Shown here piece by piece: positions 1-64,000 of a DNA stretch of 64,000 nt (positions are counted from its first letter, which is position 1; every line of letters begins with the position of its first letter). The notes under the pieces are model-generated. The model saw only the letters and a program-made list of their open reading frames with translations. It did no database searches and was not told the origin of the DNA. Made by a program: the position numbers and the translations under genes. The stretch spans positions 248,001 to 312,000 of the forward strand of contig NZ_JABAIH010000002.1 of assembly GCF_012641395.1 (NCBI RefSeq), written 5' to 3'. The DNA comes from Rhizobium sp. P32RR-XVIII. GTDB lineage: Bacteria; Pseudomonadota; Alphaproteobacteria; Rhizobiales; Rhizobiaceae.

Positions 1-2
1 TC

Positions 3-722
3 GCCTCGATGCTCACCTCCGGATTGATCAATGGCGACCAGAGCATGGTCGTGCCGGTGATCGCAGGCGTTCTCCTTCTCGGTATCCTCATCGGTGCTGT
101 GAATGGAGGCGTCATCATCGCGACTGGCGTGCACCCGCTGATCGTCACGCTCGGCACAGGTGCGGTCATCCAGGGCGTCGCCCTGCTGTATGGGCTCGGT
201 CCCATTGGCAAAGTTCCGAAGGGTTTCGATTATTTCGCCTACGGCCGCCTGCCGGGCGGACTCTCGATCGGCGCTACTTTCGCCGTCGTCCTGTCCCTTC
301 TGGCCGCGTTCCTTCTCGTGAAAACCAGGCTAGGTCGCTACATTTACGCGGTTGGCGACGACCCCCATGCGGCGACGCTGATGGGGCTGCCCAAGACGCG
401 TGTGATCCTGTTGGTCTATATGCTGTCGGGCCTGTTTGCCGCACTGACCGGTGTTTATCTGGTCAGCAGATTCGGCGTTGGTCAGCCTTACACGGGCGCC
501 AACTACACGCTCGCGTCGATCACTCCTGTCGTCGTCGGCGGCACGATGCTGGCGGGTGGCCGCGGCGGCGTGATGGGCACGCTGCTCGGCGTCTATCTCG
601 TGTCGCTGCTCAACAATCTTTTGAACTTTCTTGGCGTGTCGACGCACATCCAGCTCGTCGCGCAGGGATTGGTCATCATCGCCGCCGTTTCCGTCTACGT
701 GGAAAAGAGGAGGATAGCCTAA
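3..722 (+). CDS. CUT2 (ribose-type) ABC transporter permease, 5' partial
   Basis: Inner-membrane permease of a ribose/xylose/inositol-type sugar importer. The frame is open to the left window edge, so the true start lies outside and about 240 residues are visible. Repeated hydrophobic segments and the C-terminal motif GGTMLAGGRGG match the conserved GG-SL-GG-G loop of RbsC-like permeases. The stop TAA shares one base with the ATG of the next permease (TAATG), so the two are translationally coupled. No ATPase or binding protein for this pair is in view; they are presumably upstream. The substrate cannot be read from the sequence. Confidence 0.9.
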   Translation, partial: ASMLTSGLINGDQSMVVPVIAGVLLLGILIGAVNGGVIIATGVHPLIVTLGTGAVIQGVALLYGLGPIGKVPKGFDYFAYGRLPGGLSIGATFAVVLSLLAAFLLVKTRLGRYIYAVGDDPHAATLMGLPKTRVILLVYMLSGLFAALTGVYLVSRFGVGQPYTGANYTLASITPVVVGGTMLAGGRGGVMGTLLGVYLVSLLNNLLNFLGVSTHIQLVAQGLVIIAAVSVYVEKRRIA

Positions 723-1702
723 TGGCCATCGCTAAAGTTAACGAGGCGATCAGTACGTCGAGGTCCCCCACCGGCATTCGCGCAGGTGATATCGGCAGGA
801 AGTACGGAATCTACCTGTTTCTGCTTGCTGCCATTCTCCTGACGACAGCCGTAAGCCCGGCCTTTCTGAGCCCTGCCAACGTCTCGAACATGTTGATGCA
901 GCTAGCGCCGCTCGCCATCGTCGTGATCGGCCAGACCTTCGTCATCCTTGTCCGGGGACTGGATCTTTCGGTCGCATCCGTCATGGCGACCGCGGCGGTC
1001 ATCGCGACCAGCTTCAACGGCCAGAACAGCGATGCGCTACTCATCCTGCTCGCCTGCGTGGCTATGGGTTGTGCGACCGGCTTGGCCAATGGCATCCTGG
1101 TGACGAAACGCAACGTTTCGCCGTTCCTGGCGACGCTCGCAACGATGATCGTTCTTCAGGGACTTCGCTTTGCGGCAACCCAGGGAGCCCCCTCGGGCAA
1201 TGTGCCACCGCTTTATAGATCGCTCGGCTCCGAAACCCTATCCGGCGTGCCTTACAATCTCCTGGTCATGGCGGTGCTGGCGATCTTCTTCGCAATCCTG
1301 CTGCATCGTGCCGCATTTGGCCGGCGCGTCTACATCACCGGCGGAAATCCGATCACGGCGCGTCTCGTCGGCATCTCGGCCGACCGCGTGACCATCCTCT
1401 GCTATATGATCTGCGGTGTCATGGCGGCCGTTGCGGGACTCCTGCTGTCCGGTTTCGTCGGAGTCGTCGACAATTTCGTCGGACGCGGCTTCGAGCTCGA
1501 CTCGATCGTCGCAGCCGTCATGGGCGGCGTCGCCCTCTCGGGAGGAAGAGGGACGATTCCCGGGGCGCTCGCCGGCGCGGCGATCCTGGTCGTCCTTTCA
1601 AACGCGGTGGTCATGGTCGGCATGCCCGTCCAGCTGCAAATTATCGTCAAGGGCATCGTCATCATCGTGGCCGCCAGCCTCTACGTTCGAGCGGTTCGGT
1701 AA
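722..1702 (+). CDS. CUT2 (ribose-type) ABC transporter permease
   Basis: A 326-residue second permease subunit, complete, with about eight to ten hydrophobic segments and the family motifs GLDLSVASVM (near residue 80) and GGVALSGGRG (near 270). It starts on the base at which the preceding permease ends, so the two probably form a heterodimeric channel. A clear Shine-Dalgarno, gaaagggagg, just after its end leads into the first dehydrogenase gene, placing transport and catabolism in one transcript. Family assignment is firm; the substrate is unknown. Confidence 0.92.
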   Translation: MAIAKVNEAISTSRSPTGIRAGDIGRKYGIYLFLLAAILLTTAVSPAFLSPANVSNMLMQLAPLAIVVIGQTFVILVRGLDLSVASVMATAAVIATSFNGQNSDALLILLACVAMGCATGLANGILVTKRNVSPFLATLATMIVLQGLRFAATQGAPSGNVPPLYRSLGSETLSGVPYNLLVMAVLAIFFAILLHRAAFGRRVYITGGNPITARLVGISADRVTILCYMICGVMAAVAGLLLSGFVGVVDNFVGRGFELDSIVAAVMGGVALSGGRGTIPGALAGAAILVVLSNAVVMVGMPVQLQIIVKGIVIIVAASLYVRAVR

Positions 1703-1724
1703 TCAAAAGAGAAAGGGAGGTCCA

Positions 1725-2513
1725 ATGAGCGGATCAGTCAACAACAAGGTCGTCATCGTGACCGGCTCCGGCCGTGGCATCGGAGCCGGTATCGCCGCCG
1801 ACCTGGCTGCAAAGGGTGCCAAGGTCGTTATCGCCGATCTGAACGCCGATGCGGCGCAGCAGACCGCATCGAAAATCGCCTCGGACGGTGGAAGCGCGAT
1901 TGCGCTTAGCGTCGATGTTTCGAACCGCGACAGCGTTCAAGCGCTGATCGGCGAAACAGTGTCCCATTTCGGGCGGCTCGACGTCATGTTCAACAATGCC
2001 GGTATCAGCCAGACATGCCCGTTTCTGGAGGTCACCGAAGCAGACTTCAATCGGATCATGAAGATCAATGGCCTCGGCGTCCTGATCGGAACGCAGGAAG
2101 CGGCCAAGCAGATGATCCAGCAAGGTCACGGCGGCAAGATCATCAACACGTCATCGATCGCCGGCAAGCAGGGTTATCCCTTGTTTGCGCATTATTGCGC
2201 CTCGAAGTTCGCCGTCGTGGCGATCACGCAGGCTGCCGCCCGTGCGCTTGCCGAACACAAGATCACCGTCAACTGCTTCGGCCCGGGCGTCGTTGCGACG
2301 GAACTCTGGCAGCAGCTCGACCGGGAGTTCATGGAGCATGGACTGACCTCCAAGCCGGATCAGGCGATCAACGAGTTCTCGCAATCGATTCTGCTCGGCC
2401 GTGTGTCCGTTCCGAGGGACATTGCCGGCGTGACGACATTCCTGGCGTCCGACGCCTCGGACTACATCACCGGCCAGACCGTCATGGTCGATGGCGGCAT
2501 GGTTCTGATCTAA
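1725..2513 (+). CDS. SDR family oxidoreductase (classical)
   Basis: A 262-residue NAD(P)-dependent dehydrogenase of the classical short-chain family. Visible motifs are the Rossmann loop TGSGRGIG (residues ~12-19), NNAG (~90), catalytic Ser in NTSS and the YCASK catalytic Tyr/Lys pair, and a C-terminal ITGQ-VDGG segment typical of 3-oxoacyl/glucose-dehydrogenase-like members. The frame is open further upstream, but the ATG at 1725 follows a strong Shine-Dalgarno (aaagggagg) and gives normal family length. It is the first enzyme gene of the catabolic operon. The substrate is probably a hydroxyl-bearing carbon of the imported compound, which is inference. Confidence 0.9.
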   Translation: MSGSVNNKVVIVTGSGRGIGAGIAADLAAKGAKVVIADLNADAAQQTASKIASDGGSAIALSVDVSNRDSVQALIGETVSHFGRLDVMFNNAGISQTCPFLEVTEADFNRIMKINGLGVLIGTQEAAKQMIQQGHGGKIINTSSIAGKQGYPLFAHYCASKFAVVAITQAAARALAEHKITVNCFGPGVVATELWQQLDREFMEHGLTSKPDQAINEFSQSILLGRVSVPRDIAGVTTFLASDASDYITGQTVMVDGGMVLI

Positions 2514-2535
2514 AACGGGCATCAGGGAGGAGCTA

Positions 2536-3303
2536 ATGGCACGGTTGGCCAACAAAGTCGCCATCATCACCGGCGGAAGCACCGGCATCGGCGAAGCGAC
2601 TTGCTACCGCTTCGCGGAGGAGGGCGCCAAGGTCGCGATCTTCGATGTCAGCGCCGAACAGGGCACGCGGGTCGCGCAAGCTATCAAGGACAAGGGCGGC
2701 GAGGCCGTCTTCCACAGGGTGGACGTCTCCAACGAGAATGACGTCGCACCGGCGATGGCCGAGGTCGTCGGCGCATGGGGCAAGCTCGACATTCTCGTCA
2801 ACAACGCTGCCGTTACCGGCGTCAACAAGCTCGCCCATGAGGTGACGGTCGACGAGTGGGATCGCATCTTCGCGATCAACGTGCGCGGTGTTTTTCTCTG
2901 CACCAAGCACGCGGTCAAGCCGATGATGGCGGCGAGGGCCGGATCGATCGTCAACTTTTCGTCGATCTATGGCTTGATCGGCAATGACGACCTTCCTCCC
3001 TATCACGCGACCAAGGGCGCGGTTCTTGCCATGACGAAGACCGACGCCGTCTGCTATGCGCCGCACGGCATCCGCGTGAATGCCGTCCATCCGGGCTCGA
3101 CGAAGACGCCGCTGTTCATGAAGGCCGGTGAAACCTACCCCGGCGGCCTCGACCATTATCTCGAAATGATGAAGGCAAAGCATCCGCTGACGCTTGGCGA
3201 GCCCGTCGATGTCGCCAACTGCGTCCTCTTTCTGGCTTCTGACGAAGCCCGTTTCGTGACAGGCAGCAGCTTGGTCTGCGACGGCGGCTACACCGCGCAA
3301 TAA
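2536..3303 (+). CDS. SDR family oxidoreductase (classical)
   Basis: A 255-residue short-chain dehydrogenase with TGGSTGIG at residues ~12-19, NNAA near 90, catalytic Ser in FSSIYG, YHATK (Tyr/Lys), and the C-terminal FVTGSS-CDGG segment. The start follows the Shine-Dalgarno agggaggag, 22 bases after the preceding SDR. It is clearly a different paralogue from its neighbours rather than a recent tandem duplicate. It acts in the cytoplasm, presumably on a successive hydroxyl or carbonyl of the same substrate. Confidence 0.9.
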   Translation: MARLANKVAIITGGSTGIGEATCYRFAEEGAKVAIFDVSAEQGTRVAQAIKDKGGEAVFHRVDVSNENDVAPAMAEVVGAWGKLDILVNNAAVTGVNKLAHEVTVDEWDRIFAINVRGVFLCTKHAVKPMMAARAGSIVNFSSIYGLIGNDDLPPYHATKGAVLAMTKTDAVCYAPHGIRVNAVHPGSTKTPLFMKAGETYPGGLDHYLEMMKAKHPLTLGEPVDVANCVLFLASDEARFVTGSSLVCDGGYTAQ

Positions 3304-3314
3304 CTCAGAAAGGC

Positions 3315-4394
3315 ATGGCAATGAAAGCTGTACGATACTACTCGAAGAAAGACATCCGCGTTGAGGACGTGCCTGCACCGAGCGGACCGCTTGGGGACGA
3401 CATGGTCCTGATCGAACCTCTCGTCTGCGGCATCTGCGGAACGGACCTGCACGAATATATCGCCGGCCCGATCGTCACTCCGGCTACGCCGCACGTCTAC
3501 TCGGGCGCGACGCTGCCGCAGATCCTCGGCCACGAATTTTCCGCCCGTGTGCTCGAGGTCGGCAAGAATGTCACGCATGTCCAGCCGGGTTCGCGTGTTT
3601 CCATCCAGCCGCTGATTTCGCCGCGTGACGACTATTATGGCCGCCGCGGTCTCTTCCATCTCAGCGAAAAGATGGCCTGCGTCGGTCTGTCTTGGGATTG
3701 GGGCGGCATGAGCGAACGCGCCGTCGTCAACGGTTACAACGTCTTCCCGGTACCGGATACCGTCTCCGATATTCAGGCAGCAATGATCGAGCCGGCGGCG
3801 GTGGCACTCTATGGCGTTGACCGCGGCGGTGTCACGAGCGGAAGCAGCGTTCTGGTCTCGGGCGTTGGTCCGATCGGAGCGCTGGTCCTGCTGGCAGCCA
3901 AGGCGGCCGGGGCCACGAAGATCTTTGTGTCCGAACTCAATCCCAACCGGCGCGCGCTGGCGCAAAAGCTCGTTCCCGAAGCGATCGTTTTCGATCCCCG
4001 CGAAACGGATACCGAGAAGCTTTTCCGCGACGAGACCGAGGAGGGTGTCGGTGTCGACGTCGCGCTGGAATGCGTCGGCGCGGAAGCCTCCCTTAACCTC
4101 TGCGCAAAGGCCGTCCGCCGCCAGGGGACTGTCGTTCAGGTCGGTCTTCATGTGAAGCCTGCAGCGATCGACGCAATGCTATGGGCTCTCAAGGATATCA
4201 CTGTCGAAGCGACCTGGTGCTATCCGGTACAGATCTGGCCACGGATCGCCGCGATGATTGGCGCCGGCATCTTCCCGGTCGAAAAGATCGTGACGGCGGA
4301 AATCGCGCCGGAAGACGTCGTCGAAAAGGGCTTCGAAGCACTGCTCGATCCCAAGGCGTCGCACATGAAGATCCTCGTCAACATGAAGGCCTGA
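3315..4394 (+). CDS. Zinc-type medium-chain alcohol dehydrogenase (butanediol/sorbitol dehydrogenase-like)
   Basis: A 359-residue MDR-superfamily dehydrogenase. The catalytic zinc site is suggested by GICGTDLHE (Cys) and LGHEFS (His-Glu), and the NAD-binding loop by GVGPIGAL (near 190-200). The region that normally carries the four structural-zinc cysteines (about residues 95-115) instead reads SPRDDYYGRRGLFHLSEK, without that Cys cluster, so the structural zinc is probably absent. The start could be the ATG at 3315 or the one two codons on. It lies between two SDR genes in the operon. Likely a polyol or hydroxyketone dehydrogenase; the substrate is unknown. Confidence 0.85.
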   Translation: MAMKAVRYYSKKDIRVEDVPAPSGPLGDDMVLIEPLVCGICGTDLHEYIAGPIVTPATPHVYSGATLPQILGHEFSARVLEVGKNVTHVQPGSRVSIQPLISPRDDYYGRRGLFHLSEKMACVGLSWDWGGMSERAVVNGYNVFPVPDTVSDIQAAMIEPAAVALYGVDRGGVTSGSSVLVSGVGPIGALVLLAAKAAGATKIFVSELNPNRRALAQKLVPEAIVFDPRETDTEKLFRDETEEGVGVDVALECVGAEASLNLCAKAVRRQGTVVQVGLHVKPAAIDAMLWALKDITVEATWCYPVQIWPRIAAMIGAGIFPVEKIVTAEIAPEDVVEKGFEALLDPKASHMKILVNMKA

Positions 4395-4396
4395 TC

Positions 4397-5164
4397 ATGA
4401 AGAACCCGATGGACATCAATGGGCGCAAGATCCTGGTCACGGGCGCGGCCGGCGGAATCGGCAGCGCCGCCTGCCGCTATCTGGCCTCGCTGGGTGCGAC
4501 GGTGATAGCAGCCGATCGTGACGCCTCGGTCGAAAAGACTCGCGACGAGATCCGCGCCGCGGGAGGCAAGGCCGAGAGCGTTGTCTTCAACGTCGCCGAC
4601 AAGAATTCTGTCGAGGCGGCCGCGGCGAGCGTCCGGGAGGGTTTCGGGCCGTTGGACGGGATCTTCGCCAATGCCGGCATGTCGTATGAACGGCCTGCCC
4701 TGGATCACAGCGAGGCGGATTGGCGCACTGTGATGTCGGTGAATCTCGACGGCGTCTTCTGGACCGTCCAGGCTTTCGGCCGATCGATGATCGAAGCCGG
4801 GAAGGGGGCTATCGTCATGACGGCTTCCATCGCCGGCGTGAAGGCGGTGCGGCCGGAACTGCATGTCGGCTACGACGTGTCCAAAGCAGGTGTTGCCCAT
4901 ATGTGCCGCGTCCTTGCCGCCGAGTGGGCAAAATCGGGCGTGCGCGTCAACGCCGTCGGGCCTGGCTACACCGATACCGTCATGCTGGCCGAAGTCGGCC
5001 GAACTCAGCCTGCGGTCATGAAGCAATGGATGGACGACACTCCGGTCGGCCGTCTGATCAAGCCGGAGGAAATCGCTTCCGCTGCCGCCTTCCTTCTGTC
5101 CGATGCGGCGAGCGGCATCACCGGGCATCTGCTGATGGTTGACGGCGGCTATTCGATCGCCTGA
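4397..5164 (+). CDS. SDR family oxidoreductase (classical)
   Basis: A 255-residue third classical SDR of the cluster, with cofactor loop TGAAGGIG near residue 14, NAG in FANAGMS, YDVSK catalytic pair and a terminal ITGH-VDGG segment. The frame is open upstream into the preceding gene; the ATG at 4397 lies two bases after that gene's stop and gives the usual family length. The tight spacing implies coupled translation. Together with the other dehydrogenases it suggests several oxidations of one polyhydroxylated ring or chain. Confidence 0.88.
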   Translation: MKNPMDINGRKILVTGAAGGIGSAACRYLASLGATVIAADRDASVEKTRDEIRAAGGKAESVVFNVADKNSVEAAAASVREGFGPLDGIFANAGMSYERPALDHSEADWRTVMSVNLDGVFWTVQAFGRSMIEAGKGAIVMTASIAGVKAVRPELHVGYDVSKAGVAHMCRVLAAEWAKSGVRVNAVGPGYTDTVMLAEVGRTQPAVMKQWMDDTPVGRLIKPEEIASAAAFLLSDAASGITGHLLMVDGGYSIA

Positions 5165-5183
5165 TTTTTCGAAAGGAATTCCC

Positions 5184-5468
5184 ATGCATTATATCGTTCA
5201 TTGCCTCGACCACGAAGGCGGCGTCGAAAAGCGCCTTGCCAACTACGACGCCCACAAGGCCTATCTCGCCAACGCGTCGACCAAGACCGTCATCTCCGGG
5301 CCGCTTCTGGCCGATGACAACGAGACCATGATCGGCTCTCTCTTCCTTCTTGAAGCCGACAGCAAGGAAGAAGTCGTCGCGTTCAACAAGGCCGATCCCT
5401 TCACGAAGGCGGGTGTCTGGAGGACCGTCAATATCCACCCTTTCAGCAAGCGGGTGGACAATCGATGA
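5184..5468 (+). CDS. YciI-like (EthD/muconolactone-isomerase-fold) small protein
   Basis: A 94-residue protein resembling the YciI family, small ferredoxin-like alpha+beta dimers. It begins MHYIVHCLDHEG and contains YDAHKAYLA and an acidic SGPLLADDNE segment followed by KADPF, the usual YciI layout. The start follows gaaagg, and the stop overlaps the next ATG (ATGA). A second, diverged copy lies at 14532. Family members are sometimes found with ring-cleavage pathways, as lactone isomerases or dehydratase-like enzymes; that role is inference. Confidence 0.8.
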   Translation: MHYIVHCLDHEGGVEKRLANYDAHKAYLANASTKTVISGPLLADDNETMIGSLFLLEADSKEEVVAFNKADPFTKAGVWRTVNIHPFSKRVDNR

Positions 5469-6478
5469 CGATGATTGAGGAAAGGCCAGTCATCGCAGCC
5501 CTCGTCGGTCTCGGCTGGTGGGGCAAGAAGATGGCGAGCCTCGTCAATAGCGGCGGGGCGGAGATGCATTTCGTTCGCGGCATCGACCCGAATCCGGAGA
5601 CCGAGACCTTTGCGAAAGAGGCCGGTCTGCAGTTCTCCACCGATCTTGCCGAAGCGCTCGCCGATCCGAACATCGAGGCGGTGGTGCTCGCCACGCCGCA
5701 TTCGCTCCATCAACAGCAGATCGCTCAGGTCGTCGCGGCCGGAAAGCATGTCTTCTGTGAAAAGCCGCTGGATTTGACACGAGCCGGCGCCGAGGCCTCG
5801 GTGGCTCTATGCAGGAGGGCGGGCGTCGTCCTCGGAATGGGTCATGAACGCCGCTTTGAACCGCCGATCGCCGAAATCCTGACGGCGGCCGGTGAGGGAA
5901 GGCTTGGCCGTCTGCTGCAGATCGAAGCGAATTTCAGCCACGACAAGTTCCTTGGTCTCGATCCGTCGAATTGGCGGTTGAAGGCCGACCAGGCGCCGGC
6001 AGGCGGCATGACGGCGACCGGAATTCATTTAACGGACCTTGCCGTCAAGCTGATGGGACCGGCAAAGGATGTTCGGGTGATTTGCGAAAACCTTGCCTCG
6101 CAAATACCCCAGGGCGACACGATGAGTGCTCACATCCGCTTCGGAAACGGCGGGTCGGCCTATGTCTCCGCCACGCTCGCCACTCCGTTCGTCTCCCGTT
6201 TTGCCGTCTACGGCACGCTCGGATGGATCGAGGTGCGCGACAAGGCGCATGTCGAAGCGCCCGATGGCTGGGTGGTGACGGAAGGGTGGAAGGACAAACC
6301 GATCACGGTGCGGGAAGTCGCACCTGCCGAGCCGGTCCGCGACAATTTGCGAGCCTTCGCCCGGGCCGTGCGCGGCCAAAAGGACTATCCGATCACTGGC
6401 GAGGACATGATCAACAATATCGCATTGCTGGAGGCGATCGTTCGTTCCGCCCGAACGGGCGCCCTGGAACAGGTTTGA
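5465..6478 (+). CDS. Gfo/Idh/MocA family oxidoreductase
   Basis: A 337-residue NAD(P)-dependent sugar or cyclitol dehydrogenase. The N-terminal Rossmann motif GLGWWGKK is at residues ~13-20, EKPLDLT holds the conserved EKP near 100, GHERRFEP follows, and a C-terminal alpha/beta domain is present. The ATG overlaps the YciI-like stop by four bases. The family includes inositol 2-dehydrogenase, glucose-fructose oxidoreductase and dehydrogenases of anhydrosugars, which fits the CUT2 importer. The exact substrate is undetermined. Confidence 0.88.
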   Translation: MTMIEERPVIAALVGLGWWGKKMASLVNSGGAEMHFVRGIDPNPETETFAKEAGLQFSTDLAEALADPNIEAVVLATPHSLHQQQIAQVVAAGKHVFCEKPLDLTRAGAEASVALCRRAGVVLGMGHERRFEPPIAEILTAAGEGRLGRLLQIEANFSHDKFLGLDPSNWRLKADQAPAGGMTATGIHLTDLAVKLMGPAKDVRVICENLASQIPQGDTMSAHIRFGNGGSAYVSATLATPFVSRFAVYGTLGWIEVRDKAHVEAPDGWVVTEGWKDKPITVREVAPAEPVRDNLRAFARAVRGQKDYPITGEDMINNIALLEAIVRSARTGALEQV

Positions 6479-6488
6479 GGAGGACGAC

Positions 6489-7472
6489 ATGAAGGCTCTG
6501 GTTTTCGAAGCGCCGGAAAAGCCGGTTATCGTGGAGACGGCCATGCCGGACATCTCCCCGAACGAGGTGCTGGTACGCACGCGGGCAGTCGGCATCTGCC
6601 ACTCCGATTACGAATTGCTGGCGGGGCGCTACATCATCCCCATCTCCTATCCCGTGACGCCCGGCCACGAATGGAGCGGCGAGATCGTCGAAGTCGGGCG
6701 CAACGTGACGGGATTCCGTAAAGGGGACCGCGTAGTCGGCGAATGCGTCGTGCGCACCCCCGAGCGCCTGCATCATTTCGGCTTTTCGCTGAGCGGCGCC
6801 GATCGCGAGTTTTTCGCCGTCAATCCCGAGTGGCTTCACAAGCTTCCCGATGCGGTCGATGACAAGAAGGCGGCCTTGATCGAACCCTTTACCTGCGGTT
6901 TTTACGCAGTCCTGCGTTCGGGCGGCACGAATGCCAGCGAAACCGTTGTAGTGTCCGGCGGGGGTACGATCGGACTGGTCTCGGCCGCCGCGGCAATCGG
7001 CATGGGCGCCCGCGTTATCGTCGTCGACCCGCTGGCGTCGCGTCGCGAGGTCGCGAAAAAGCTCGGAGCCGATGTCGCCATCGATCCGACGGATGGCGGC
7101 GCGGCTGAAAAAATCCGCGACCTTACGCGCGGAAACGGCGCCGATCTCGTGATCGAAGCATCCGGGCATGACGCGTCGCTGGCCGCCGCCTTCGACTACG
7201 CTCGCGAAGACGGTCGCATGTCGATGGTCGGCATAAACATCGGCCGCAAGGTCCCCGTGGTTCTCGGACAGATCCAGATGAAGAACCTGACCGTCCGCGG
7301 ATGCATCGGATCGCCAGGCGTCTGGCCTGCCGCCATCCGCTTCCTGGAAAGAACCGGCATCGATTTGTCGCCGATCCAGACGCATGACTTTGCTCTGACG
7401 GAAGCGGTCGAGGCCTTCGCCTTCGGGCAGGACCCGACGAAAAGCATCAAAATCACTCTGTTGAACGGTTAA
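6489..7472 (+). CDS. Zinc-type medium-chain alcohol dehydrogenase
   Basis: A 327-residue MDR dehydrogenase with Cys in VGICHSDYE and GHEWSGE for the catalytic metal, and the nucleotide loop SGGGTIGLV near 155-165. As in the MDR gene at 3315, the segment expected to hold structural-zinc cysteines (ECVVRTPERLHHFGF) lacks the Cys cluster. It sits 10 bases after the Gfo/Idh gene behind gaggagga. It resembles L-iditol/threonine dehydrogenase-type proteins; a polyol or alicyclic alcohol substrate is likely by context only. Confidence 0.85.
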   Translation: MKALVFEAPEKPVIVETAMPDISPNEVLVRTRAVGICHSDYELLAGRYIIPISYPVTPGHEWSGEIVEVGRNVTGFRKGDRVVGECVVRTPERLHHFGFSLSGADREFFAVNPEWLHKLPDAVDDKKAALIEPFTCGFYAVLRSGGTNASETVVVSGGGTIGLVSAAAAIGMGARVIVVDPLASRREVAKKLGADVAIDPTDGGAAEKIRDLTRGNGADLVIEASGHDASLAAAFDYAREDGRMSMVGINIGRKVPVVLGQIQMKNLTVRGCIGSPGVWPAAIRFLERTGIDLSPIQTHDFALTEAVEAFAFGQDPTKSIKITLLNG

Positions 7473-7477
7473 AATCC

Positions 7478-8536
7478 ATGAGCAAGCACGCACTGATCGT
7501 CGGTGTTACTGGGATCACCGGCAGCAACCTCGCAGAACACCTGCTGTCGCAGGGCGGTTGGACGGTTTCGGGCCTGTCGCGCTCCGAAAGCCTGGTCTCC
7601 GGCGTCAAGACGCTTCGATGCGATCTCGTCGACGCAGGCTCGGTGCAGGCCGCGCTGGAGAATACGAAGCCCAGCCACGTCTTCATCACGGCCTGGTCCC
7701 GGCAGGACACGGAGGCAAAGAACTGCGAGGTAAACGGAGCCATCGTCCGCCATGTGCTCGATGCACTGAAAGGACGTGGCGTCGAGCATGTCGCTCTGAC
7801 CACCGGCACCAAGCACTATCTCGGTCCGTTCGAATCCTATGCCAAGACGCAGCCGGAAACTCCGTTCCGCGAGGAGCAGGAGCGTCTGCCTGGCGAAAAC
7901 TTCTACTACGTCCAGGAGGACGAAGTCTTTGCAGCAGCAGCACGCGATGGCTTTACCTGGTCCATCCACCGTCCGCATACTCTGATCGGCTATGCGGTCG
8001 GAAATGCGATGAACATGGCCGCCACGCTCGGCGTCTATGCATCGATCTGCAAAGAGACCGGCAGGCCGTTCGTCTTTCCCGGCTCTCCGCAGCAATGGCA
8101 GGCCGCCACCGACGTCACCGATACGCGGCTGCTCGCCAGGCATCTCAAATGGGCGTCGACGACGAAAGCCGCGGCCAACCTTGCATTCAACGTCGTCAAT
8201 GGCGAGGTCTTCCGATGGAAATGGCTCTGGCCACGGCTTGCGAGCTATTTCGGCATCGAGGCCGCGGTCTATTCGGGAGAGCCGAACCCGCTTGAAAACC
8301 AGATGGCGGATGCTGCGCCGATCTGGGATCGGATAGTGAAGAAATATGATCTTCAACCCAACGCTCTCTCCCGTGTCGCCTCGTTCTGGCATTCGGATGC
8401 CGATCTCGGACGGCAAGTCGAGACATTCAACGATATGGGGCGTAGCCGGAAACTGGGCTTTCTGGACTATCAGGACACGACCCAATCCTTCACCGACGCC
8501 TTCGATCGCCTTCGGGCAGATCGCATCATTCCCTAA
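7478..8536 (+). CDS. PRISE-like enone reductase (progesterone 5-beta-reductase/iridoid synthase-like SDR)
   Basis: A 352-residue atypical short-chain reductase. The cofactor loop is GVTGITGSN near the N-terminus. TGTKHYLGPF carries the PRISE catalytic Lys, and ENFYYVQED carries the catalytic Tyr in the NFYYxxED context that marks this group; RPHTLIGY and WQAATDVTD also fit. Characterised PRISE enzymes, mainly from plants, reduce the C=C bond of enones with NADPH. Here the gene follows an MDR and precedes the dioxygenase, so an unsaturated cyclic ketone intermediate is a plausible substrate. Function is inferred from motifs. Confidence 0.85.
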   Translation: MSKHALIVGVTGITGSNLAEHLLSQGGWTVSGLSRSESLVSGVKTLRCDLVDAGSVQAALENTKPSHVFITAWSRQDTEAKNCEVNGAIVRHVLDALKGRGVEHVALTTGTKHYLGPFESYAKTQPETPFREEQERLPGENFYYVQEDEVFAAAARDGFTWSIHRPHTLIGYAVGNAMNMAATLGVYASICKETGRPFVFPGSPQQWQAATDVTDTRLLARHLKWASTTKAAANLAFNVVNGEVFRWKWLWPRLASYFGIEAAVYSGEPNPLENQMADAAPIWDRIVKKYDLQPNALSRVASFWHSDADLGRQVETFNDMGRSRKLGFLDYQDTTQSFTDAFDRLRADRIIP

Positions 8537-8551
8537 AGCAAGGAGTATCGG

Positions 8552-9433
8552 ATGAGCGCGGAGACCTTGGGAACAATGGCGCCAACCGGCTATTTCACGG
8601 AAGAGAATTCCGTCGAGACGGTCAATGCCCGAATGGGAAAGGACGTCAATCCACGCCTTGCCCAGGTAATGGCTTGCCTGGTGAAACATCTCCATAATTT
8701 TGCGCGGGAGATCGAACTCACGCAGGAGGAGTGGGAATTCGGCATCGATTTCCTGACCCGGACAGGCCAGATCTGCACGCAGGAGCGACAGGAATTCATC
8801 CTCCTGTCCGATACGCTCGGCCTTTCCATGCTGGTCGATGCCATCAACAATCGAAGGCCGGAGGGCGCGACGGAAAATACGGTCTTCGGCCCTTTCCATG
8901 TCGAAGGCGCTCCCGTGCGTCAGATGGGCGATCAGATCTGCCTGGACGGCAAGGGAGAAAGCTGTCTTTTCACAGGCAGTGTGCTCGATCACGACGGCAA
9001 TCCTGTTGCCGGCGCCCGTATTGACGTCTGGTCGGACAATGCGGAAGGCTACTACGACGTTCAGCAGCCCGACATCCAACCGAAATGGAATAATCGCGGT
9101 GTTTTCGTCACGGGCGCGGACGGACGCTATAGCTTCGTCGGCATCAAGCCGGTTTCCTATCCGATCCCCGACGATGGGCCGGTAGGAAAAATGCTCGCCG
9201 CCCTTGGGCGGCATCCGTATCGACCGGCGCACATGCACTACATGGTTCGTGCAGACGGCTTTCAGAAGCTCGTGACCCACACGTTCGTCGGCCGAGACAC
9301 CTATCTGGAATCGGACACTGTCTTTGGAGTGAAGAAGACGCTTGTCGCACCCTTTGATCGTGTCGAGCACGGCAACACCCTCTGGCGCTCGGATTTTGAT
9401 TTCGTCCTCGCGCGGCCAGAACAGGCGCGATAG
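8552..9433 (+). CDS. Intradiol ring-cleavage dioxygenase, hydroxyquinol 1,2-dioxygenase type
   Basis: A 293-residue non-haem Fe(III) dioxygenase. The N-terminal helical dimerisation region (~1-100) is that of catechol/hydroxyquinol 1,2-dioxygenases. Iron ligands are recognisable as Tyr in NAEGYYD, Tyr in PVSYPIP, and two His in RPAHMHYMV. The gene follows aaggag and is immediately upstream of a maleylacetate reductase, which points to hydroxyquinol (1,2,4-trihydroxybenzene) rather than catechol as substrate, since ring opening then gives maleylacetate. It is cytoplasmic. A catechol or chlorocatechol substrate cannot be excluded from sequence alone. Confidence 0.88.
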   Translation: MSAETLGTMAPTGYFTEENSVETVNARMGKDVNPRLAQVMACLVKHLHNFAREIELTQEEWEFGIDFLTRTGQICTQERQEFILLSDTLGLSMLVDAINNRRPEGATENTVFGPFHVEGAPVRQMGDQICLDGKGESCLFTGSVLDHDGNPVAGARIDVWSDNAEGYYDVQQPDIQPKWNNRGVFVTGADGRYSFVGIKPVSYPIPDDGPVGKMLAALGRHPYRPAHMHYMVRADGFQKLVTHTFVGRDTYLESDTVFGVKKTLVAPFDRVEHGNTLWRSDFDFVLARPEQAR

Positions 9434-9442
9434 GAGGGGCAG

Positions 9443-10507
9443 TTGGAAAATTTCATCTACAATGCAAATCCCGGTCGCGTCATTTTTGGCAGCGGCACGG
9501 TTTCCCGGCTTGGGGAAGAAGCCGACAGGCTGGGCGCTAAATCCGTCCTGGTTCTCTCCACGCCGGAGCAGGCGAAGCAGGCGGAAGACATTGCGCAGCA
9601 CCTAGGCTCTCGTGTTGCCGGCATTTATTCCAAAGCGCAGATGCACACGCCGGTGGACGTGACATCGGATGCCATGCGGACCGTCGAGCGGCTCGGCGCC
9701 GACGCGGTTGTGTCGATCGGCGGCGGATCGACGACGGGTCTCGGCAAGGCGATCGCCTATCGCACGGATCTGCCGCAGATTGTCGTGCCGACGACGTATG
9801 CCGGATCGGAGGCCACTCCCATCCTCGGGGAGACAGAAGGGGGCCGAAAGGTCACCAAGTCCGATCCGCGCATCCTACCCGAAGTCATCGTTTATGATGT
9901 CGATCTGACGCTGAGCCTGCCCGTTCCGCTTTCGGTGACAAGCGGTATCAATGCGATCGCCCATGCCGTCGAGGCGCTTTACGCCAGGGAAACAAATCCC
10001 ATCATTTCGATGATGGCGGAGGAGGGGATTGCAGCGATCGCCCGTGCTTTGCCGCTCATCCAGGCAAACCCACAGGACACGGCTGCACGCGCCGATGCCC
10101 TCTATGGCGCCTGGCTTTGCGGCGTCTGCCTCGGATCGGTGGGAATGGCGCTGCATCACAAGCTCTGCCACACGCTGGGCGGCATGTTCAACCTGCCGCA
10201 TGCGCCTATGCATACTGCCGTTCTGCCCCATGTGGTGGCTTACAACAGCAAGGCCGCTCCGGCTGCCATGACACGTATCAGCAGGGCGCTCGGAGGAGGC
10301 GAGCCAGCCGCGGCTCTTTATGACCTTGCGAAGCGATTGGGGGCTGTCATGTCGTTGAAAGATCTCGGCATGCCCGCAAACAGTGTCGGCGACGCAGTCG
10401 AACAGGCGATGTCGAATGCCTACTGGAATCCGCGGGCTCTCGAAAAGAACGCGCTGAGCGAATTGCTTGAACAGGCCTACCGAGGAGAACCGCCGGCGTC
10501 AGCGTGA
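9443..10507 (+). CDS. Maleylacetate reductase
   Basis: A 354-residue iron-type alcohol dehydrogenase family enzyme that reduces maleylacetate to 3-oxoadipate. The family signature is clear: an N-terminus FIYNANPGRVIFGSGT, GGGSTTGLGKAIA cofactor loop, PTTYAGSEATPI, and HKLCHTLGG-NLPHAPMH for the metal region. The start is TTG at 9443, directly after taggagggg; there is no ATG that gives the complete N-terminus. It ends the enzyme operon, and a 153-base gap follows before the second transporter. Confidence 0.92.
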   Translation: MENFIYNANPGRVIFGSGTVSRLGEEADRLGAKSVLVLSTPEQAKQAEDIAQHLGSRVAGIYSKAQMHTPVDVTSDAMRTVERLGADAVVSIGGGSTTGLGKAIAYRTDLPQIVVPTTYAGSEATPILGETEGGRKVTKSDPRILPEVIVYDVDLTLSLPVPLSVTSGINAIAHAVEALYARETNPIISMMAEEGIAAIARALPLIQANPQDTAARADALYGAWLCGVCLGSVGMALHHKLCHTLGGMFNLPHAPMHTAVLPHVVAYNSKAAPAAMTRISRALGGGEPAAALYDLAKRLGAVMSLKDLGMPANSVGDAVEQAMSNAYWNPRALEKNALSELLEQAYRGEPPASA

Positions 10508-10588
10508 CGTTGGCGGGGATGCAACGGAGTGCGTACCCTCGATTGCAAGGCGGAAGGACGACATCCAGAATGGATAATTACAAGGTTT

Positions 10589-10602
10589 TTATTCGAGAAT
10601 AA
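10589..10602. promoter_or_regulatory. Short palindrome upstream of the CUT2 binding-protein gene, possible operator
   Basis: TTATTC-GA-GAATAA is a perfect 6-bp inverted repeat with a 2-base centre, in an AT-rich part of the 153-base gap between the maleylacetate reductase and the binding-protein gene. Its size and place suit a LacI- or GntR-type operator, but no regulator gene is visible in the cluster to pair with it and I could not identify a convincing -35/-10 pair. Confidence 0.25.
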
Positions 10603-10660
10603 GCCAATAAACTGAGGCTTCCGGTAAAGTCCGGCACGCGCATACATGGGAGGATTACTA

Positions 10661-11968
10661 ATGCATGGCCACGAAGCTCGCGGCGTGAATCGTAGAACTG
10701 TGCTTAAATATACGGCTGCGATTGCGGCATCATCGATCGCGTCCCCCTTTGTCTTGAGGAAGACGGCGAGAGCATCCGATGAAACAATAACTATACTCAA
10801 TACCTTCCCGACGCTGGCAAATGAATACTGGCAAGGTTGGGATGCGGGCTGCAGGCTGGCGACCGAACAGCTTGGCCTTAAATATATCGCGCAGACATTC
10901 GAAGATTCAGTCGACAAGCAGATCGCGCAGATCGAGCAGGCCCCTTCGCTCGGCGTGAACGCCGTCGTCACGTTTGCGCAAAACGCCGAGGTCATCAAAG
11001 CCTTGGCGGCCACCGCAAGTCAGGTCGGCGTCAAGCTCGCCAACGCCCATTCGACAGCTGCCTGGCTCGATGCCGACGACCCTGCGTATGCAGGTTCCTA
11101 TATGCTCTATAGCCAGCCGGATAATATTCGCGGCATCGCCGCCATGGCACAGGCCCTCTTCGACAAGATCGGTAACAAGGGCAAGGTGCTCTACGTCGCC
11201 GGATTGCCGGGCAACTTCTCCGCAGATTCGCGCGCCGCCGGCGTCAAGCTGGCACTCGAGAACAATCCGGATATCGAGCTTGTCGGCGAGCAGCCGGGCG
11301 GCGAAAACCGTGTGGCAGCCCGTCCAATCGTCGAAAATCTTCTGACGGCCAATCCCGATGTAAGCGCCATTATTTCCTATAACGACGACACGGCCATAGC
11401 CGTCCTCGATGTCTTGCGTGAGCGAGGACTGACCGGCTCCATTTTCACCGCCGGAAACGATGCCACGCGCGAAATGCTGAACCGCATGAAAGAAGACAAG
11501 AGCGCGCTGGGCACGGTCTCGATCAATGCGCCTTTCATGACGGGCTACTCGGTCGTAACCCTCTATGATGCCCTGGAAGGCATTACCTACGATCCGCTCG
11601 AGAAAATGCGGTATTTCGATTCCGTCTTCCTCGATTCTCCCGAGGTCGCCGAAAAATATCTCAGCGCCATGGACCAGAGCGGCAAGATTAACTTCGACTT
11701 CAAGTCGATGTCGCGCCATCTGAACGGCGACAATTGGAAGATCCAATGGGGCATGGAAGTCATCGACCCATCGAACTTCTGGGGGAAAGTCGGTTCCATG
11801 CAGTCGCTCAAACCCGGCGGCTGGACGTTGCCGGAAAGCGTCGAGGCCTCCCTCAAGGCCGGCAATGCCGACAAGCTCAACAAGATGTACCGGGACCACT
11901 TCGTCCCCGGTCCACTGAGCGACGTCGCCGGCCAGACACGCGCCAAGAAAACCGTCCTCGGATTCTGA
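10661..11968 (+). CDS. CUT2-type sugar ABC transporter substrate-binding protein, Tat-like signal
   Basis: A 435-residue periplasmic binding protein of the RbsB-like (peripla_BP_4) class, longer than the usual ~320 because of an extended C-terminus. The signal region carries NRRTVLK, a twin-arginine-like motif, then a hydrophobic stretch and a possible ARA cleavage site. The mature start ETITILNTFPTLANEYW resembles sugar-binding proteins. The ATG at 10661 follows gggagg; an upstream in-frame start at 10646 has no ribosome site. It heads the second CUT2 transporter; a stable hairpin separates it from the ATPase gene. Confidence 0.87.
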   Translation: MHGHEARGVNRRTVLKYTAAIAASSIASPFVLRKTARASDETITILNTFPTLANEYWQGWDAGCRLATEQLGLKYIAQTFEDSVDKQIAQIEQAPSLGVNAVVTFAQNAEVIKALAATASQVGVKLANAHSTAAWLDADDPAYAGSYMLYSQPDNIRGIAAMAQALFDKIGNKGKVLYVAGLPGNFSADSRAAGVKLALENNPDIELVGEQPGGENRVAARPIVENLLTANPDVSAIISYNDDTAIAVLDVLRERGLTGSIFTAGNDATREMLNRMKEDKSALGTVSINAPFMTGYSVVTLYDALEGITYDPLEKMRYFDSVFLDSPEVAEKYLSAMDQSGKINFDFKSMSRHLNGDNWKIQWGMEVIDPSNFWGKVGSMQSLKPGGWTLPESVEASLKAGNADKLNKMYRDHFVPGPLSDVAGQTRAKKTVLGF

Positions 11969-11973
11969 TTTTC

Positions 11974-12002
11974 TTGAGGAGCGCCGCAACGGCGCTCCTC
12001 AA
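11974..12002 (+). promoter_or_regulatory. Intercistronic stem-loop after the binding-protein gene
   Basis: A perfect 13-bp stem (ttgaggagcgccg paired with its complement) closes on the triloop CAA. It begins six bases after the binding-protein stop and has no following T-run. Such hairpins between binding-protein and ATPase genes commonly protect the upstream message or attenuate the downstream one, giving excess binding protein. Part of the stem contains gaggag, which is buried when folded. Confidence 0.7.
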
Positions 12003-12025
12003 TCCTGCAGATCGGACCGGCATCA

Positions 12026-13537
12026 ATGAAGCAGCATCTCGAACTACGTTCCATCACGAAACGCTATCCTGGCGTGACCGCGTTGCGGGACGTGTCCTTT
12101 TGTATCGACCATGGCGAAACCCTAGGGCTCGTTGGCGAGAACGGCGCTGGTAAAAGCACGCTTCTCGATATTCTCTGCGGTCTCCAGACGCCCGACGAAG
12201 GTCAGCTCGTTCTCCATGGCGAGGTCGTCGAATTCGATCAGCCGCGCGAGGCGACCCATGCGGGCATATTCCGCGTCCACCAGGAACAGGCGCTCATTCT
12301 CGTCTACCCGATCTTTCAGAATCTCTTTCTCGGTCTCGAACACCATTTCTCCCGCTTGGGGATTATGCAGTTCGCCGAAATGCAGGCGCGAGCCCAAAGA
12401 ATTTTGAACGAGCTCGGCATCGCACTTGATGCGAAGGCCGTCACCGGAGACCTCAATTTCGGCACCCGGCAGCTTATCGAAATCGCGCGTGTCGTTGCCC
12501 AATCGGAAATGCTGAAGATCGATCGGCCGCTCGTCCTCCTTGATGAGCCGACAGCCTCACTCTCCGGCCCGGAACTCGATCTCTTTTACGGAGTCGTCCG
12601 GCTGCTGAAAGAAAAGTTCAGGGCTTCGGTCGTATTCATATCGCATCGTCTCGACGAGGTGCTGCACCTCTGCGATCACGTGGTCGTTCTCAAGGACGGT
12701 CAGGTCGTCGATGCCGATGTCTCCGAACCGACGGAGGCGAAGCTCCACAGCCTAATGGTCGGACGGGAGCGGCTGACGGATTTTTATGCGACCAACCGGC
12801 AGCGTTCCGAATTCGGCTCCCCAGTGCTCGAACTGACTGACTTCACCACCGAATTTTTCCGCAATGTGACGCTCTCGGTCCGCGAAGGAGAAATCGTCGG
12901 CATTGGCGGACTGGTCCAATCCGGCAAGACCGAGTTGGGACGCGCGATATTGGGCGTCGAGGCAAGCCGCGGCGGAGTCAGAATCCTGGGCCGCGATGTC
13001 AGCCCGCTTACGGCATCGGATCGCATTGAACTCGGTGTCGGCTACGTGCCGCTTCACCGTCATCTTGATGGCGTGATGCTTGGCCGATCGATACGGGACA
13101 ACATCATCCTCCCCTCGCTCGACCGTTTCGCGCGCTGGGGCATTCTGGACTTCCCCAAAGCTGCGAGTTTCGTATCGGAACGGGTAGATGAGTTGCGGAT
13201 CAAGGCGCCAAACGACGCGGCTCTCGTCGGCACGCTTAGCGGCGGCAATCAGCAGAAGGTGGTGCTGGCCAAATGGCTGGCGCGAAATCCTCGGCTACTG
13301 ATCGTCGATAACCCCACGCGCGGCGTCGATGCGGGCGCGAAGGAGGAAATTTATCGTCTTCTCCGGGATGTGACGGCTGGCGGATGCGCCGTCCTGCTGA
13401 TTTCCGATGACCTCGTCGAACTGATCGAGCTTTCGAACACCCTCTACTTTCTTTCGAGCGGGTCGTTGTCGGCGGCCATTCCCGCTCCTGTCGAGAACAA
13501 GCCGAAAGAGCAAGACGTCGTTGCGATGATGTTTTGA
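12026..13537 (+). CDS. CUT2 sugar ABC transporter ATP-binding protein (two fused NBDs)
   Basis: A 503-residue RbsA/MglA-like ATPase with two nucleotide-binding domains. The first has Walker A GENGAGKST and Walker B LVLLDEPTAS but a degenerate signature (FGTRQ), as is usual. The second has GLVQSGKT, a canonical LSGGNQQ signature and Walker B LLIVDNPTRGVD. In that second Walker B the catalytic glutamate expected after Asp is Asn, which is unusual. It pairs with the binding protein upstream and the permease downstream. The Shine-Dalgarno is weak, so expression may depend on coupling or on the upstream hairpin. Confidence 0.9.
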   Translation: MKQHLELRSITKRYPGVTALRDVSFCIDHGETLGLVGENGAGKSTLLDILCGLQTPDEGQLVLHGEVVEFDQPREATHAGIFRVHQEQALILVYPIFQNLFLGLEHHFSRLGIMQFAEMQARAQRILNELGIALDAKAVTGDLNFGTRQLIEIARVVAQSEMLKIDRPLVLLDEPTASLSGPELDLFYGVVRLLKEKFRASVVFISHRLDEVLHLCDHVVVLKDGQVVDADVSEPTEAKLHSLMVGRERLTDFYATNRQRSEFGSPVLELTDFTTEFFRNVTLSVREGEIVGIGGLVQSGKTELGRAILGVEASRGGVRILGRDVSPLTASDRIELGVGYVPLHRHLDGVMLGRSIRDNIILPSLDRFARWGILDFPKAASFVSERVDELRIKAPNDAALVGTLSGGNQQKVVLAKWLARNPRLLIVDNPTRGVDAGAKEEIYRLLRDVTAGGCAVLLISDDLVELIELSNTLYFLSSGSLSAAIPAPVENKPKEQDVVAMMF

Positions 13538-13561
13538 GCAGCCAGGAATCAAGGAATTGAA

Positions 13562-14503
13562 ATGTCGAAGATAAATGCCCTCGGAAGGTTCACGCCTTTC
13601 ATCGCCGCAATTCTCCTGATCGTGTTCTTCTCCGTCATGCACAGTGCATTTCTGACTTGGCCGAACCTCTGGAACATCATTCGCCAGTCCTCGGTGTTAC
13701 TTGTAGCATCCATGGGGGTGACTTTCGTCATCCTCATCGGCTCGATTGATCTGTCGGTCGGCGCCGTCATGACGTTGTCCGCTATCTGTTCGATTACCCT
13801 AGTGCCGGTCATCGGTGAGAGCGGCATTCTTGTCGGCCTGATCGTCGGCGGCCTATGCGGCGCGTTCAACGGCCTTCTCAATTCTATCCTGAAGCTCCCG
13901 AGCTTTCTTGTCACGCTTGGTTCATTGTTCATCTTCCAGAGCCTCGGCTTGATCATATCCGGCGGGCGGCCGTTGCCATGGACGACGCCCACATCGAGCG
14001 CACTTGCTGGCGGCGTCGTGTTCGGATCTTTTCCCAAGATTGGCCTATGGGCGATCGCCGTTCTGCTCATGTGTGCGTTTGTTGCCCGATACACGCGCTT
14101 TGGCCAATATATGTACGCAATCGGCGACAACGAGCGCACGACCCGGATGTCGGGTATTTCGACGACACGGCTGAAGGTTGCCGTCTTCGTCGTGGCCGGT
14201 GCGATTTCCGGACTCGCGGGAATCTTGCTCGGAATCCGAACCTTTTCGGCCTCTCCCGGCATGGGTGATCCGTTTCTTCTGGATACGATTGCGGCGGTCG
14301 TCCTCGGCGGCACGCTGCTCACCGGCGGCGTCGGCGGACCGCTGCGTACCGTCTTTGGTGTGCTGACCATCGTCATCCTGGCAAACGGCATGACGCTCCT
14401 GCAAGTCGATCCCTTCTTCCAGGTCGGCATTCGCGGCGCGGTCGTCATCCTGGCTGTCTTGATCACCACCAAGCGCGGCCGTCTGGATCAAATTGTCAAG
14501 TAA
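13562..14503 (+). CDS. CUT2 sugar ABC transporter permease
   Basis: A 313-residue RbsC-like permease with about eight to ten membrane segments, the GSIDLSVGAVM motif near residue 65 and GGTLLTGGVGG near 260. The start follows caagga. This transporter has only one permease gene in view, whereas the system at the left edge has two, so this one probably works as a homodimer. The substrate is unknown. Confidence 0.9.
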   Translation: MSKINALGRFTPFIAAILLIVFFSVMHSAFLTWPNLWNIIRQSSVLLVASMGVTFVILIGSIDLSVGAVMTLSAICSITLVPVIGESGILVGLIVGGLCGAFNGLLNSILKLPSFLVTLGSLFIFQSLGLIISGGRPLPWTTPTSSALAGGVVFGSFPKIGLWAIAVLLMCAFVARYTRFGQYMYAIGDNERTTRMSGISTTRLKVAVFVVAGAISGLAGILLGIRTFSASPGMGDPFLLDTIAAVVLGGTLLTGGVGGPLRTVFGVLTIVILANGMTLLQVDPFFQVGIRGAVVILAVLITTKRGRLDQIVK

Positions 14504-14531
14504 ACTAGCCTGAGCCAAGGAGCTTAACGCA

Positions 14532-14831
14532 ATGCTCGCCATTCGTATCGCACTGTCGAATCCGGAAAAAGCTGAAGCTCGCACGGGCTATATCGAGGAT
14601 CACAAAAGGTACTTGCGATCCGGCCGGCTTCGCATTGTGCAATCAGGACCTATTCTGGACGAATTCGGAGGAGCCACTGGAGGCGTTGTTGTTGCCGAGG
14701 TCAATTCCATCGACGAGATGCAAGATTTCAATTCCGGGGACCCATTTGTGGTCCACGGGGTATATGAGAGCGTTCGTATTTATGAATGGCAACCGACAAT
14801 CACCGAGGCGGGTCAACAGAGCCTGCGATGA
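14532..14831 (+). CDS. YciI-like small protein
   Basis: A 99-residue YciI/EthD-fold protein with an ARTGYIEDHKRYLRSGRL segment containing the conserved His, then SGPILDEFG and SGDPFVVHGVY. It is only distantly similar to the copy at 5184. The start follows caaggag, 28 bases after the permease stop, so it closes the second transport operon. A pairing of YciI-like proteins with both halves of the cluster suggests a substrate-linked enzymatic or binding role; no activity can be read from it. Confidence 0.78.
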   Translation: MLAIRIALSNPEKAEARTGYIEDHKRYLRSGRLRIVQSGPILDEFGGATGGVVVAEVNSIDEMQDFNSGDPFVVHGVYESVRIYEWQPTITEAGQQSLR

Positions 14832-14884
14832 CCTAACGCGGGATTACGATTAGAGCGCAATCGGTTTCTGGAGGAGGAGACAAA

Positions 14885-15100
14885 ATGAGGGCGTTTGGAA
14901 GCTTGATTTGGAAATGCGTTCGCGACTGGCTTACAGAAGCCGGGATGGCCTATAGCGGATATCACGTTGACCATGGTCAAACATCCGCCGCCCGCCCGGC
15001 TTTGCTACCTCGCCGGTGGTTCGATGAAAGCCCGGAAGAAAAACAAAAAGTGCCTGCGCGGAGGCATTCGCCCAGATTTGAAAGACGCGAGAAGCGATAA
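14885..15100 (+). pseudogene. Short ORF, possible remnant of a 2OG-Fe(II) oxygenase N-terminus
   Basis: A 71-codon frame behind a very strong Shine-Dalgarno (ggaggagga). The piece GYHVDHG followed by RRWFDESPEEKQKV faintly resembles the N-terminal region of isopenicillin-N-synthase-like 2-oxoglutarate oxygenases (HG then sRrfFdlp-EEK-kv), but the catalytic core is missing and the tail is basic and low-complexity. It may be a decayed gene or a chance frame; resemblance is judged by eye only. The flanks (14832-14884, 15101-15130) hold nothing recognisable. Confidence 0.3.
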
Positions 15101-15130
15101 TTTCGGGTTTTTCGCGACGATGGTTTCTGC

Positions 15131-15853
15131 CTAGGAGGGCTGCATCTCCCAGCCACCGGCCGCAAGCGCGGCGCGGTCGAGCTCGCGTTCGATCCGACCA
15201 GCCTGCATCGTCACCGCCCGATCGCACATATGAGCTACAACACCGGGATCATGGCTGACGAGAATGAAGGTCATGCCATACGAGGTCTTCAGCTCGTCGA
15301 GCAGATTTAGGATGCCCGCCTGCACCGAAACGTCGAGCGCCGAAGTCGGCTCGTCGAGCAAAAGCAGTTTCGGCTTCAAAAGCAGTGCCCTGGCGATCGC
15401 CACGCGCTGGCGCTGGCCACCGGAAAGCTGATGCGGATAGCGCCCGGCGACCGCCGACGTTAGCCCGACCCGAGCGAGCGTTTCGCGGACCTCGTCCTCG
15501 ACATTGTGCGCACCGCGGATCGAAAGCGGCTCGCCCAAAATGCGGGCGATCCGATGGCGTGGATGCAACGAGGAATAAGGATCCTGGAAGACCATCTGGA
15601 TCTCGGCCCGCAACGCGCCGGTGATCTTGTGCCCCGATCGCAGCGGCTGGCTGAAAACGGAAATCTCTCCCTGCCAATTGGTATTGAGGCCGGCGATCGC
15701 CCGAAGCACGGTCGTTTTACCACAGCCGGAAGGGCCGATCAGGCCGAAGGTCTGCCCGGCTTCGACCTCGAAGCCGACGCCCCGCACGGCCGTGAAGCCT
15801 TTGGCGCCCGCTTGGAAGGTGACGGAGAGATCCTTAACGGTGAGCGCGTTCAC
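15131..15853 (-). CDS. Dipeptide/oligopeptide-type ABC transporter ATP-binding protein (DppF-like)
   Basis: A 240-residue ATPase, short for the OppF/DppF group because it lacks the usual C-terminal OppC-like extension. Walker A GPSGCGKTT, signature LSGGQRQR and Walker B LLLLDEPTSALD are intact. It starts at GTG (complement of 15851-15853), overlapping the stop of the preceding ATPase gene by four bases. It is the last gene of a five-gene importer operon read leftwards. It energises uptake with the partner ATPase; the substrate is probably a peptide, opine or nickel-like ligand, not determinable here. Confidence 0.9.
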   Translation of the reverse strand: MNALTVKDLSVTFQAGAKGFTAVRGVGFEVEAGQTFGLIGPSGCGKTTVLRAIAGLNTNWQGEISVFSQPLRSGHKITGALRAEIQMVFQDPYSSLHPRHRIARILGEPLSIRGAHNVEDEVRETLARVGLTSAVAGRYPHQLSGGQRQRVAIARALLLKPKLLLLDEPTSALDVSVQAGILNLLDELKTSYGMTFILVSHDPGVVAHMCDRAVTMQAGRIERELDRAALAAGGWEMQPS

Positions 15854-16674
15854 GGCTCGTCTCCATAGACGGGCAATTGCGTGCCATAGGTGGCAGCCGA
15901 GGGTCGCGCCGCCCAGAGCGCTCTCGTATAGGCTGACTTGGCATGGGAAAGATCGGCCGAGGCCATCTGGTCCTCGATATGGCCATGCCGCATCACCATT
16001 ACCCGATCGGCATAACGCGAGACCTGCTGCAGGTCATGGCTGATGAGCAGCAGGCCCATGCCGAGTTCCTCCGTCAGCGAGCGCAAGAGCGTCAGGATCT
16101 GGTCCTGGAGGTTGCGATCAAGCGCTGAGGTCGGCTCGTCGGCGATCAGAAGTTTCGGCCGGTTGATCAGCATCGCGGCGATCATGACGCGCTGCCCCAT
16201 GCCGCCGGAAAGCGCGGCGGGATAGCTGCCATAGACGCGCATCGGATCGGCAAGCCCGACACGGGAGAGCATATCGAGCGCTCGCTCGCGGCGCTCGGAA
16301 GAGGAAAGTCTCGTATGCAGGAGCAGCGCCTCTTCCACCTGCCGCCCGACCTTGTGGGCTGGGTTCAGCGAATATTTCGGATCCTGCAGGATAAGGCCGA
16401 TGCCATCGCCGCGGATCGCGTTCCAGCCGGAGGGTGACAGCGTCGTCAAATCCTGCCCGTCGAAGGCCAGGCGCTTGGCCGACACCGCCGCGCTCCGCGG
16501 CAGAAGCCCCATGATCGCCCGCCCGGTCATCGATTTACCGGAACCGGACTCGCCGACCAGCGCCACCACCTCGCGGCCGACGGAAAAGGAAATGCCGTCG
16601 ACGACGCGCACCGAGCCGGCGACGGAGGGAAAGGAGATCGAAAGCTCCTCGACGGAAAGCAGCGGCTCAGTCAT
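15850..16674 (-). CDS. Dipeptide/oligopeptide-type ABC transporter ATP-binding protein (DppD-like)
   Basis: A 274-residue ATPase with Walker A GESGSGKSM, signature LSGGMGQR and Walker B LLIADEPTSALD, in the DppD/OppD layout. I chose the ATG at 16674 (MTEPLLSVEEL) over one seven codons upstream because it overlaps the permease stop by a few bases, as elsewhere in this operon, and fits family N-termini. It overlaps the downstream ATPase by four bases. Confidence 0.9.
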   Translation of the reverse strand: MTEPLLSVEELSISFPSVAGSVRVVDGISFSVGREVVALVGESGSGKSMTGRAIMGLLPRSAAVSAKRLAFDGQDLTTLSPSGWNAIRGDGIGLILQDPKYSLNPAHKVGRQVEEALLLHTRLSSSERRERALDMLSRVGLADPMRVYGSYPAALSGGMGQRVMIAAMLINRPKLLIADEPTSALDRNLQDQILTLLRSLTEELGMGLLLISHDLQQVSRYADRVMVMRHGHIEDQMASADLSHAKSAYTRALWAARPSAATYGTQLPVYGDEP

Positions 16675-17524
16675 GGCGCGGATCCAGGATGTCACGCAAC
16701 CCGTCGGCCATCAGGTTGAAGGCAAAGGAGGTAACGAAAATGGCAAAGCCCGGCACTGCAGCCACCCACCACTGATCGAAAATAACCTGCGTGCCCTCCG
16801 CCACCATCGAGCCCCATTCTGCCGTCGGCGGACGTACGCCGAAGCCGAGGAAGCCGAGGCCGGCCGCGGCAAGGATGATGCCCGAAAGATCAAGCGCAAG
16901 GCGGATGATGGCAGACGGCAGGACCAGCGGCAGGATATGCCCCCAGAGCAGCCTGACGCCGCCGATGCCCACCATTTCCGCTGCCGCGAGATAATCGCTG
17001 CGTCTGAGCGCCGCCGTCTCGACGCGGGCCTGGCGGGCATAGGCCGGCCAGCTCGTCAGTGTCAGCGCCAATGCTCCATTGATCAGCCCCGGTCCCATGA
17101 TGGCGACGAAGGCGAAGGCGAGCAACAGCCGCGGGAAGGACATGACGATATCGGTGATCCGCATCAGCACGCGTTCCGTGATGCCGCCGAAGAAGCCGGC
17201 AAGGATGCCGACGAGGATGCCGAGCGGCGTCATCAGGAGCACGACGACGAGCACGAGCAGAAGCGTCGGCCGAGCGCCAAAGATCAGCCGCGAGAGGATG
17301 TCGCGGCCGAAGCCGTCGGTGCCGAACCAATGCGCCGCGCTCGGCGGCATCAGCCGGTTCGCCGTCTCCTGCAGGTTCGGATCGTAGGGCGCTAGAACAG
17401 GCGCCAGCAGCGCGAGCGCGAGAATGAAAATGACGACCACGCTTCCCGTCGCCGCGGAGGGTGAGCGCAGCATGCGCCGGAGAAAGGACGGACCGCCGAG
17501 TGGCGCCTGGACGATCGCACTCAT
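16667..17524 (-). CDS. Dipeptide-type ABC transporter permease (DppC-like)
   Basis: A 285-residue permease. It has the DppC N-terminal single membrane span followed by LAPYDPN and HWFGTDGFGRDILSR, a hallmark of the group, then five further spans and the EAA-type loop AAEMVGIGGVRLLWGHILP. The open frame runs far upstream, but the ATG at 17524 overlaps the preceding permease stop (ATGA) and yields normal length. Confidence 0.92.
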   Translation of the reverse strand: MSAIVQAPLGGPSFLRRMLRSPSAATGSVVVIFILALALLAPVLAPYDPNLQETANRLMPPSAAHWFGTDGFGRDILSRLIFGARPTLLLVLVVVLLMTPLGILVGILAGFFGGITERVLMRITDIVMSFPRLLLAFAFVAIMGPGLINGALALTLTSWPAYARQARVETAALRRSDYLAAAEMVGIGGVRLLWGHILPLVLPSAIIRLALDLSGIILAAAGLGFLGFGVRPPTAEWGSMVAEGTQVIFDQWWVAAVPGFAIFVTSFAFNLMADGLRDILDPRHD

Positions 17525-18603
17525 CGCTTCTTCTCCGCTTCCAGCCGCGCCACGCCCAGATCCGTCAGCGCGTTCAGCAGCACGAAGGAGGCGCCGACGA
17601 CGAGCGTCGCGCCGAGAATTGCCGGCATGTCCCCGGCAAACATGGCTGTGGTGAGATAGCGGCCGATGCCCGGCCAGGCGAAAACGGTTTCGGTCAGCAC
17701 CGCGCCCTCCAGCAGACTGGCATAGGAAAGCGCAATCACTGTGAGCAGCGTGCCGGAAATGTTCGGAAGGATGTGGACGAAGACGATACGGCGGAGGCTG
17801 GCACCCTTGGCGCGCGCCGTCGTCACATATTCCTGCCCGAGTTCCGTCAGGATCGAGGCGCGCGTCAGCCGCGAGATGGCGGCAAGCGCGTAGAGGGCAA
17901 GCACGACCGCCGGCAGCGCCAGATGCGCCAGCGCATCGCGGAAGGCGCCGGCCTTGCCGGAGAGCCAGGTATCGATCAGCGCAAAACCGGTGACGGATTT
18001 GACCGTATATTGGAAAACGACATCCGCTCTGCCCGGCCCCGGAGCCCAGTGCAGCCGCGCATAGAACAGCAGCAGCATCAGAAGGCCGAGCCAGAAGATC
18101 GGTACCGAATAGCCGAAGAGCGAAACGAACCGGGCGAGGCTGTCCACCCACGTCCCCTGCCGTATGGCTGCGGCGATGCCGAGCGCAAGGCCGATCGCCG
18201 CGCCGAAAATGATCGCCGTCGTCGCAAGCTCGATCGTCGCCGGAAAGGTGCGGGCGATGTCCTTCGCTACCGGCTGTCCCGTCGAGATCGATTGACCGAA
18301 ATTGCCGGATAGTGCCGTCTCGACATAACGCAGGAACTGCACTGGCAGCGGCTGGTCGAGACCGAGTTCCACTCGCGCCTGCTCGTAGGTGGACTGGCTG
18401 GCATGGTCGCCGACCAACTGCAGCGCCGGATCGATCGGCGAAAGACGCGTCATCGCAAAGGTCACCAGCGCCAGCCCCAAGAGCGTCAGCGCGAAGGACC
18501 ACAGCCATGTGAGAAGTGGCCAGACCAAAGACAACTCCCGCCAACCTTTGCGCTGGCGGGAGTCGGTCCTGTCGGCATCAGGCGTTGTTGCCGCTTGCGG
18601 CAC
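17521..18603 (-). CDS. Dipeptide-type ABC transporter permease (DppB-like)
   Basis: A 360-residue permease of the DppB/OppB class with six predicted spans. The N-terminus is about 25 residues longer than typical (MPQAATTPDADR...), so an internal start is possible. The conserved LGLDQPLPVQFLRY segment follows the first span, and TTARAKGASLRRIVFVHILP is the EAA loop. Its start abuts the binding-protein stop (18604), showing tight operon packing. Confidence 0.9.
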   Translation of the reverse strand: MPQAATTPDADRTDSRQRKGWRELSLVWPLLTWLWSFALTLLGLALVTFAMTRLSPIDPALQLVGDHASQSTYEQARVELGLDQPLPVQFLRYVETALSGNFGQSISTGQPVAKDIARTFPATIELATTAIIFGAAIGLALGIAAAIRQGTWVDSLARFVSLFGYSVPIFWLGLLMLLLFYARLHWAPGPGRADVVFQYTVKSVTGFALIDTWLSGKAGAFRDALAHLALPAVVLALYALAAISRLTRASILTELGQEYVTTARAKGASLRRIVFVHILPNISGTLLTVIALSYASLLEGAVLTETVFAWPGIGRYLTTAMFAGDMPAILGATLVVGASFVLLNALTDLGVARLEAEKKR

Positions 18604-20190
18604 TTACTTTTCCACCTTGTCGTAATACACCTGGTCTGCGTTGAGACCCTGGGCATAGTTCTTCACCTTGTCGCTTAGCACGACCTGGTCATTGCCCTGA
18701 AGCGTAAAGACGTAGGGCGAGCTTGCCTGGATCTTCTTCTGCAGGTCCTGATAAGCGGCGACGCGCTTGGCCGGATCCTGCTCCTTGACGGCCGCAAGCG
18801 TCTCGTCGGTCAGTTCCGGGATCACCCAGCCTGCCTGCCTAGCGACGGTATTGGCCGAGTTATCCTTGTTGATCGCAAAGGCGCTAGCATTGGAATGCGG
18901 GTCGAAATAGTCCGGGATCCAGTAGCGCAGCGTCATCTCGTACTTGCCGGCGCGGCCGCGGGCATAGATGTCGCTTGCAACACCCGGCTGGATGTCGAGC
19001 GTGATGCCGGCCTGGGCAAAGGTCGACTGCAGCGACTGGGCGATCGACAGGAAGGGCTGGTCGTTGAAGACGATGAATTCGATCTTGAACGGCGTCTCGA
19101 TGCCGGCATCCGCCAGAATTTTCTTTGCTTTCTCGACATCCAGCTTGAAGGGCGTATTCGTCAGCGCGCCCGGGAAGCCGACCGGCAGGAAGGCCTGATG
19201 CACCGTGCTCTGGCCGCGCAGCAGGTTCTTGGCGATACCATCGTAATCGACGAGGTAGCGGGCCGCTTCCCAGAAGGCCGGGTTGCCGAGCGTCGTATTC
19301 GCCTTGCTGTTCAGCAGGATGTAATCGGTACGGGCAGACGGAACGGACAGCACCTTGATGCCGCTCTTGTCCTTCAGCGCCTCGATCTGGTCGGCGGAAA
19401 GGCCGCGGGCGATATCGGCATCGCCCTGTTCGACGAGCAGGCGCCGCGCGCCGACATCCGGCACGTTGCGGATAATGACGTTTTCGAGCTTGGGCTTGTC
19501 GTTGGAATTGGCGTTCGCCTGCAGTACAAGGGCCTCATGTGGCGTATAACTGGCAATCGCATAGGCGCCGCTGCCGGCTGAATTCGTCTTCAGCCATTCA
19601 TTGCCGAAATCGTTGTCCTTGGCGTTCGCGGCAACTGTCTGTTCGTCGACGATCGAGGCGATCGGCGCCGTCAGCAGCGACAGGGCGAAGCCGGAACCGA
19701 CATCGGCCGTCCAGGTCAGCTTGACGTGCTTGTCGTCGATCTTGGTAATGGCGGTATCGACATTATCGGCTTTCCAGCCGAGCTCGTTGAGGATGAAGGC
19801 CGGAGATTTGTTGAGCTTCACGGCCCGCGTCAGCGAGAAGATCACGTCGTCGGGACGCACCGGATTGCCGGAGGCGAACTTGGCGTCGGCGAGCGTGAAG
19901 GTCAGGCTCTTGCCGTCACTGCCGGCTTCCCAGGAGGCGGCAAGCGCCGGCTCGATCTTGGTGCCGTCCTCGCGGTTCGACTGCACGAGACGCTGGTAGA
20001 GATTGTTGAAGGACTGGACGGTCGTCAGCTCGAAGCCTTCGGCCGGGTCGAAGCTGACGGCATCGTCGATCGACTGGGCGACGACCAGAACATTCGCCGG
20101 CGTCTCGGCATTGGCGACCGTTGCGCCGAAAGCGAGCGCAACGCCGAAGACCGTGCCGAGCAGTCGCGAGCGAGTGGTGATGATGGACAT
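18604..20190 (-). CDS. Dipeptide/oligopeptide-type ABC transporter substrate-binding protein
   Basis: A 528-residue SBP_bac_5 family periplasmic protein. A Sec signal peptide (MSIITTRSRLLG, hydrophobic core, ANA cleavage region) precedes the conserved FDPAEGFELTT and FNNLYQRLV segments and the C-terminal YWIPDYFDPHSN region. The chosen ATG at 20190 follows ggggag; the open frame extends 29 codons further without a ribosome site. It precedes the permease and ATPase genes of this importer. The ligand is unknown. Confidence 0.92.
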   Translation of the reverse strand: MSIITTRSRLLGTVFGVALAFGATVANAETPANVLVVAQSIDDAVSFDPAEGFELTTVQSFNNLYQRLVQSNREDGTKIEPALAASWEAGSDGKSLTFTLADAKFASGNPVRPDDVIFSLTRAVKLNKSPAFILNELGWKADNVDTAITKIDDKHVKLTWTADVGSGFALSLLTAPIASIVDEQTVAANAKDNDFGNEWLKTNSAGSGAYAIASYTPHEALVLQANANSNDKPKLENVIIRNVPDVGARRLLVEQGDADIARGLSADQIEALKDKSGIKVLSVPSARTDYILLNSKANTTLGNPAFWEAARYLVDYDGIAKNLLRGQSTVHQAFLPVGFPGALTNTPFKLDVEKAKKILADAGIETPFKIEFIVFNDQPFLSIAQSLQSTFAQAGITLDIQPGVASDIYARGRAGKYEMTLRYWIPDYFDPHSNASAFAINKDNSANTVARQAGWVIPELTDETLAAVKEQDPAKRVAAYQDLQKKIQASSPYVFTLQGNDQVVLSDKVKNYAQGLNADQVYYDKVEK

Positions 20191-20218
20191 CGAGTAACTC
20201 CCCTTGGGTGATGAAAGA

Positions 20219-20749
20219 TCAGTTGGCGCCTTCCGCGAAGGCCTCAAGTTCCGAATCGAAATCGACCTGGACGACATTGTTGAAGACCGCCGTGGCGATC
20301 ATGATGCCGGCGAAGGCGACGAGATCGACGAGCACCTTGGCGTCGTAGCGTTTCTTGAGCGCGGCCCAGATCTCGCCCGGCACGTTATTGGAATCGGCGA
20401 CGATCGCCTCACCGAAACGTTTAAGCAGCGATTCGATCTCCGTCAGCTCCAGCGCATCCGGGTCGAAGCCGTTGGTGATCAGGGCGCGGCGGAAGAAGGT
20501 GACCGCAATCTTCGAGTTCAGCGTCTTCGAGATCGCATGCGAGAAGACCCAGATTTCCCGGTCGCTGATGGCGGGATTAAGCTCCGCCCTGAGCGTGAAC
20601 CATTCGGCATAGATGCGATGCGCTTCCGGCGAATGCAGCAGCGTCCGCTTCATATTGGTCATGCGCCCGCGACGCCGCATCTCCTCGTCATGTGCTTTTC
20701 CAATTTCATCGGGGGCGGTCGCGTAATCGATCTGAGGGATATGGCTCAT
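20219..20749 (-). CDS. Carboxymuconolactone decarboxylase (CMD/AhpD)-like protein
   Basis: A 176-residue mostly helical protein resembling the CMD family. The core FTLRAELNPAISDREIWVFSHAISKTLNSKIAVTFF, in pieces, follows the CMD helix pattern, but the CxxC redox pair of AhpD-type members is absent (the site reads SKTL). A peroxidase-type activity is therefore unlikely. It heads the peptide-type importer operon, 28 bases before the binding-protein gene, so a role in modifying the transported ligand is possible. Family assignment by eye. Confidence 0.65.
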   Translation of the reverse strand: MSHIPQIDYATAPDEIGKAHDEEMRRRGRMTNMKRTLLHSPEAHRIYAEWFTLRAELNPAISDREIWVFSHAISKTLNSKIAVTFFRRALITNGFDPDALELTEIESLLKRFGEAIVADSNNVPGEIWAALKKRYDAKVLVDLVAFAGIMIATAVFNNVVQVDFDSELEAFAEGAN

Positions 20750-21603
20750 GACATCTGCTCTTCAAGAAGCTGCCAAGCTAGAAGCGAGCCTTTGATTTGT
20801 GCAGACTCTGTTGACCTAGCTTTCTGCGCTTCTGACGAAAAATATTCCATCACTCAGGAGTTCGGTGGGATTTCATTGACATGAGGTAGCGACGCCCCTC
20901 CGGCAACTTTGATACTGGCATTGCCCTGGCCATCATAGCCCAGACGGCAAATCGATAGCAGCGTTCTCGGAATTCTGGAGGAGTGGCCAGCGCTCCTCAA
21001 GCGGATCGCCGGGCGCTGTGTGAGACGAAACGCTATTCCGTGCACCAATATTTATGGCGGATACTTTGTTCGCCAACCAGAGAATCAGGTTGGCTTGCAT
21101 CGCGGCATCAGCGCGGGCGTATTCTCGCATGCCGTGAGCCGAATCTATCTCCGCACGTGGACTCAGCCGAAGAGAATCGATCATCGCCCGCGAATCCGGC
21201 GGGCGCTGGCATCTGTTATGCTGGACTGCCTGGCACTGCCGCCGTTCATGAAAGTAGCCGAATCCGGCGGGAAATTGGTATCAATGCGGCACAAAACCGC
21301 CTTCATCATACTTATGTCGCCACGCTAAGCCCCTGCAAAATCGACGGTTATTAATAAAGCATAAAGAATTGCGACCGGTGCCTGCTAACTTTGTGGCCTT
21401 TCAGCAACAGGGGTCTGTGAAGGCTGATGCAAACAGCACAAACGAGCAAGTTGGTGATTGCGTGACGGGCGGGGTCTTGTATTTTCAACCTCGGAAGCGA
21501 GGGCGGTTGATCGTCCGACTTCTTGAAACATGGGGATGGGGCAGGGAACGCTGCTCAGGCGAAAAATCCCAGACCCGATCGAAACTTTGAATTGGAGGTC
21601 ATA
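20750..21603. other. 854-base region without a recognisable gene
   Basis: Between the divergent CMD-like gene and ropA. It contains several overlapping frames of 60-120 codons on both strands, none with a convincing ribosome site, motif or rhizobial codon pattern. The left part (about 20940-21330) may be degraded coding sequence. The right part (21340-21603) is the long ropA leader: AT-rich around 21340-21370, ending in ttggagg before the ATG. I could not place a promoter with confidence. Confidence 0.5.
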
Positions 21604-22692
21604 ATGAACATCAAGAGCCTTCTTCTCGGCTCCGCTGCTGCTCTCGCAGTAGTTTCCGGTGCTCAGGCCGCTGACGCTATCGTCGCTGCTGAGCCGGAAC
21701 CGGTTGAATACGTTCGCGTCTGCGACGCTTACGGCACCGGCTACTTCTACATCCCGGGCACGGAAACCTGCCTGAAGATCCAGGGCTACATCCGCTTCCA
21801 GGTTGACTGGTCTGCTGGTGATCTCGCTGACAACCTTGGTGGTGAAGACTGGTCTGCTCGTACCCGCGGTCAGGTCGCTTTCACGGCTAAGAGCGACACC
21901 GAATACGGTCCGCTGACTGGCGTTATCGTTTACCAGGCGAACTTCCGCCCGAACGGCCCGGCCAACAGCCAGGATATTGAAAACGAGACGATCATCGATG
22001 AAGCCTACATGGACATCGCCGGCTTCCGCGTTGGTAAGTTCGTCAACTGGTGGGATAACGACTTCTCCGGTGAAACGGAAGTTATCAACAACAACACCAA
22101 CTTCAACGCGATCCGTTATCAGTACGACTCCGGCGACTTCTACGCTGGTATCGCTGTTGAAGAGCTGACGACCGAGGGCTTCGAGACGCGTATCGTCGAC
22201 GGTGTGCCTGTTCTGGCTCCGATTGACGGCGGTAACAACATCGGTATCGACGGTGCTATCGGTGGCAAGTTCGGTGCGATCAGCGCAGAACTCCTGGTTG
22301 GCTACGACGTCGATCGCGAAGCAGTTGCTGTTCGCACGGTCTTCTACGCTGACATCGGTCCTGGCACCCTCGGCCTTGCAGGCGTTTATGCCGACAAGCC
22401 GAGCGACTACTACGACAACGGCGAGTGGGCAATCGCTGCTCAGTACGCCGTCAAGGCAACTGACAAGTTCACCATCACCCCGGCTGTCCAGTACACCGAC
22501 AACATCGACACCGATACCGATGGCGACTTCGACAGCGGTAGCCAGTGGCGCGCTGGTGTGACGCTCGACTACGAGATCGTCGAAAACCTGTCGACGAAGG
22601 TCACCGTCAACTACATCAGCAACGACCATGACAATGGCGTTGAAGACGATGATGGCGTTACCGGCTTCTTCCGCCTGCAGCGTTCGTTCTAA
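21604..22692 (+). CDS. ropA: Outer-membrane porin (RopA-like)
   Basis: A 362-residue general porin of the alphaproteobacterial Porin_2 family, a trimeric outer-membrane beta-barrel. The signal peptide is MNIKSLLLGSAAALAV... with cleavage after AQA. The mature protein has the family cysteine pair (VCDAYG ... TCLKIQGYIR) near residues 40-58, repeated amphipathic strands, and a C-terminal Phe (FRLQRSF) for BAM recognition. Codon choice is biased towards GCT, GTT and GGT, unlike neighbours, as expected for a very highly expressed gene. The ATG at 21604 follows ttggagg, and a strong terminator follows the stop. Confidence 0.92.
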   Translation: MNIKSLLLGSAAALAVVSGAQAADAIVAAEPEPVEYVRVCDAYGTGYFYIPGTETCLKIQGYIRFQVDWSAGDLADNLGGEDWSARTRGQVAFTAKSDTEYGPLTGVIVYQANFRPNGPANSQDIENETIIDEAYMDIAGFRVGKFVNWWDNDFSGETEVINNNTNFNAIRYQYDSGDFYAGIAVEELTTEGFETRIVDGVPVLAPIDGGNNIGIDGAIGGKFGAISAELLVGYDVDREAVAVRTVFYADIGPGTLGLAGVYADKPSDYYDNGEWAIAAQYAVKATDKFTITPAVQYTDNIDTDTDGDFDSGSQWRAGVTLDYEIVENLSTKVTVNYISNDHDNGVEDDDGVTGFFRLQRSF

Positions 22693-22717
22693 TCTGATCT
22701 GACTTCGGTCAAATCGG

Positions 22718-22748
22718 AAAGCCCGGCTTTCGAGCCGGGCTTTTTTTG
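22718..22748 (+). terminator. Rho-independent terminator of ropA
   Basis: aaagcccggct - ttcg - agccgggcttt, an 11-bp stem with a TTCG tetraloop, runs into seven T. It is 26 bases after the ropA stop. With A residues on the other side it could also end transcripts of the convergent hydrolase gene. Confidence 0.93.
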
Positions 22749-22783
22749 TCTGTGCAGTTCTCAGCCTGGCAGGCTTTCCCCAG

Positions 22784-23668
22784 TCAAAGGAGAAAGCTGC
22801 TGATTTCTGTTGCCACGTTATCAAGATGCAGCAGCGGCGCATGCCCCTGGTTTCTCGCCGTGATCAGCCGTGCTGCCAGATGCCGCCGGACCATCTCTTC
22901 GGCCGTTGCTTGCGATAGCAATTTCGAGTTCTCGCCGCGGATGACCAAGAGCGGTGCATGCGACATTGCATCAAATTGCTTCCAAAGGTCCGGCAGCGGC
23001 TTGCTAAGGTCCGTAGCCACCATTGCCTCGGCAATCGCCGGATCGAAGTCCGCAGCCAGTCGGCCAGCCACTTCGCGATAGATGGCATGGGCCATGCCGC
23101 GCCAATCTTCGGCGGCAAGAGTTGGAAACTCCGCCTCGTGCAGATCGCGAAGCAGTCCGGCGGCGTCGTCCCAGTCGCGCGGTGTCCGCGAAGTTGCAAG
23201 ATAGCTTTGAATATGCCGAAGCCCTTCCGGCTCGAGTACGGGACCGACATCGTTGAGGACAACGGCTGCCAGGAGCTCCGGCTTCATCTCGGCAATCAGA
23301 TGAAGAATGAGGCCGCCGCGCGAAGTGCCGATGAAGGCGGCGCCGGTAATCCTGAACGCGGAGCAGGCGGCAAGCACGTCGTCTGCCTCGACCGCAAGAG
23401 TGTAGTTCTGCTTGTTGTCGTCCCAGTCAGATCGACCGCGGCCTCGAGAATCGAGTGTAATGACGCGCCTCGGATGCAAAGGGTGCTGCGACAGGATGAG
23501 CGCAAGGTCGTGGAAGTCGCGTGAATTGCGCGTGAGACCCGACAGGCAGATGACCGGAGGAGAGTTCTCCGCAGCGCCGGTTCCGCGGTAGTCTCGCGCG
23601 TAAAGCCTCAGCCCATCGGACGAGCGATAGAATCTCTCTCGAAATCCGCTGTTGTCGTCTGGATGCAT
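22784..23668 (-). CDS. Alpha/beta hydrolase
   Basis: A 294-residue alpha/beta-hydrolase fold protein. The nucleophile elbow is GTSRGG (Ser near residue 115), the strand DSRGRGRSDW precedes it, and the catalytic His is in NQGHAPLLH near the C-terminus; an Asp before it completes the triad. A lid of helices lies between ~140 and 225. Members of this group are esterases or lactonases of unknown substrate. It is transcribed convergently to ropA and in the same direction as the lytic transglycosylase gene upstream, 60 bases away. Confidence 0.88.
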   Translation of the reverse strand: MHPDDNSGFRERFYRSSDGLRLYARDYRGTGAAENSPPVICLSGLTRNSRDFHDLALILSQHPLHPRRVITLDSRGRGRSDWDDNKQNYTLAVEADDVLAACSAFRITGAAFIGTSRGGLILHLIAEMKPELLAAVVLNDVGPVLEPEGLRHIQSYLATSRTPRDWDDAAGLLRDLHEAEFPTLAAEDWRGMAHAIYREVAGRLAADFDPAIAEAMVATDLSKPLPDLWKQFDAMSHAPLLVIRGENSKLLSQATAEEMVRRHLAARLITARNQGHAPLLHLDNVATEISSFLL

Positions 23669-23727
23669 CGCGACCTCCCGGCAGTTGCGCCGGGAAATCT
23701 ACTGAGTGTCGCAGCCATTGCAACCGG

Positions 23728-25800
23728 CTACGACGACCGCCCGCCGATCAGGTCGCGTTCAATGTCCGGGGTTTGTCCCAGCCGCGCCTTATAGACTTCA
23801 TAGTTCTCCATCACGCGCTGAACGTAATTGCGCGTTTCGGGGAAGGGGATGCGCTCGATCCAGTCGATGATCTCGTCGATGGACTTGCCGCGCGGGTCGC
23901 CATAGCGGCCGATCCATTCCGGCACGCGCTTCGGCCCGGCGTTGTAGGCGATGAAGGTCAGGATATAGGAACCACCGAAGGCGTCGATCTGCTCGCCGAG
24001 ATAGTGCGCGCCGAGCGTGGCGTTGTAGCCGGCATCCGCCGTCAGCTTGTCCTTCGAATAGGCGATGTTGTGGCGCTTGGCCACGGCTTTGGCAGTTCCG
24101 GGCAGCAACTGCAGGAGGCCGCGGGCGTCGGCGGCCGAAACAGCGGCGGGATTGAAGGCGCTCTCCTGGCGGGCGATCGCATAGGCAAGCGCCTTGCCGG
24201 AGCCGGAGATATTCGCGTTCGGAGGGATGACGCCGACCGGAAAGGCGAGGGCGGCGACATCGATGCCCCGCGAGTAGGCGATCTTGCCGACTTGCAGCGA
24301 AAGGTGATGGTCGCCGGAACGTTCCGCCTGTGCCGAGAGGATTGCCAGTTCTCCGGGGCTTTGAAGCTGGTCAGCCAGCGCCAGGTAAAGGCTTGCGGCG
24401 CGCCAGCCATGCCCTGCGGCTTCCAGACGCGAAATCGCCTGCACGGCTTCGCGGGACTGGAAGCGTTGCCGGTCCTCTTCGCTCGGCGACGGATAGGAGA
24501 CGTTGAGCGTCTTGCGCCCCAGCTGTTCGGCCGCCAACTGGCCGTAAAAGGTGCTCGGGAAGCTTGCTGCCTTTGCATAGAACTCACTGGACTTGCCCTG
24601 GCCGCCAGCTTGCGCGGCACGGCCTAACCAGTACCAAGCCCTCGAGGCGGAGATCGGACCGCTCGAGACCTGAAGAATCTTGTGAAAATGTGTCTCGGCG
24701 GTAGCGGGATCCTGCAGTCCCCGCAGGGCGTACCAGCCGGCGTGGAATTCGGCTTCAACGACGTCCGCCGGTCGTGTGGCGACGTGATTGGCCACAACGC
24801 GGTAGGCGGCCTTGAACTGGCCCTGGTCGACAAGGCCGCGGCTGACGATGCGTTGCTCGTTCCACCATTCGCCGGAATTCACGAGTTCGTCGCGCTTGGA
24901 AGGCATTTCCGCCAGAAGCTTGGCCGCCTCGGCATATTTATCCTGTTTGCGCAGATATTCGATTCGCGCGAACAGATAACCCGGATCATTGGACCATTTT
25001 CCATCGACGGCGTTGAGAAGCGCACCAGCATTCGAAGCGCTGGCGGCGACGGCCGACCAGGCCTTGTAGAGCGATTGCGCCTGTCCCGCGTCGCCGAAGC
25101 GCTTTGCCTGTGCCGTCCGGCCGCGATACATGAGGTAGTCCATGCGGGCTTTGTGGTCGGCTGTGCCAAGCAGCCCGGAGAACTCCGCCAGGATCTTGTC
25201 TTCGGTCGCCTTGTCCAGCGCTTCGCTGCGCCAGACTTTGCGAATATATCCTGCCGCTTGCGTCTGTCTCCCGGCCGAGACCAGTGCTCGCGAGAGAATA
25301 ATCGCGCCGGCGGTCGTTTCCGGTGCAGTGTTACCGAAAGCGGCGAGAACCGCCGCCGGGTCAGGATTTTCATCGTAGAGCGCGCGCTCGGAATAGGCGC
25401 GCAGCCTGGAGAGCCCCGGCCAGCCCTTGAGTTCCTGTGCCGCCCCGGCGATCGCGTACGACGGAACGCCCTTCGCGCCGGACGTGGCGATTGCCCAGGT
25501 CAGGATATGCCGGTCAAGCGTGCCGTTGCCCATCGCGTTGCGGATCGCGATTGCCTGCTGAGGGTTCTTGTTGGATAGAGCGTCCAATCCGGCCTTCAGG
25601 TTGCCGCTGACCGGCGCAACGGTCGTGCTGCGCGGAATGGCGCCGGTCATGATCGATTCCGGCGCAGAGGTTTGCGGCACGAAGCCGATCGGCTTAACGT
25701 CGGGTACTGGTACACCCGCGTCTGGAAGCGGCGATGCGATGCTGCTCCACGCAGCGGCCGTAACGCCGAGGGCGGAGAGAATCAGGACAGCTCTTTTCAT
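23728..25800 (-). CDS. Soluble lytic murein transglycosylase (Slt-type)
   Basis: A 690-residue periplasmic enzyme that cleaves peptidoglycan glycan strands to 1,6-anhydromuropeptides. An N-terminal signal (MKRAVLILSALGVTAAAW) is followed by a long superhelical alpha-repeat region (~60-500) and a C-terminal SLT domain with catalytic Glu in ARQESAFNP, then ARGLLQLLPGTA and YNAGPKRVPEW. The start at 25800 matches the signal peptide; an upstream in-frame start would add 13 residues ahead of it. It is divergent from dapA. Confidence 0.93.
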   Translation of the reverse strand: MKRAVLILSALGVTAAAWSSIASPLPDAGVPVPDVKPIGFVPQTSAPESIMTGAIPRSTTVAPVSGNLKAGLDALSNKNPQQAIAIRNAMGNGTLDRHILTWAIATSGAKGVPSYAIAGAAQELKGWPGLSRLRAYSERALYDENPDPAAVLAAFGNTAPETTAGAIILSRALVSAGRQTQAAGYIRKVWRSEALDKATEDKILAEFSGLLGTADHKARMDYLMYRGRTAQAKRFGDAGQAQSLYKAWSAVAASASNAGALLNAVDGKWSNDPGYLFARIEYLRKQDKYAEAAKLLAEMPSKRDELVNSGEWWNEQRIVSRGLVDQGQFKAAYRVVANHVATRPADVVEAEFHAGWYALRGLQDPATAETHFHKILQVSSGPISASRAWYWLGRAAQAGGQGKSSEFYAKAASFPSTFYGQLAAEQLGRKTLNVSYPSPSEEDRQRFQSREAVQAISRLEAAGHGWRAASLYLALADQLQSPGELAILSAQAERSGDHHLSLQVGKIAYSRGIDVAALAFPVGVIPPNANISGSGKALAYAIARQESAFNPAAVSAADARGLLQLLPGTAKAVAKRHNIAYSKDKLTADAGYNATLGAHYLGEQIDAFGGSYILTFIAYNAGPKRVPEWIGRYGDPRGKSIDEIIDWIERIPFPETRNYVQRVMENYEVYKARLGQTPDIERDLIGGRSS

Positions 25801-26014
25801 CCGGAGACTCGCAAGAAAAATATGCCCTAACTCTCGCAAGAGGCTGCTTAAGGAAACCTTACCGAAGCCGGTAAAATTCGTTCACATTTGGTATCGGAAT
25901 TTGCCCTAAATGGATCCCTGCGCGCTTGTCGCGGCGGTTTCGCCGCTTTATGGTGCGCAACCCATATTCGAGGAATGCGGCCGAGGCGTCAATACCGGCC
26001 GTGAGGAGCTGTGC

Positions 26015-26899
26015 ATGTTCAAGGGATCCATTCCCGCTCTCGTTACCCCCTTCACTGATGCCGGACAGGTGGATGAAGCTGCTTTCGCCGCGCATGTCGA
26101 CTGGCAGATCAAGGAAGGCAGCAGTGGTCTCGTTCCGGTCGGGACGACAGGCGAGTCTCCGACGCTGTCGCATGCAGAGCACAAACGCGTCGTGGAACTT
26201 TGCATCGAAGCCTCCGCAAAGCGGGTCCCCGTTATGGCCGGTGCCGGATCGAACAATACGCGCGAGGCTATCGAGCTTGCCCAGCATGCCGAAAAGGCTG
26301 GCGCCGATGCCGTGCTTGTCGTCACACCTTATTATAATAAGCCCACGCAAAAGGGCCTGATCGCGCATTTCTCGGCCATCGCCGAGGCGGTCAAGCTGCC
26401 GATCTACATCTACAACATCCCCGGCCGTTCGGTGATCGATATGACACCGGAAACGATGGGCGCGCTCGCCAAGGCGCATTCGAATATTGTCGGCGTCAAG
26501 GATGCCACCGGCAAGATTGAACGCGTGTCGGAACAGCGCATCGCCTGCGGCAAGGATTTCCGCCAGCTCTCGGGCGAAGATGCAACAGCGCTCGGCTTCA
26601 ATGCCCATGGTGGCGTCGGCTGCGTCTCGGTAACGGCGAATGTCGCGCCGCGGCTCTGCGCCGAGTTCCAGGCCGCAACGCTTGCGGGGGATTACAAGAA
26701 GGCGCTGGAATACCAGGACCGTCTCATGCCGCTGCACAAGGCAATTTTCATGGAGCCGGGCGTCTGCGGCGCAAAATACGGTCTCTCGAAACTCGAACAC
26801 ATGAGCCGTACCGTACGCTCACCGCTGATCTCGGCGCTGGAACCGTCCACGGAAGCGGCAATCGATGCCGCTATGCGTCACGCCGGCGTTCTGAACTGA
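26015..26899 (+). CDS. dapA: 4-hydroxy-tetrahydrodipicolinate synthase
   Basis: A 294-residue enzyme condensing pyruvate with aspartate semialdehyde, the first step of lysine and diaminopimelate synthesis. The active-site Thr pair is in GTTGESPTL (~45), the Tyr in YYNKPTQKG (~107) and YNIPGRS (~133), and the Schiff-base Lys in GVKDATG (~162). The ATG at 26015 follows gtgaggag, and the frame is open further upstream. It is divergent from the lytic transglycosylase gene, so precursor synthesis and wall turnover flank one intergenic region. Confidence 0.96.
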
Positions 26900-27009
26900 C
26901 CCGAAGCGGAAGGCGGCTGCGTCGCCTTCACAAGTTTCGGCTGTTCCCCTAGATAAGGACGAGAGAAGGGGCGCGGTCTTGCGCGCCCGTAGCCGAATTG
27001 GAATTAGTC

Positions 27010-27489
27010 ATGGCCCCCAAAGGCAGCCAGCGCGTCGTAAAGAAGGTTGTGGCCGAAAACCGCAAGGCCCGCTTCAACTACGAAATCATCGATACTTATG
27101 AGGCCGGGCTCGTTCTGAAGGGCACCGAGGTCAAGTCGCTGCGCGAAGGCAAGGCCAATATCGCGGAATCCTACGCATCGGATGAAGATGGCGAGATCTG
27201 GCTGATCAACTCCTACCTGCCGGAATACCTGCAGGCGAACCGCTTCAATCACGAGCCGCGCCGCCGCCGCAAGCTCCTGCTTTCGAGCCGCGAGATCAAC
27301 AGGCTGCGCGCAGGCATCAACCGTGAAGGCATGACGCTGATCCCGTTGAAAATTTATTTCAACGACCGCGGCCGGGCGAAGATGGAACTGGCCCTGGCGA
27401 AGGGCAAGAAGCTGCACGACAAGCGCGAGTCCGAGAAGGAACGCGATTGGAATCGCCAGAAGAGCCGCCTGCTGAAGGGCAACGGCTGA
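27010..27489 (+). CDS. smpB: SsrA-binding protein SmpB
   Basis: A 159-residue tmRNA-binding protein for trans-translation rescue of stalled ribosomes. It shows [20 protein letters not shown], in parts, then [14 protein letters not shown], the OB-fold core, and the basic C-terminal tail with [11 protein letters not shown] that enters the mRNA channel. The start MAPKGSQ at 27010 is the family start, although an in-frame TTG lies four codons upstream. It lies 110 bases after dapA. No tmRNA gene is in the window. Confidence 0.96.
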
Positions 27490-27617
27490 CCGCAGCAACG
27501 GCCGAAGGTCGCGCCCTGCACTTTGGCGGCACCAACTGCCGAAGATACGGGTAAGCTGGCGCCCTGGAATGGCTGGCGCCAACCTAATCCAGTGCTTTCA
27601 CAGCGTTCGGTTGGGGA

Positions 27618-28199
27618 TTATCCCTCGAAGTCGGTCACGGGCGCGACCTCGACAGGCTTTTGCGGGCGCTCGGACGGGTCGCGGCCGATCTCGCTCTTCA
27701 GGGACAGCAGGTCGATGAAGTGATCCGCCTGACGGCGCAGGTCGTCGGCGATCATTGGCGGTTGCGTTGCCATCGTGGAGATGATCGACACCTTGCGGCC
27801 CCTGCGCTGAAGCGCTTCGACCAGCGTCGTAAAATCACCGTCACCGGAGAAGATCACGAGATGGTCGACGGTCTCCGATTGCTCCATCGCGTCGATCGCC
27901 AGCTCGATATCCATGTTGCCCTTGATCTTCCGGCGGCCCATAGAGTCGGTGAACTCCTTGGCGGGCTTCGTAACGACCTTGTAGCCGTTGTAATCCAGCC
28001 AGTCGATCAGCGGGCGGATGGAGGAATATTCCTGATCTTCGATCAGTGCGGTGTAGTAATAAGCACGCAGCAAATATCCGCGCTTCTGAAATGCCTTCAG
28101 AAGCTTGCGATAGTCGATATCGAAGCCGAGGCTCTTGGATGCAGCGTATAGGTTGGCGCCGTCAATGAAGAGTGCAATTTTTTCGCGTGGGTCGAACAT
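27618..28199 (-). CDS. NYN (LabA/DUF88-type) domain protein, putative ribonuclease
   Basis: A 193-residue PIN-like NYN domain protein. Conserved acidic positions appear in LFIDGANLY (Asp near residue 10), in the central DIELAIDAM, and in IFSGDGDFTTLV, forming the metal site of NYN nucleases. It is convergent with smpB. The start could be the ATG at 28199 (MFDPREK) or five codons upstream. RNA cleavage is the family expectation; the target is unknown. Confidence 0.88.
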   Translation of the reverse strand: MFDPREKIALFIDGANLYAASKSLGFDIDYRKLLKAFQKRGYLLRAYYYTALIEDQEYSSIRPLIDWLDYNGYKVVTKPAKEFTDSMGRRKIKGNMDIELAIDAMEQSETVDHLVIFSGDGDFTTLVEALQRRGRKVSIISTMATQPPMIADDLRRQADHFIDLLSLKSEIGRDPSERPQKPVEVAPVTDFEG

Positions 28200-28279
28200 C
28201 GCATCCCAATCCAATTAGAGTAATCCAAATTTGATCCGCCAAACGTCGCTTAAAAACAATGGCTTAATCTGACGACTGA

Positions 28280-28306
28280 GAATAATTCTTAATTTATGAA
28301 TTATTC
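28280..28306. promoter_or_regulatory. AT-rich perfect inverted repeat in the NYN-rpoZ intergenic region
   Basis: gaataattc and gaattattc are perfect 9-bp arms around a 9-base AT spacer, in the most AT-rich part of a 295-base gap (28200-28494) between the divergent NYN and rpoZ genes. A run of seven A follows. It may be an operator or lie near promoters of either gene. Nothing else is recognised in that gap; a 62-codon frame inside it looks spurious. Confidence 0.4.
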
Positions 28307-28494
28307 ATATAAAAAAAGATTTAGGGCACGATTCGGCATATTCCAAGCAACTACTGGTGGAATTGCTGAATTACCGCTGAAATTTTTAGCGGGATGCCGT
28401 ACAGAAGACTGGTGGTGCACGAAAAACTTGAATTCGCCGGCTTTTGGCTGTATCGCCGTGCCAATCCAGAAATCACGACCGTAAAGGACAGGCA

Positions 28495-28899
28495 ATGGCC
28501 CGTGTCACAGTAGAAGATTGCATCGACAAAGTTGAGAACCGATTCGAGCTGGTTCTGCTTGCCAGCCACCGCGCCCGGCTGATTTCCCAGGGTGCCTCGA
28601 TCACCATCGATCGCGACAACGACAAGAACCCCGTCGTGGCGCTGCGCGAAATCGCCGACGAAACGCTTTCGCCGGACGATCTGAAGGAAGACCTGATCCA
28701 CTCGCTGCAGAAGCATGTCGAGATCGACGAGCCCGAGCCCGATCCGGCAAGCCTCATTGCCGCTGGCGGTGTTGCTGCTGCGGAAGGCGAGGAGCAGGAC
28801 GATCAGCCGGAGACGATCACTTTCGATCAGATGTCGGAAGAAGAGCTTCTTGCCGGCATCGAAGGCCTCGTGCCGCCGGAAAAGAGCGACGACTACTAA
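28495..28899 (+). CDS. rpoZ: RNA polymerase omega subunit
   Basis: A 134-residue omega subunit that helps assemble the beta-prime subunit and forms part of the ppGpp site of RNA polymerase. The N-terminus [19 protein letters not shown], with the following ASHRAR, is diagnostic. The C-terminal half is acidic and longer than in enterobacteria, as is normal in rhizobia. The ATG at 28495 follows aaagga. It sits directly upstream of rsh, the ppGpp synthetase gene. Confidence 0.96.
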
Positions 28900-28969
28900 G
28901 AAGGCGAGCGACGATTACCAATCGTCAATCTTGCGCCTTTATTGCTAAGGCATATTATTGCCATTGTGT

Positions 28970-29005
28970 GCGCCAATCGGTGATTGGCGCGCTTTTGTTT
29001 TTATT
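28970..29005 (+). terminator. Terminator-like hairpin between rpoZ and rsh
   Basis: gcgccaatc - ggt - gattggcgc, a perfect 9-bp stem, is followed by gcttttgttttta. It ends only about 15 bases before the rsh start codon, so it overlaps the likely leader of rsh and could attenuate read-through from rpoZ. A weaker hairpin (gacgatt/aatcgtc) lies at 28910-28926. Confidence 0.7.
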
Positions 29006-29019
29006 GGAGTAGTCCGGGG

Positions 29020-31236
29020 ATGATGCGGCAGTACGAGCTCGTGGAGCGGGTGCAGAAATACAAGCCCGATGCCAATGAAGCTCTGCTGAACAAAGCCTAC
29101 GTCTATGCCATGCAGAAGCATGGGCAGCAGAAGCGTGCCAGCGGCGATCCCTATATCTCCCATCCGCTCGAAGTCGCCGCGATCCTGACGGACATGCATC
29201 TTGACGAGTCGACCATCGCCGTCGCCTTGCTGCACGATACGATTGAGGACACGACGGCGACGCGCGCCGAGATCGATGAGCTCTTCGGAGAGGATATCGG
29301 CCGGCTGGTCGAGGGCCTGACGAAGATCAAGAAGCTCGATCTCGTCACCAAGAAGGCGAAGCAGGCGGAGAATCTGCGCAAGCTCTTGCTTGCGATTTCC
29401 GATGACGTCCGCGTGCTCCTCGTCAAGCTCGCCGACCGCCTGCACAACATGCGCACGCTCGACCATATGTCGGCGGACAAGCGTGCCCGCATTTCCGAAG
29501 AGACGATGGATATCTATGCGCCGCTCGCCGGCCGCATGGGTATGCAGGACATGCGCGATGAGCTGGAAGAGCTGTCCTTCCGCCACATCAATCCGGAGGC
29601 CTACGAAACCGTCACCAAGCGGCTGGAGGAACTCTCCAAACGCAACGAGGGCCTGGTCAAGAAGATTGAAACCGAACTGCGCGATCTGCTCGTCGCAAAC
29701 GGCCTGACAAATCCGCGTGTCAAGGGACGGCAGAAGAAACCCTACTCGGTCTTTCGCAAGATGCAGTCGAAGTCGCTGTCCTTCGAACAGCTCTCGGACG
29801 TGTATGGCTTCCGCATCATCGTCGAGGATGTCCCGGCCTGCTATCGCGCGCTCGGGATCGTCCATACCCGCTGGCGCGTCGTACCTGGCCGCTTCAAGGA
29901 CTATATCTCGACGCCGAAGCAGAACGACTACCGCTCGCTGCACACGACCATCATCGGCCCGTCCAGCCAGCGTATCGAGCTGCAGATCCGCACGAAACGC
30001 ATGCATGAGATCGCCGAATATGGTATCGCCGCGCATGCGCTCTACAAGGATGGTGCAACGACGCCCGATGGCGATATTCTTTCGCGGGAATCGAGCGCCT
30101 ATTCCTGGCTGCGGCATACGATCGAGGCGCTGGCCGAAGGCGACAGCCCCGAAGAATTTCTCGAGCACACCAAGCTCGAGCTCTTTCAGGATCAGGTCTT
30201 CTGCTTCACGCCGAAAGGCAAGCTGATTGCTCTGCCCCGCGGCGCGACGCCAATCGATTTCGCCTATGCCGTTCACACCAATATCGGCGATACCACGGTC
30301 GGCGCCAAGATCAACGGCCGCATCATGCCGCTCGTCACGCGCCTCAACAACGGGGACGAAGTCGAGATCATCCGCTCAGGCGTACAGGTGCCACCGGCCG
30401 CATGGGAAGAGATCGTCGTCACCGGCAAGGCGCGGGCCGCCATCCGCCGCGCCACACGCATGGCGATCCGCAAGCAATATGCTGGTCTCGGCCACCGCAT
30501 TCTGGAGCGCACTTTCGACCGGGCGGGCAAGATATTCTCCCGCGACGCTATGAAGCCGGCGCTGCACCGCCTCGGCCAGAAGGACGTCGAAGATGCGATC
30601 GCGGCTGTCGGCCGGGGCGAGATGTCCTCGCTGGATGTCCTGCGCGCCGTTTATCCCGATCATCAGGACGAGCGCATTACCGTCAAACCGGTTGGCGACG
30701 AGGGCTGGTTCAATGTCCGCAGCGCTTCGGGCATGATCTTCAAGGTGCCTGATAAAAAAGGGGAGGCGCACGGCGGGACCACGATCGATATGGGCCCGAT
30801 CCGTGGCATATCCAGCAATATCGCCGTGCAGTTCGCGCCGGCGGGCGCCGTGCCTGGCGATCGTATCGTCGGCATCATGGAGAAGGAGAAGGGTATCACC
30901 ATTTACCCGATCCAGTCGTCCGCACTGCAGCGTTTCGATGATCAGCCCGATCGCTGGATCGATGTGCGGTGGGATCTGGACGAGGCCAACAAGTCTCGCT
31001 TCATGGCACGTGTGCTGGTCAATGCGCTGAACGAGCCGGGCACGCTGGCCAAGGTCGCGCAGACCGTTGCCGGTCTCGATGTGAACATCCGGTCGCTGAA
31101 CACGGTGCGGGTCGCCGCAGATTTCACTGAAATGGCTGTCGATGTCGAAGTATGGGATCTCCGCCAGCTCAATCAGCTGCTTGCGCAACTGAAGGATCTG
31201 GACTGCATTGCGACAGTTCGCCGCCTCTACGACTAA
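29020..31236 (+). CDS. rsh: Bifunctional (p)ppGpp synthetase/hydrolase
   Basis: A 738-residue RelA/SpoT homologue, the single long alarmone enzyme of rhizobia. Domains in order are HD hydrolase (His-Asp in LLHDTIEDT, ~72-73), synthetase (~225-350), TGS (~375-440) and C-terminal ACT (~660-738). The RFKDYIS segment has the RxKD motif of bifunctional enzymes rather than the ExDD of monofunctional RelA. The double ATG at 29020/29023 is preceded by tccgggg; an upstream in-frame start would lie in the terminator hairpin. It follows rpoZ, whose product helps bind ppGpp. Confidence 0.95.
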   Translation: MMRQYELVERVQKYKPDANEALLNKAYVYAMQKHGQQKRASGDPYISHPLEVAAILTDMHLDESTIAVALLHDTIEDTTATRAEIDELFGEDIGRLVEGLTKIKKLDLVTKKAKQAENLRKLLLAISDDVRVLLVKLADRLHNMRTLDHMSADKRARISEETMDIYAPLAGRMGMQDMRDELEELSFRHINPEAYETVTKRLEELSKRNEGLVKKIETELRDLLVANGLTNPRVKGRQKKPYSVFRKMQSKSLSFEQLSDVYGFRIIVEDVPACYRALGIVHTRWRVVPGRFKDYISTPKQNDYRSLHTTIIGPSSQRIELQIRTKRMHEIAEYGIAAHALYKDGATTPDGDILSRESSAYSWLRHTIEALAEGDSPEEFLEHTKLELFQDQVFCFTPKGKLIALPRGATPIDFAYAVHTNIGDTTVGAKINGRIMPLVTRLNNGDEVEIIRSGVQVPPAAWEEIVVTGKARAAIRRATRMAIRKQYAGLGHRILERTFDRAGKIFSRDAMKPALHRLGQKDVEDAIAAVGRGEMSSLDVLRAVYPDHQDERITVKPVGDEGWFNVRSASGMIFKVPDKKGEAHGGTTIDMGPIRGISSNIAVQFAPAGAVPGDRIVGIMEKEKGITIYPIQSSALQRFDDQPDRWIDVRWDLDEANKSRFMARVLVNALNEPGTLAKVAQTVAGLDVNIRSLNTVRVAADFTEMAVDVEVWDLRQLNQLLAQLKDLDCIATVRRLYD

Positions 31237-31397
31237 GTGTTTGCACATTTTGTGATCATGTCGCGACCGCATCTGCACGACGGAAAGGCGATGTATGCGC
31301 TGAATGCATGGCTGTACGTATTTTAGCGCGTTGGTAATTGTGCACTGCAGCACCTATCTTCTGGTCATCAGAGAATGAACGAAGAAAGACCAAAGCA

Positions 31398-31547
31398 ATG
31401 TTTGCTCCCATCAAGAAAATCGCCCGCGCCCTCCGCGTCCCGAGCGTCCATGAACGCGAAATCGCATACCTCAACGCCTCGCATGACCGGATCGATCTCG
31501 AATACCGTCAGCGCCAGGTTGACCGGGGCCTGTTCCGTAGCCGCTAA
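31398..31547 (+). CDS. DUF3563 family small protein
   Basis: A 49-residue protein, MFAPIKKIARALRVPSV followed by EREIAYLNAS and the terminal RQRQVDRGLFR, which matches my recollection of the DUF3563 pattern widespread in rhizobia. It is amphipathic and basic with no membrane segment. The start ATG follows gaccaaag, a modest ribosome site. The function is unknown; small size and strong conservation suggest a regulatory or ribosome-associated role, which is inference. Confidence 0.75.
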   Translation: MFAPIKKIARALRVPSVHEREIAYLNASHDRIDLEYRQRQVDRGLFRSR

Positions 31548-31686
31548 TCGCGGGCCTGTGCTTCCAAAACTGCGGGAGGGCGCCATGCATGATGTGCGCC
31601 CATTCGTGAAGAGCTTTGACGGCTGAACGGCGCCTGTCAATTCGTCGCTCTTGTCATGACGGCATGTGCTGCACTAAATAACCGCC

Positions 31687-32271
31687 ATGCTGTTTCGCCG
31701 AAGAAAACCAGCCGGATTGCGTGAAAAGATGCGGGAGCTGCTATGGCCCCGCAAGGGGTTCTTGCGCCCGGCTCGCTATCTGGCGATGCGTGTTTTGCGC
31801 TTGACGGCGTCGCCGCACGGCGTTGCCATGGGTGTTGCCGCGGGGATTTTCGTGTCCTGGACCCCGTTTATCGGCGTCCATTTCGTCATGGCATTCGTGC
31901 TCAGCTATTTCTTCTCGGGCAACATGGTCGCCGCCGCACTTGGTTGCGCAGCCTTCGGCAATCCGCTGACCTATCCGTTCATCTGGGGCGCAACGTGGGA
32001 GATCGGTCACTTGCTGCTCGCGCGGCGGGATACAATGCATGGCCAGTCGATCGACCTCGGCGCCCTGTTCCACGAATTGCATTTCACCGAACTCTGGCGT
32101 CCGGTTCTCGAGCCGATGCTTGTCGGGTCCCTTCCGCCTGCGTTGCTGACGTCCGTCATTGTGTATTTCGGAACCTTCTACGCGGTCAAAGGCTTTCAGT
32201 CGCGCCGCCGAGAACGCTTGATGGAGCGTGCCCGAGTGCGGCTGTCACACCCAGCGCAGGAAAGCGTATGA
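31687..32271 (+). CDS. DUF2062 domain membrane protein
   Basis: A 194-residue inner-membrane protein with the DUF2062 core. A basic N-terminus is followed by [19 protein letters not shown], in parts, two to three hydrophobic segments with the Gly-rich NPLTYP loop, and a basic C-terminus. The function is not known. Its stop overlaps the acpS start by four bases, so it begins the acpS-lepB-rnc-era operon. Confidence 0.88.
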
Positions 32272-32672
32272 TCATCGGTATAGGCAGCGATCTCATCGAC
32301 ATCCGGCGCGTCGAGAAATCCCTCGAACGCTTCGGCGAGCGCTTTACCAATCGCTGCTTCACCGACATTGAACGGGCGAAGTCTGACCGGCGTGCCAATC
32401 GGGCTGCCTCCTACGCCAAACGCTTTGCTGCCAAGGAGGCGTGTTCCAAGGCGCTCGGTACCGGCATGGCGCAAGGCGTGTTCTGGAAGGATCTGGGCGT
32501 CGTCAATCTGCCGAGCGGCAAGCCGACCATACAACTGACCGGGGGTGCTGCCGTCGTGCTTCAATCCATGCTGCCTGCCGGGCACAAGGCGGTGGTTCAC
32601 TTGACGATAACGGATGACTATCCGCTCGCTCAGGCATTTGTGATCATAGAAGCCCTGCCAGAAGGCGCGTAA
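32268..32672 (+). CDS. acpS: Holo-[acyl-carrier-protein] synthase
   Basis: A 134-residue enzyme that transfers 4'-phosphopantetheine from CoA to acyl carrier protein. It has the N-terminal [14 protein letters not shown] (metal-binding Asp at ~8) and [14 protein letters not shown] (Glu ~57), both diagnostic of AcpS. The ATG overlaps the DUF2062 stop. Its place ahead of lepB-rnc-era is the usual alphaproteobacterial order. Confidence 0.95.
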
Positions 32673-32783
32673 GGGGCGGCGTCTCGTCGCTTTTAATGTT
32701 CGTGCCATTGCCGCCACCGGCCGAAGTCGCTAGAGAGAAGCAACAGGAATGCGCCCGCGGGGGCAGTGAAGGAACAAGTCTGC

Positions 32784-33527
32784 GTGTCCGAAAAAGCCGA
32801 TACCAAGCCGAACGCCCTTTGGGAAAATATTAAAGTCATTATTCAGGCACTGTTGCTGGCAATGGTGATCCGGACGGTCTTTTTCCAGCCGTTCACTATT
32901 CCCTCCGGCTCGATGATGCCGACCCTGCTTGTCGGCGACTACATCTTCGTCAACAAGTTCGCTTACGGGTATTCCAAATACTCGCTGCCTTTCTCGCCGA
33001 ACCTTTTCAGCGGCCGCATCTTCGGCAGCGAGCCTGCGCGCGGCGATATCGTCGTGTTCCGCTTCCCGCCGAACCCGGACATCGATTACATCAAGCGCCT
33101 CGTTGGCCTGCCGGGGGACCATATTCAGGTGAAGGAAGGCGTGCTCTACGTCAACGGCAAGCCTGTTCCAAAGGTGCCGGACGGCGCCTTCACCTCCGAT
33201 TACAAGCTCGATCCGGGTGAGGACGTACCGGTATTCCGCGAAACGATGGACGACGGTAAGACCTATGACACGCTGGACCAGTCGCCGGTTTCCCGCGGCG
33301 ACAACACCCAGGAATTCGTCGTGCCGGAAGGCCATTATTTCATGATGGGCGACAACCGTGACAACTCCCTCGACAGCCGTTTTGATGTCGGCTTCGTTCC
33401 GGCGGAAAACCTCGTCGGCCGCGCCAGCATCATCTTCTTCTCCCTCGGAAACGACACCTCCTTCCGCGAAATCTGGAAATGGCCGGCCAACATGCGGTGG
33501 GATCGTCTCTTCAAGGTTGTTGAATGA
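32784..33527 (+). CDS. lepB: Signal peptidase I
   Basis: A 247-residue inner-membrane protease that removes Sec and Tat signal peptides. One N-terminal membrane span is followed by catalytic Ser in PSGSMMPTL (~40) and Lys in YIKRLVGLPGD (~105), then the MGDNRDNSLDSR box. The start is taken as GTG at 32784 (SEKADTKPN), behind aaggaac; another GTG six codons upstream is possible. The stop overlaps rnc by four bases. Confidence 0.95.
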   Translation: MSEKADTKPNALWENIKVIIQALLLAMVIRTVFFQPFTIPSGSMMPTLLVGDYIFVNKFAYGYSKYSLPFSPNLFSGRIFGSEPARGDIVVFRFPPNPDIDYIKRLVGLPGDHIQVKEGVLYVNGKPVPKVPDGAFTSDYKLDPGEDVPVFRETMDDGKTYDTLDQSPVSRGDNTQEFVVPEGHYFMMGDNRDNSLDSRFDVGFVPAENLVGRASIIFFSLGNDTSFREIWKWPANMRWDRLFKVVE

Positions 33528-34243
33528 GTAAAGCGCAGACGCTCTCGGCGGCGGACCGGATAAAGCTTGAAGCTTTGATCGGCCATCAGTTCGCCGAAAA
33601 GGAGCGCCTGGATCGCGCGTTGACGCATGCCAGCGCCCGCTCGCAGAAGGCCGGTAATTACGAACGTCTGGAATTCCTCGGTGATAGGGTGCTTGGCCTT
33701 TGTGTCGCCGAGCTGCTTTTCCGGACGTTCAAGACGGCCGCGGAGGGTGAGCTGTCGGTGCGCCTCAACCAGCTGGTCAGCGCCGAGACCTGCGCGGTCG
33801 TGGCGGATGAACTGGGCCTGCACCTCTTCATCCGAACAGGCGCGGACGTAAAGAAGCTCACCGGCAAGCGCATGCTGAACGTGCGCGCCGATGTTGTCGA
33901 AAGCCTGATTGCAGCGCTCTATCTGGACGGCGGCCTGGAAGTCGCTCGCGGCTTCATCCTTAAATACTGGGAGAAGCGGGCAGTACGCGCCGACGGTGCA
34001 AAACGGGACGCCAAGACCGAGCTGCAGGAATGGTCACACGCGAAATTCGGCGTTACGCCGCAATATCGGGTTGAAGAACGCACCGGGCCGGATCATGATC
34101 CGCGCTTCACGGTGACGGTGGAAGTCGCCGGCGTTCAGCCGGAAACGGGCGTCGAGCGCTCGAAGCGTGCGGCCGAGCAGGTCGCCGCGACGAAGATGCT
34201 GGAACGCGAAGGCATTTGGCAGAAATCCTCTGCCGGAAATTGA
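33524..34243 (+). CDS. rnc: Ribonuclease III
   Basis: A 239-residue double-strand-specific endoribonuclease for rRNA processing. The signature ERLEFLGDRVLGL (~45-57) carries catalytic acidic residues, with a second acidic set in the DVVESLIAALYLD segment (~125). A C-terminal dsRNA-binding domain (DAKTELQEW to KRAAEQVAA) follows. The ATG overlaps the lepB stop (ATGA), and era follows after seven bases. Confidence 0.96.
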   Translation: MSKAQTLSAADRIKLEALIGHQFAEKERLDRALTHASARSQKAGNYERLEFLGDRVLGLCVAELLFRTFKTAAEGELSVRLNQLVSAETCAVVADELGLHLFIRTGADVKKLTGKRMLNVRADVVESLIAALYLDGGLEVARGFILKYWEKRAVRADGAKRDAKTELQEWSHAKFGVTPQYRVEERTGPDHDPRFTVTVEVAGVQPETGVERSKRAAEQVAATKMLEREGIWQKSSAGN

Positions 34244-34250
34244 CGGGACA

Positions 34251-35192
34251 ATGACCGAAGAAAACGATATGGCGCATGATGTCGCCGCTGAACCCAATGG
34301 CGAAACGCATTCAGGCTTCGTGGCCCTGATCGGCCCGACCAATGCCGGCAAATCGACGCTGGTGAACCGCTTCGTCGGCGCCAAGGTATCGATCGTCAGC
34401 CATAAGGTGCAGACGACCCGCGCCATCGTGCGCGGCATCGCGATCCACAACAATGCGCAGATCGTTTTCATGGATACGCCCGGCATCTTCAAGCCGCGCC
34501 GCAGGCTTGACCGCGCCATGGTCACCTCGGCCTGGGGCGGCGCCAAGGATGCCGATCTCATCATGCTGCTGATCGACAGCGAGCGTGGCCTGCGTGGCGA
34601 CGCGGAGGCGATCCTGGAAGGTCTCAAGGATGTGCCGCAGGCGAAGATTCTCGTGCTCAACAAGATCGACCGCGTGAAGCGCGAAGACCTTTTGGCGCTC
34701 GCCAGCGCCGCGAACGAGAAGATCGCCTTCGACCGGACCTTCATGATCTCCGCGGAGAACGGCTCCGGCTGCGGCGATGTCATGGACTATCTGTCGAAGA
34801 CCTTGCCGGAAGGTCCGTGGTACTATCCGGAAGATCAGATTTCCGATCTGCCGATGCGCCAGCTTGCCGCCGAAATCACCCGCGAGAAGCTTTTCCTGCG
34901 CCTGCATCAGGAGCTTCCCTATTCCTCCCACGTCGAAACGGAAAAATGGGAAGAGCGGAAGGACGGCTCGGTTCGCATCGAGCAGGTGATCTATGTCGAG
35001 CGCGACAGCCAGAAGAAGATCACGCTTGGCAAGGGCGGCGAAACGATCAAGGCGATCTCCTCGGCGTCCCGCAAGGAGCTCTCCGAAATCCTCGAGCAGC
35101 CCGTGCATCTCTTCCTCTTCGTCAAGGTTCGCGAAAACTGGGGCGATGATCCCGAGCGCTTCCGCGAGATGGGGCTCGACTTTCCGCACTGA
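34251..35192 (+). CDS. era: GTPase Era
   Basis: A 313-residue essential GTPase that binds 16S rRNA during 30S assembly. GTPase motifs are G1 GPTNAGKST (~28), G3 DTPG (~75), G4 NKID (~140) and G5 SAENGSG. The C-terminal KH domain contains ITLGKGGETIKAI. The start ATG at 34251 is seven bases after the rnc stop. The N-terminus has about 20 extra residues before the G domain, as in other rhizobia. Confidence 0.96.
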   Translation: MTEENDMAHDVAAEPNGETHSGFVALIGPTNAGKSTLVNRFVGAKVSIVSHKVQTTRAIVRGIAIHNNAQIVFMDTPGIFKPRRRLDRAMVTSAWGGAKDADLIMLLIDSERGLRGDAEAILEGLKDVPQAKILVLNKIDRVKREDLLALASAANEKIAFDRTFMISAENGSGCGDVMDYLSKTLPEGPWYYPEDQISDLPMRQLAAEITREKLFLRLHQELPYSSHVETEKWEERKDGSVRIEQVIYVERDSQKKITLGKGGETIKAISSASRKELSEILEQPVHLFLFVKVRENWGDDPERFREMGLDFPH

Positions 35193-35345
35193 CGGACGGC
35201 AACATTTTTGCTGGTTGGAAGCCAGCGCTTTGTTTCCAAACCAAAAAATTCCGCCGTTGGCGGAACAAAACCGCACCGTTTGCATTAGCATGCCAACCGG
35301 CGCTACCTTGAGGGAGCGCCGATTTTTGCGAGAGCAAGGGCGGGA

Positions 35346-36098
35346 ATGGCGACGGCAAGAGCAACTCACGCATACAAGACTCCGTGCGAGCTGTGTCCCT
35401 TGCGGCCGCTGCCGCATTTCAGGGACTTTACCCGCGACGAGCTGGAGTTCGTTTCGTGGTTCAAGAAGGGTGAGCTCGCTGTAGATGCCGGGGCAACGGT
35501 CCTGGTCGAAGGCGCTCACAGCGCACATCTTTACACCGTCCTTGCCGGCTGGGGATTTCGCTACAAGTCACTCGAAGACGGCCGCCGCCAGATCCTGAAC
35601 TACGTCATGCCCGGCGATCTGATCGGCCTGCAGGGCACGATTGTCGGTGAAATGCAGCATTCCGTCGAAACATTGTCTCCGGTCGTGCTCTGCGTTTTCG
35701 AGCGCGACGAGCTGATGACGCTTTATAACAAGCACCCCTCGCTGGCTTTGGATATCACCTGGATCGCGGCACAGGAGGAGCGGATGCTGGACGAGCACCT
35801 TTTGAGTATTGGACGGCGCAATGCGTTGGAGCGGGCAGCTTATCTGATCGCCTTCCTTTTCGAGCGCGGCAAACGACTTGATCTTTTCAATGACCGAAAG
35901 TTCATTCCGGTTACCCAACAGCATATCGCAGATACGCTGGGTCTTTCGATCGTCCACACAAACAAGACGTTGAAGAAATTGGCGGAACGAAAGCTGATCC
36001 GTTGGCAGGAGCGTGGCTGCGAAGTGCTGGACGGCGAGGGATTGAAAGAAGTTGCCGGCTGGGAGGGGCTTGGCGAAACCAAGCGGCCTCTCATATAA
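35346..36098 (+). CDS. Crp/Fnr family transcriptional regulator
   Basis: A 250-residue cNMP-binding-fold regulator. An N-terminal CELCPLRPLP gives two cysteines only, not the full Fnr iron-sulfur set, so oxygen sensing by a 4Fe-4S cluster is doubtful. The beta-roll spans ~30-130, a long dimer helix ~130-165, and a winged helix-turn-helix 175-240 with TQQHIADTLGLSIVHTNKTLK as recognition region. It is preceded by a hairpin at 35250-35266 (ttccgcc/ggcggaa), a possible autoregulatory site. Ligand and targets are unknown. Confidence 0.9.
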   Translation: MATARATHAYKTPCELCPLRPLPHFRDFTRDELEFVSWFKKGELAVDAGATVLVEGAHSAHLYTVLAGWGFRYKSLEDGRRQILNYVMPGDLIGLQGTIVGEMQHSVETLSPVVLCVFERDELMTLYNKHPSLALDITWIAAQEERMLDEHLLSIGRRNALERAAYLIAFLFERGKRLDLFNDRKFIPVTQQHIADTLGLSIVHTNKTLKKLAERKLIRWQERGCEVLDGEGLKEVAGWEGLGETKRPLI

Positions 36099-36099
36099 T

Positions 36100-36121
36100 A
36101 TGGCGGAGCCATGTCTTTTTT
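36100..36121 (+). terminator. Weak terminator after the Crp/Fnr gene
   Basis: atggc - gga - gccat is a short 5-bp stem followed by gtctttttt, immediately after the regulator stop. The stem is marginal but the T-run is good. The rest of the 231-base gap up to 36330 shows no gene or clear motif. Confidence 0.4.
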
Positions 36122-36329
36122 AAATGCAAACCGTTTGGACAGACAATAAGGTCACTGATGTCACTTTTATCCCGTTTGCTTGCTGTCAACCAAATCGGAC
36201 GAGCGGCTATTCTGTCCCGGAGGCGGAGCTATGGCCGGGCAACTCAGTTACATGGGCACCAGAGGTAAAGATGCGGGTTAGACAGGGGGCGTGCGCCACA
36301 GATGGCGTTCGGCTAGGGGCGTGGAGATC

Positions 36330-36707
36330 ATGAGCGCAAGCCGTGTTCTGGTCCTTGAGGACAATCTCATCATTGCGATGGAAGTCGAAGACATGCTTCG
36401 CGTCGTTGGCGTGGAGACGGTCGACATTGCCAACAGCCTCGATCAGGCGATGGATGCAGTCAAAGTGGAGCGCTATGATTTCGCGCTGCTCGACGTCAAT
36501 CTCGGTGAGGCGATGAGCTTCGGCTTTGCGCGGCATTTGAAGGAAGCCGGCATTCCCTTCGGCTTCGTCAGCGGTTATTCCGACACGCAGGATTTCCCGC
36601 CGGATCTTCAGCATGTCCCGCTTCTCGTAAAGCCGTTCGATGAAGGCGCGATGCGGGAATTCCTGAAGAAGCTGCTTCCGACAGCCGAACTCGACCCAGC
36701 GTCATGA
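36330..36707 (+). CDS. Single-domain response regulator (receiver only)
   Basis: A 125-residue REC-domain protein without output domain. The acidic pocket is VLEDN (~10), the phosphoacceptor Asp is in ALLDVNLG (~53), and the Lys is in LVKPFDEG (~105). The start ATG at 36330 is preceded by gtggag. The family includes phosphorelay intermediates and stress regulators of rhizobia; no histidine kinase is nearby. It lies 55 bases before recO. Confidence 0.88.
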   Translation: MSASRVLVLEDNLIIAMEVEDMLRVVGVETVDIANSLDQAMDAVKVERYDFALLDVNLGEAMSFGFARHLKEAGIPFGFVSGYSDTQDFPPDLQHVPLLVKPFDEGAMREFLKKLLPTAELDPAS

Positions 36708-36762
36708 CATAAGAGTTGCCTTGCTTTAGGATCGATTCCTGAGGCTCAAGGTACGTTCGACG

Positions 36763-37530
36763 ATGCAGTGGCAGGATCATGCAATCATTATTGGCGTCAA
36801 GCGCCATGGCGAGACCAGCGTCATCGCCGAGGTGATGACGCGTGACCGCGGGCGTCATCTCGGCCTCGTCCGCTCCGGCCGTTCGCGCGCGATGCAACCG
36901 GTGCTTCAGCCCGGCAACGAGGTGGATGTGATCTGGCGCGCGCGTCTCCACGAGCATCTCGGGGAATTCCGCATCGAGCCGCTGCAACTGCGGGCTGCCC
37001 GGCTGATGGAGACGGCCACGGCCGTCTATGGCGTGCAGGCGATGGGTGCGCTTTTGCGGCTTCTGCCGGAGCGCGACCCGCATCCGCATCTTTACGATGC
37101 TCTCGAAGTCATCCTCGATAATCTCCACAATCCCGCCGACGCCGGCGAACTCTTCGTCCGCTTCGAGCTTTCCGTCCTGAACGATCTCGGCTTTGGTCTT
37201 GACCTTGCCGAATGCGCCGCAACCGGTGCGAGGACCGATCTTGCCTATGTCTCGCCGAAATCCGGCCGCGCCGTCAGCCGTGCTGCCGGTGCCCCTTGGG
37301 CGGACAAGATGTTCGTCCTTCCCGAATTTCTCCTGCCCGAGGGTAACCATGCCGCGGATTTCGATAGTCTGAGCGCGGCCTTTCGCCTGACCGGCTTCTT
37401 CCTGCATCGTCACGTCTATGAACCGCGCGGCATCGACACCGCCGCCGCCCGGGACGGATTCATTCAGGCTGCTCTGAAGGCACTTGATCCGTCAGTCAAG
37501 GTCATTCCCGCGGCACCCCTCGCAGGTTAG
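36763..37530 (+). CDS. recO: DNA repair protein RecO
   Basis: A 255-residue recombination mediator that loads RecA in the RecFOR pathway. The N-terminal OB fold begins [17 protein letters not shown], with [13 protein letters not shown], followed by the helical C-terminal domain. The family C-terminal zinc cysteines are not obvious here, as is common in rhizobia. Its 3' end overlaps the convergent MOSC gene by four bases. Confidence 0.93.
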
Positions 37531-38381
37531 CCCGCGCGCACCTTGAAGGCCCAGCCCTCCGGCCGTTCCTCGAGGACGGTGATAGCGTCGCCGATCGCGA
37601 TCCGGCCGGTGCTGCGCGGTACAGCGTTCCAGCCGAAAATCGGCCCGGGCACGCGGCGGTCCGCCGACATGCGGATGCGGCCCATGGCCGGCATCGGGTT
37701 CGGAACGTCGCGCGATCCGGTCATCTGATCCTGTGTGGTCATGATGCAGCGGGCGCAGGGCTTTACGAGATCGAAGCGGATGCCGCCGATTTCGATCGCC
37801 GCCCAGCGGTCCTCCGGCCAGGCTTCATCCGTATCAATGACGATGTTCGGCCGGAAGCGCTCCATGCCGACGCTGCCTTCGCCATTCGCGGCCAGGTTAG
37901 CATTGAGCGCCTTCAGCGAGCCGGTCGTGGTCACAAGGATCTGATAGCCATCGGCGAAGGTCACAGGCGTCTCTCCGCCTGCCCACTCGGCATTAGCGAT
38001 GCGTTGCGCCCGATCGTCGAAGAAGACCAGCTTTACCTCGCGCCCGAGCCACTCGGAAAGCCGCGCATTGCTTTCGTCGTCGGCAACCGCGGCATTTACC
38101 AGCGACTTCCAGATGACCACATCCATCCGGCTGTCCGGCTGCGGCAAGCGTACTGCAATATCCGGCTTTCCGGCCATCATCAGCCGGAAAGCGCGGGGCT
38201 CCGGCCGGACTTCGATCCGGGCGAGCGCCGGCATTTCGCGCTGCGTGATGAAATGACCGTCAGGATCCGTCACCATCGCCCGCCGGTCGCCGGGCAAGCC
38301 GAAGGCGTCGACCGACGAGAAAGGAAGCGCGATGCCGCGGGCGCTCTTGAGCGGATAGATAAAAAGATTGCTGACCCGCAT
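37527..38381 (-). CDS. MOSC domain protein (YcbX-like)
   Basis: A 284-residue protein with an N-terminal beta-barrel MOSC_N domain ([16 protein letters not shown]) and a C-terminal MOSC domain carrying the conserved Cys in [17 protein letters not shown] proteins bind or transfer sulfur to molybdenum cofactor and reduce N-hydroxylated bases in partnership with flavoproteins. It has no ferredoxin domain. It is convergent with recO, and an HD-domain gene lies 10 bases upstream on the same strand. Confidence 0.9.
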
Positions 38382-38390
38382 TCCGTTCTC

Positions 38391-39074
38391 CTAGATCTCG
38401 TCCATGAATGCCGCGAGGAAGTCGCGCAGACGTTTGTCGCGTTCGGCGGCAAGTTTGCGCCCCGCCGCCGTCTGAAATCCGTCGGCAAGCTTGAACAGCT
38501 TTGTCTGGAAATGGTCAATGACATAGCGCCGATCGTCGAGCGTGCGGTTCTCGGCCGCCGGATCGAATGGATCATAGAGGCCCGAACCCATACGTCCGCC
38601 GATATAGAAGCAGCGCGCCGCTCCCATCATGCCGATCGCATCAAGCCGATCGGCATCCTGCAAAATCCTCGCTTCCACCGTTTCCGGCGCGATGTTGGCG
38701 GAAAAGCTGTGGGCGGTGATCGCATGCGCCACACTCGCAATCGCATCCGCCGCCCAGCCGAGCGCCTGCAGAATGCCGGACGCCTTCTCCGCCGCGAGCG
38801 CCGAAGCCTTGGAGCGCAGCGGCGAGCTTTTTTCGACCGCAACGCAATCATGGAGAAGGACGGCTGCCGCCAGTATCTTGCCGTTGCCGCCTTCGTCTGC
38901 ATGGATGCGCATCGCGTTTTTGAAGACGCGCAGGATATGCGCCAGATCGTGCGATCCGTCATCGCCTTCGGCGGCATGCGGAACGAGGTCAGCTGCGAGG
39001 CTTTCGAAAGGGAAAAAGGCCTTGGCTTCGAACATGCGGATCACCGAACTTTGGAAGAGCTGAGGCTTCCGCAT
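38391..39074 (-). CDS. HD domain phosphohydrolase
   Basis: A 227-residue HD-superfamily protein. The metal motif is LLHDCV (~83), with a preceding conserved His in RIHADEGG and later DADRLDAIGM, the YedJ-like arrangement. The probable substrate is a nucleotide or phosphoester. An internal ATG 13 codons in (MFEAKAFF) is an alternative start. It is probably cotranscribed with the MOSC gene. The 293-base gap to 39368 holds no gene. Confidence 0.85.
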   Translation of the reverse strand: MRKPQLFQSSVIRMFEAKAFFPFESLAADLVPHAAEGDDGSHDLAHILRVFKNAMRIHADEGGNGKILAAAVLLHDCVAVEKSSPLRSKASALAAEKASGILQALGWAADAIASVAHAITAHSFSANIAPETVEARILQDADRLDAIGMMGAARCFYIGGRMGSGLYDPFDPAAENRTLDDRRYVIDHFQTKLFKLADGFQTAAGRKLAAERDKRLRDFLAAFMDEI

Positions 39075-39367
39075 AATGCTTCAAGACCCGAGTCGCAATG
39101 AAGCTCTCAGCTCGCTTTCGTCAAAATCTCGGAGCGGGATGTTGAAGGCAACGGCGGCGCCCGAGCCTGCTGACCTGCCCTGCCGGGGCAGTCAAAACGT
39201 CGGTGGAGGGCCTCGCTTAAAGACTTTGTCAATCTTGATTAATAGGAAGTTAACAGCTTATTGACCCGACTCGCAAATCGGTCTATCCACCGAGTCAGTT
39301 TTGATCGTCCCACATTGTATTGCGTACAAACATCACCGGAAAAAAGAGGCGGTGAAAGGAGGTTTGT

Positions 39368-39691
39368 ATGACGCATATTTCACCTGTTTCAGAAACGTCC
39401 TATGCCTATTTGGCAACTCTCTCGCGGTTAGACACCAACGGCGACGGCGTATTGAGTCGCGGAGAGCGCGCAGCTGAAGAAAAGCCCGGTATTCTAAAGC
39501 GGCTTAGCGATGATGATACGGCGCGCCAGTCCCGTTCCACGGCCACGAGCGACGTTCTCGCGCTTATGATGAACCTTGGCCAGGTTAGTTCGTCTGATGA
39601 GAGCTCCCCGGTTGGGGCGAGTGATCGCGCCTCCGAACTCTACCGTCGGACTTACGGTCAGTACGACCCCGATGTGGGGTACTGGGCCTAA
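39368..39691 (+). CDS. EF-hand motif small protein
   Basis: A 107-residue protein with a single canonical EF-hand calcium loop, DTNGDGVLSRGE (~22-33). No signal peptide or membrane segment is seen, and the C-terminus is aromatic (YGQYDPDVGYWA). The start follows a very strong Shine-Dalgarno, gaaaggagg, and a strong terminator follows, so it is a monocistronic, probably well-expressed gene. Calcium binding is inferred from the loop alone; I do not recognise a named family. Confidence 0.8.
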   Translation: MTHISPVSETSYAYLATLSRLDTNGDGVLSRGERAAEEKPGILKRLSDDDTARQSRSTATSDVLALMMNLGQVSSSDESSPVGASDRASELYRRTYGQYDPDVGYWA

Positions 39692-39704
39692 TCTAAAGCG
39701 ATCG

Positions 39705-39733
39705 AAAAAGTCGGCCCTTCCGCCGACTTTTTT
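39705..39733 (+). terminator. Rho-independent terminator of the EF-hand gene
   Basis: aaaaagtcggc - ccttcc - gccgacttttt, an 11-bp stem running into a T-run, starts 14 bases after the stop codon. Confidence 0.9.
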
Positions 39734-39811
39734 GTTTCTATGGCTTGAAGCAGGAACACCTTTCTCAACAGGGCGTTGAAAAACAACAGTCACAAATGGA
39801 AGGAAATCCCG

Positions 39812-40327
39812 ATGGCCAGGATCATGAGAATCGCAGCACTCATTCTTGCCGCTACGGCTTCGACCGCTGTTGCGCAGGACAAGCAGACGGCGACGGCGGA
39901 CTTCGTCGGTGAGGACGGCAAGGAAAATGGCCGTGCGACGCTGACGGCTGCCGCCAACGGCGGGGTGCTGATCGAACTCGAGGTTTCCGGTCTTCCGGCA
40001 AACAGATGGGTGGCTTTCCACGTTCACGAAATCGGCAAATGCGATGCGGCGACGCACCATGACTCTGCCGGCGGCCATTTCAATCCCACGAAAGCCGAGC
40101 ATGGCGTGCTGAGTGCCAAGGGTCCCCACGCCGGCGACATGCCGAACCAGTATGTAGGCCAGGATGGCATCTTGCGCGCTCAGGTGTTCGACAGCATGGT
40201 AACACTCGACGGCAAGGAGGATGGCATTCGCGGCCGCGCGCTGCTGATCCATGCCAATTCGGATGATTATCGCAGCCAGCCGTCCGGCGATGCCGGCGCA
40301 AGGCTCGCCTGCGCCGTCATCAAATGA
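39812..40327 (+). CDS. sodC: Periplasmic Cu-Zn superoxide dismutase
   Basis: A 171-residue enzyme that dismutates superoxide in the periplasm. The signal peptide is MARIMRIAALILAATASTA with cleavage near VAQ. Metal ligands lie in FHVHEIGKC, THHDSAGGHFNP and the later LIHANSDD, and the disulfide is formed by Cys in IGKC and ARLACAV. The ATG at 39812 follows ggaagga; the frame extends upstream by 12 codons without a signal peptide. Confidence 0.95.
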   Translation: MARIMRIAALILAATASTAVAQDKQTATADFVGEDGKENGRATLTAAANGGVLIELEVSGLPANRWVAFHVHEIGKCDAATHHDSAGGHFNPTKAEHGVLSAKGPHAGDMPNQYVGQDGILRAQVFDSMVTLDGKEDGIRGRALLIHANSDDYRSQPSGDAGARLACAVIK

Positions 40328-40356
40328 GGTGATCCTGAAGCCGCTAGCCGCCTTCT

Positions 40357-40932
40357 TCAACTGTAGTAGAAGCGCTCTGCGTACCAGTCCGTGGAAGCCA
40401 TGGGCTTTTCGCGTGCGACCCAGCGGGCGATATCGCTTTCCTCCAGCAGGCTCGCCGTCACCTGATCTTCCAGTCCGACGAAGATCAGATTGGTATTTTC
40501 CCTTAGCCGGGGATCGCTGGTGAAGCCCATCCGGCTGTCGTTTGCGCTGTGAAGCAGGTCCATCCGGATATAAAGGAACTCCGGCTCATAGGTCATCTCG
40601 CTTTCCTCGTTGAAGGCGTGGGCGACCTCGATGACCGACTTCTCGGGACCGCTATAGACCGTGATCGCCTCGTTCAGTCCGAAAGTCGCTCCGTAAAGGG
40701 TAACGGAGCGGACGGGAATGACGCTGACATCGCCCGTTACCAGGTCCATCTGTTGCCCGGAGAAGCCGATTGCCTGACCATCGAGTGCGCCTCGGAAGAA
40801 ATAGGAAAAACGGCCGCGCGTCAGATAGATCGCTTGCCACCGGAACCGCACGTATTCATCCGAATGTCCGGTCAACCCTTTCAGGGTGTGCAGGCACTGC
40901 AGAAACGTATCGCGATAGTCCGGTAACGGCAT
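40357..40932 (-). CDS. Conserved hypothetical protein, 191 aa
   Basis: An acidic soluble protein without signal or membrane segment. It starts MPLPDYRDTFLQCLHTL behind a ggag site. The middle has beta-rich segments (FRWQAIYLTRGRFSYFF, then VIPVRSVTLYGATFG). I do not recognise a family. It is convergent with sodC and lies 62 bases downstream of no obvious partner. Codon pattern and frame length support it as real. Confidence 0.75.
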   Translation of the reverse strand: MPLPDYRDTFLQCLHTLKGLTGHSDEYVRFRWQAIYLTRGRFSYFFRGALDGQAIGFSGQQMDLVTGDVSVIPVRSVTLYGATFGLNEAITVYSGPEKSVIEVAHAFNEESEMTYEPEFLYIRMDLLHSANDSRMGFTSDPRLRENTNLIFVGLEDQVTASLLEESDIARWVAREKPMASTDWYAERFYYS

Positions 40933-40994
40933 CGGTTATCTCCTTGGGAGGTTAACCGATGGAGACTCAAAACGTTCCGCTGCTGGATCACTAC

Positions 40995-41894
40995 CTAGCG
41001 GCGGGTTATTCGTTTTGCGGTTGCTCCTTCTTGAGCTGTCATATCGGCGTCGGTCGGCGGCAATCCGGCTTGCTCTGCGTCGCCGGACAAGGGATTGAGA
41101 TGCCCGGTCTGGTCGATCGCGAGTTTGAGGCGCTTGACCATATCGCGGCTCACGCTCCACCAGTCGCCGGTCTTCGTCCAGTAGCGAAGTGCGAGGCTGA
41201 TCGTCGTGCCGTCTATGCCGTCGATGAACACCGCCGGGCTCGGCGTTTCGAGAACGCGCTGATCCGCTTTGGCGAAGCCGACCAGTCTTTCCATGGCGAC
41301 GTCGATATCCTCGTCATAGGCGAGGGCGACTTTCAACTCGTCCCGGCGCGTCGGTTCCCGGCTATAATTGGTAATCGGCGTGTTCCAGAGCGTCGAATTC
41401 GGCGCCATGCGGTAGAGCCCGTCGCTGGTCTTCAGTTCCGTGGCGAAGAGGCCGATTTCAAGCACGGTGCCCGAGACAGTGCTCGTTTCGATGCATTCCC
41501 CGACAACGAACGGGCGCAGGATAAGCAGCATGATTCCGGCGGCGATGTTCTGCAGCGTTCCCTGCAGTGCCAGGCCAATCGCCAGACCGGCGGCACCGAG
41601 AGCAGCGATGATCGAAGCGGTCTGCACGCCGAACTGGCCGAGGACGGTGACAAAAACCAAAATCAGCAGCGCATAGCGCAGCACGTTCGCAAAGAAACGT
41701 GCCAGCGTTTGATCGATGCCGCGCACCCGCGAAATGCCTTCGAAGGCCCAGCGGCTCAATAAGCCCGCCAGGATCCAGCCGCCCACCAACAGTATGATCG
41801 CCCCGAGGATCGCGAACGAGTATTGGACGGCGAGTGCGCTTGCTTGGCTGAGCGCCGTGCGGGTTGCCACGATGGCGTCTGTTGCCTGTTCCAT
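40995..41894 (-). CDS. Small-conductance mechanosensitive channel (MscS family)
   Basis: A 299-residue inner-membrane channel that opens under membrane tension and releases osmolytes. Three N-terminal spans are present; the third, pore-lining one is GLAIGLALQGTLQNIAAG with Gly/Ala packing and the following Gln-Asn kink. A beta domain with PFVVGECIE and a C-terminal alpha/beta domain follow. No extra N-terminal periplasmic domain is present, so it resembles minimal MscS rather than MscK types. Confidence 0.93.
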   Translation of the reverse strand: MEQATDAIVATRTALSQASALAVQYSFAILGAIILLVGGWILAGLLSRWAFEGISRVRGIDQTLARFFANVLRYALLILVFVTVLGQFGVQTASIIAALGAAGLAIGLALQGTLQNIAAGIMLLILRPFVVGECIETSTVSGTVLEIGLFATELKTSDGLYRMAPNSTLWNTPITNYSREPTRRDELKVALAYDEDIDVAMERLVGFAKADQRVLETPSPAVFIDGIDGTTISLALRYWTKTGDWWSVSRDMVKRLKLAIDQTGHLNPLSGDAEQAGLPPTDADMTAQEGATAKRITRR

Positions 41895-41961
41895 GCTGTC
41901 TGCCGATGCCCCTGTTTGGTCGCGATTTGGTAGGCTCTAGATGGAGCGGGCCGCAGGACCG

Positions 41962-42492
41962 TCAACCGGCGAGTTCGGCAGCGATCGGAAGCACGAACGG
42001 CGCATTGCCGTCGGCATCCGCGCCGCGCCCGATCGCTTTGACGGCTCCCACCAAACGGCCTTTTCTTTGAAGCAGCGCATCGCCGATCTCAACGATACGA
42101 GCATTGGGCGTGGCATAGGGCGAGGCGCTGCGCAGGCGTTTCACCAGCGCCGTCTCATCCTGGTCGGGGACGAGTGAAAGAGCGGCGATCAAGGCGGCTG
42201 CCGGCGAACGGGAAACGCCCATCCAGCAGTGGATAAGCAGAGGCGAGCGCTGATCCCACGCGGCGGCAAAATCGATCAGCTGGCGCACATGCGTTTCCTC
42301 GGGCGCGACGAGATTTCCCGTTCCCTTGAAGGCGATATCGTTCATGTGCAGCAGGAGATGGCGGTCGGCGGCGATCACCGCGGGCCGGTGGAAGGCCTGT
42401 TCCTTCGCCATGAGGCTGATCATTTCCCGCGCACCGTTGCGCACAGCCATTTCTGCGATCCGGGAAAGCGGCGAAACGATGATCCGCGTCAT
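41962..42492 (-). CDS. Tyrosine/dual-specificity phosphatase-like protein
   Basis: A 176-residue protein with the Cys-x5-Arg phosphatase loop, HCWMGVSRSPAA (~90-100), and an upstream Asp that can act as general acid. The overall size is that of compact DSP/PTP proteins. Its start overlaps the stop of the HD hydrolase gene upstream (ATGA), so both are translated from one message. Confidence 0.85.
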   Translation of the reverse strand: MTRIIVSPLSRIAEMAVRNGAREMISLMAKEQAFHRPAVIAADRHLLLHMNDIAFKGTGNLVAPEETHVRQLIDFAAAWDQRSPLLIHCWMGVSRSPAAALIAALSLVPDQDETALVKRLRSASPYATPNARIVEIGDALLQRKGRLVGAVKAIGRGADADGNAPFVLPIAAELAG

Positions 42493-43094
42493 GGTTTCGT
42501 GCCCTTGCGCATCGTCTCGATCGCTTCGAAGCGCTCGCTGTAGAGCCGTTGCGCCTCAAGCGCCGGCAGCGGATCGATCATCAGCATGTCCTTGCTGATG
42601 CCGCGCGGCTGGCCGAAGAACTTCTGCGCTTCAGCAGGCGTGAACCCGGCAAGGCAGGTCGCCTCGAAATAGGCCGCGATCGTGTCAGCCTTCTTGATGT
42701 TGTCCTTGAGCTCCCGCGATGGATGCGGCTGAAGGCCGAAACGCAGGTGGATTGCGGCCTCGAGCCGCTTCTCGACGGTCTTGTAGCCGCCACCGACGAC
42801 CGCTTTGAAAGGCGAGATCATATCGCCGATCACGTATTCGGGCGCATCGTGCAGCAGAGCCATCATGCAATCATCCGGGGTTGCGTCGTTGAAGCGCCGG
42901 AAGATCTCCTCGACGACGATACAATGCTGGGCAACGGAAAAGGCGTGGTTCCCGGACGTCTGGCCATTCCAGCGTGCGACACGCGCGAGCCCATGGGCGA
43001 TATCGCTGAGTTCCACGTCGAGCGGTGAGGGGTCGAGCAGATCCAGGCGCCGGCCGGAAATCATGCGCTGCCATGCACGCGGCGCCTTTGTCAC
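42489..43094 (-). CDS. HD family hydrolase (YfbR/5'-nucleotidase-like)
   Basis: A 201-residue HD-domain phosphohydrolase. It has His in NHAFSVAQHC (~47), the HD pair in LLHDAPEYVIGDM (~80) and later Asp in KKADTIAAY, the pattern of YfbR-like 5'-deoxynucleotidases. It overlaps ygfZ upstream and the phosphatase gene downstream by four bases each. Confidence 0.87.
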   Translation of the reverse strand: MTKAPRAWQRMISGRRLDLLDPSPLDVELSDIAHGLARVARWNGQTSGNHAFSVAQHCIVVEEIFRRFNDATPDDCMMALLHDAPEYVIGDMISPFKAVVGGGYKTVEKRLEAAIHLRFGLQPHPSRELKDNIKKADTIAAYFEATCLAGFTPAEAQKFFGQPRGISKDMLMIDPLPALEAQRLYSERFEAIETMRKGTKP

Positions 43095-43930
43095 GCGCTC
43101 GCCTCGTCGGCCCCGGCCGGGAAGGCGAGGCCGGACCAGGGCGGCAGCGCCAGAGAAACGGGGGTTTCACCTGCCAGCAGCGGCGTGCCGGTTGCGAGGG
43201 CCTCTCCCACGCGATCGATACGGACGATCGCCAGGCCCTTGTTGCCGACGACGGAGCCCAAAGCGCCGACCGGCTTTCCGGCAGCGGTGATTTCGGTTCC
43301 CGAGGCCGGAAGGTCGGTGTCCGCTTTGACGGATACGACACGCCGGCGCGCCGTGCCGCGATGCTGCATGCGGGAAACCACTTCCTGGCCGACATAGCAT
43401 CCCTTCTTGAAGGAAAGCCCGCCGTTCAGATCCATCAGCACGTCATGCGGAAATGCGTCCTGCAGCGCGAAATCCGCGCCGGAGGTGACGACGCCGTGCT
43501 CGGCGCGTAGAGCATCGTAGAGCGTTGCATTCGCCGAACCCTGATTGCCGCTGCGGCGTAGAAGAGTCACCCCGGCTTTCGCAAAGCGGGTGTCGGTCAC
43601 GCCTTCGGCAGCGTCCTCGCCCCAGGAGACCGTAACGCCTTGCTCTTCGACCGGCGCAAGAAGAACGGCAGCGCGAAGCTTGTACATGGTCAGCCGCTTC
43701 AACAGCGCATCCCGTTGCCCGGCATCGGTTTCGATAAGGAAATCAGCACCATCGCGCCAGATAATGAAGTCAAACAGGATCTTGCCCTGCGGCGTCAGCA
43801 GCGCGCCGGGCCGCGCTTCATTGCCGGCAAGGGAGACAATATCCGTCGTGATGAGATTCTGCAGGAAGGATTCGGCATCAGTCCCGCTGACGCGGATGAG
43901 CGCGCGATCGTTCAGAAATACGGCTGGCAT
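43091..43930 (-). CDS. ygfZ: tRNA-modifying/folate-binding protein YgfZ (GcvT-like)
   Basis: A 279-residue folate-dependent protein for Fe-S cluster enzyme maintenance. The diagnostic motif KGCYVGQEVVSRMQHRG (~195-211) is present with its reactive Cys. The open frame runs 48 codons upstream, but the ATG at 43930 (MPAVFLNDRAL) fits family starts. It leads a three-gene overlapping set with the HD hydrolase and phosphatase genes. Confidence 0.93.
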   Translation of the reverse strand: MPAVFLNDRALIRVSGTDAESFLQNLITTDIVSLAGNEARPGALLTPQGKILFDFIIWRDGADFLIETDAGQRDALLKRLTMYKLRAAVLLAPVEEQGVTVSWGEDAAEGVTDTRFAKAGVTLLRRSGNQGSANATLYDALRAEHGVVTSGADFALQDAFPHDVLMDLNGGLSFKKGCYVGQEVVSRMQHRGTARRRVVSVKADTDLPASGTEITAAGKPVGALGSVVGNKGLAIVRIDRVGEALATGTPLLAGETPVSLALPPWSGLAFPAGADEASA

Positions 43931-44003
43931 GGCGAAAACCTGTCGCGTTCGTTTATCGCTCAGAAGTAAGTCTTCGGTGCGCCCGCTGCAAGCGGTAGTG
44001 AGC

Positions 44004-44753
44004 CTAGTCTCCGGCCGTGAAAAACTTCCACTTGCCGTCCGGCGTGATACCGAGACGATAGAAGTTGTAGCCACCGAATTCCTGCATGTCGGAGAGGTCG
44101 CCCGCGGTAACGATGCGCAGCAGCTCGACGCGCTCCGGCGGCGTCAACGCCTTCAGGTCCTTCTCGGCAAAATAGGGCCAGACATACATTTCTTCCGGAG
44201 TGCCTGCGCCCACATGCACGAAGCCGGTCGAGATTATGTCGAGCATGATCGCGAGAATCTCGTCGCCCTCAGGATCGCCGGAAAGGTCTTTGAGCGCCCC
44301 GATCGGATCGTCTGTCGGCTCACCCACCGTCACTTGCGTCTGGTCAGCACCGGTGCCCATGAGCGGCCGCAGGCGTTCCAAGTCACCGGATGCTGCCGCT
44401 TCCACGATCTGCTCGCGCATGCGGCGCACCGGCTCCGGTGCCTTGCTGATGTCGTAGATAACTTCAACCGGCTTGGAATCGTCGCTCGCGCCCGGCGTCT
44501 TGTCGGCGCTTTGGCCGCTATCCTGGCTCACAAGCGGATCCGGCATGGGGACGCCAGGTGAAGTTCCAGGCGGCGTCTGGGTCTGCTGGGCATTCTGCTG
44601 GTCGGTCGCCTGCGGATCGGGCTGGCCCGGAATCTTTTGCAGTTCCGAAAGTGCATTTGCCGAAGGAGCCGCCAGAACACTGGCGCCGAGGCAAACAGCG
44701 AGCAGAAGCGGCGCGATCGAACGTCGCGAGACGGTTTCCTTAGCGGTGTGCAT
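44004..44753 (-). CDS. Putative exported protein, 249 aa
   Basis: It begins MHTAKETVSRRSIAPLLLAV and has a signal peptide with cleavage near SANA. A Pro/Gln/Asp-rich linker (~40-95) precedes a globular domain containing EQIVEAAASGDLERLRPLMG, which looks like a helical pair, and EMYVWPYFAEKDL. The C-terminus is GKWKFFTAGD. A rhizobial periplasmic protein of unknown role; no named family recognised. It lies nine bases downstream of the small gene at 44763, probably in one operon. Confidence 0.8.
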   Translation of the reverse strand: MHTAKETVSRRSIAPLLLAVCLGASVLAAPSANALSELQKIPGQPDPQATDQQNAQQTQTPPGTSPGVPMPDPLVSQDSGQSADKTPGASDDSKPVEVIYDISKAPEPVRRMREQIVEAAASGDLERLRPLMGTGADQTQVTVGEPTDDPIGALKDLSGDPEGDEILAIMLDIISTGFVHVGAGTPEEMYVWPYFAEKDLKALTPPERVELLRIVTAGDLSDMQEFGGYNFYRLGITPDGKWKFFTAGD

Positions 44754-44762
44754 AAAAACCCC

Positions 44763-45023
44763 TTATTGCAGGGTGCGCTTCGGAGAAAATTCGCCGCCGA
44801 GCATACGCTCGCGCAGTGAATCGAGCAGTTCTTCCGCGCCCTTCTCGCCGTGACGGCGGATGGTTTCGCGAAGCGCCTGGACGATTGCGGTATCGGCGAT
44901 AATTTCAGGCTCGATACCATCAGCCATGCCATCGGCCCAGGCTTCGTTGTGGTATTCCAGAGCCGCCTGCATCTTTTCGTGGACGATCATGTCGTCGATG
45001 TCATTGAGGCTTGGTTCCATCAT
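44763..45023 (-). CDS. Small conserved hypothetical protein, 86 aa
   Basis: An acidic, helical small protein (MEPSLNDIDDMIVHEKMQAALEY, in parts) ending ERMLGGEFSPKRTLQ. A Shine-Dalgarno gaggaagag precedes two adjacent ATG codons at 45023 and 45020. It is transcribed ahead of the exported protein at 44004. No family is recognised. Confidence 0.75.
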   Translation of the reverse strand: MMEPSLNDIDDMIVHEKMQAALEYHNEAWADGMADGIEPEIIADTAIVQALRETIRRHGEKGAEELLDSLRERMLGGEFSPKRTLQ

Positions 45024-45120
45024 CTCTTCCTCAAACTGCCTGCCTTACTGTCTGGTTAAGAACTTTATCAGCCTTTTCCCGAAACGACACGCCCGCGAGT
45101 GAAAACAGGTTAATTTAACG

Positions 45121-45552
45121 TCAATTTCCAAAGCGCGAGGTAATTTCTGTGGCGAGTGTTGCACCTTCGTTACGGTAGCGCTCTTCTGCCACGATGGCTG
45201 ATTGAGTGCAATCGGTATAGACGGAAGCAAAAGCACGGTAGCCACGGTTGAACGCGGCCGTCAGTCTTTCCTTCCGCTGCGGCTCGTCCTTCGTCTCCGA
45301 ATCCAGGAGCCGCTGCATGTCGTTCCGCCATTCTCCGCTGCCCTGCGCCTTGCAGAGCGTGCGCAGGTAGTGAACAGAACCGATCACCTCCGCCAGCCGA
45401 GACAGTTTGTCGTCGTACGGCACCACGGCGGGTGCTACTGGTACGGGTTCGGGTGCCACCGGCGGCTTCTTGTCCTGCGCCCATGCGGAAGCCGTCATTG
45501 CGGAGCCGGCACATACGGCAAGAGACAAGAAAACGCGTCGAACGGGAATCAT
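45121..45552 (-). CDS. TIGR02301 family protein
   Basis: A 143-residue exported protein. The signal peptide MIPVRRVFLSLAV... cleaves near AWA, and a Pro-rich stretch precedes the conserved domain DDKLSRLAEVIGSVHYLRTLC and FNRGYRAFASVYTDC with its cysteine pair, ending TEITSRFGN. This agrees with TIGR02301, a family of unknown function in Rhizobiales. The start at 45552 fits the signal peptide; the frame is open 54 codons further. It lies just downstream of a Nudix gene. Confidence 0.85.
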   Translation of the reverse strand: MIPVRRVFLSLAVCAGSAMTASAWAQDKKPPVAPEPVPVAPAVVPYDDKLSRLAEVIGSVHYLRTLCKAQGSGEWRNDMQRLLDSETKDEPQRKERLTAAFNRGYRAFASVYTDCTQSAIVAEERYRNEGATLATEITSRFGN

Positions 45553-45613
45553 GAAGATAGTTTGATACTGTCGCCATGGCCGGAACAAGGCGGGCTCGCG
45601 AATTTCCACCGCG

Positions 45614-46030
45614 TTATTCTCGGCTCGATAGCCGCTCTGCACATTCAAGCACCGATTGGGGCACCGGCAGACGGCGGATCTCCTCAACGGTGTACCAGCC
45701 GAGTGCGGCTGCATCGTCTGAAGCGACGGCCACGGATCCCCGGTCAGCCTCCACTGTGAAGACCGAGAGGAAGAAATGACTGCTGGTGCTGCCGTCTGCG
45801 GCGTGGGTCTTCAGGTCGTAGGTGGCAAAGAGCTGGGGATTGACGGCGCGGATGCCGGTCTCCTCCTCGAATTCGCGCAGCGCCGTCTGATCCGGCGTCT
45901 CGCCATCCTCGGCCCGGCCGCCGGGAAAGGCGTACATGTCGGCCGACGGCGGATTGCGGCGAAGCACGAGAAGGAAGCAGCCGTCGCGCTCGAGGATCGC
46001 CGAAGATGCTGCTCTTGGATTCGAAGTCAT
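45614..46030 (-). CDS. NUDIX hydrolase
   Basis: A 138-residue Nudix protein. The box GGRAEDGETPDQTALREFEEETGI (broken here as GGRAEDGE ... REFEEETG, ~45-67) has all catalytic Glu residues. Such small Nudix enzymes hydrolyse nucleoside diphosphate derivatives or sanitise oxidised nucleotides. The start MTSNPRAA at 46030 is chosen over one six codons upstream. Its downstream neighbour is the TIGR02301 gene. Confidence 0.9.
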   Translation of the reverse strand: MTSNPRAASSAILERDGCFLLVLRRNPPSADMYAFPGGRAEDGETPDQTALREFEEETGIRAVNPQLFATYDLKTHAADGSTSSHFFLSVFTVEADRGSVAVASDDAAALGWYTVEEIRRLPVPQSVLECAERLSSRE

Positions 46031-46112
46031 GATATGCCGTTTCTGCACTCAGCCGAGGATTGCCGTATTCTCGTCTTGAATATTCATTCGCCGAATCGAA
46101 GGGAAGGGCGCT

Positions 46113-46433
46113 CTGACATACATCATTTATGCTCTTGCAGCGGTTTTCGAAATTGCCGGCTGCTTCGCTTTCTGGGCATGGCTGCGGATGGGCAAGCCGA
46201 TCTGGTGGTTTGCGCCCGGCATGGTTTCGCTTGCGCTTTTCGCCTGGCTGTTGACGCTGGTGCCGAGCGAGGCGGCCGGGCGCATCTTCGCAGCCTATGG
46301 CGGCATTTATATCGTTGCGTCGCTTCTGTGGCTCTGGCTGGCGGAAAACCGGACACCGGACCGCTGGGATATCGGCGGCGCAACCGTCTGCCTTGCGGGA
46401 ACGGCGATCATCCTCTTCGGGCCGCGCAGCTGA
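46113..46433 (+). CDS. ynfA: UPF0060 (YnfA) membrane protein, apparent CTG start
   Basis: A 106-residue inner-membrane protein with four predicted helices, beginning (L/M)[16 protein letters not shown] and ending AIILFGPRS, the YnfA/UPF0060 pattern (family ~108 residues). In this frame no ATG, GTG or TTG precedes the conserved N-terminus; CTG at 46113 lies behind gaagggaaggg and gives the full family length. The first ATG (46188) would delete the first helix. Related to small multidrug-resistance transporters by fold. Confidence 0.85.
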
Positions 46434-46476
46434 CCCAAGCCTTGACCACCGCGAAACAGGGTGCAAAGACAAACCG

Positions 46477-47238
46477 ATGTGCGGACGCTATGCCTTGACG
46501 CTAACCCCGGAAGAGCTGAAGGAACTGCTTGGGCTGTTGGAGCTCGAGGACTTTCCCGCGCGCTATAATATTGCTCCGACGCAGCCGATTCTCGTCGTCG
46601 TTTCCGGCGAATCCCAGGAGAAGGGCAGCAATCTGCCGGATCGCCGTGCCGTGCTGGTGCGTTGGGGTTTCACGCCCTCCTGGGTGAAGGATCCGAAGGA
46701 GTTTCCGCTGCTGATCAACGCGCGGGCCGAAACCGCTGTCGGCAAGGCATCCTTCCGCGCCGCCATGCGCCATCGGCGGGTGCTCGTCCCGGCCTCCGGC
46801 TTTTACGAGTGGCACCGCCCGTCGAAGGAAAGAGGCGAGAGCTCGCAGGCCTACTGGATCAAGCCCCGGCGTGGCGGCGTGGTTGCCTTCGCCGGACTGA
46901 TGGAAACCTGGTCTTCGGCCGACGGTTCGGAGGTCGATACGGGCGCGATCCTCACCACGGCGGCGAACGCTTCCATCGCGCCGATCCACGATCGCATGCC
47001 GGTCGTCATCAAGCCTGAGGATTTCTCCCGCTGGCTCGACTGCAAAACGCAGGAGCCGCGCGATGTCGCCGACCTGATGAAGCCTGCCGAGGAGGATTTC
47101 TTCGAAGCGATCCCCGTCTCCGACAAGGTCAACAAGGTTGCCAACATGGGGGCGGATCTGCAGATGCCGGTCGTCATCGAGAAGCCGCCGAAACCGCCCG
47201 GCAGAAAGCCCGGCGACGGCCAGCTCAGCCTCTTCTGA
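46477..47238 (+). CDS. SOS response-associated peptidase/HMCES-like protein (YedK)
   Basis: A 253-residue SRAP-domain protein that crosslinks to abasic sites in single-stranded DNA. Cys2 in MCGRYALT is the catalytic nucleophile, Asn lies in ARYNIAPTQP, a Glu-containing INARAET and PASGFYEW segment are present, and the His is in IHDRMPVVI. The start must be 46477 because cleavage exposes Cys2. It begins 43 bases after the ynfA-type gene. Confidence 0.93.
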   Translation: MCGRYALTLTPEELKELLGLLELEDFPARYNIAPTQPILVVVSGESQEKGSNLPDRRAVLVRWGFTPSWVKDPKEFPLLINARAETAVGKASFRAAMRHRRVLVPASGFYEWHRPSKERGESSQAYWIKPRRGGVVAFAGLMETWSSADGSEVDTGAILTTAANASIAPIHDRMPVVIKPEDFSRWLDCKTQEPRDVADLMKPAEEDFFEAIPVSDKVNKVANMGADLQMPVVIEKPPKPPGRKPGDGQLSLF

Positions 47239-47272
47239 AACCTCCACACCATCAAGCACTCCCGGAAAATTT

Positions 47273-47896
47273 ATGTTCTCTTTCTCCGCTGCCCTCTCGG
47301 GCTTCTCTCTTGGCGCATCCCTCATCGTTGCCATCGGCGCGCAGAATGCCTTCGTGCTGCGCCGGGGGTTGCTGCGCTCGCATGTCTTCGTCATCTGCCT
47401 GATCTGTGCTCTGTCGGACGTACTGCTGATCGTCGCCGGTGTCGGCGGTCTTGGAACTTTGGTGTCGCAGTCGCCGCTGCTGATTTCGGTCGTCACGCTG
47501 GGCGGCGCGATTTTTCTCGGCGCATATGCCGTGATGGCCTTCCGCCGCTCGCTCCATCCAGGTGCCATGAAGGCGGGCACGCCCGAAGGACTGGGACTGA
47601 AAGCGGCGATCGCAACCTGCCTTGCTTTCACCTTCCTCAACCCGCACGTCTATCTGGATACGGTCCTGCTACTTGGCAGCCTGTCAGCCGCCTATCACGG
47701 GCCGGATCGGATCGCCTATGGAGCAGGCGCTGCGATCGCCTCGTTCGTGTGGTTTTTCGGGCTGGGATACGGTGCGCGGCTGCTGCAGCCGGTCTTCGCA
47801 AAACCCGCCGCATGGCGGGTCCTGGATGTCATTATCGGGATCGTCATGAGCCCGCTGGCAATCAGTCTGCTCGTCCGCTTTTTCAAGCCCGCTTAG
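47273..47896 (+). CDS. LysE/ArgO family amino-acid exporter
   Basis: A 207-residue inner-membrane exporter with five to six spans. It shows the N-terminal GFSLGASLIVAIGAQNAFVLRRG, in parts, and later FLNPHVYLDTVLLLG, both typical of LysE/ArgO, which exports basic amino acids. The ATG at 47273 begins the hydrophobic N-terminus. It follows the SRAP gene by 34 bases. Confidence 0.92.
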   Translation: MFSFSAALSGFSLGASLIVAIGAQNAFVLRRGLLRSHVFVICLICALSDVLLIVAGVGGLGTLVSQSPLLISVVTLGGAIFLGAYAVMAFRRSLHPGAMKAGTPEGLGLKAAIATCLAFTFLNPHVYLDTVLLLGSLSAAYHGPDRIAYGAGAAIASFVWFFGLGYGARLLQPVFAKPAAWRVLDVIIGIVMSPLAISLLVRFFKPA

Positions 47897-47905
47897 GATG
47901 AGAAC

Positions 47906-48049
47906 CTAGGCAGTCTTTTTGACGAGGGGTGGCTTGCTCTTCAACATCAGCGCAGCTGCCAGCACGGCCCTCAGGCCGAGCGGCCGGTAATTTGCAGTGA
48001 GATCCGGTTTGTGCGTTTGTTCCACCGGGCCAGTCTTAATCGAGGTCAC
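47906..48049 (-). CDS. Small 47-residue ORF, GTG start
   Basis: Reading leftwards from GTG at 48049, behind taaggagag, the frame gives MTSIKTGPVEQTHKPDLTAN, then a middle segment with RPLGLRAVLAAALM and a basic end KSKPPLVKKTA, then TAG. It is amphipathic with a possible short hydrophobic helix. The strong ribosome site supports translation. No family recognised. It fills most of the 319-base gap 47897-48215; the remainder (48050-48215) shows nothing. Confidence 0.6.
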   Translation of the reverse strand: MTSIKTGPVEQTHKPDLTANYRPLGLRAVLAAALMLKSKPPLVKKTA

Positions 48050-48215
48050 GATACTCTCCTTACGTGCTACTCCAGACTCTTACCCTTCGCTCTTTCGCCT
48101 CCAACAGCGACAAAATCGAGGCATGGCCAATCAGGAATTGTGTCCGCCGACCACATTGCGCGAGGTTTGACGCCAACGCCTCGCGTTCGTGATCACTTAC
48201 CGAGAGCGTAGTGGA

Positions 48216-49061
48216 TTAGATGTGGCGGCCGATATCGTCGTCGCCAACGCCCGGCTCTTCGATCGTGAGCGTTCCGTATTTCTGCTTCCACTTGCGTGCT
48301 CCGAAGGGGAGGGAGAGCAGATAGACGACGACCGTGAACACCATGACTTCCCAGGTGAAGCTCATCAGCAGAGCGACATAGAGCACCACTCCGAGCATCA
48401 TCGGCAGCACCAGATCACGCCGCAGCCGGTTGCCTTCCGACTTGCCGGACCAGACGGGCAGGCGGCTGATGAGCAGGAAGGCGATGAGAACGGTATAGGC
48501 GGACGAGATATAGGCGAAGGTGCGGTCCGTCGTGAGACCGAGGAAGCCGAGATAGACGGGCAGGAGCACCAGCATGGCGCCGGCAGGCGCGGGGACGCCG
48601 ACGAAATATTCGGACTGCCAGGGCGCCCGGTTTTCCCGCTCGGCCATGACGTTGAAGCGGGCGAGGCGCAGGCCTGCGGCGATCGCATAGATCAGCGCAG
48701 CGATCCAGCCGATGGAACGCGCCCCGTCCAGGGCGAAAACATAGACCACGAGAGCGGGGGCGACGCCGAAATTGACGATGTCGGCCAAGGAATCCATCTG
48801 CGCGCCGAACTTGGAGGTCGCCTTCATCAGTCGCGCCACACGCCCGTCGATCCCGTCGAGAAAGGCGGCGATCAGCACCATGATCACCGCCAGTTCGTAG
48901 CGATTCTCGAAGGCGAGCCGGATACCGGTGAGGCCGGCGCAGATTGCCAGGATGGTGATGAGATTGGGAACCACAAGGCGCAGCGGGATCTCACGTAGCC
49001 GCGGGCCGCGCGCCGAGTCGTTCGGGCCGTTCGGTTCGAAGGGCGGGAAAGGCGTTTGCAT
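48216..49061 (-). CDS. pssA: CDP-diacylglycerol-serine O-phosphatidyltransferase
   Basis: A 281-residue inner-membrane enzyme making phosphatidylserine from CDP-diacylglycerol and serine. The CDP-alcohol phosphotransferase signature DGIDGRVAR followed by FGAQMDSLAD (~85-110) is complete, with about eight hydrophobic spans. The start at 49061 follows ggagcg; an ATG four codons upstream is possible. It lies 17 bases after psd, whose enzyme uses its product. Confidence 0.94.
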   Translation of the reverse strand: MQTPFPPFEPNGPNDSARGPRLREIPLRLVVPNLITILAICAGLTGIRLAFENRYELAVIMVLIAAFLDGIDGRVARLMKATSKFGAQMDSLADIVNFGVAPALVVYVFALDGARSIGWIAALIYAIAAGLRLARFNVMAERENRAPWQSEYFVGVPAPAGAMLVLLPVYLGFLGLTTDRTFAYISSAYTVLIAFLLISRLPVWSGKSEGNRLRRDLVLPMMLGVVLYVALLMSFTWEVMVFTVVVYLLSLPFGARKWKQKYGTLTIEEPGVGDDDIGRHI

Positions 49062-49078
49062 ATCGCGCTCCATTCGTT

Positions 49079-49777
49079 TTAGCTGCGGCGGCTGATGACC
49101 GGTCCCTTGGGATAGCCGAATTCGGCCAACACGGTTTCGCCGGCTATCGCTGTCTGACCCACAGCAACGCGCGCCACGGCACCGGCCGGGAGGAATACGT
49201 CAACCCGCGAGCCGAAGCGGATCAGACCGAAGCGCTCACCGGCATCCAGCGGCTCGTTCGTGTTTGCCCAGCAGAGAATGCGGCGAGCGACGAGGCCTGC
49301 GATCTGCACGACGCCGATCTGGCCGTGGCTTGTTTCGATCACGAGGCCGTTGCGCTCGTTGTCTTCGCTCGCCTTGTCGAGTTCGGCATTCACGAAGCTG
49401 CCCGACCGGTAGTTGATGCTGACCACGCGGCCACGCATCGGCGCGCGGTTCACGTGGCAGTTGAACACGTTCATGAAGACGGAGATGCGAAGCATCGGCT
49501 CGTGGCCGAGGCTCAGCTCGGCAGGCGGCGTCACCATCTGGACCGAGGAGACCTTGCCATCGGCCGGCGAGATCACGAGATCGTCGTCCTGCGGCGTCAT
49601 GCGCTCGGGATCGCGGAAGAAATAGGCGCACCAGACCGTTAGAACGAGGCCGATCCAGAAGAGCGGCTCGTAGATCCAGCCAAGGATCAGCGAGGCTACG
49701 AAGAAGGCAGCGACGAACACATAGCCTTCCTTGTGCACCGGAACGATCGTATTTCGAACGGTATTGAGCAAGCTCAT
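49079..49777 (-). CDS. psd: Phosphatidylserine decarboxylase proenzyme
   Basis: A 232-residue pyruvoyl enzyme that makes phosphatidylethanolamine from phosphatidylserine. It is the short PSD-A form of alphaproteobacteria. Two N-terminal spans are followed by YFFRDPER and SPADGKV, and the autocleavage site is Gly-Ser in [11 protein letters not shown] near residue 190. The start MSLLNTVRN is at 49777. Together with pssA it supplies the precursor of methylated phospholipids in rhizobia. Confidence 0.95.
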
Positions 49778-49913
49778 AGACGCTGGTCTCCTCGCGCTTT
49801 TCGTTCCGGTTACAGAAAAAGTCATGCGGGGGCAATGCCACCGCGTCCGGCTTGGCCTTCATGATGCGTGGTTCTAAACAACAAAACGGCAGAGCGACGG
49901 TTTGGTTCGCGTG

Positions 49914-51791
49914 CTACGTTGCCGGAGCAAGGCGAGAAACGACGCCCATGTCGTCGCTTTCGCGCACCTGCTTCAGATGTTCTTCAGCCTGTGTCGCTTC
50001 GCGCTGGCGGTTCCACATTGAGGCGTAGAGGCCGTTCTTTTCCAGCAGAGCCGTATGCGTACCGCGCTCGGCGATCTCGCCGCTCTTCAGGACGATGATC
50101 TCGTCTGCGCCGATGACGGTCGACAGGCGGTGAGCGATGACAAGCGTCGTGCGGTTCTTCGAAACGACGTCGAGTGCGGCCTGTATCTCCCGCTCCGTCG
50201 TCGTGTCGAGCGCCGACGTCGCCTCGTCGAGGATCAGGATCGGCGGAGCCTTCAGGATGGTGCGGGCGATTGCGACGCGCTGTTTCTCGCCGCCCGAAAG
50301 CTTCAATCCGCGCTCGCCGACCTTGGTTTCGAAGCCCTCCGGCATTAGATCGATGAAATGCGCGATCTGCGCAATTTCCGCGGCCGTCTTCACTTCGGCA
50401 TCGCTGGCCGAGGGGCGGCCATAGCGGATGTTATAGGCGACGGTATCGTTGAAAAGGACGGTATCCTGCGGAACCATGCCGATCACCGTGCGAAGACTTT
50501 TCTGGGTGACGCGGCGGATATCCTGGCCATCTACGGTGATTGCGCCGCTCTGGATGTCGTAGAAACGGTAGAGCAGTCGGGAAAGCGTCGATTTGCCGGC
50601 GCCGGACGGACCGACGACCGCGACCGTCTTGCCGGCCGGCACTTCGAACGAAATGCCCTTGAGGATCGGACGGGCGGGATCATAGGAGAAATGCACGTCC
50701 TTGAAGCTGATCGCGCCCTGGCCGATCTTGAGGGGGGTCGCATCCGGCGCATCCGTCACTTCGGCCTTCACGTCGAGCAGGTCGAACATGTGCTCGATAT
50801 CCGTGATGCCCTGGCGGATTTCGCGGTAGACGAAGCCGATGAAATTCAGCGGCACGGCAAGCTGAAGCAGCATGGAGTTGACGAAAACGAAGTCGCCGAT
50901 GGTCTGCTCGCCGCGCTGCACGGCGAAGGCCGAGAGCACGAGCATGACCGTCGTGCCGAGGCCGAAGATGACGCCCTGACCGAAGTTCAGCCAGCCGAGC
51001 GAGGTCCAGACTTCGGTTGCCGCCTTTTCATAGCGCTCCATCGATTTGTCGAAGCGCTTGGCCTCCATCTCTTCGTTGCCGAAGTATTTCACGGTTTCGA
51101 AGTTCAGGAGAGAATCGATCGCCTTGGTATTGGCGTCGGTATCGCTGTCGTTCATCGCCCGGCGGATGGCGATGCGCCAATCGGATGCGCGGACCGTGAA
51201 CCAGATATAGGCCCAGACGGTGAACGCGGTGACGGCTAGATAGGAGAAGCCGTAGCCCAACCAGAAGATAACGGCCGTCAGCAGGAATTCGATGACGGTC
51301 GGCACCGAGTTCAGGATTGTGAAACGCACGATCGTCTCGATGCCCTTGGTGCCGCGCTCGATGATGCGCGACAGCCCGCCGGTCTTGCGCTCCAGATGGA
51401 AGCGCAGCGACAGCTCGTGCATATGCACAAAGGTCCGGTATGCAAGCTGGCGGACGGCATACTGTCCGACGCTGGCAAAGAGCGCGTCGCGCAGCTGGTT
51501 CAGTCCGAGCTGGATCAGGCGCGTGAGGTTATAGGCGATAACCAGCGCGGTGGCGCCGGCGAGAAGCGGCGGCAGGGTTCCGGAAAGATCCATCCTGCCA
51601 TTCAGGGCATCGGTCGACCATTTGAAGAAATAGGGGACAAGCAGCAAAACGAATTTGGAGACCAGCAGGTAAACCGACGCCCAGACGACGCGCATCTTCA
51701 GATCCGGCCGGCCGGCCGGCCACATGTAGGGCCAAAGATTGAGGAGCGTGCGGAGGAGTTTGGAGTCCGAGACTGTCTTGCCGTTTGCCAT
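49914..51791 (-). CDS. Atm1-type ABC exporter (fused membrane and ATPase domains)
   Basis: A 625-residue half-transporter that works as a homodimer. Six membrane spans (~25-320) are followed by an ATPase domain with Walker A GPSGAGKST (~405), signature LSGGEKQR (~510) and Walker B ILILDEATSALD (~530). The membrane domain resembles Atm1/HMT1 proteins, which export glutathione-linked sulfur or metal compounds needed for cytosolic metalloproteins. The start MANGKTV at 51791 is preceded by gatagac, not a strong site. Substrate is inferred from family. Confidence 0.9.
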   Translation of the reverse strand: MANGKTVSDSKLLRTLLNLWPYMWPAGRPDLKMRVVWASVYLLVSKFVLLLVPYFFKWSTDALNGRMDLSGTLPPLLAGATALVIAYNLTRLIQLGLNQLRDALFASVGQYAVRQLAYRTFVHMHELSLRFHLERKTGGLSRIIERGTKGIETIVRFTILNSVPTVIEFLLTAVIFWLGYGFSYLAVTAFTVWAYIWFTVRASDWRIAIRRAMNDSDTDANTKAIDSLLNFETVKYFGNEEMEAKRFDKSMERYEKAATEVWTSLGWLNFGQGVIFGLGTTVMLVLSAFAVQRGEQTIGDFVFVNSMLLQLAVPLNFIGFVYREIRQGITDIEHMFDLLDVKAEVTDAPDATPLKIGQGAISFKDVHFSYDPARPILKGISFEVPAGKTVAVVGPSGAGKSTLSRLLYRFYDIQSGAITVDGQDIRRVTQKSLRTVIGMVPQDTVLFNDTVAYNIRYGRPSASDAEVKTAAEIAQIAHFIDLMPEGFETKVGERGLKLSGGEKQRVAIARTILKAPPILILDEATSALDTTTEREIQAALDVVSKNRTTLVIAHRLSTVIGADEIIVLKSGEIAERGTHTALLEKNGLYASMWNRQREATQAEEHLKQVRESDDMGVVSRLAPAT

Positions 51792-51959
51792 GTCTATCTC
51801 CAGCCCGGTTGGGCCTGCCCGCGAAAGCGGCGTTTCAGTACGGCAAACGTGCAAAAAGCGGAGATGCCCGATTGAGCCTCCGCAGACAGGATCGCCGTCC
51901 CCGCCACATAGGCCAAGGGGCGGACGAATACAATGCTAAGGTCGGGCGTCAGCGCGTTT

Positions 51960-51984
51960 CCCTTCTCCCCGGCGGGGAGAAGGG
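51960..51984. repeat. GC-rich perfect palindromic repeat
   Basis: cccttctcccc - ggc - ggggagaaggg has perfect 11-bp arms and a 3-base centre. It lies in the 224-base gap between the starts and ends of the Atm1-type and LysM genes. Its sequence resembles dispersed rhizobial intergenic repeats and the CT/GA arms of the element at 59889. The remaining gap shows no gene. Confidence 0.7.
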
Positions 51985-52015
51985 AGCGGCAGACGGATGA
52001 TGGCTGGTCTCGTGT

Positions 52016-54025
52016 CTAGAGATGATGGCCGGAAAGACGCTTGCGATGAAGCTCCTCGGCATTCGGCAAAGCGTCCTTGGGCACGCCGAAAATCTGGCCG
52101 GGCAGAATACGGTCCGGATTAACGATCTGGGCCTCGTTTGCCATGTAGATCGTCGTGTAGCGGACGCCGAGGCCGTAAACGCGGCGTGAAATCTGCCAGA
52201 GCGTATCGCCGCGGCGGATGATGACCGTGCTGTTGCTCGCCGTCAGCGGCGCCTGCTCGATCGTCTTCGGCTGGCTCGGGTCGCTGGTGGCGACTTCGTT
52301 GGGAGCCGGTGCACTGGTTGCCTCCGGTGCGGACGCAAATCCGTCGATCATCGTTCCAAGCTTGTCCAGGGCAGCGCCTACCGACTTCGCATCCGTTGGC
52401 AGGGCGTGAAGCATTGCGAGCGTACTGGAGGCCGACTGCGACGCAGTGCCCGCCGCTTGCTTGAAGGCAGGCGTTGCATTCGCTGCCGGAAGGAACTCAG
52501 CGATGGAGCTGAGGGCAAATTCCGTTGCAGAGCGAGCAGCCGCGAGCTGCTCGTCGCTGGGAACCTTGCCCTCGGCATAGAGACCCTTCAGCAGCGCGAA
52601 TGCCTTGCCCGCATCGGTCTTCAGCTTGCCTAGTTCGCCTTCGTCGAGGGGAACCATCGCCGCTGCGCCGTCTGCAGCCGGGCTGGCGGGCTGTGCCGCG
52701 ACCGTGACCTGGTCGCCTGCCGGGCGGTTGAAATTGACGGAGGCCCGAACCAGAACCTTACCGCTGCCATCGACGACATCGACGCGGATCTTGTGATCTC
52801 CGACGGAGAGATCCATCGCGCCGTCGATGACGAAATGGCCGTCGGCACCGGCTGTCGCCTTGCCGATCAGCTTGTCGTCGGCATAGGCAAGCACGGTTGC
52901 ATTTGCCTTGGCACTACCGGCGACGAAGATTTTCTTGCCTTCGATTTCGACGGCGTTGACCATCACTTCGGCAGGTGCCGAAGGTGCAGCATTGCCATCC
53001 GCCTGCGGTGAGGTTGAAACCGCTGGTGCCGTACTGGCGATATCGGCCGAGCCGGCCACCACGGCAGGCGGCTGTGTTGAGGCTAACTGTTCGCCTGTCG
53101 CGGTCGCAGCCGCCGGAGTCTCGGCCTTGGGCGCCGTAATGATGCGGCTTGCCGCGCCGGGCTTGGAAACCATGGCCAGCAGTTCGGATCCGCTGCCGTC
53201 CTTCGGCACTGAAACGGTCGCGACTTCTTCAGAGGTCTGGCTCTTGCCGTCCTTGCCGGTTGCCTTGAGTACGAGCTGATGGTCGCCCGCCGCCAGCGGA
53301 TTGTCGAGAACAGCGGCAAAATCACCAGTCGGGCCGACTTCGGTGGTCGTAACCAGCTTGTCGCCGTCGAAAATTTCAAGCTTGCTGTTCGGCGCGGCGG
53401 AACCGGCGATCACGGTCGAGCCATCCGGCTCTACGCGCAGGACGTCGAAAGCGGGAAGCTTGGGTCCGGAAGTGGCCTCGGCTGCAGGGGCGTTCGCCGC
53501 GGACTGGCTCTCGGCCGAGCCGGAGAGTGCCGCCTCGGCCTTTACGAGTGCGGCAAGCGCATCGGCGATATTTTCCGGCAGGTTCTGAACGATGACCAGC
53601 GCCTTTGCGGCGCCGTCCTTGGCTTTCGTGACGGTGGCCGTCGTCGCCGGATCGGAGCCCTCGGGAATTGCGAAATCGGCGAGCGCCTTCAACGAGTCTG
53701 TCGCCTTTGTCCTGGCGGCGCCGAATGCTTCGGCCGTTGGACCCTTGCCGTCTGCGAAGAGTGCCTTAAGTTGCGTGAGAGACTGACCTGCGTCGGCTGC
53801 AAGACTGCCGACCTTTTCGGTCGTAGCAGCCGCGTCGGCAGCCGCGTTACGCGTGGTCTTGCCGGCTTCTTCTGCCGTGTTCTTGACCTGGGAGCCTGCT
53901 TGATTGATGGCATCGCCGATTTTTGACGCATCGTCGCCGATCCGGGGCATGACCACGAAGACCATCAAAAGGATTGCAATTCCAAGCACTGCAAAGGCCA
54001 GCAAGCCGGCGCGGTTTCTCATCAT
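52016..54025 (-). CDS. Large LysM peptidoglycan-binding protein with duplicated modules
   Basis: A 669-residue envelope protein. A single N-terminal membrane anchor (MMRNRAGLLAFAVLG...) is followed by an Ala-rich helical region (~40-110), a helical module with LKALFADGKGPTAEAFGAARTK, in parts, an Ig-like beta module with VIAGSAAPNSKLEIFDG, a second Ig-like module with IFVAGSAKANATVLAY, a second helical module with LKGLYAEGKVPSDEQLAAAR, and a C-terminal LysM (RRGDTLWQISRRVYG ... PDRILPGQ). Both module types occur twice, so the gene grew by internal duplication. The double ATG at 54025 follows ggggag. Confidence 0.88.
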   Translation of the reverse strand: MMRNRAGLLAFAVLGIAILLMVFVVMPRIGDDASKIGDAINQAGSQVKNTAEEAGKTTRNAAADAAATTEKVGSLAADAGQSLTQLKALFADGKGPTAEAFGAARTKATDSLKALADFAIPEGSDPATTATVTKAKDGAAKALVIVQNLPENIADALAALVKAEAALSGSAESQSAANAPAAEATSGPKLPAFDVLRVEPDGSTVIAGSAAPNSKLEIFDGDKLVTTTEVGPTGDFAAVLDNPLAAGDHQLVLKATGKDGKSQTSEEVATVSVPKDGSGSELLAMVSKPGAASRIITAPKAETPAAATATGEQLASTQPPAVVAGSADIASTAPAVSTSPQADGNAAPSAPAEVMVNAVEIEGKKIFVAGSAKANATVLAYADDKLIGKATAGADGHFVIDGAMDLSVGDHKIRVDVVDGSGKVLVRASVNFNRPAGDQVTVAAQPASPAADGAAAMVPLDEGELGKLKTDAGKAFALLKGLYAEGKVPSDEQLAAARSATEFALSSIAEFLPAANATPAFKQAAGTASQSASSTLAMLHALPTDAKSVGAALDKLGTMIDGFASAPEATSAPAPNEVATSDPSQPKTIEQAPLTASNSTVIIRRGDTLWQISRRVYGLGVRYTTIYMANEAQIVNPDRILPGQIFGVPKDALPNAEELHRKRLSGHHL

Positions 54026-54181
54026 TACGTCTCCCCAGGCGGCAAAATGTGCCGGTACATCAAAAATTGCTAGCGATTCCCGTTGCTTTGCACAAGCATT
54101 CAAAGCAATAACGCAGGCTCAACGCGCAGCTTTTCTTTCATTTTTCTTGACTGCTGAGGCATGGAATAGTTGTTTGCCCCT

Positions 54182-54805
54182 ATGAACGATCAATCTCATT
54201 CGATTCAGTCGATCTGCGTTTACTGCGGCTCAAGACCCGGAGGAGACGCAGCGTACATGGCTGCCGGGCGTGCATTCGGCAAGGAAATCGCCGAATACGG
54301 CCTCCGCCTCATCTATGGCGGCGGCACCAAGGGCATCATGGGCGCTGTTGCGAGCGGCGTGCTTTCCAATGGGGGGCAGGTGACCGGCATCATCCCCGAA
54401 TTCCTGATCGACATGGAGGCGACTCGCCATTCCCTCGGCCAGCTCAACGAACTTATTGTAACGCCGGACATGCATACGCGCAAACACATGATGTTCGAAC
54501 GCTCCGATGCCTTCGTGGCGCTTCCGGGCGGGATCGGCACACTGGAAGAAATCGTCGAGATCATGACCTGGGCTCAGCTTGCCCGCCACGAGAAGCCGAT
54601 GGTGTTTGCCAACATCAAGGGCTTCTGGGATCCGATGATGGAGCTGATGCGGCACATGACGGAAGAAGGCTTCGTCCACACGGCTCACAGGGTTCAGCCG
54701 CTCGTCATCGACGATATTTCCGGAATCATCCCCGCTATCATGGCGCAGGCAGCCGAACTCGCTGCCGACCGTGAGGGGGAGGATGCCGTGATTTCGAAGA
54801 TGTAA
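54182..54805 (+). CDS. LOG family protein (cytokinin riboside monophosphate phosphoribohydrolase-like)
   Basis: A 207-residue Rossmann-fold protein of the LOG/TIGR00730 family. It shows YGGGTKGIMGAVA (~45) and the PGGIGTLEEIVEIMTW signature (~118). Proven members release free bases from nucleoside monophosphates, including cytokinin precursors. In a plant-associated bacterium that could bear on cytokinin production, though most bacterial members act in general metabolism. The ATG at 54182 is used; an upstream TTG is in the same frame. Confidence 0.92.
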   Translation: MNDQSHSIQSICVYCGSRPGGDAAYMAAGRAFGKEIAEYGLRLIYGGGTKGIMGAVASGVLSNGGQVTGIIPEFLIDMEATRHSLGQLNELIVTPDMHTRKHMMFERSDAFVALPGGIGTLEEIVEIMTWAQLARHEKPMVFANIKGFWDPMMELMRHMTEEGFVHTAHRVQPLVIDDISGIIPAIMAQAAELAADREGEDAVISKM

Positions 54806-54811
54806 GGACGG

Positions 54812-54918
54812 GCTAAAGCGCGTCGCGATCTTTCAGATTCGCTTAGCGCTTAATTCTTTGATTTCACGCACGTCTTTAGCCCGAAACCGGTCCCCGCTTT
54901 CGGGAGACATGCTTTAGC
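54812..54918. repeat. Rhizobial intergenic mosaic-type repeat with terminal inverted ends
   Basis: The 107-base convergent gap begins gctaaagcgc and ends gctttagc, an 8-bp terminal inverted repeat, and contains cgcgatctttcagattcgc and gaaaccggt-cccgctttcgg segments. These resemble the dispersed RIME-like repeats of Rhizobium, as I recall them. Its right end supplies the TAA stop of the convergent rarD gene (54914-54916). Confidence 0.7.
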
Positions 54919-55843
54919 GCCCGCGCGTCGCGTTCAGCATCGACCACGTATAAAGCACGAGGCCTGCCCAGATGAGCGGGAAGGCGATCATGCGTGCCGT
55001 GCCGAGCGGCTCGTGAAAGGCGAAGATGGCGATCAGGAAGATCATCGTCGGCGCGATATACTGCATGATGCCGATCGTCGACAGCCGGAGCAGCTTGGCG
55101 CCGTTTGCATAGATCATCAGCGGCACGGCGGTAATCAGGCCGCAGCCGAGCAGCAGCGCCGTATCGGCGAGGCCGGTGCGGTAGAGGTGACCCTCGCCGC
55201 TACCGAGCTCCATATAGAGGATGTAGAGGAGGGCGGGTAAGCTGAGGATCAGCACTTCGAGGAAGAAGCCCTGATTGGGGCCGAGCGGCAGCGTCTTGCG
55301 CAAGAGAGCATAGAAGCCCCAGGTGACGGCGAGCACCAACGCAACCCAGGGAATGCCGCCGCTGTCGATGGCAAGCACGATGACAGCGATGCCGGCAAGG
55401 CAGATCGCCGCGATCTGAAGCGGCTGCAGTCTCTCCTTGAGCAGGACGGCAGCGAGGAAAATGCTGAACAGCGGGTTGATGAAATAGCCGAGCGCGGCAT
55501 CGAGCGCATGGTCCGCCCCGATCGCCCAGACATAAGTGCCCCAGTTGACGGTGATGAGTGCCGCCGTCAGCGCCGCCATCGCCAGCATGCGCGGCGAGCG
55601 CAGCGCCATGGCAATGTCCTGCGTGCGCCCGAGGGCGAACAGCACGGCGCCTGCCAAAGGCACAGACCAGATAATGCGGTGCGCGATCACCTCCGCCGGC
55701 GAGATATGCGCCACGGCCTTCATGTAGAAGGGCAGGAATCCCCACAGAAAATAGGCCGTCAGTGCGAAGGCGAAGCCGCGTGCGCTATCCTCGTTCTTGA
55801 CGGCAGGTTGGCTCGCCTCGGCAGACATCGGGGGTGTTTCCAT
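54914..55843 (-). CDS. rarD: EamA-family transporter RarD
   Basis: A 309-residue inner-membrane protein with about ten spans in the drug/metabolite transporter fold. The start (METPPMSAEAS) is followed by GFAFALTAYFLWGFLPFYMK, in parts, and the family motifs NWGTYVWAI and GYFINPLFS. RarD was named for chloramphenicol sensitivity, but members probably export metabolites. Alternative starts exist at 55882 and 55825. The stop codon lies inside a dispersed repeat. Confidence 0.9.
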   Translation of the reverse strand: METPPMSAEASQPAVKNEDSARGFAFALTAYFLWGFLPFYMKAVAHISPAEVIAHRIIWSVPLAGAVLFALGRTQDIAMALRSPRMLAMAALTAALITVNWGTYVWAIGADHALDAALGYFINPLFSIFLAAVLLKERLQPLQIAAICLAGIAVIVLAIDSGGIPWVALVLAVTWGFYALLRKTLPLGPNQGFFLEVLILSLPALLYILYMELGSGEGHLYRTGLADTALLLGCGLITAVPLMIYANGAKLLRLSTIGIMQYIAPTMIFLIAIFAFHEPLGTARMIAFPLIWAGLVLYTWSMLNATRGR

Positions 55844-55936
55844 ATTTGTTCTGGTTATGGACCCGATTAACCCAAGCGGCATGAATAGGCCAATTCATTT
55901 CGGTGAATGAATGTGCGGCGGTTGAACCTCTCCGGT

Positions 55937-57553
55937 TCACTCCGCCGCGATCTTACCCGCCAGCTGCCGGTTCTTCATCAGCTTGTAGATGACGGAATCC
56001 ATCAGCGCCTGGAAGGAGGCATCGATGATGTTTTCCGACACGCCGACCGTCCACCAGCGCACGCCGCTCGAGTCGGTGGATTCGATGAGAACGCGCGTGA
56101 TCGCCTCCGTGCCGCCGTTGAGGATGCGGACCTTGAAGTCGGCAAGCACCAGATCGTCGATTTCATGCTGGTACTTGCCGAAATCCTTGCGCAGTGCCAG
56201 GTCGAGCGCGTTGACCGGGCCGTCGCCTTCGGCCACCGACATGATCGTGTGGCCCTCGATGACGATCTTCACGACGGCTTCCGAGACGATCTTCACCCGT
56301 CCGTGTGAATCGAAGCGGCGCTCGACCATCACCCGGAACCCTTCGACCGAGAAGAATTCCGGAATGGTGCCGAGCGTGCGGCGGGCGAGCAGTTCGAAGC
56401 TTGCGTCCGCCCCCTCATAGGCATAGCCCGAGGCTTCCCGTTCCTTGACGATGGAGATCAGCCGGTCCAGCTTCGGATCGTCCTTGGCGACCTCGATGCC
56501 GCGGCGTTTGAGCACGTTGATGAAATTCGCCTTGCCGCCCTGATCGGACACCATGACCTTGCGGAAATTGCCGACGCTTTCCGGCGGAATATGTTCGTAG
56601 GTGCGCGGATCCTTGAGCAGGGCGGAGGCATGGATGCCTGCCTTCGTCGCGAATGCCGAAGCGCCGACATAGGGCATCTGGTGATCCGGCGAACGGTTCA
56701 GAAGCTCGTCGAAAGCGTGGGACAGGCGCGTGAGATTCGTCAGCCGTTCCGCATCGATGGTGGTTTCGAAGCGCGTGCTGTAGGTGTCCTTGAGGGCGAG
56801 TGTCGGGATCAGCGTCACCAGATTGGCATTGCCGCAACGCTCGCCGATGCCGTTCAGCGTCCCCTGGATCTGACGGGCGCCCCCCTCGATGGCTGCCAGC
56901 GAATTGGCGACGGCCTGGCCCGTATCGTTATGCGCGTGGATGCCCAGACAGTCACCGGGAACGCCTGTCGAAATCACCGCTTCGACGATGGCCCGGATTT
57001 CGGGCGGCTGCGCCCCGCCATTGGTGTCGCAGAGCACGACCCAGCGGGCGCCGGCTGCATAGGCCGTCTTCGCGCAGGCGAGCGCATAGGCGGGGTTGGC
57101 CTTGTATCCATCGAAGAAGTGCTCGCAGTCGACCATTGCCTCCTTGCCCGCAGCGACGGCTGCCTTCACGCTTTCGGCGATGCATTCGAGGTTTTCCTCT
57201 TTGGTGCATCCGAGCGCGACTTCGACGTGGTAGTCCCAGCTCTTGGCGACGAAGCAGATCGCATCGCTCTTTGCCTGCAGCAGCGCCGCAAGCCCCGGAT
57301 CGTTGGAGGCTGAAACTCCGGGCCGCTTGGTCATGCCGAAAGCAACGAAACTTGCCTGGCCGGTGCGCTTCTCGCCGAAGAAGGCCGTATCCGTCGGGTT
57401 CGCCCCCGGATATCCGCCCTCGACATAGTCGAGGCCGAACTCGTCCAACATGGTCGCAATCGCAATCTTGTCCTCGACCGAAAAGTCGATGCCGGGCGTC
57501 TGCTGCCCGTCCCGGAGCGTCGTGTCGAAGAGGTAGATTTTTTCGCGTGTCAT
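55937..57553 (-). CDS. cimA: Citramalate synthase
   Basis: A 538-residue enzyme of the isopropylmalate/homocitrate synthase family that condenses pyruvate with acetyl-CoA to (R)-citramalate, giving a threonine-independent route to isoleucine. It shows FDTTLRDGQQTPGIDFS (~8-25), the metal-binding HAHNDTGQAVANS, GIGERCGNANL, and a C-terminal LeuA regulatory domain (~400-530) for feedback control. The length and TLRDGQQTPG variant match the TIGR00977 group. The start MTREKIYL is at 57553. Confidence 0.92.
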   Translation of the reverse strand: MTREKIYLFDTTLRDGQQTPGIDFSVEDKIAIATMLDEFGLDYVEGGYPGANPTDTAFFGEKRTGQASFVAFGMTKRPGVSASNDPGLAALLQAKSDAICFVAKSWDYHVEVALGCTKEENLECIAESVKAAVAAGKEAMVDCEHFFDGYKANPAYALACAKTAYAAGARWVVLCDTNGGAQPPEIRAIVEAVISTGVPGDCLGIHAHNDTGQAVANSLAAIEGGARQIQGTLNGIGERCGNANLVTLIPTLALKDTYSTRFETTIDAERLTNLTRLSHAFDELLNRSPDHQMPYVGASAFATKAGIHASALLKDPRTYEHIPPESVGNFRKVMVSDQGGKANFINVLKRRGIEVAKDDPKLDRLISIVKEREASGYAYEGADASFELLARRTLGTIPEFFSVEGFRVMVERRFDSHGRVKIVSEAVVKIVIEGHTIMSVAEGDGPVNALDLALRKDFGKYQHEIDDLVLADFKVRILNGGTEAITRVLIESTDSSGVRWWTVGVSENIIDASFQALMDSVIYKLMKNRQLAGKIAAE

Positions 57554-57586
57554 GATGTAGGTTTCCGTCGGCCTCGAAGGCACTTG

Positions 57587-59012
<1,426 letters not shown>

Positions 59013-59016
<4 letters not shown>

Positions 59017-59492
59017 GTCTGTGCTCCGGATGGCCAGTGGGTCGTGTCGTGATCGGGATGCTGGTAAGAGACGACCTCGTTGATGAATTCGGCCGCCTCG
59101 GCATCGTCCTCCGTCCGCATTCCGGGAAGCTCGTGCAGCCTGTCCGTAAACGGCAGCTTACCTTCGATGCCGTATTGGATCGTCGGCGGCAGAAGGGCCG
59201 GATCGTCGAAGGCGCCTGCGGCGATCGCCAGCCCATCGGGCGCCTCATAGGTCAGCGGCGTGCCGCAATCGGCGCAGAAGCCGCGCTCGACGAAATTGGA
59301 CGAGCGGAACTTTTTCCGTTCGCCGCGGGTCCAGACAAGATCGGCTCCGCGCACTGAAACCAGCGGCGCATAGTAGCTGCCGAACGCCTTCTGGCACATG
59401 CGGCAATGACAGATCGAGGAATGCGTGAGCTCGCCCTCCACCCGGAAGCGGACGGCACCGCACTGACAGCCGCCGGTGTAGATCTTGCTCAT
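59013..59492 (-). CDS. GFA family protein, tandem paralogue
   Basis: A 159-residue GFA-fold protein with CQCGAVRF, CHCRMCQKAFGS and CADCGTPLTYE. It resembles its neighbour at 58540 in length, motif order and the C-terminal YQHPDHDT segment, so the two arose by duplication and then diverged. The start overlaps the DUF559 gene stop by four bases. Confidence 0.9.
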
Positions 59493-59857
59493 GCCCGATC
59501 CTTTCCTATGACGCGCAGGATATGCAGGCAGACGTTGTCGATATCCTTGAGTACGTCGCCATTCCAGAAACGAAGAACTGTCCAGCCGTCCCGCTCCAGG
59601 CGCGCGCGGCGCACATCGTCATGGAGAGCGTTCGGCGCCAATGCATGCTGCGAACCGTCGATCTCGACAATCAGGCGATGTTCCGGACAGGCGAAATCGG
59701 CAATATAGCCGGCGACCGGCATCTGTCGCCGAAAGCTCAAACCCATCAGGCGGTGCGCGCGAAGTTCGTTCCAGAGACGAAGCTCGGCATCCGTCATCGC
59801 CTTGCGCATGCGCCGGGCGTTCGCGCGCCGTTGCGGCGGAACCGGTGCATGCGGCAT
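59489..59857 (-). CDS. DUF559 (Vsr-like endonuclease fold) protein
   Basis: A 122-residue protein of the restriction-endonuclease-like fold. It shows RRMRKAMTDAELRLWNELR, GLSFRRQMPVAGYIADFAC (in parts), the acidic IVEIDGSQHA, and VLRFWNGDVLKD; Asp/Glu in ADFAC and VEIDG can hold the metal. The start at 59857 follows caaggag. It leads the overlapping set DUF559-GFA-GFA-pip. The target is unknown; related to very-short-patch repair nucleases. Confidence 0.88.
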   Translation of the reverse strand: MPHAPVPPQRRANARRMRKAMTDAELRLWNELRAHRLMGLSFRRQMPVAGYIADFACPEHRLIVEIDGSQHALAPNALHDDVRRARLERDGWTVLRFWNGDVLKDIDNVCLHILRVIGKDRA

Positions 59858-59888
59858 ACCGTGCTCCTTGCTCTGAAGTAACGGGGCA

Positions 59889-60072
59889 CCCCCCTCTGCC
59901 CTGCCGGGCATCTCCCCCACAAGGGGGGAGATCGGATAGTAGCGAACTCCCGCCCTGAACAAAGGCCTCGGATGGCCGAAGCTGTTCGGAGTGCGATCGA
60001 TATTCCGGGAAGCCGGCACGTCTTGCCGATCTCCCCCCTTGTGGGGGAGATGCCCGGCAGGGCAGAGGGGGG
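59889..60072. repeat. 184-bp element bounded by perfect 45-bp inverted repeats
   Basis: The left arm (59889-59933) starts cccccctctgccctgccggg and the right arm (60028-60072) is its exact reverse complement over 45 bases, enclosing 94 bases. Each arm contains its own palindromic CT/GA stretch (atctcccc/ggggagat). It lies between the DUF559 start and the cysS stop. This has the form of rhizobial mobile palindromic repeats, not a protein-coding element. Confidence 0.9.
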
Positions 60073-60095
60073 TATGTGCCGCCGCCCATCCCATA

Positions 60096-61472
60096 TTACC
60101 GCTTCACCTCCCAGGTCGTCACCCGCTCGCCGGTCGCCGGGTCCTTGCCGTCTTTGAGCTGGATGCCCTCGGCGGCAAGCGTTTCGCGGATCTTATCGGC
60201 CTCGGCGAAATTCTTTGCCTTCAGCAGTTCTAGACGCGCGCGCACGCGGGCGTCGATTTCGGCGGCGACCGCCTCATCGACTTCCGTTTTCTTCGGCTGA
60301 ATGCCGAGAAGGGCGGCACTTGCAGCGAAAACGGCCGCATCGCCGGATTGCGCCAGCGCATGAAGGGCCTGAACGGCCGCAACCGTGTTCAGGTCGTCGG
60401 CGAGCGCGTTCAGCACAGCCGGATCCGGTGCCGCTGTGCCGGCGTCCACCACCGACCACTTCGACAGCAGGCGCTCGGCCTCTTCCAGCCGCTTGACCGA
60501 AAAGTCGATCGGCTCGCGGTAATGCGTCATCAGCATCGCAAGCCGCAGCACCTCGGCGGGCCATTGCCGGCCGCCGAACGTCTCGGTGTGCAGCAATTCA
60601 TAGATGGTGACGAAGTTGCCTTCGGACTTCGACATCTTGCGACCTTCGACCTGCAGGAAGCCGTTGTGCATCCAGACGTTCGCCATGACATCCGTGCCAT
60701 GCGCGCAACGCGACTGGGCAATCTCGTTTTCATGGTGCGGGAAGATCAGGTCCAGCCCGCCGCCGTGAATGTCGAAGACCTCGCCGAGATAGCGTTCGCT
60801 CATCGCCGAGCATTCGATATGCCAGCCCGGACGGCCGCGGCCCCAGGGGCTTTCCCAGCCGGGCTCGATTTCGGTCGAAAGTTTCCAGAGAACGAAATCA
60901 CCGGGGCTTTTCTTGTGCGCATCGACGGCGATGCGGGCGCCGGCCTGCTGCTCGTCGAGATTGCGCTTCGAAAGCGCGCCGTAATCCGCCATGGATCTGG
61001 TGTCGAACAGCACTTCGCCGCCCGCCTGATAGGCATGGCCTTTGGCGATCAGCTTCTCGATGATCTCGATCATCTGTGGGATGCTGTCGGTCGCGCGCGG
61101 CTGCACCGTCGGGTCGAGGCAGCCAAGCATCTTGGCGTCGTCGAGGAACTGTTTCTCCGTCTTTTCGGTGACGGCGCGGATCGCCTCGTTCAGCGGCAGG
61201 CCGGGATAATCGCGCAGCGCCCGCGCGTTGATTTTGTCATCGACGTCGGTGATGTTGCGCGCATAGGTGACGTGTTCGGCGCCATAGACGTGCCGAAGCA
61301 GCCTGAAGAGCACGTCGAAGACGATGATCGGGCGCGCATTGCCGATATGGGCGAAATCATAGACGGTCGGGCCGCAGACATACATGCGGACATTTTGCGG
61401 GTCGATCGGGACGAAATCCGTCTTCTCGCGCGTCAGCGTGTTGTACAGCTTGAGTTCCGGCTGGCCGGCCAT
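60096..61472 (-). CDS. cysS: Cysteinyl-tRNA synthetase
   Basis: A 458-residue class I tRNA synthetase. The HIGN motif lies in [11 protein letters not shown] (~40), the zinc-site residues include Cys in YVCGPTVYD and WHIECSAMS, and KMSKSEGNF (~270) is the second signature. The C-terminus is a normal helical domain. It starts [17 protein letters not shown]. The stop is 24 bases after the 45-bp inverted-repeat element. Confidence 0.96.
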
Positions 61473-61809
61473 GTCTATTCTCCCAAATGCAATGATCCGA
61501 AAAATACCGGCACCGGCGGGCCGGGGCGTTTCTCATCTTTGCGTATCTGGGAGACGAAAACGGCCAGGCCAGCGAGCGCGCTAGCGAATAATCTTCCGGC
61601 AGATGATGCAGATAACCGTTTTCATGGCGGGTTTTATGGCGCGGGAACGGTGTTTGGTCAAGGGGGTGAGGAGCGGTCCGGCGTCAGCCGGAGCAATCGA
61701 TCCAGTGAATCGATTGCAGCGACGAACGCCCGAAGCGCGAGCGCAGGGCCGGGGCGCGCCACCCGCGCAAACGTGCTAGAGAAGAGCTGAATTTCTGCAG
61801 GGATGCCAC
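61473..61809. other. 337-base intergenic region with one palindrome
   Basis: The gap between divergent cysS and the lysozyme-like gene holds no convincing ORF. At 61693-61717 it has the perfect inverted repeat gcaatcgat - ccagtga - atcgattgc, which may be an operator or part of a dispersed repeat. I see no clear promoter. Confidence 0.5.
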
Positions 61810-62562
61810 GTGAGGAAAACAGCGCGCCGCTCCATTATCGGCATCGTCATTCTTGCAGTCGCATCCGCGCTGTATCTGGCCTACGATCGCGCAATGTTTC
61901 GTTTCACTCCTCCATCGCTTGAAAATTATCCCATTCAGGGAATCGACATCAGTCATCATCAGGGCAGCATCGATTGGAAGAGGCTCGCTGCCCAGCCGAA
62001 TGTCCGCTTTGCCATCATGAAGGCGACTGAGGGCGGTGATCACCGGGACCGGCTCTTTGTGGAGAACTGGCAGGCCGCGAAAGACGCCGGCATCGTGCGC
62101 GGGGCGTATCATTTCTTCACCTTCTGCCGCCCCGGCCGGGAGCAGGCGCAGAATCTACTGGCGACGGTTCCCGTGGAGCTGGGCACGCTGCCGATCGCGA
62201 TCGATCTCGAATTCACCGGCAATTGCGGCAAGGTTCCGACGCTCGAAGAGCTGAGCGGCGAGATCAACGCATTCGTCACCGAGCTGAAGGGGAGCTACTC
62301 CGGCAAGCCGATCTTCTATCTCAACCAGGAATTCTTCGATCAGTACCTGAAGGGCAACGAAACGAGGTTCCCGGATCACTATCTGTGGCTGCGGAGCATA
62401 GCAAAGGCGCCCGATCGGAAGGATTGCGGCCAGTGGTCGATATGGCAATTTGCCGATAACGGGACGCTTGATGGCATTCAGGGGCCGGTCGACCTCAATG
62501 CGCTATGTCCATCGCAAACGCCATTCGCCGCTCTGTTTTCGTCCTTGGCGGCGAAGAAGTAG
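61810..62562 (+). CDS. Glycoside hydrolase family 25 (lysozyme-like) protein
   Basis: A 250-residue exported or anchored protein. An N-terminal hydrophobic segment (IIGIVILAVASALYLA) is a signal anchor, followed by the GH25 barrel with GIDISHHQGSIDW (catalytic Asp, ~45), IMKATEGGDH, AYHFFTFC and AIDLEFTGNCG (acidic pair, ~120). GH25 enzymes cleave the MurNAc-GlcNAc bond of peptidoglycan. The start is GTG at 61810; no ATG precedes the anchor. Confidence 0.92.
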   Translation: MRKTARRSIIGIVILAVASALYLAYDRAMFRFTPPSLENYPIQGIDISHHQGSIDWKRLAAQPNVRFAIMKATEGGDHRDRLFVENWQAAKDAGIVRGAYHFFTFCRPGREQAQNLLATVPVELGTLPIAIDLEFTGNCGKVPTLEELSGEINAFVTELKGSYSGKPIFYLNQEFFDQYLKGNETRFPDHYLWLRSIAKAPDRKDCGQWSIWQFADNGTLDGIQGPVDLNALCPSQTPFAALFSSLAAKK

Positions 62563-62571
62563 CCGCCCCTC

Positions 62572-63312
62572 TTACTCCGGCAGCCGGTAGTCCACGAGCT
62601 TCTTCTCACGCACGACGAACAGCTTGCCCGTCTCGGTCACATCCGGGCCGACGAGCGGCAGGATCGCCTTGGCGACTTCGGAAGGATGCGGCAGCGTTTC
62701 CGGATCTTCGCCGGGCACTGCCTGGGCGCGCATGGCGGTGCGCGTCGCGCCCGGGTCGACGCTGGTGACGCGGAGCGGCGTGCGCTGTGTTTCGCCGGCC
62801 CAGGTCCGGGCCAGCGCCTCGACAGCCGCCTTGGACGCGGAGTAGACGCCCCAGAACGGCCTGCACTTATGGGCCGCGCCCGAGGACATGATGACGGCGC
62901 GGCCAGCGTCGGAACGCGCCAGCAAAGGATCGACGGAGCGGATCAACCGCCATGTCGCCGTCACGTTGATGTTCATCACCTTCTCGAAGACCTTCGCCTC
63001 GATATGGCCGATCGGCGAAATCACCCCGAGCACGCCGGCATTGGCGACCAGGATATCGAGCTTGCCCCAGCGCTCGAAGATCGAGCCGCCGAGCGCGTCG
63101 ATGGCGTTCATGTCGGCGAGATCGAAGGGAACCAGCGTCGCCGTGCCGCCCACGGCCTTGATCGCGTCGTCGAGGTCCTCAAGGCCGCCGACCGTGCGGG
63201 CGCAGGCGATGACGTGTGCACCTGCCTTTGCAAGTTCCAGCGCCGTGAAATAACCGATGCCGCGCGATGCACCGGTGACGAGTGCGATCCTGCCCTTCAA
63301 ATCGATGTTCAT
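62572..63312 (-). CDS. SDR family oxidoreductase
   Basis: A 246-residue classical short-chain dehydrogenase with TGASRGIGY (~12), ANAGVLG (~85), catalytic Ser in MSSGAAHK and YSASKAAVE. The start MNIDLKGR follows caggacgg; the frame is open much further upstream through the repeat region. It is convergent with the GH25 gene and lies 269 bases after purF on the same strand. The substrate is unknown. Confidence 0.9.
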   Translation of the reverse strand: MNIDLKGRIALVTGASRGIGYFTALELAKAGAHVIACARTVGGLEDLDDAIKAVGGTATLVPFDLADMNAIDALGGSIFERWGKLDILVANAGVLGVISPIGHIEAKVFEKVMNINVTATWRLIRSVDPLLARSDAGRAVIMSSGAAHKCRPFWGVYSASKAAVEALARTWAGETQRTPLRVTSVDPGATRTAMRAQAVPGEDPETLPHPSEVAKAILPLVGPDVTETGKLFVVREKKLVDYRLPE

Positions 63313-63421
63313 ATTGCCGTCCTGATGCAGCACCACGGCCGCTATTGTTCGTCGAAATCTTTCATGGAGAAGAAGCTCCCAACGGCTTGTCTCGCCGTGC
63401 GCGCCAGCCTCACCTCCCTCA

Positions 63422-63527
63422 TCCCTGTGCTTGTCACAGGGATCCAGTGCGCGCAAGTCCTTGCGCGCTAAGAGAGTCTTTCACGGCGCAGACGCGCCGT
63501 GACTGGATTCCTGTGACAAGCACAGGA
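63422..63527. repeat. Cruciform-like rhizobial repeat
   Basis: Near-perfect outer arms, tccctgtgcttgtcacaggg-atccagt and actggat-tcctgtgacaagcacagga, flank two perfect inner hairpins: gcgcgcaag-tc-cttgcgcgc (63449-63468) and tcacggcgc-agac-gcgccgtga (63481-63502). It sits between the SDR and purF genes. The fourfold stem structure suggests a dispersed palindromic repeat; no ORF. Confidence 0.85.
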
Positions 63528-63581
63528 ATGACGGGGAGAATGCAGCCTTCGCCCCGAGCCGGCGGGCTGCCTTAACTGGCC

Positions 63582-64000
63582 TCAGCCGCCGCTGGCGAGA
63601 ACGGAAAGCTTGCGCACATTGCTGGTGCTTTCCTTGTCGAGCAGGCGGGTCGGATAATCGCCCGTGAAGTAATGATCGGTGAACTGCGGATTGTCGTTGT
63701 TGCGGGTTTCGCCGCCAACGGCGCGGTAGAGGCCGTCGATCGACAGGAACTCAAGAGAATCCGCGCCGATATAATCGCACATTGCCTTCAGGCTGCTGTA
63801 CTGGTTGGCGAGCAGCTTGTCGGCGTCCGGCGTGTCGATGCCGTAAAAATCCGGGAAATAGATCATCGGGCTCGCCACGCGGATATGCACTTCCTTGGCA
63901 CCCGCGTCGCGGATCATCTGGACGATCTTCAGCGAAGTGGTGCCGCGTACGATCGAGTCGTCGACGAGAACGACGCGCTTGCCCTCGATCATCGCCCGGT
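63582..64000 (-). CDS. purF: Amidophosphoribosyltransferase, 3' part
   Basis: About 139 C-terminal codons are in view; the frame is open at the right window edge, so the gene begins outside. The PRPP-binding loop VVLVDDSIVRGTTS, near the visible start, and YFPDFYGIDTP, LSIDGLYRAVGG follow. It makes 5-phosphoribosylamine, the first committed step of purine synthesis. The stop lies 54 bases left of the repeat's end of region. Confidence 0.96.
   Translation of the reverse strand, partial: RAMIEGKRVVLVDDSIVRGTTSLKIVQMIRDAGAKEVHIRVASPMIYFPDFYGIDTPDADKLLANQYSSLKAMCDYIGADSLEFLSIDGLYRAVGGETRNNDNPQFTDHYFTGDYPTRLLDKESTSNVRKLSVLASGG

Follow-up and report, generated by a model that had tools for sequence, protein, structure and literature searches.

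A PRISE-family protein in a conserved catabolic gene module of Rhizobium and its relatives: a putative enone reductase with a probable role in the breakdown of a sugar-like ring compound

Gene content and organisation of the PRISE locus

The window, the whole stretch of 64,000 nucleotides of Rhizobium DNA that was analysed, carries a gene for a putative enone reductase of the PRISE type. It lies among same-strand genes in the order SDR1, SDR2, MDR1, SDR3, YciI, Gfo, MDR2, PRISE, dioxygenase and putative maleylacetate reductase, and ribose-type importer genes flank this series on both sides. The features are listed below in window coordinates, except for the first line, which is numbered on stretch L002.

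L002:15060-17747: binding protein and ATPase of the first importer, just upstream of the window
9-1702, plus strand: two permeases belonging to an ABC importer of the ribose type (CUT2); the first possibly starts upstream of the window
1734-2513, plus strand: SDR1, short-chain dehydrogenase of the upper module; nearest NCBIfam model acetoin reductase/2,3-butanediol dehydrogenase, slightly under its cut-off
2536-3303, plus strand: SDR2, short-chain dehydrogenase present in only part of the related clusters
3315-4394, plus strand: MDR1, zinc-type medium-chain dehydrogenase of the upper module; PDB match butanediol dehydrogenase (8.5e-66), best NCBIfam model scyllo-inosose 3-dehydrogenase IolM (155.6 against a cut-off of 450)
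4400-5164, plus strand: SDR3, short-chain dehydrogenase present in only part of the related clusters
5184-5468, plus strand: YciI-family protein related to TftG, a candidate eliminating/aromatising enzyme
5465-6478, plus strand: Gfo/Idh/MocA dehydrogenase of the upper module; nearest NCBIfam model inositol 2-dehydrogenase IolG (113.6 against a cut-off of 355)
6489-7472, plus strand: MDR2, medium-chain dehydrogenase serving as the upper-module marker; nearest NCBIfam model IolM (171.4 against a cut-off of 450)
7478-8536, plus strand: putative PRISE-type NADPH-dependent enone reductase, 352 aa, from Pfam, PDB matches, alignment and predicted fold
8552-9433, plus strand: intradiol dioxygenase of the hydroxyquinol 1,2-dioxygenase type; PDB match 8r2x, 6-chlorohydroxyquinol dioxygenase (E 2e-137)
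9443-10507, plus strand: iron-type alcohol dehydrogenase, a putative maleylacetate reductase from its context only
10646-14503, plus strand: second ribose-type ABC importer, with binding protein (10646-11968), ATPase (12026-13537) and permease (13562-14503)
14532-14831, plus strand: second YciI-family protein, retained in part of the related clusters

The PRISE reading frame is bounded exactly by 7478 and 8536 and begins with ATG. The sequence-only reading had placed the gene between an MDR and a ring-cleavage gene, and these neighbours were correctly named: MDR2 ends 5 bp upstream and the ring-cleavage dioxygenase begins 15 bp downstream. The YciI/TftG-like gene did not figure in it. The best PDB match of this YciI protein is TftG, the 5-chloro-2-hydroxyhydroquinone dehydrochlorinase (E 8e-13), while the five best PDB matches of the dioxygenase are (chloro)hydroxyquinol dioxygenases, PnpC or an intradiol dioxygenase, with the catechol enzymes far behind. 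The iron-type alcohol dehydrogenase directly after the dioxygenase matches no NCBIfam model above its cut-off. The importer binding proteins resemble those of the ribose/allose type in the PDB and, since their matches comprise many sugar-binding proteins with similar scores, no ligand can be read from them. A flavin-type aromatic hydroxylase was not found among the 18 proteins of the region scanned with Pfam. Promoter-like sites are no more frequent than in shuffled sequence, and the count of terminator-like sites falls inside the spread of the shuffles.

The window protein belongs to the PRISE family

The two segments on which the sequence-only reading had based the PRISE assignment, TGTKHYLGPF and NFYYVQED, are both present in the reading frame, at residues 109-118 and 141-148, and the assignment itself is upheld by the sequence and the active site as well as by the predicted fold and the tree. 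In Pfam the protein scores 82.4 bits with PRISE (PF22917, cut-off 27) and 49.1 bits with Epimerase. By sequence, the ten best distinct PDB matches come without exception from plants and represent progesterone 5-beta-reductases or iridoid synthases (E 3e-77 to 7e-68), and the first match outside the plant PRISEs is a sugar-nucleotide reductase (E 8e-8). An AlphaFold2 model (mean pLDDT 90.8, pTM 0.90), computed from an alignment of 30 sequences comprising the window protein and 29 relatives, retrieves plant PRISEs as the best 20 chains in Foldseek (query TM 0.89-0.93, 35-38% identity), followed at ranks 21-50 by SDRs of the epimerase type (TM 0.60-0.69). The predicted fold is thus nearer to progesterone 5-beta-reductase and iridoid synthase (TM of about 0.9) than to the epimerases (about 0.65). 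From its sequence and modelled structure the gene product is a member of the PRISE family within the SDR superfamily; an ordinary epimerase is ruled out by the Pfam score, the PDB ranking, the fold and the active site. The whole genome holds this single PRISE match. In 19 Rhizobium-group loci with PRISEs of 78-90% identity, the gene lies 6-7 bases past the last aligned MDR codon, the stop codon included, and given these loci it is a genuine conserved gene.

Active-site geometry was judged from the alignment, using Digitalis numbering. The Digitalis residues K147, H148, G151, Y179 and H201 correspond to K112, H113, G116, Y143 and H164 of the window protein, of which K112 and Y143 are invariant in all 30 rows (the window and 29 bacterial relatives). 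R35, placed after the second strand, is equally invariant (30/30) and corresponds to Arg63, which is described as a residue of the NADPH type in passages of PMC3144213. There, His148, Gly151 and His201 are given as the signature of bacterial VEP1 cluster I and the land plants (Tarrio et al. 2011, PMC3144213), and the window protein carries it as H113, G116 and H164. There is no Lys at the position usual for SDRs after the Tyr.

The plant clamp residue F153 is retained as F118, while the second, F343, is replaced by His (H305), so that the two-Phe clamp for small enones is incomplete in the window protein. Position 343 is His in 88 of 88 bacterial cluster-I rows (21 close operon relatives, the window protein among them, eight actinobacterial, seven from other clusters or close kin and 52 stand-alone, with rows L018, L056 and L057 left out of the groups) and Phe in three of three more distant bacterial rows. 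L141-L143 were assigned to cluster II here, since their identity is low and their active site differs. As described in PMC11643720, the clamp in plants confers a preference for small enones, among them 2-cyclohexen-1-one. Since F343 is His in all the bacterial cluster-I rows grouped here, the natural substrate class cannot be read from the plant enzymes, and on the alignment the exchange speaks against a simple carry-over of the plant substrate preference.

Phylogeny of the PRISE proteins

The tree comprises 63 rows, of which 58 were drawn from a 97-row set (116 rows minus 19 of Chryseobacterium) and five are new. For PRISEs on short loci, the stand-alone label is based on a flank of about 1.5 kb together with the absence of MDR2 from the genome; L018 is the exception, as an MDR2 cluster is present at another place in its genome. 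The three plant enzymes form one group (support 100/100), and 21 of the 24 cluster-linked bacterial PRISEs form, together with L056, one clade spanning Alphaproteobacteria and Actinobacteria, in which the window PRISE is joined to the actinobacterial ones with only moderate support (89/78). The other three cluster-linked PRISEs (L095 of Paraburkholderia, and L012 and L016 of other genera of the window's family) lie, on locally strong support, inside a stand-alone clade of 33 rows (99/97). The cluster-linked label changes five times on the tree (five to six times across the bootstrap trees), and a single change is found in none of 200 bootstrap trees. The tree is read as showing a single 'catabolic' PRISE clade, moderately supported, and three further, well-supported recruitments. 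At L125, in the genome of L012, MDR2 is 83% identical to that of the window while the PRISE, 14 kb away, is just 59% identical, a pattern that looks like the displacement of one PRISE by another. The renewed recruitment of the same kind of enzyme suggests that its reaction is needed.

PRISE is linked to the upper module across genomes

PRISE is part of a conserved module, SDR1-MDR1-Gfo-MDR2-PRISE with a ribose-type ABC importer. In a sample of 297 genomes of the family, MDR2 (E<=1e-90) occurs in ten, all ten of which have a PRISE, while PRISE matches (E<=1e-3) occur in 62 of the 297 genomes and at 50% identity or more in 39 (counted by hand). The hypergeometric probability of this co-occurrence, which takes no account of kinship among the genomes, is 8.5e-8, or 5e-10 with the stricter count of 39. 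Similarly, in 397 genomes of the order, MDR2 is present in six, with PRISE in six of six, and PRISE (E<=1e-60) in 33 (hypergeometric 2.1e-7, again with kinship ignored). The two samples hold 15 distinct MDR2 genomes, the window's own being counted in both; all 15 are PRISE-positive, and in 11 the PRISE lies less than 20 kb from MDR2. Two of the remaining genomes, G017 (L124) and G355 (L149), have an MDR2 cluster with no PRISE nearby and a PRISE elsewhere in the genome, and the other two, G174 and G275, have MDR2 on a short contig or stretch and PRISE on a different contig. Among the MDR2-holding loci of at least 10 kb, 33 of 35 contain a PRISE; many of these were found via PRISE, which biases this count, and the fair comparison comes from the MDR2-first counts. 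Of the PRISE relatives borne on plasmids, the five nearest (H1-H5, 79.5-86.9% identity) belong to Rhizobium and Sinorhizobium plasmids that measure 0.7-2.6 Mb, suggesting that the cluster may be dispersed on large plasmids.

The upper module occurs with two endings

The 35 loci used here are at least 10 kb long and have an MDR2 of at least 44% tblastn identity; the window is not counted among them and L130, which is the same place as L040, was omitted. Both YciI and the dioxygenase are present in 26 of them, 20 of which are close rhizobial relatives and do not represent independent events, and neither is present in the other nine. The YciI match of L126 (42%) lies under the threshold. The putative maleylacetate reductase is missing from five of the 26 loci (L043, L044, L045, L048 and L049), and a homologue (53-59%) is encoded elsewhere in all five genomes.

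A different ending accompanies the upper module in other loci. L146 encodes an M24-family protein, E1a, E1b and E2 (L146:2241-6741), while L144 and L145, which continue the contigs of Terracoccus L071 and Terrabacter L086, encode M24, E1a and E1b. In L147 the contig ends after M24, L069 has M24 only and L098 has weak E1/E2 matches (30-34%). The E1 and E2 proteins are, by sequence, 2-oxoacid-dehydrogenase-like subunits. The dioxygenase (E<=1e-30) has no match in the three Terracoccus/Terrabacter isolate genomes (L071, L082 and L086), nor in L056, L064, L066, L069 and L098, which are metagenome-assembled and possibly incomplete; it is matched in L061 and L057, two of the ten genomes of non-rhizobial type searched. 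No MDRs are seen in L056 and L064. At E<=1e-20, five of six further genomes have a dioxygenase match (G492 of L146 at 49%, G584, G396, G160 and G355, the last inside its own cluster) and G428 (L147) has none. Neither ending is present in L148 (G396), where a dioxygenase gene lies about 14 kb further along. PRISE thus travels with MDR1, Gfo and MDR2, and YciI and the dioxygenase form a separable ending. A further eight loci (L131-L138) hold YciI relatives with neither PRISE nor MDR2, several beside ABC importer genes and some beside a homologue of the dioxygenase or maleylacetate reductase, and these are perhaps sister pathways for other ring substrates.

Proposed role of PRISE and alternative explanations

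From the observed family, active-site residues, predicted fold, linkage and swapping endings, we infer the substrate, activity and place of PRISE in the order of steps. As the module occurs with two endings, including loci without a dioxygenase, PRISE most likely acts upstream, on a ring intermediate. The gene product is somewhat more probably than otherwise a 1,4-enone reductase. It would work in the upper part of a pathway that breaks down a sugar-like ring compound taken up from outside, for which a cyclitol or cyclitol relative is the likeliest candidate. The ribose-type ABC system would import the ring polyol, the Gfo, MDR and SDR enzymes would oxidise ring hydroxyls to ketones, and loss of water beta to a ketone would give an enone. 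By analogy with the plant enzymes, PRISE would then transfer the hydride of NADPH to the beta carbon of the carbonyl-activated double bond, and K112 and Y143 would stabilise the enolate, so that dehydration and PRISE reduction together would amount to a deoxygenation. In clusters of the window type, the TftG-like YciI may aromatise the product to hydroxyquinol, which the dioxygenase would cleave and the putative maleylacetate reductase would carry on to 3-oxoadipate; where the alternative ending is present, the upper module would feed a route that lacks the hydroxyquinol dioxygenase. Against this scheme, none of the upper-module genes evidently encodes a dehydratase.

The sequence-only reading had taken the place of the gene beside ring cleavage to imply an enone intermediate, such as a cyclohexenone, and hence an alicyclic precursor. 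The link to the cluster is indeed strong, but the position of PRISE varies, the dioxygenase is not nearby in nine of the 35 loci and several genomes have no match to it, so that adjacency is no proof that PRISE forms the substrate of ring cleavage. The enone intermediate and the alicyclic precursor are nevertheless plausible and better backed by the interchangeable endings: the intermediate would have to permit either aromatisation or opening by another route, which supports, if not conclusively, an alicyclic, probably cyclitol-like, substrate. Cyclohexenone itself is known only as a test substrate of the plant PRISEs, which reduce 2-cyclohexen-1-one according to passages of PMC11643720.

The elemental balance bears on the nature of the ring. 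Loss of three molecules of water from inositol (C6H12O6) gives hydroxyquinol (C6H6O3) and is redox-neutral, so any oxidation would have to be offset by a reduction, and PRISE could provide one. Starting from a quercitol, a net oxidation would be required, making a fully hydroxylated ring or its methyl ether a slightly better guess. The resemblance of MDR1 and MDR2 to IolM and of Gfo to IolG, far under the cut-offs, lends weak support by placing the enzymes loosely in ring-polyol chemistry. A protein of the ribose/allose type binds myo-inositol in Sinorhizobium, as reported in passages of PMC3454389. Two iolE genes above the cut-off are located elsewhere in the genome, for ordinary inositol breakdown, and myo-inositol is for this reason unlikely to be the sole substrate. 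Canonical inositol breakdown was rejected as the function of the cluster, since the dehydrogenases fall under the IolG/IolM cut-offs and iolE lies elsewhere. Breakdown of a chlorinated aromatic, considered for the likeness to TftG/H/E, was likewise rejected, as no aromatic monooxygenase is found among the proteins scanned and sugar-type importers are present instead.

Three other roles for PRISE were weighed. Close to what the sequence-only reading implied, the enzyme might reduce 2-hydroxy-1,4-benzoquinone to hydroxyquinol directly before ring cleavage. Its gene lies between MDR2 and the hydroxyquinol dioxygenase in an operon with a TftG-like gene, this quinone is the expected product of a TftG-type elimination, quinones are ene-diones and the redox balance would be the same as in the pathway set out above. 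The PRISE-MDR module is, however, found without YciI or dioxygenase in nine of the 35 loci, some of these in genomes lacking any dioxygenase match (though others carry one elsewhere), and YciI pairs with the dioxygenase while PRISE pairs with MDR2. The occurrence of the MDR-PRISE module without the dioxygenase lowers this explanation, which is considered improbable. Marginally less improbable, although still unlikely, is a general guard function, in which PRISE would detoxify reactive enones or quinones leaked from the pathway or from plants and would catalyse no pathway step. The many stand-alone bacterial PRISEs (32 of the 63 tree rows are so labelled) and the three clusters whose PRISE derives from the stand-alone clade would fit such a guard, but its presence in 15 of 15 MDR2 genomes, within 20 kb of MDR2 in 11, and its position directly after MDR2 in the 19 named rhizobial loci speak against it.

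Among dehydrogenase genes, PRISE could also be an ordinary SDR, either a ketone reductase or dehydrogenase acting on the ring substrate or an enone-forming dehydrogenase driven by aromatisation, and the His at position 343 in all 88 cluster-I rows means that the plant substrate rules are perhaps not transferable. The PRISE-specific K147, H148, G151, Y179 and H201 are nonetheless intact and the Lys of the usual SDR position after Tyr is lacking, which, by the motif logic of PMC3144213, speaks against this role, the least probable of the three. The preferred role remains that of an enone reductase in the upper module. Taken as a whole, a previously undescribed route to hydroxyquinol from an alicyclic ring that is fully or largely hydroxylated, at the level of a cyclitol, and that needs no aromatic hydroxylase, proceeding by oxidation, elimination, PRISE reduction, YciI aromatisation and intradiol cleavage, with the upper module also coupled to a non-aromatic ending in Actinobacteria and other Alphaproteobacteria, is put forward as a tentative possibility.

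Comparison with known systems and significance

The plant PRISEs, namely the progesterone 5-beta-reductases of Digitalis, Plantago and Arabidopsis and the iridoid synthase of Catharanthus, are homologous to the window protein over the whole length and share its Lys/Tyr/His/Gly site and NADPH-type Arg. They differ in the F343 to His exchange and in the pocket, where the Digitalis enzyme and the window protein are set apart by G204H, N205T, M214A and I347D, and they serve specialised metabolism, whereas the window protein is encoded in a catabolic operon. In common with bacterial VEP1 cluster I, as described in passages of PMC3144213, the window protein has His148/Gly151/His201. The same passages report much lateral transfer of VEP1 involving the Rhizobiales and its occurrence in a pathogenicity island and beside antibiotic or toxin clusters, and propose roles in plant interaction, with no catabolic module among them; in a word search of the main text of PMC3144213, 'operon', 'inositol' and 'dioxygenase' are absent. 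Background was drawn from passages of PMC3144213, PMC11643720, PMC8778713 and PMC3454389.

Two catabolic systems resemble parts of the operon. In the breakdown of 2,4,5-T and chlorophenols, the hydroxyquinol branch consists of proteins of the TftG/TftH/TftE type, and it shares with the window the TftG-like YciI, the (chloro)hydroxyquinol dioxygenase and, putatively, a maleylacetate reductase. Among the proteins scanned, the window has no recognised aromatic monooxygenase and instead encodes sugar-type importers, Gfo, MDR and SDR dehydrogenases and PRISE. With the Iol pathways it shares ribose-type import and IolG and IolM as the best NCBIfam models for Gfo and both MDRs, but the scores given above are far below the curated cut-offs, and the IolB, IolD and IolE models are not among the NCBIfam matches listed, up to 25 per protein, for the ten operon proteins scanned.

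The PRISE family is already known; it is the conserved catabolic module and pathway for which no description was found in the literature searched. That bacterial PRISEs are poorly characterised, as the sequence-only reading had it, agrees with the open-licence literature searched, in which none with a characterised role was found and none tied to catabolism. The same search returned nothing linking a cyclitol, inositol or quercitol to hydroxyquinol and no paper on TftG with dehydrochlorinase and hydroxyhydroquinone. PRISEs have been studied in plants for cardenolides and iridoids, and a bacterial family with little study behind it here gains a likely role. With so tight a co-occurrence of genes, the candidates for the natural substrate of PRISE shrink to the ring intermediates of one pathway, and the interchangeable endings are a clue to the nature of that intermediate, as aromatisable or otherwise openable. 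Were the cyclitol reading true, plant-associated rhizobia would convert a plant ring polyol into an aromatic compound, a new carbon chemistry of the rhizosphere, and their enzymes would be a source of stereoselective small-enone reductases. A polyol-to-hydroxyquinol route, if true, would mean that bacterial PRISEs have a physiological role, and it would constitute a natural polyol-to-aromatic route outside shikimate/quinate chemistry.

Flanking genes

The upstream flank contains another ABC system, a HIBADH-like gene, a divergent regulator-like gene, an SDR, an ABM-domain gene and two ketopantoate-reductase-like genes. The ABM-family 'monooxygenase' gene lies about 12 kb ahead of the first importer gene and is a point against the proposed pathway. 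The ketopantoate-reductase-like (ApbA) genes are in tandem (L002:4812-7134, plus strand), and the second, which is found again in various related clusters, may encode an enzyme for a pathway intermediate. Some 4.3 kb before the window begins and divergent from the operon (L002:11922-13700, minus strand), a 592-aa protein is encoded with an SBP_bac_1 domain at residues 203-473 and an N-terminal part resembling a helix-turn-helix region. It has 16 members across the 38 stretches clustered and may be a sensor-regulator derived from a binding protein.
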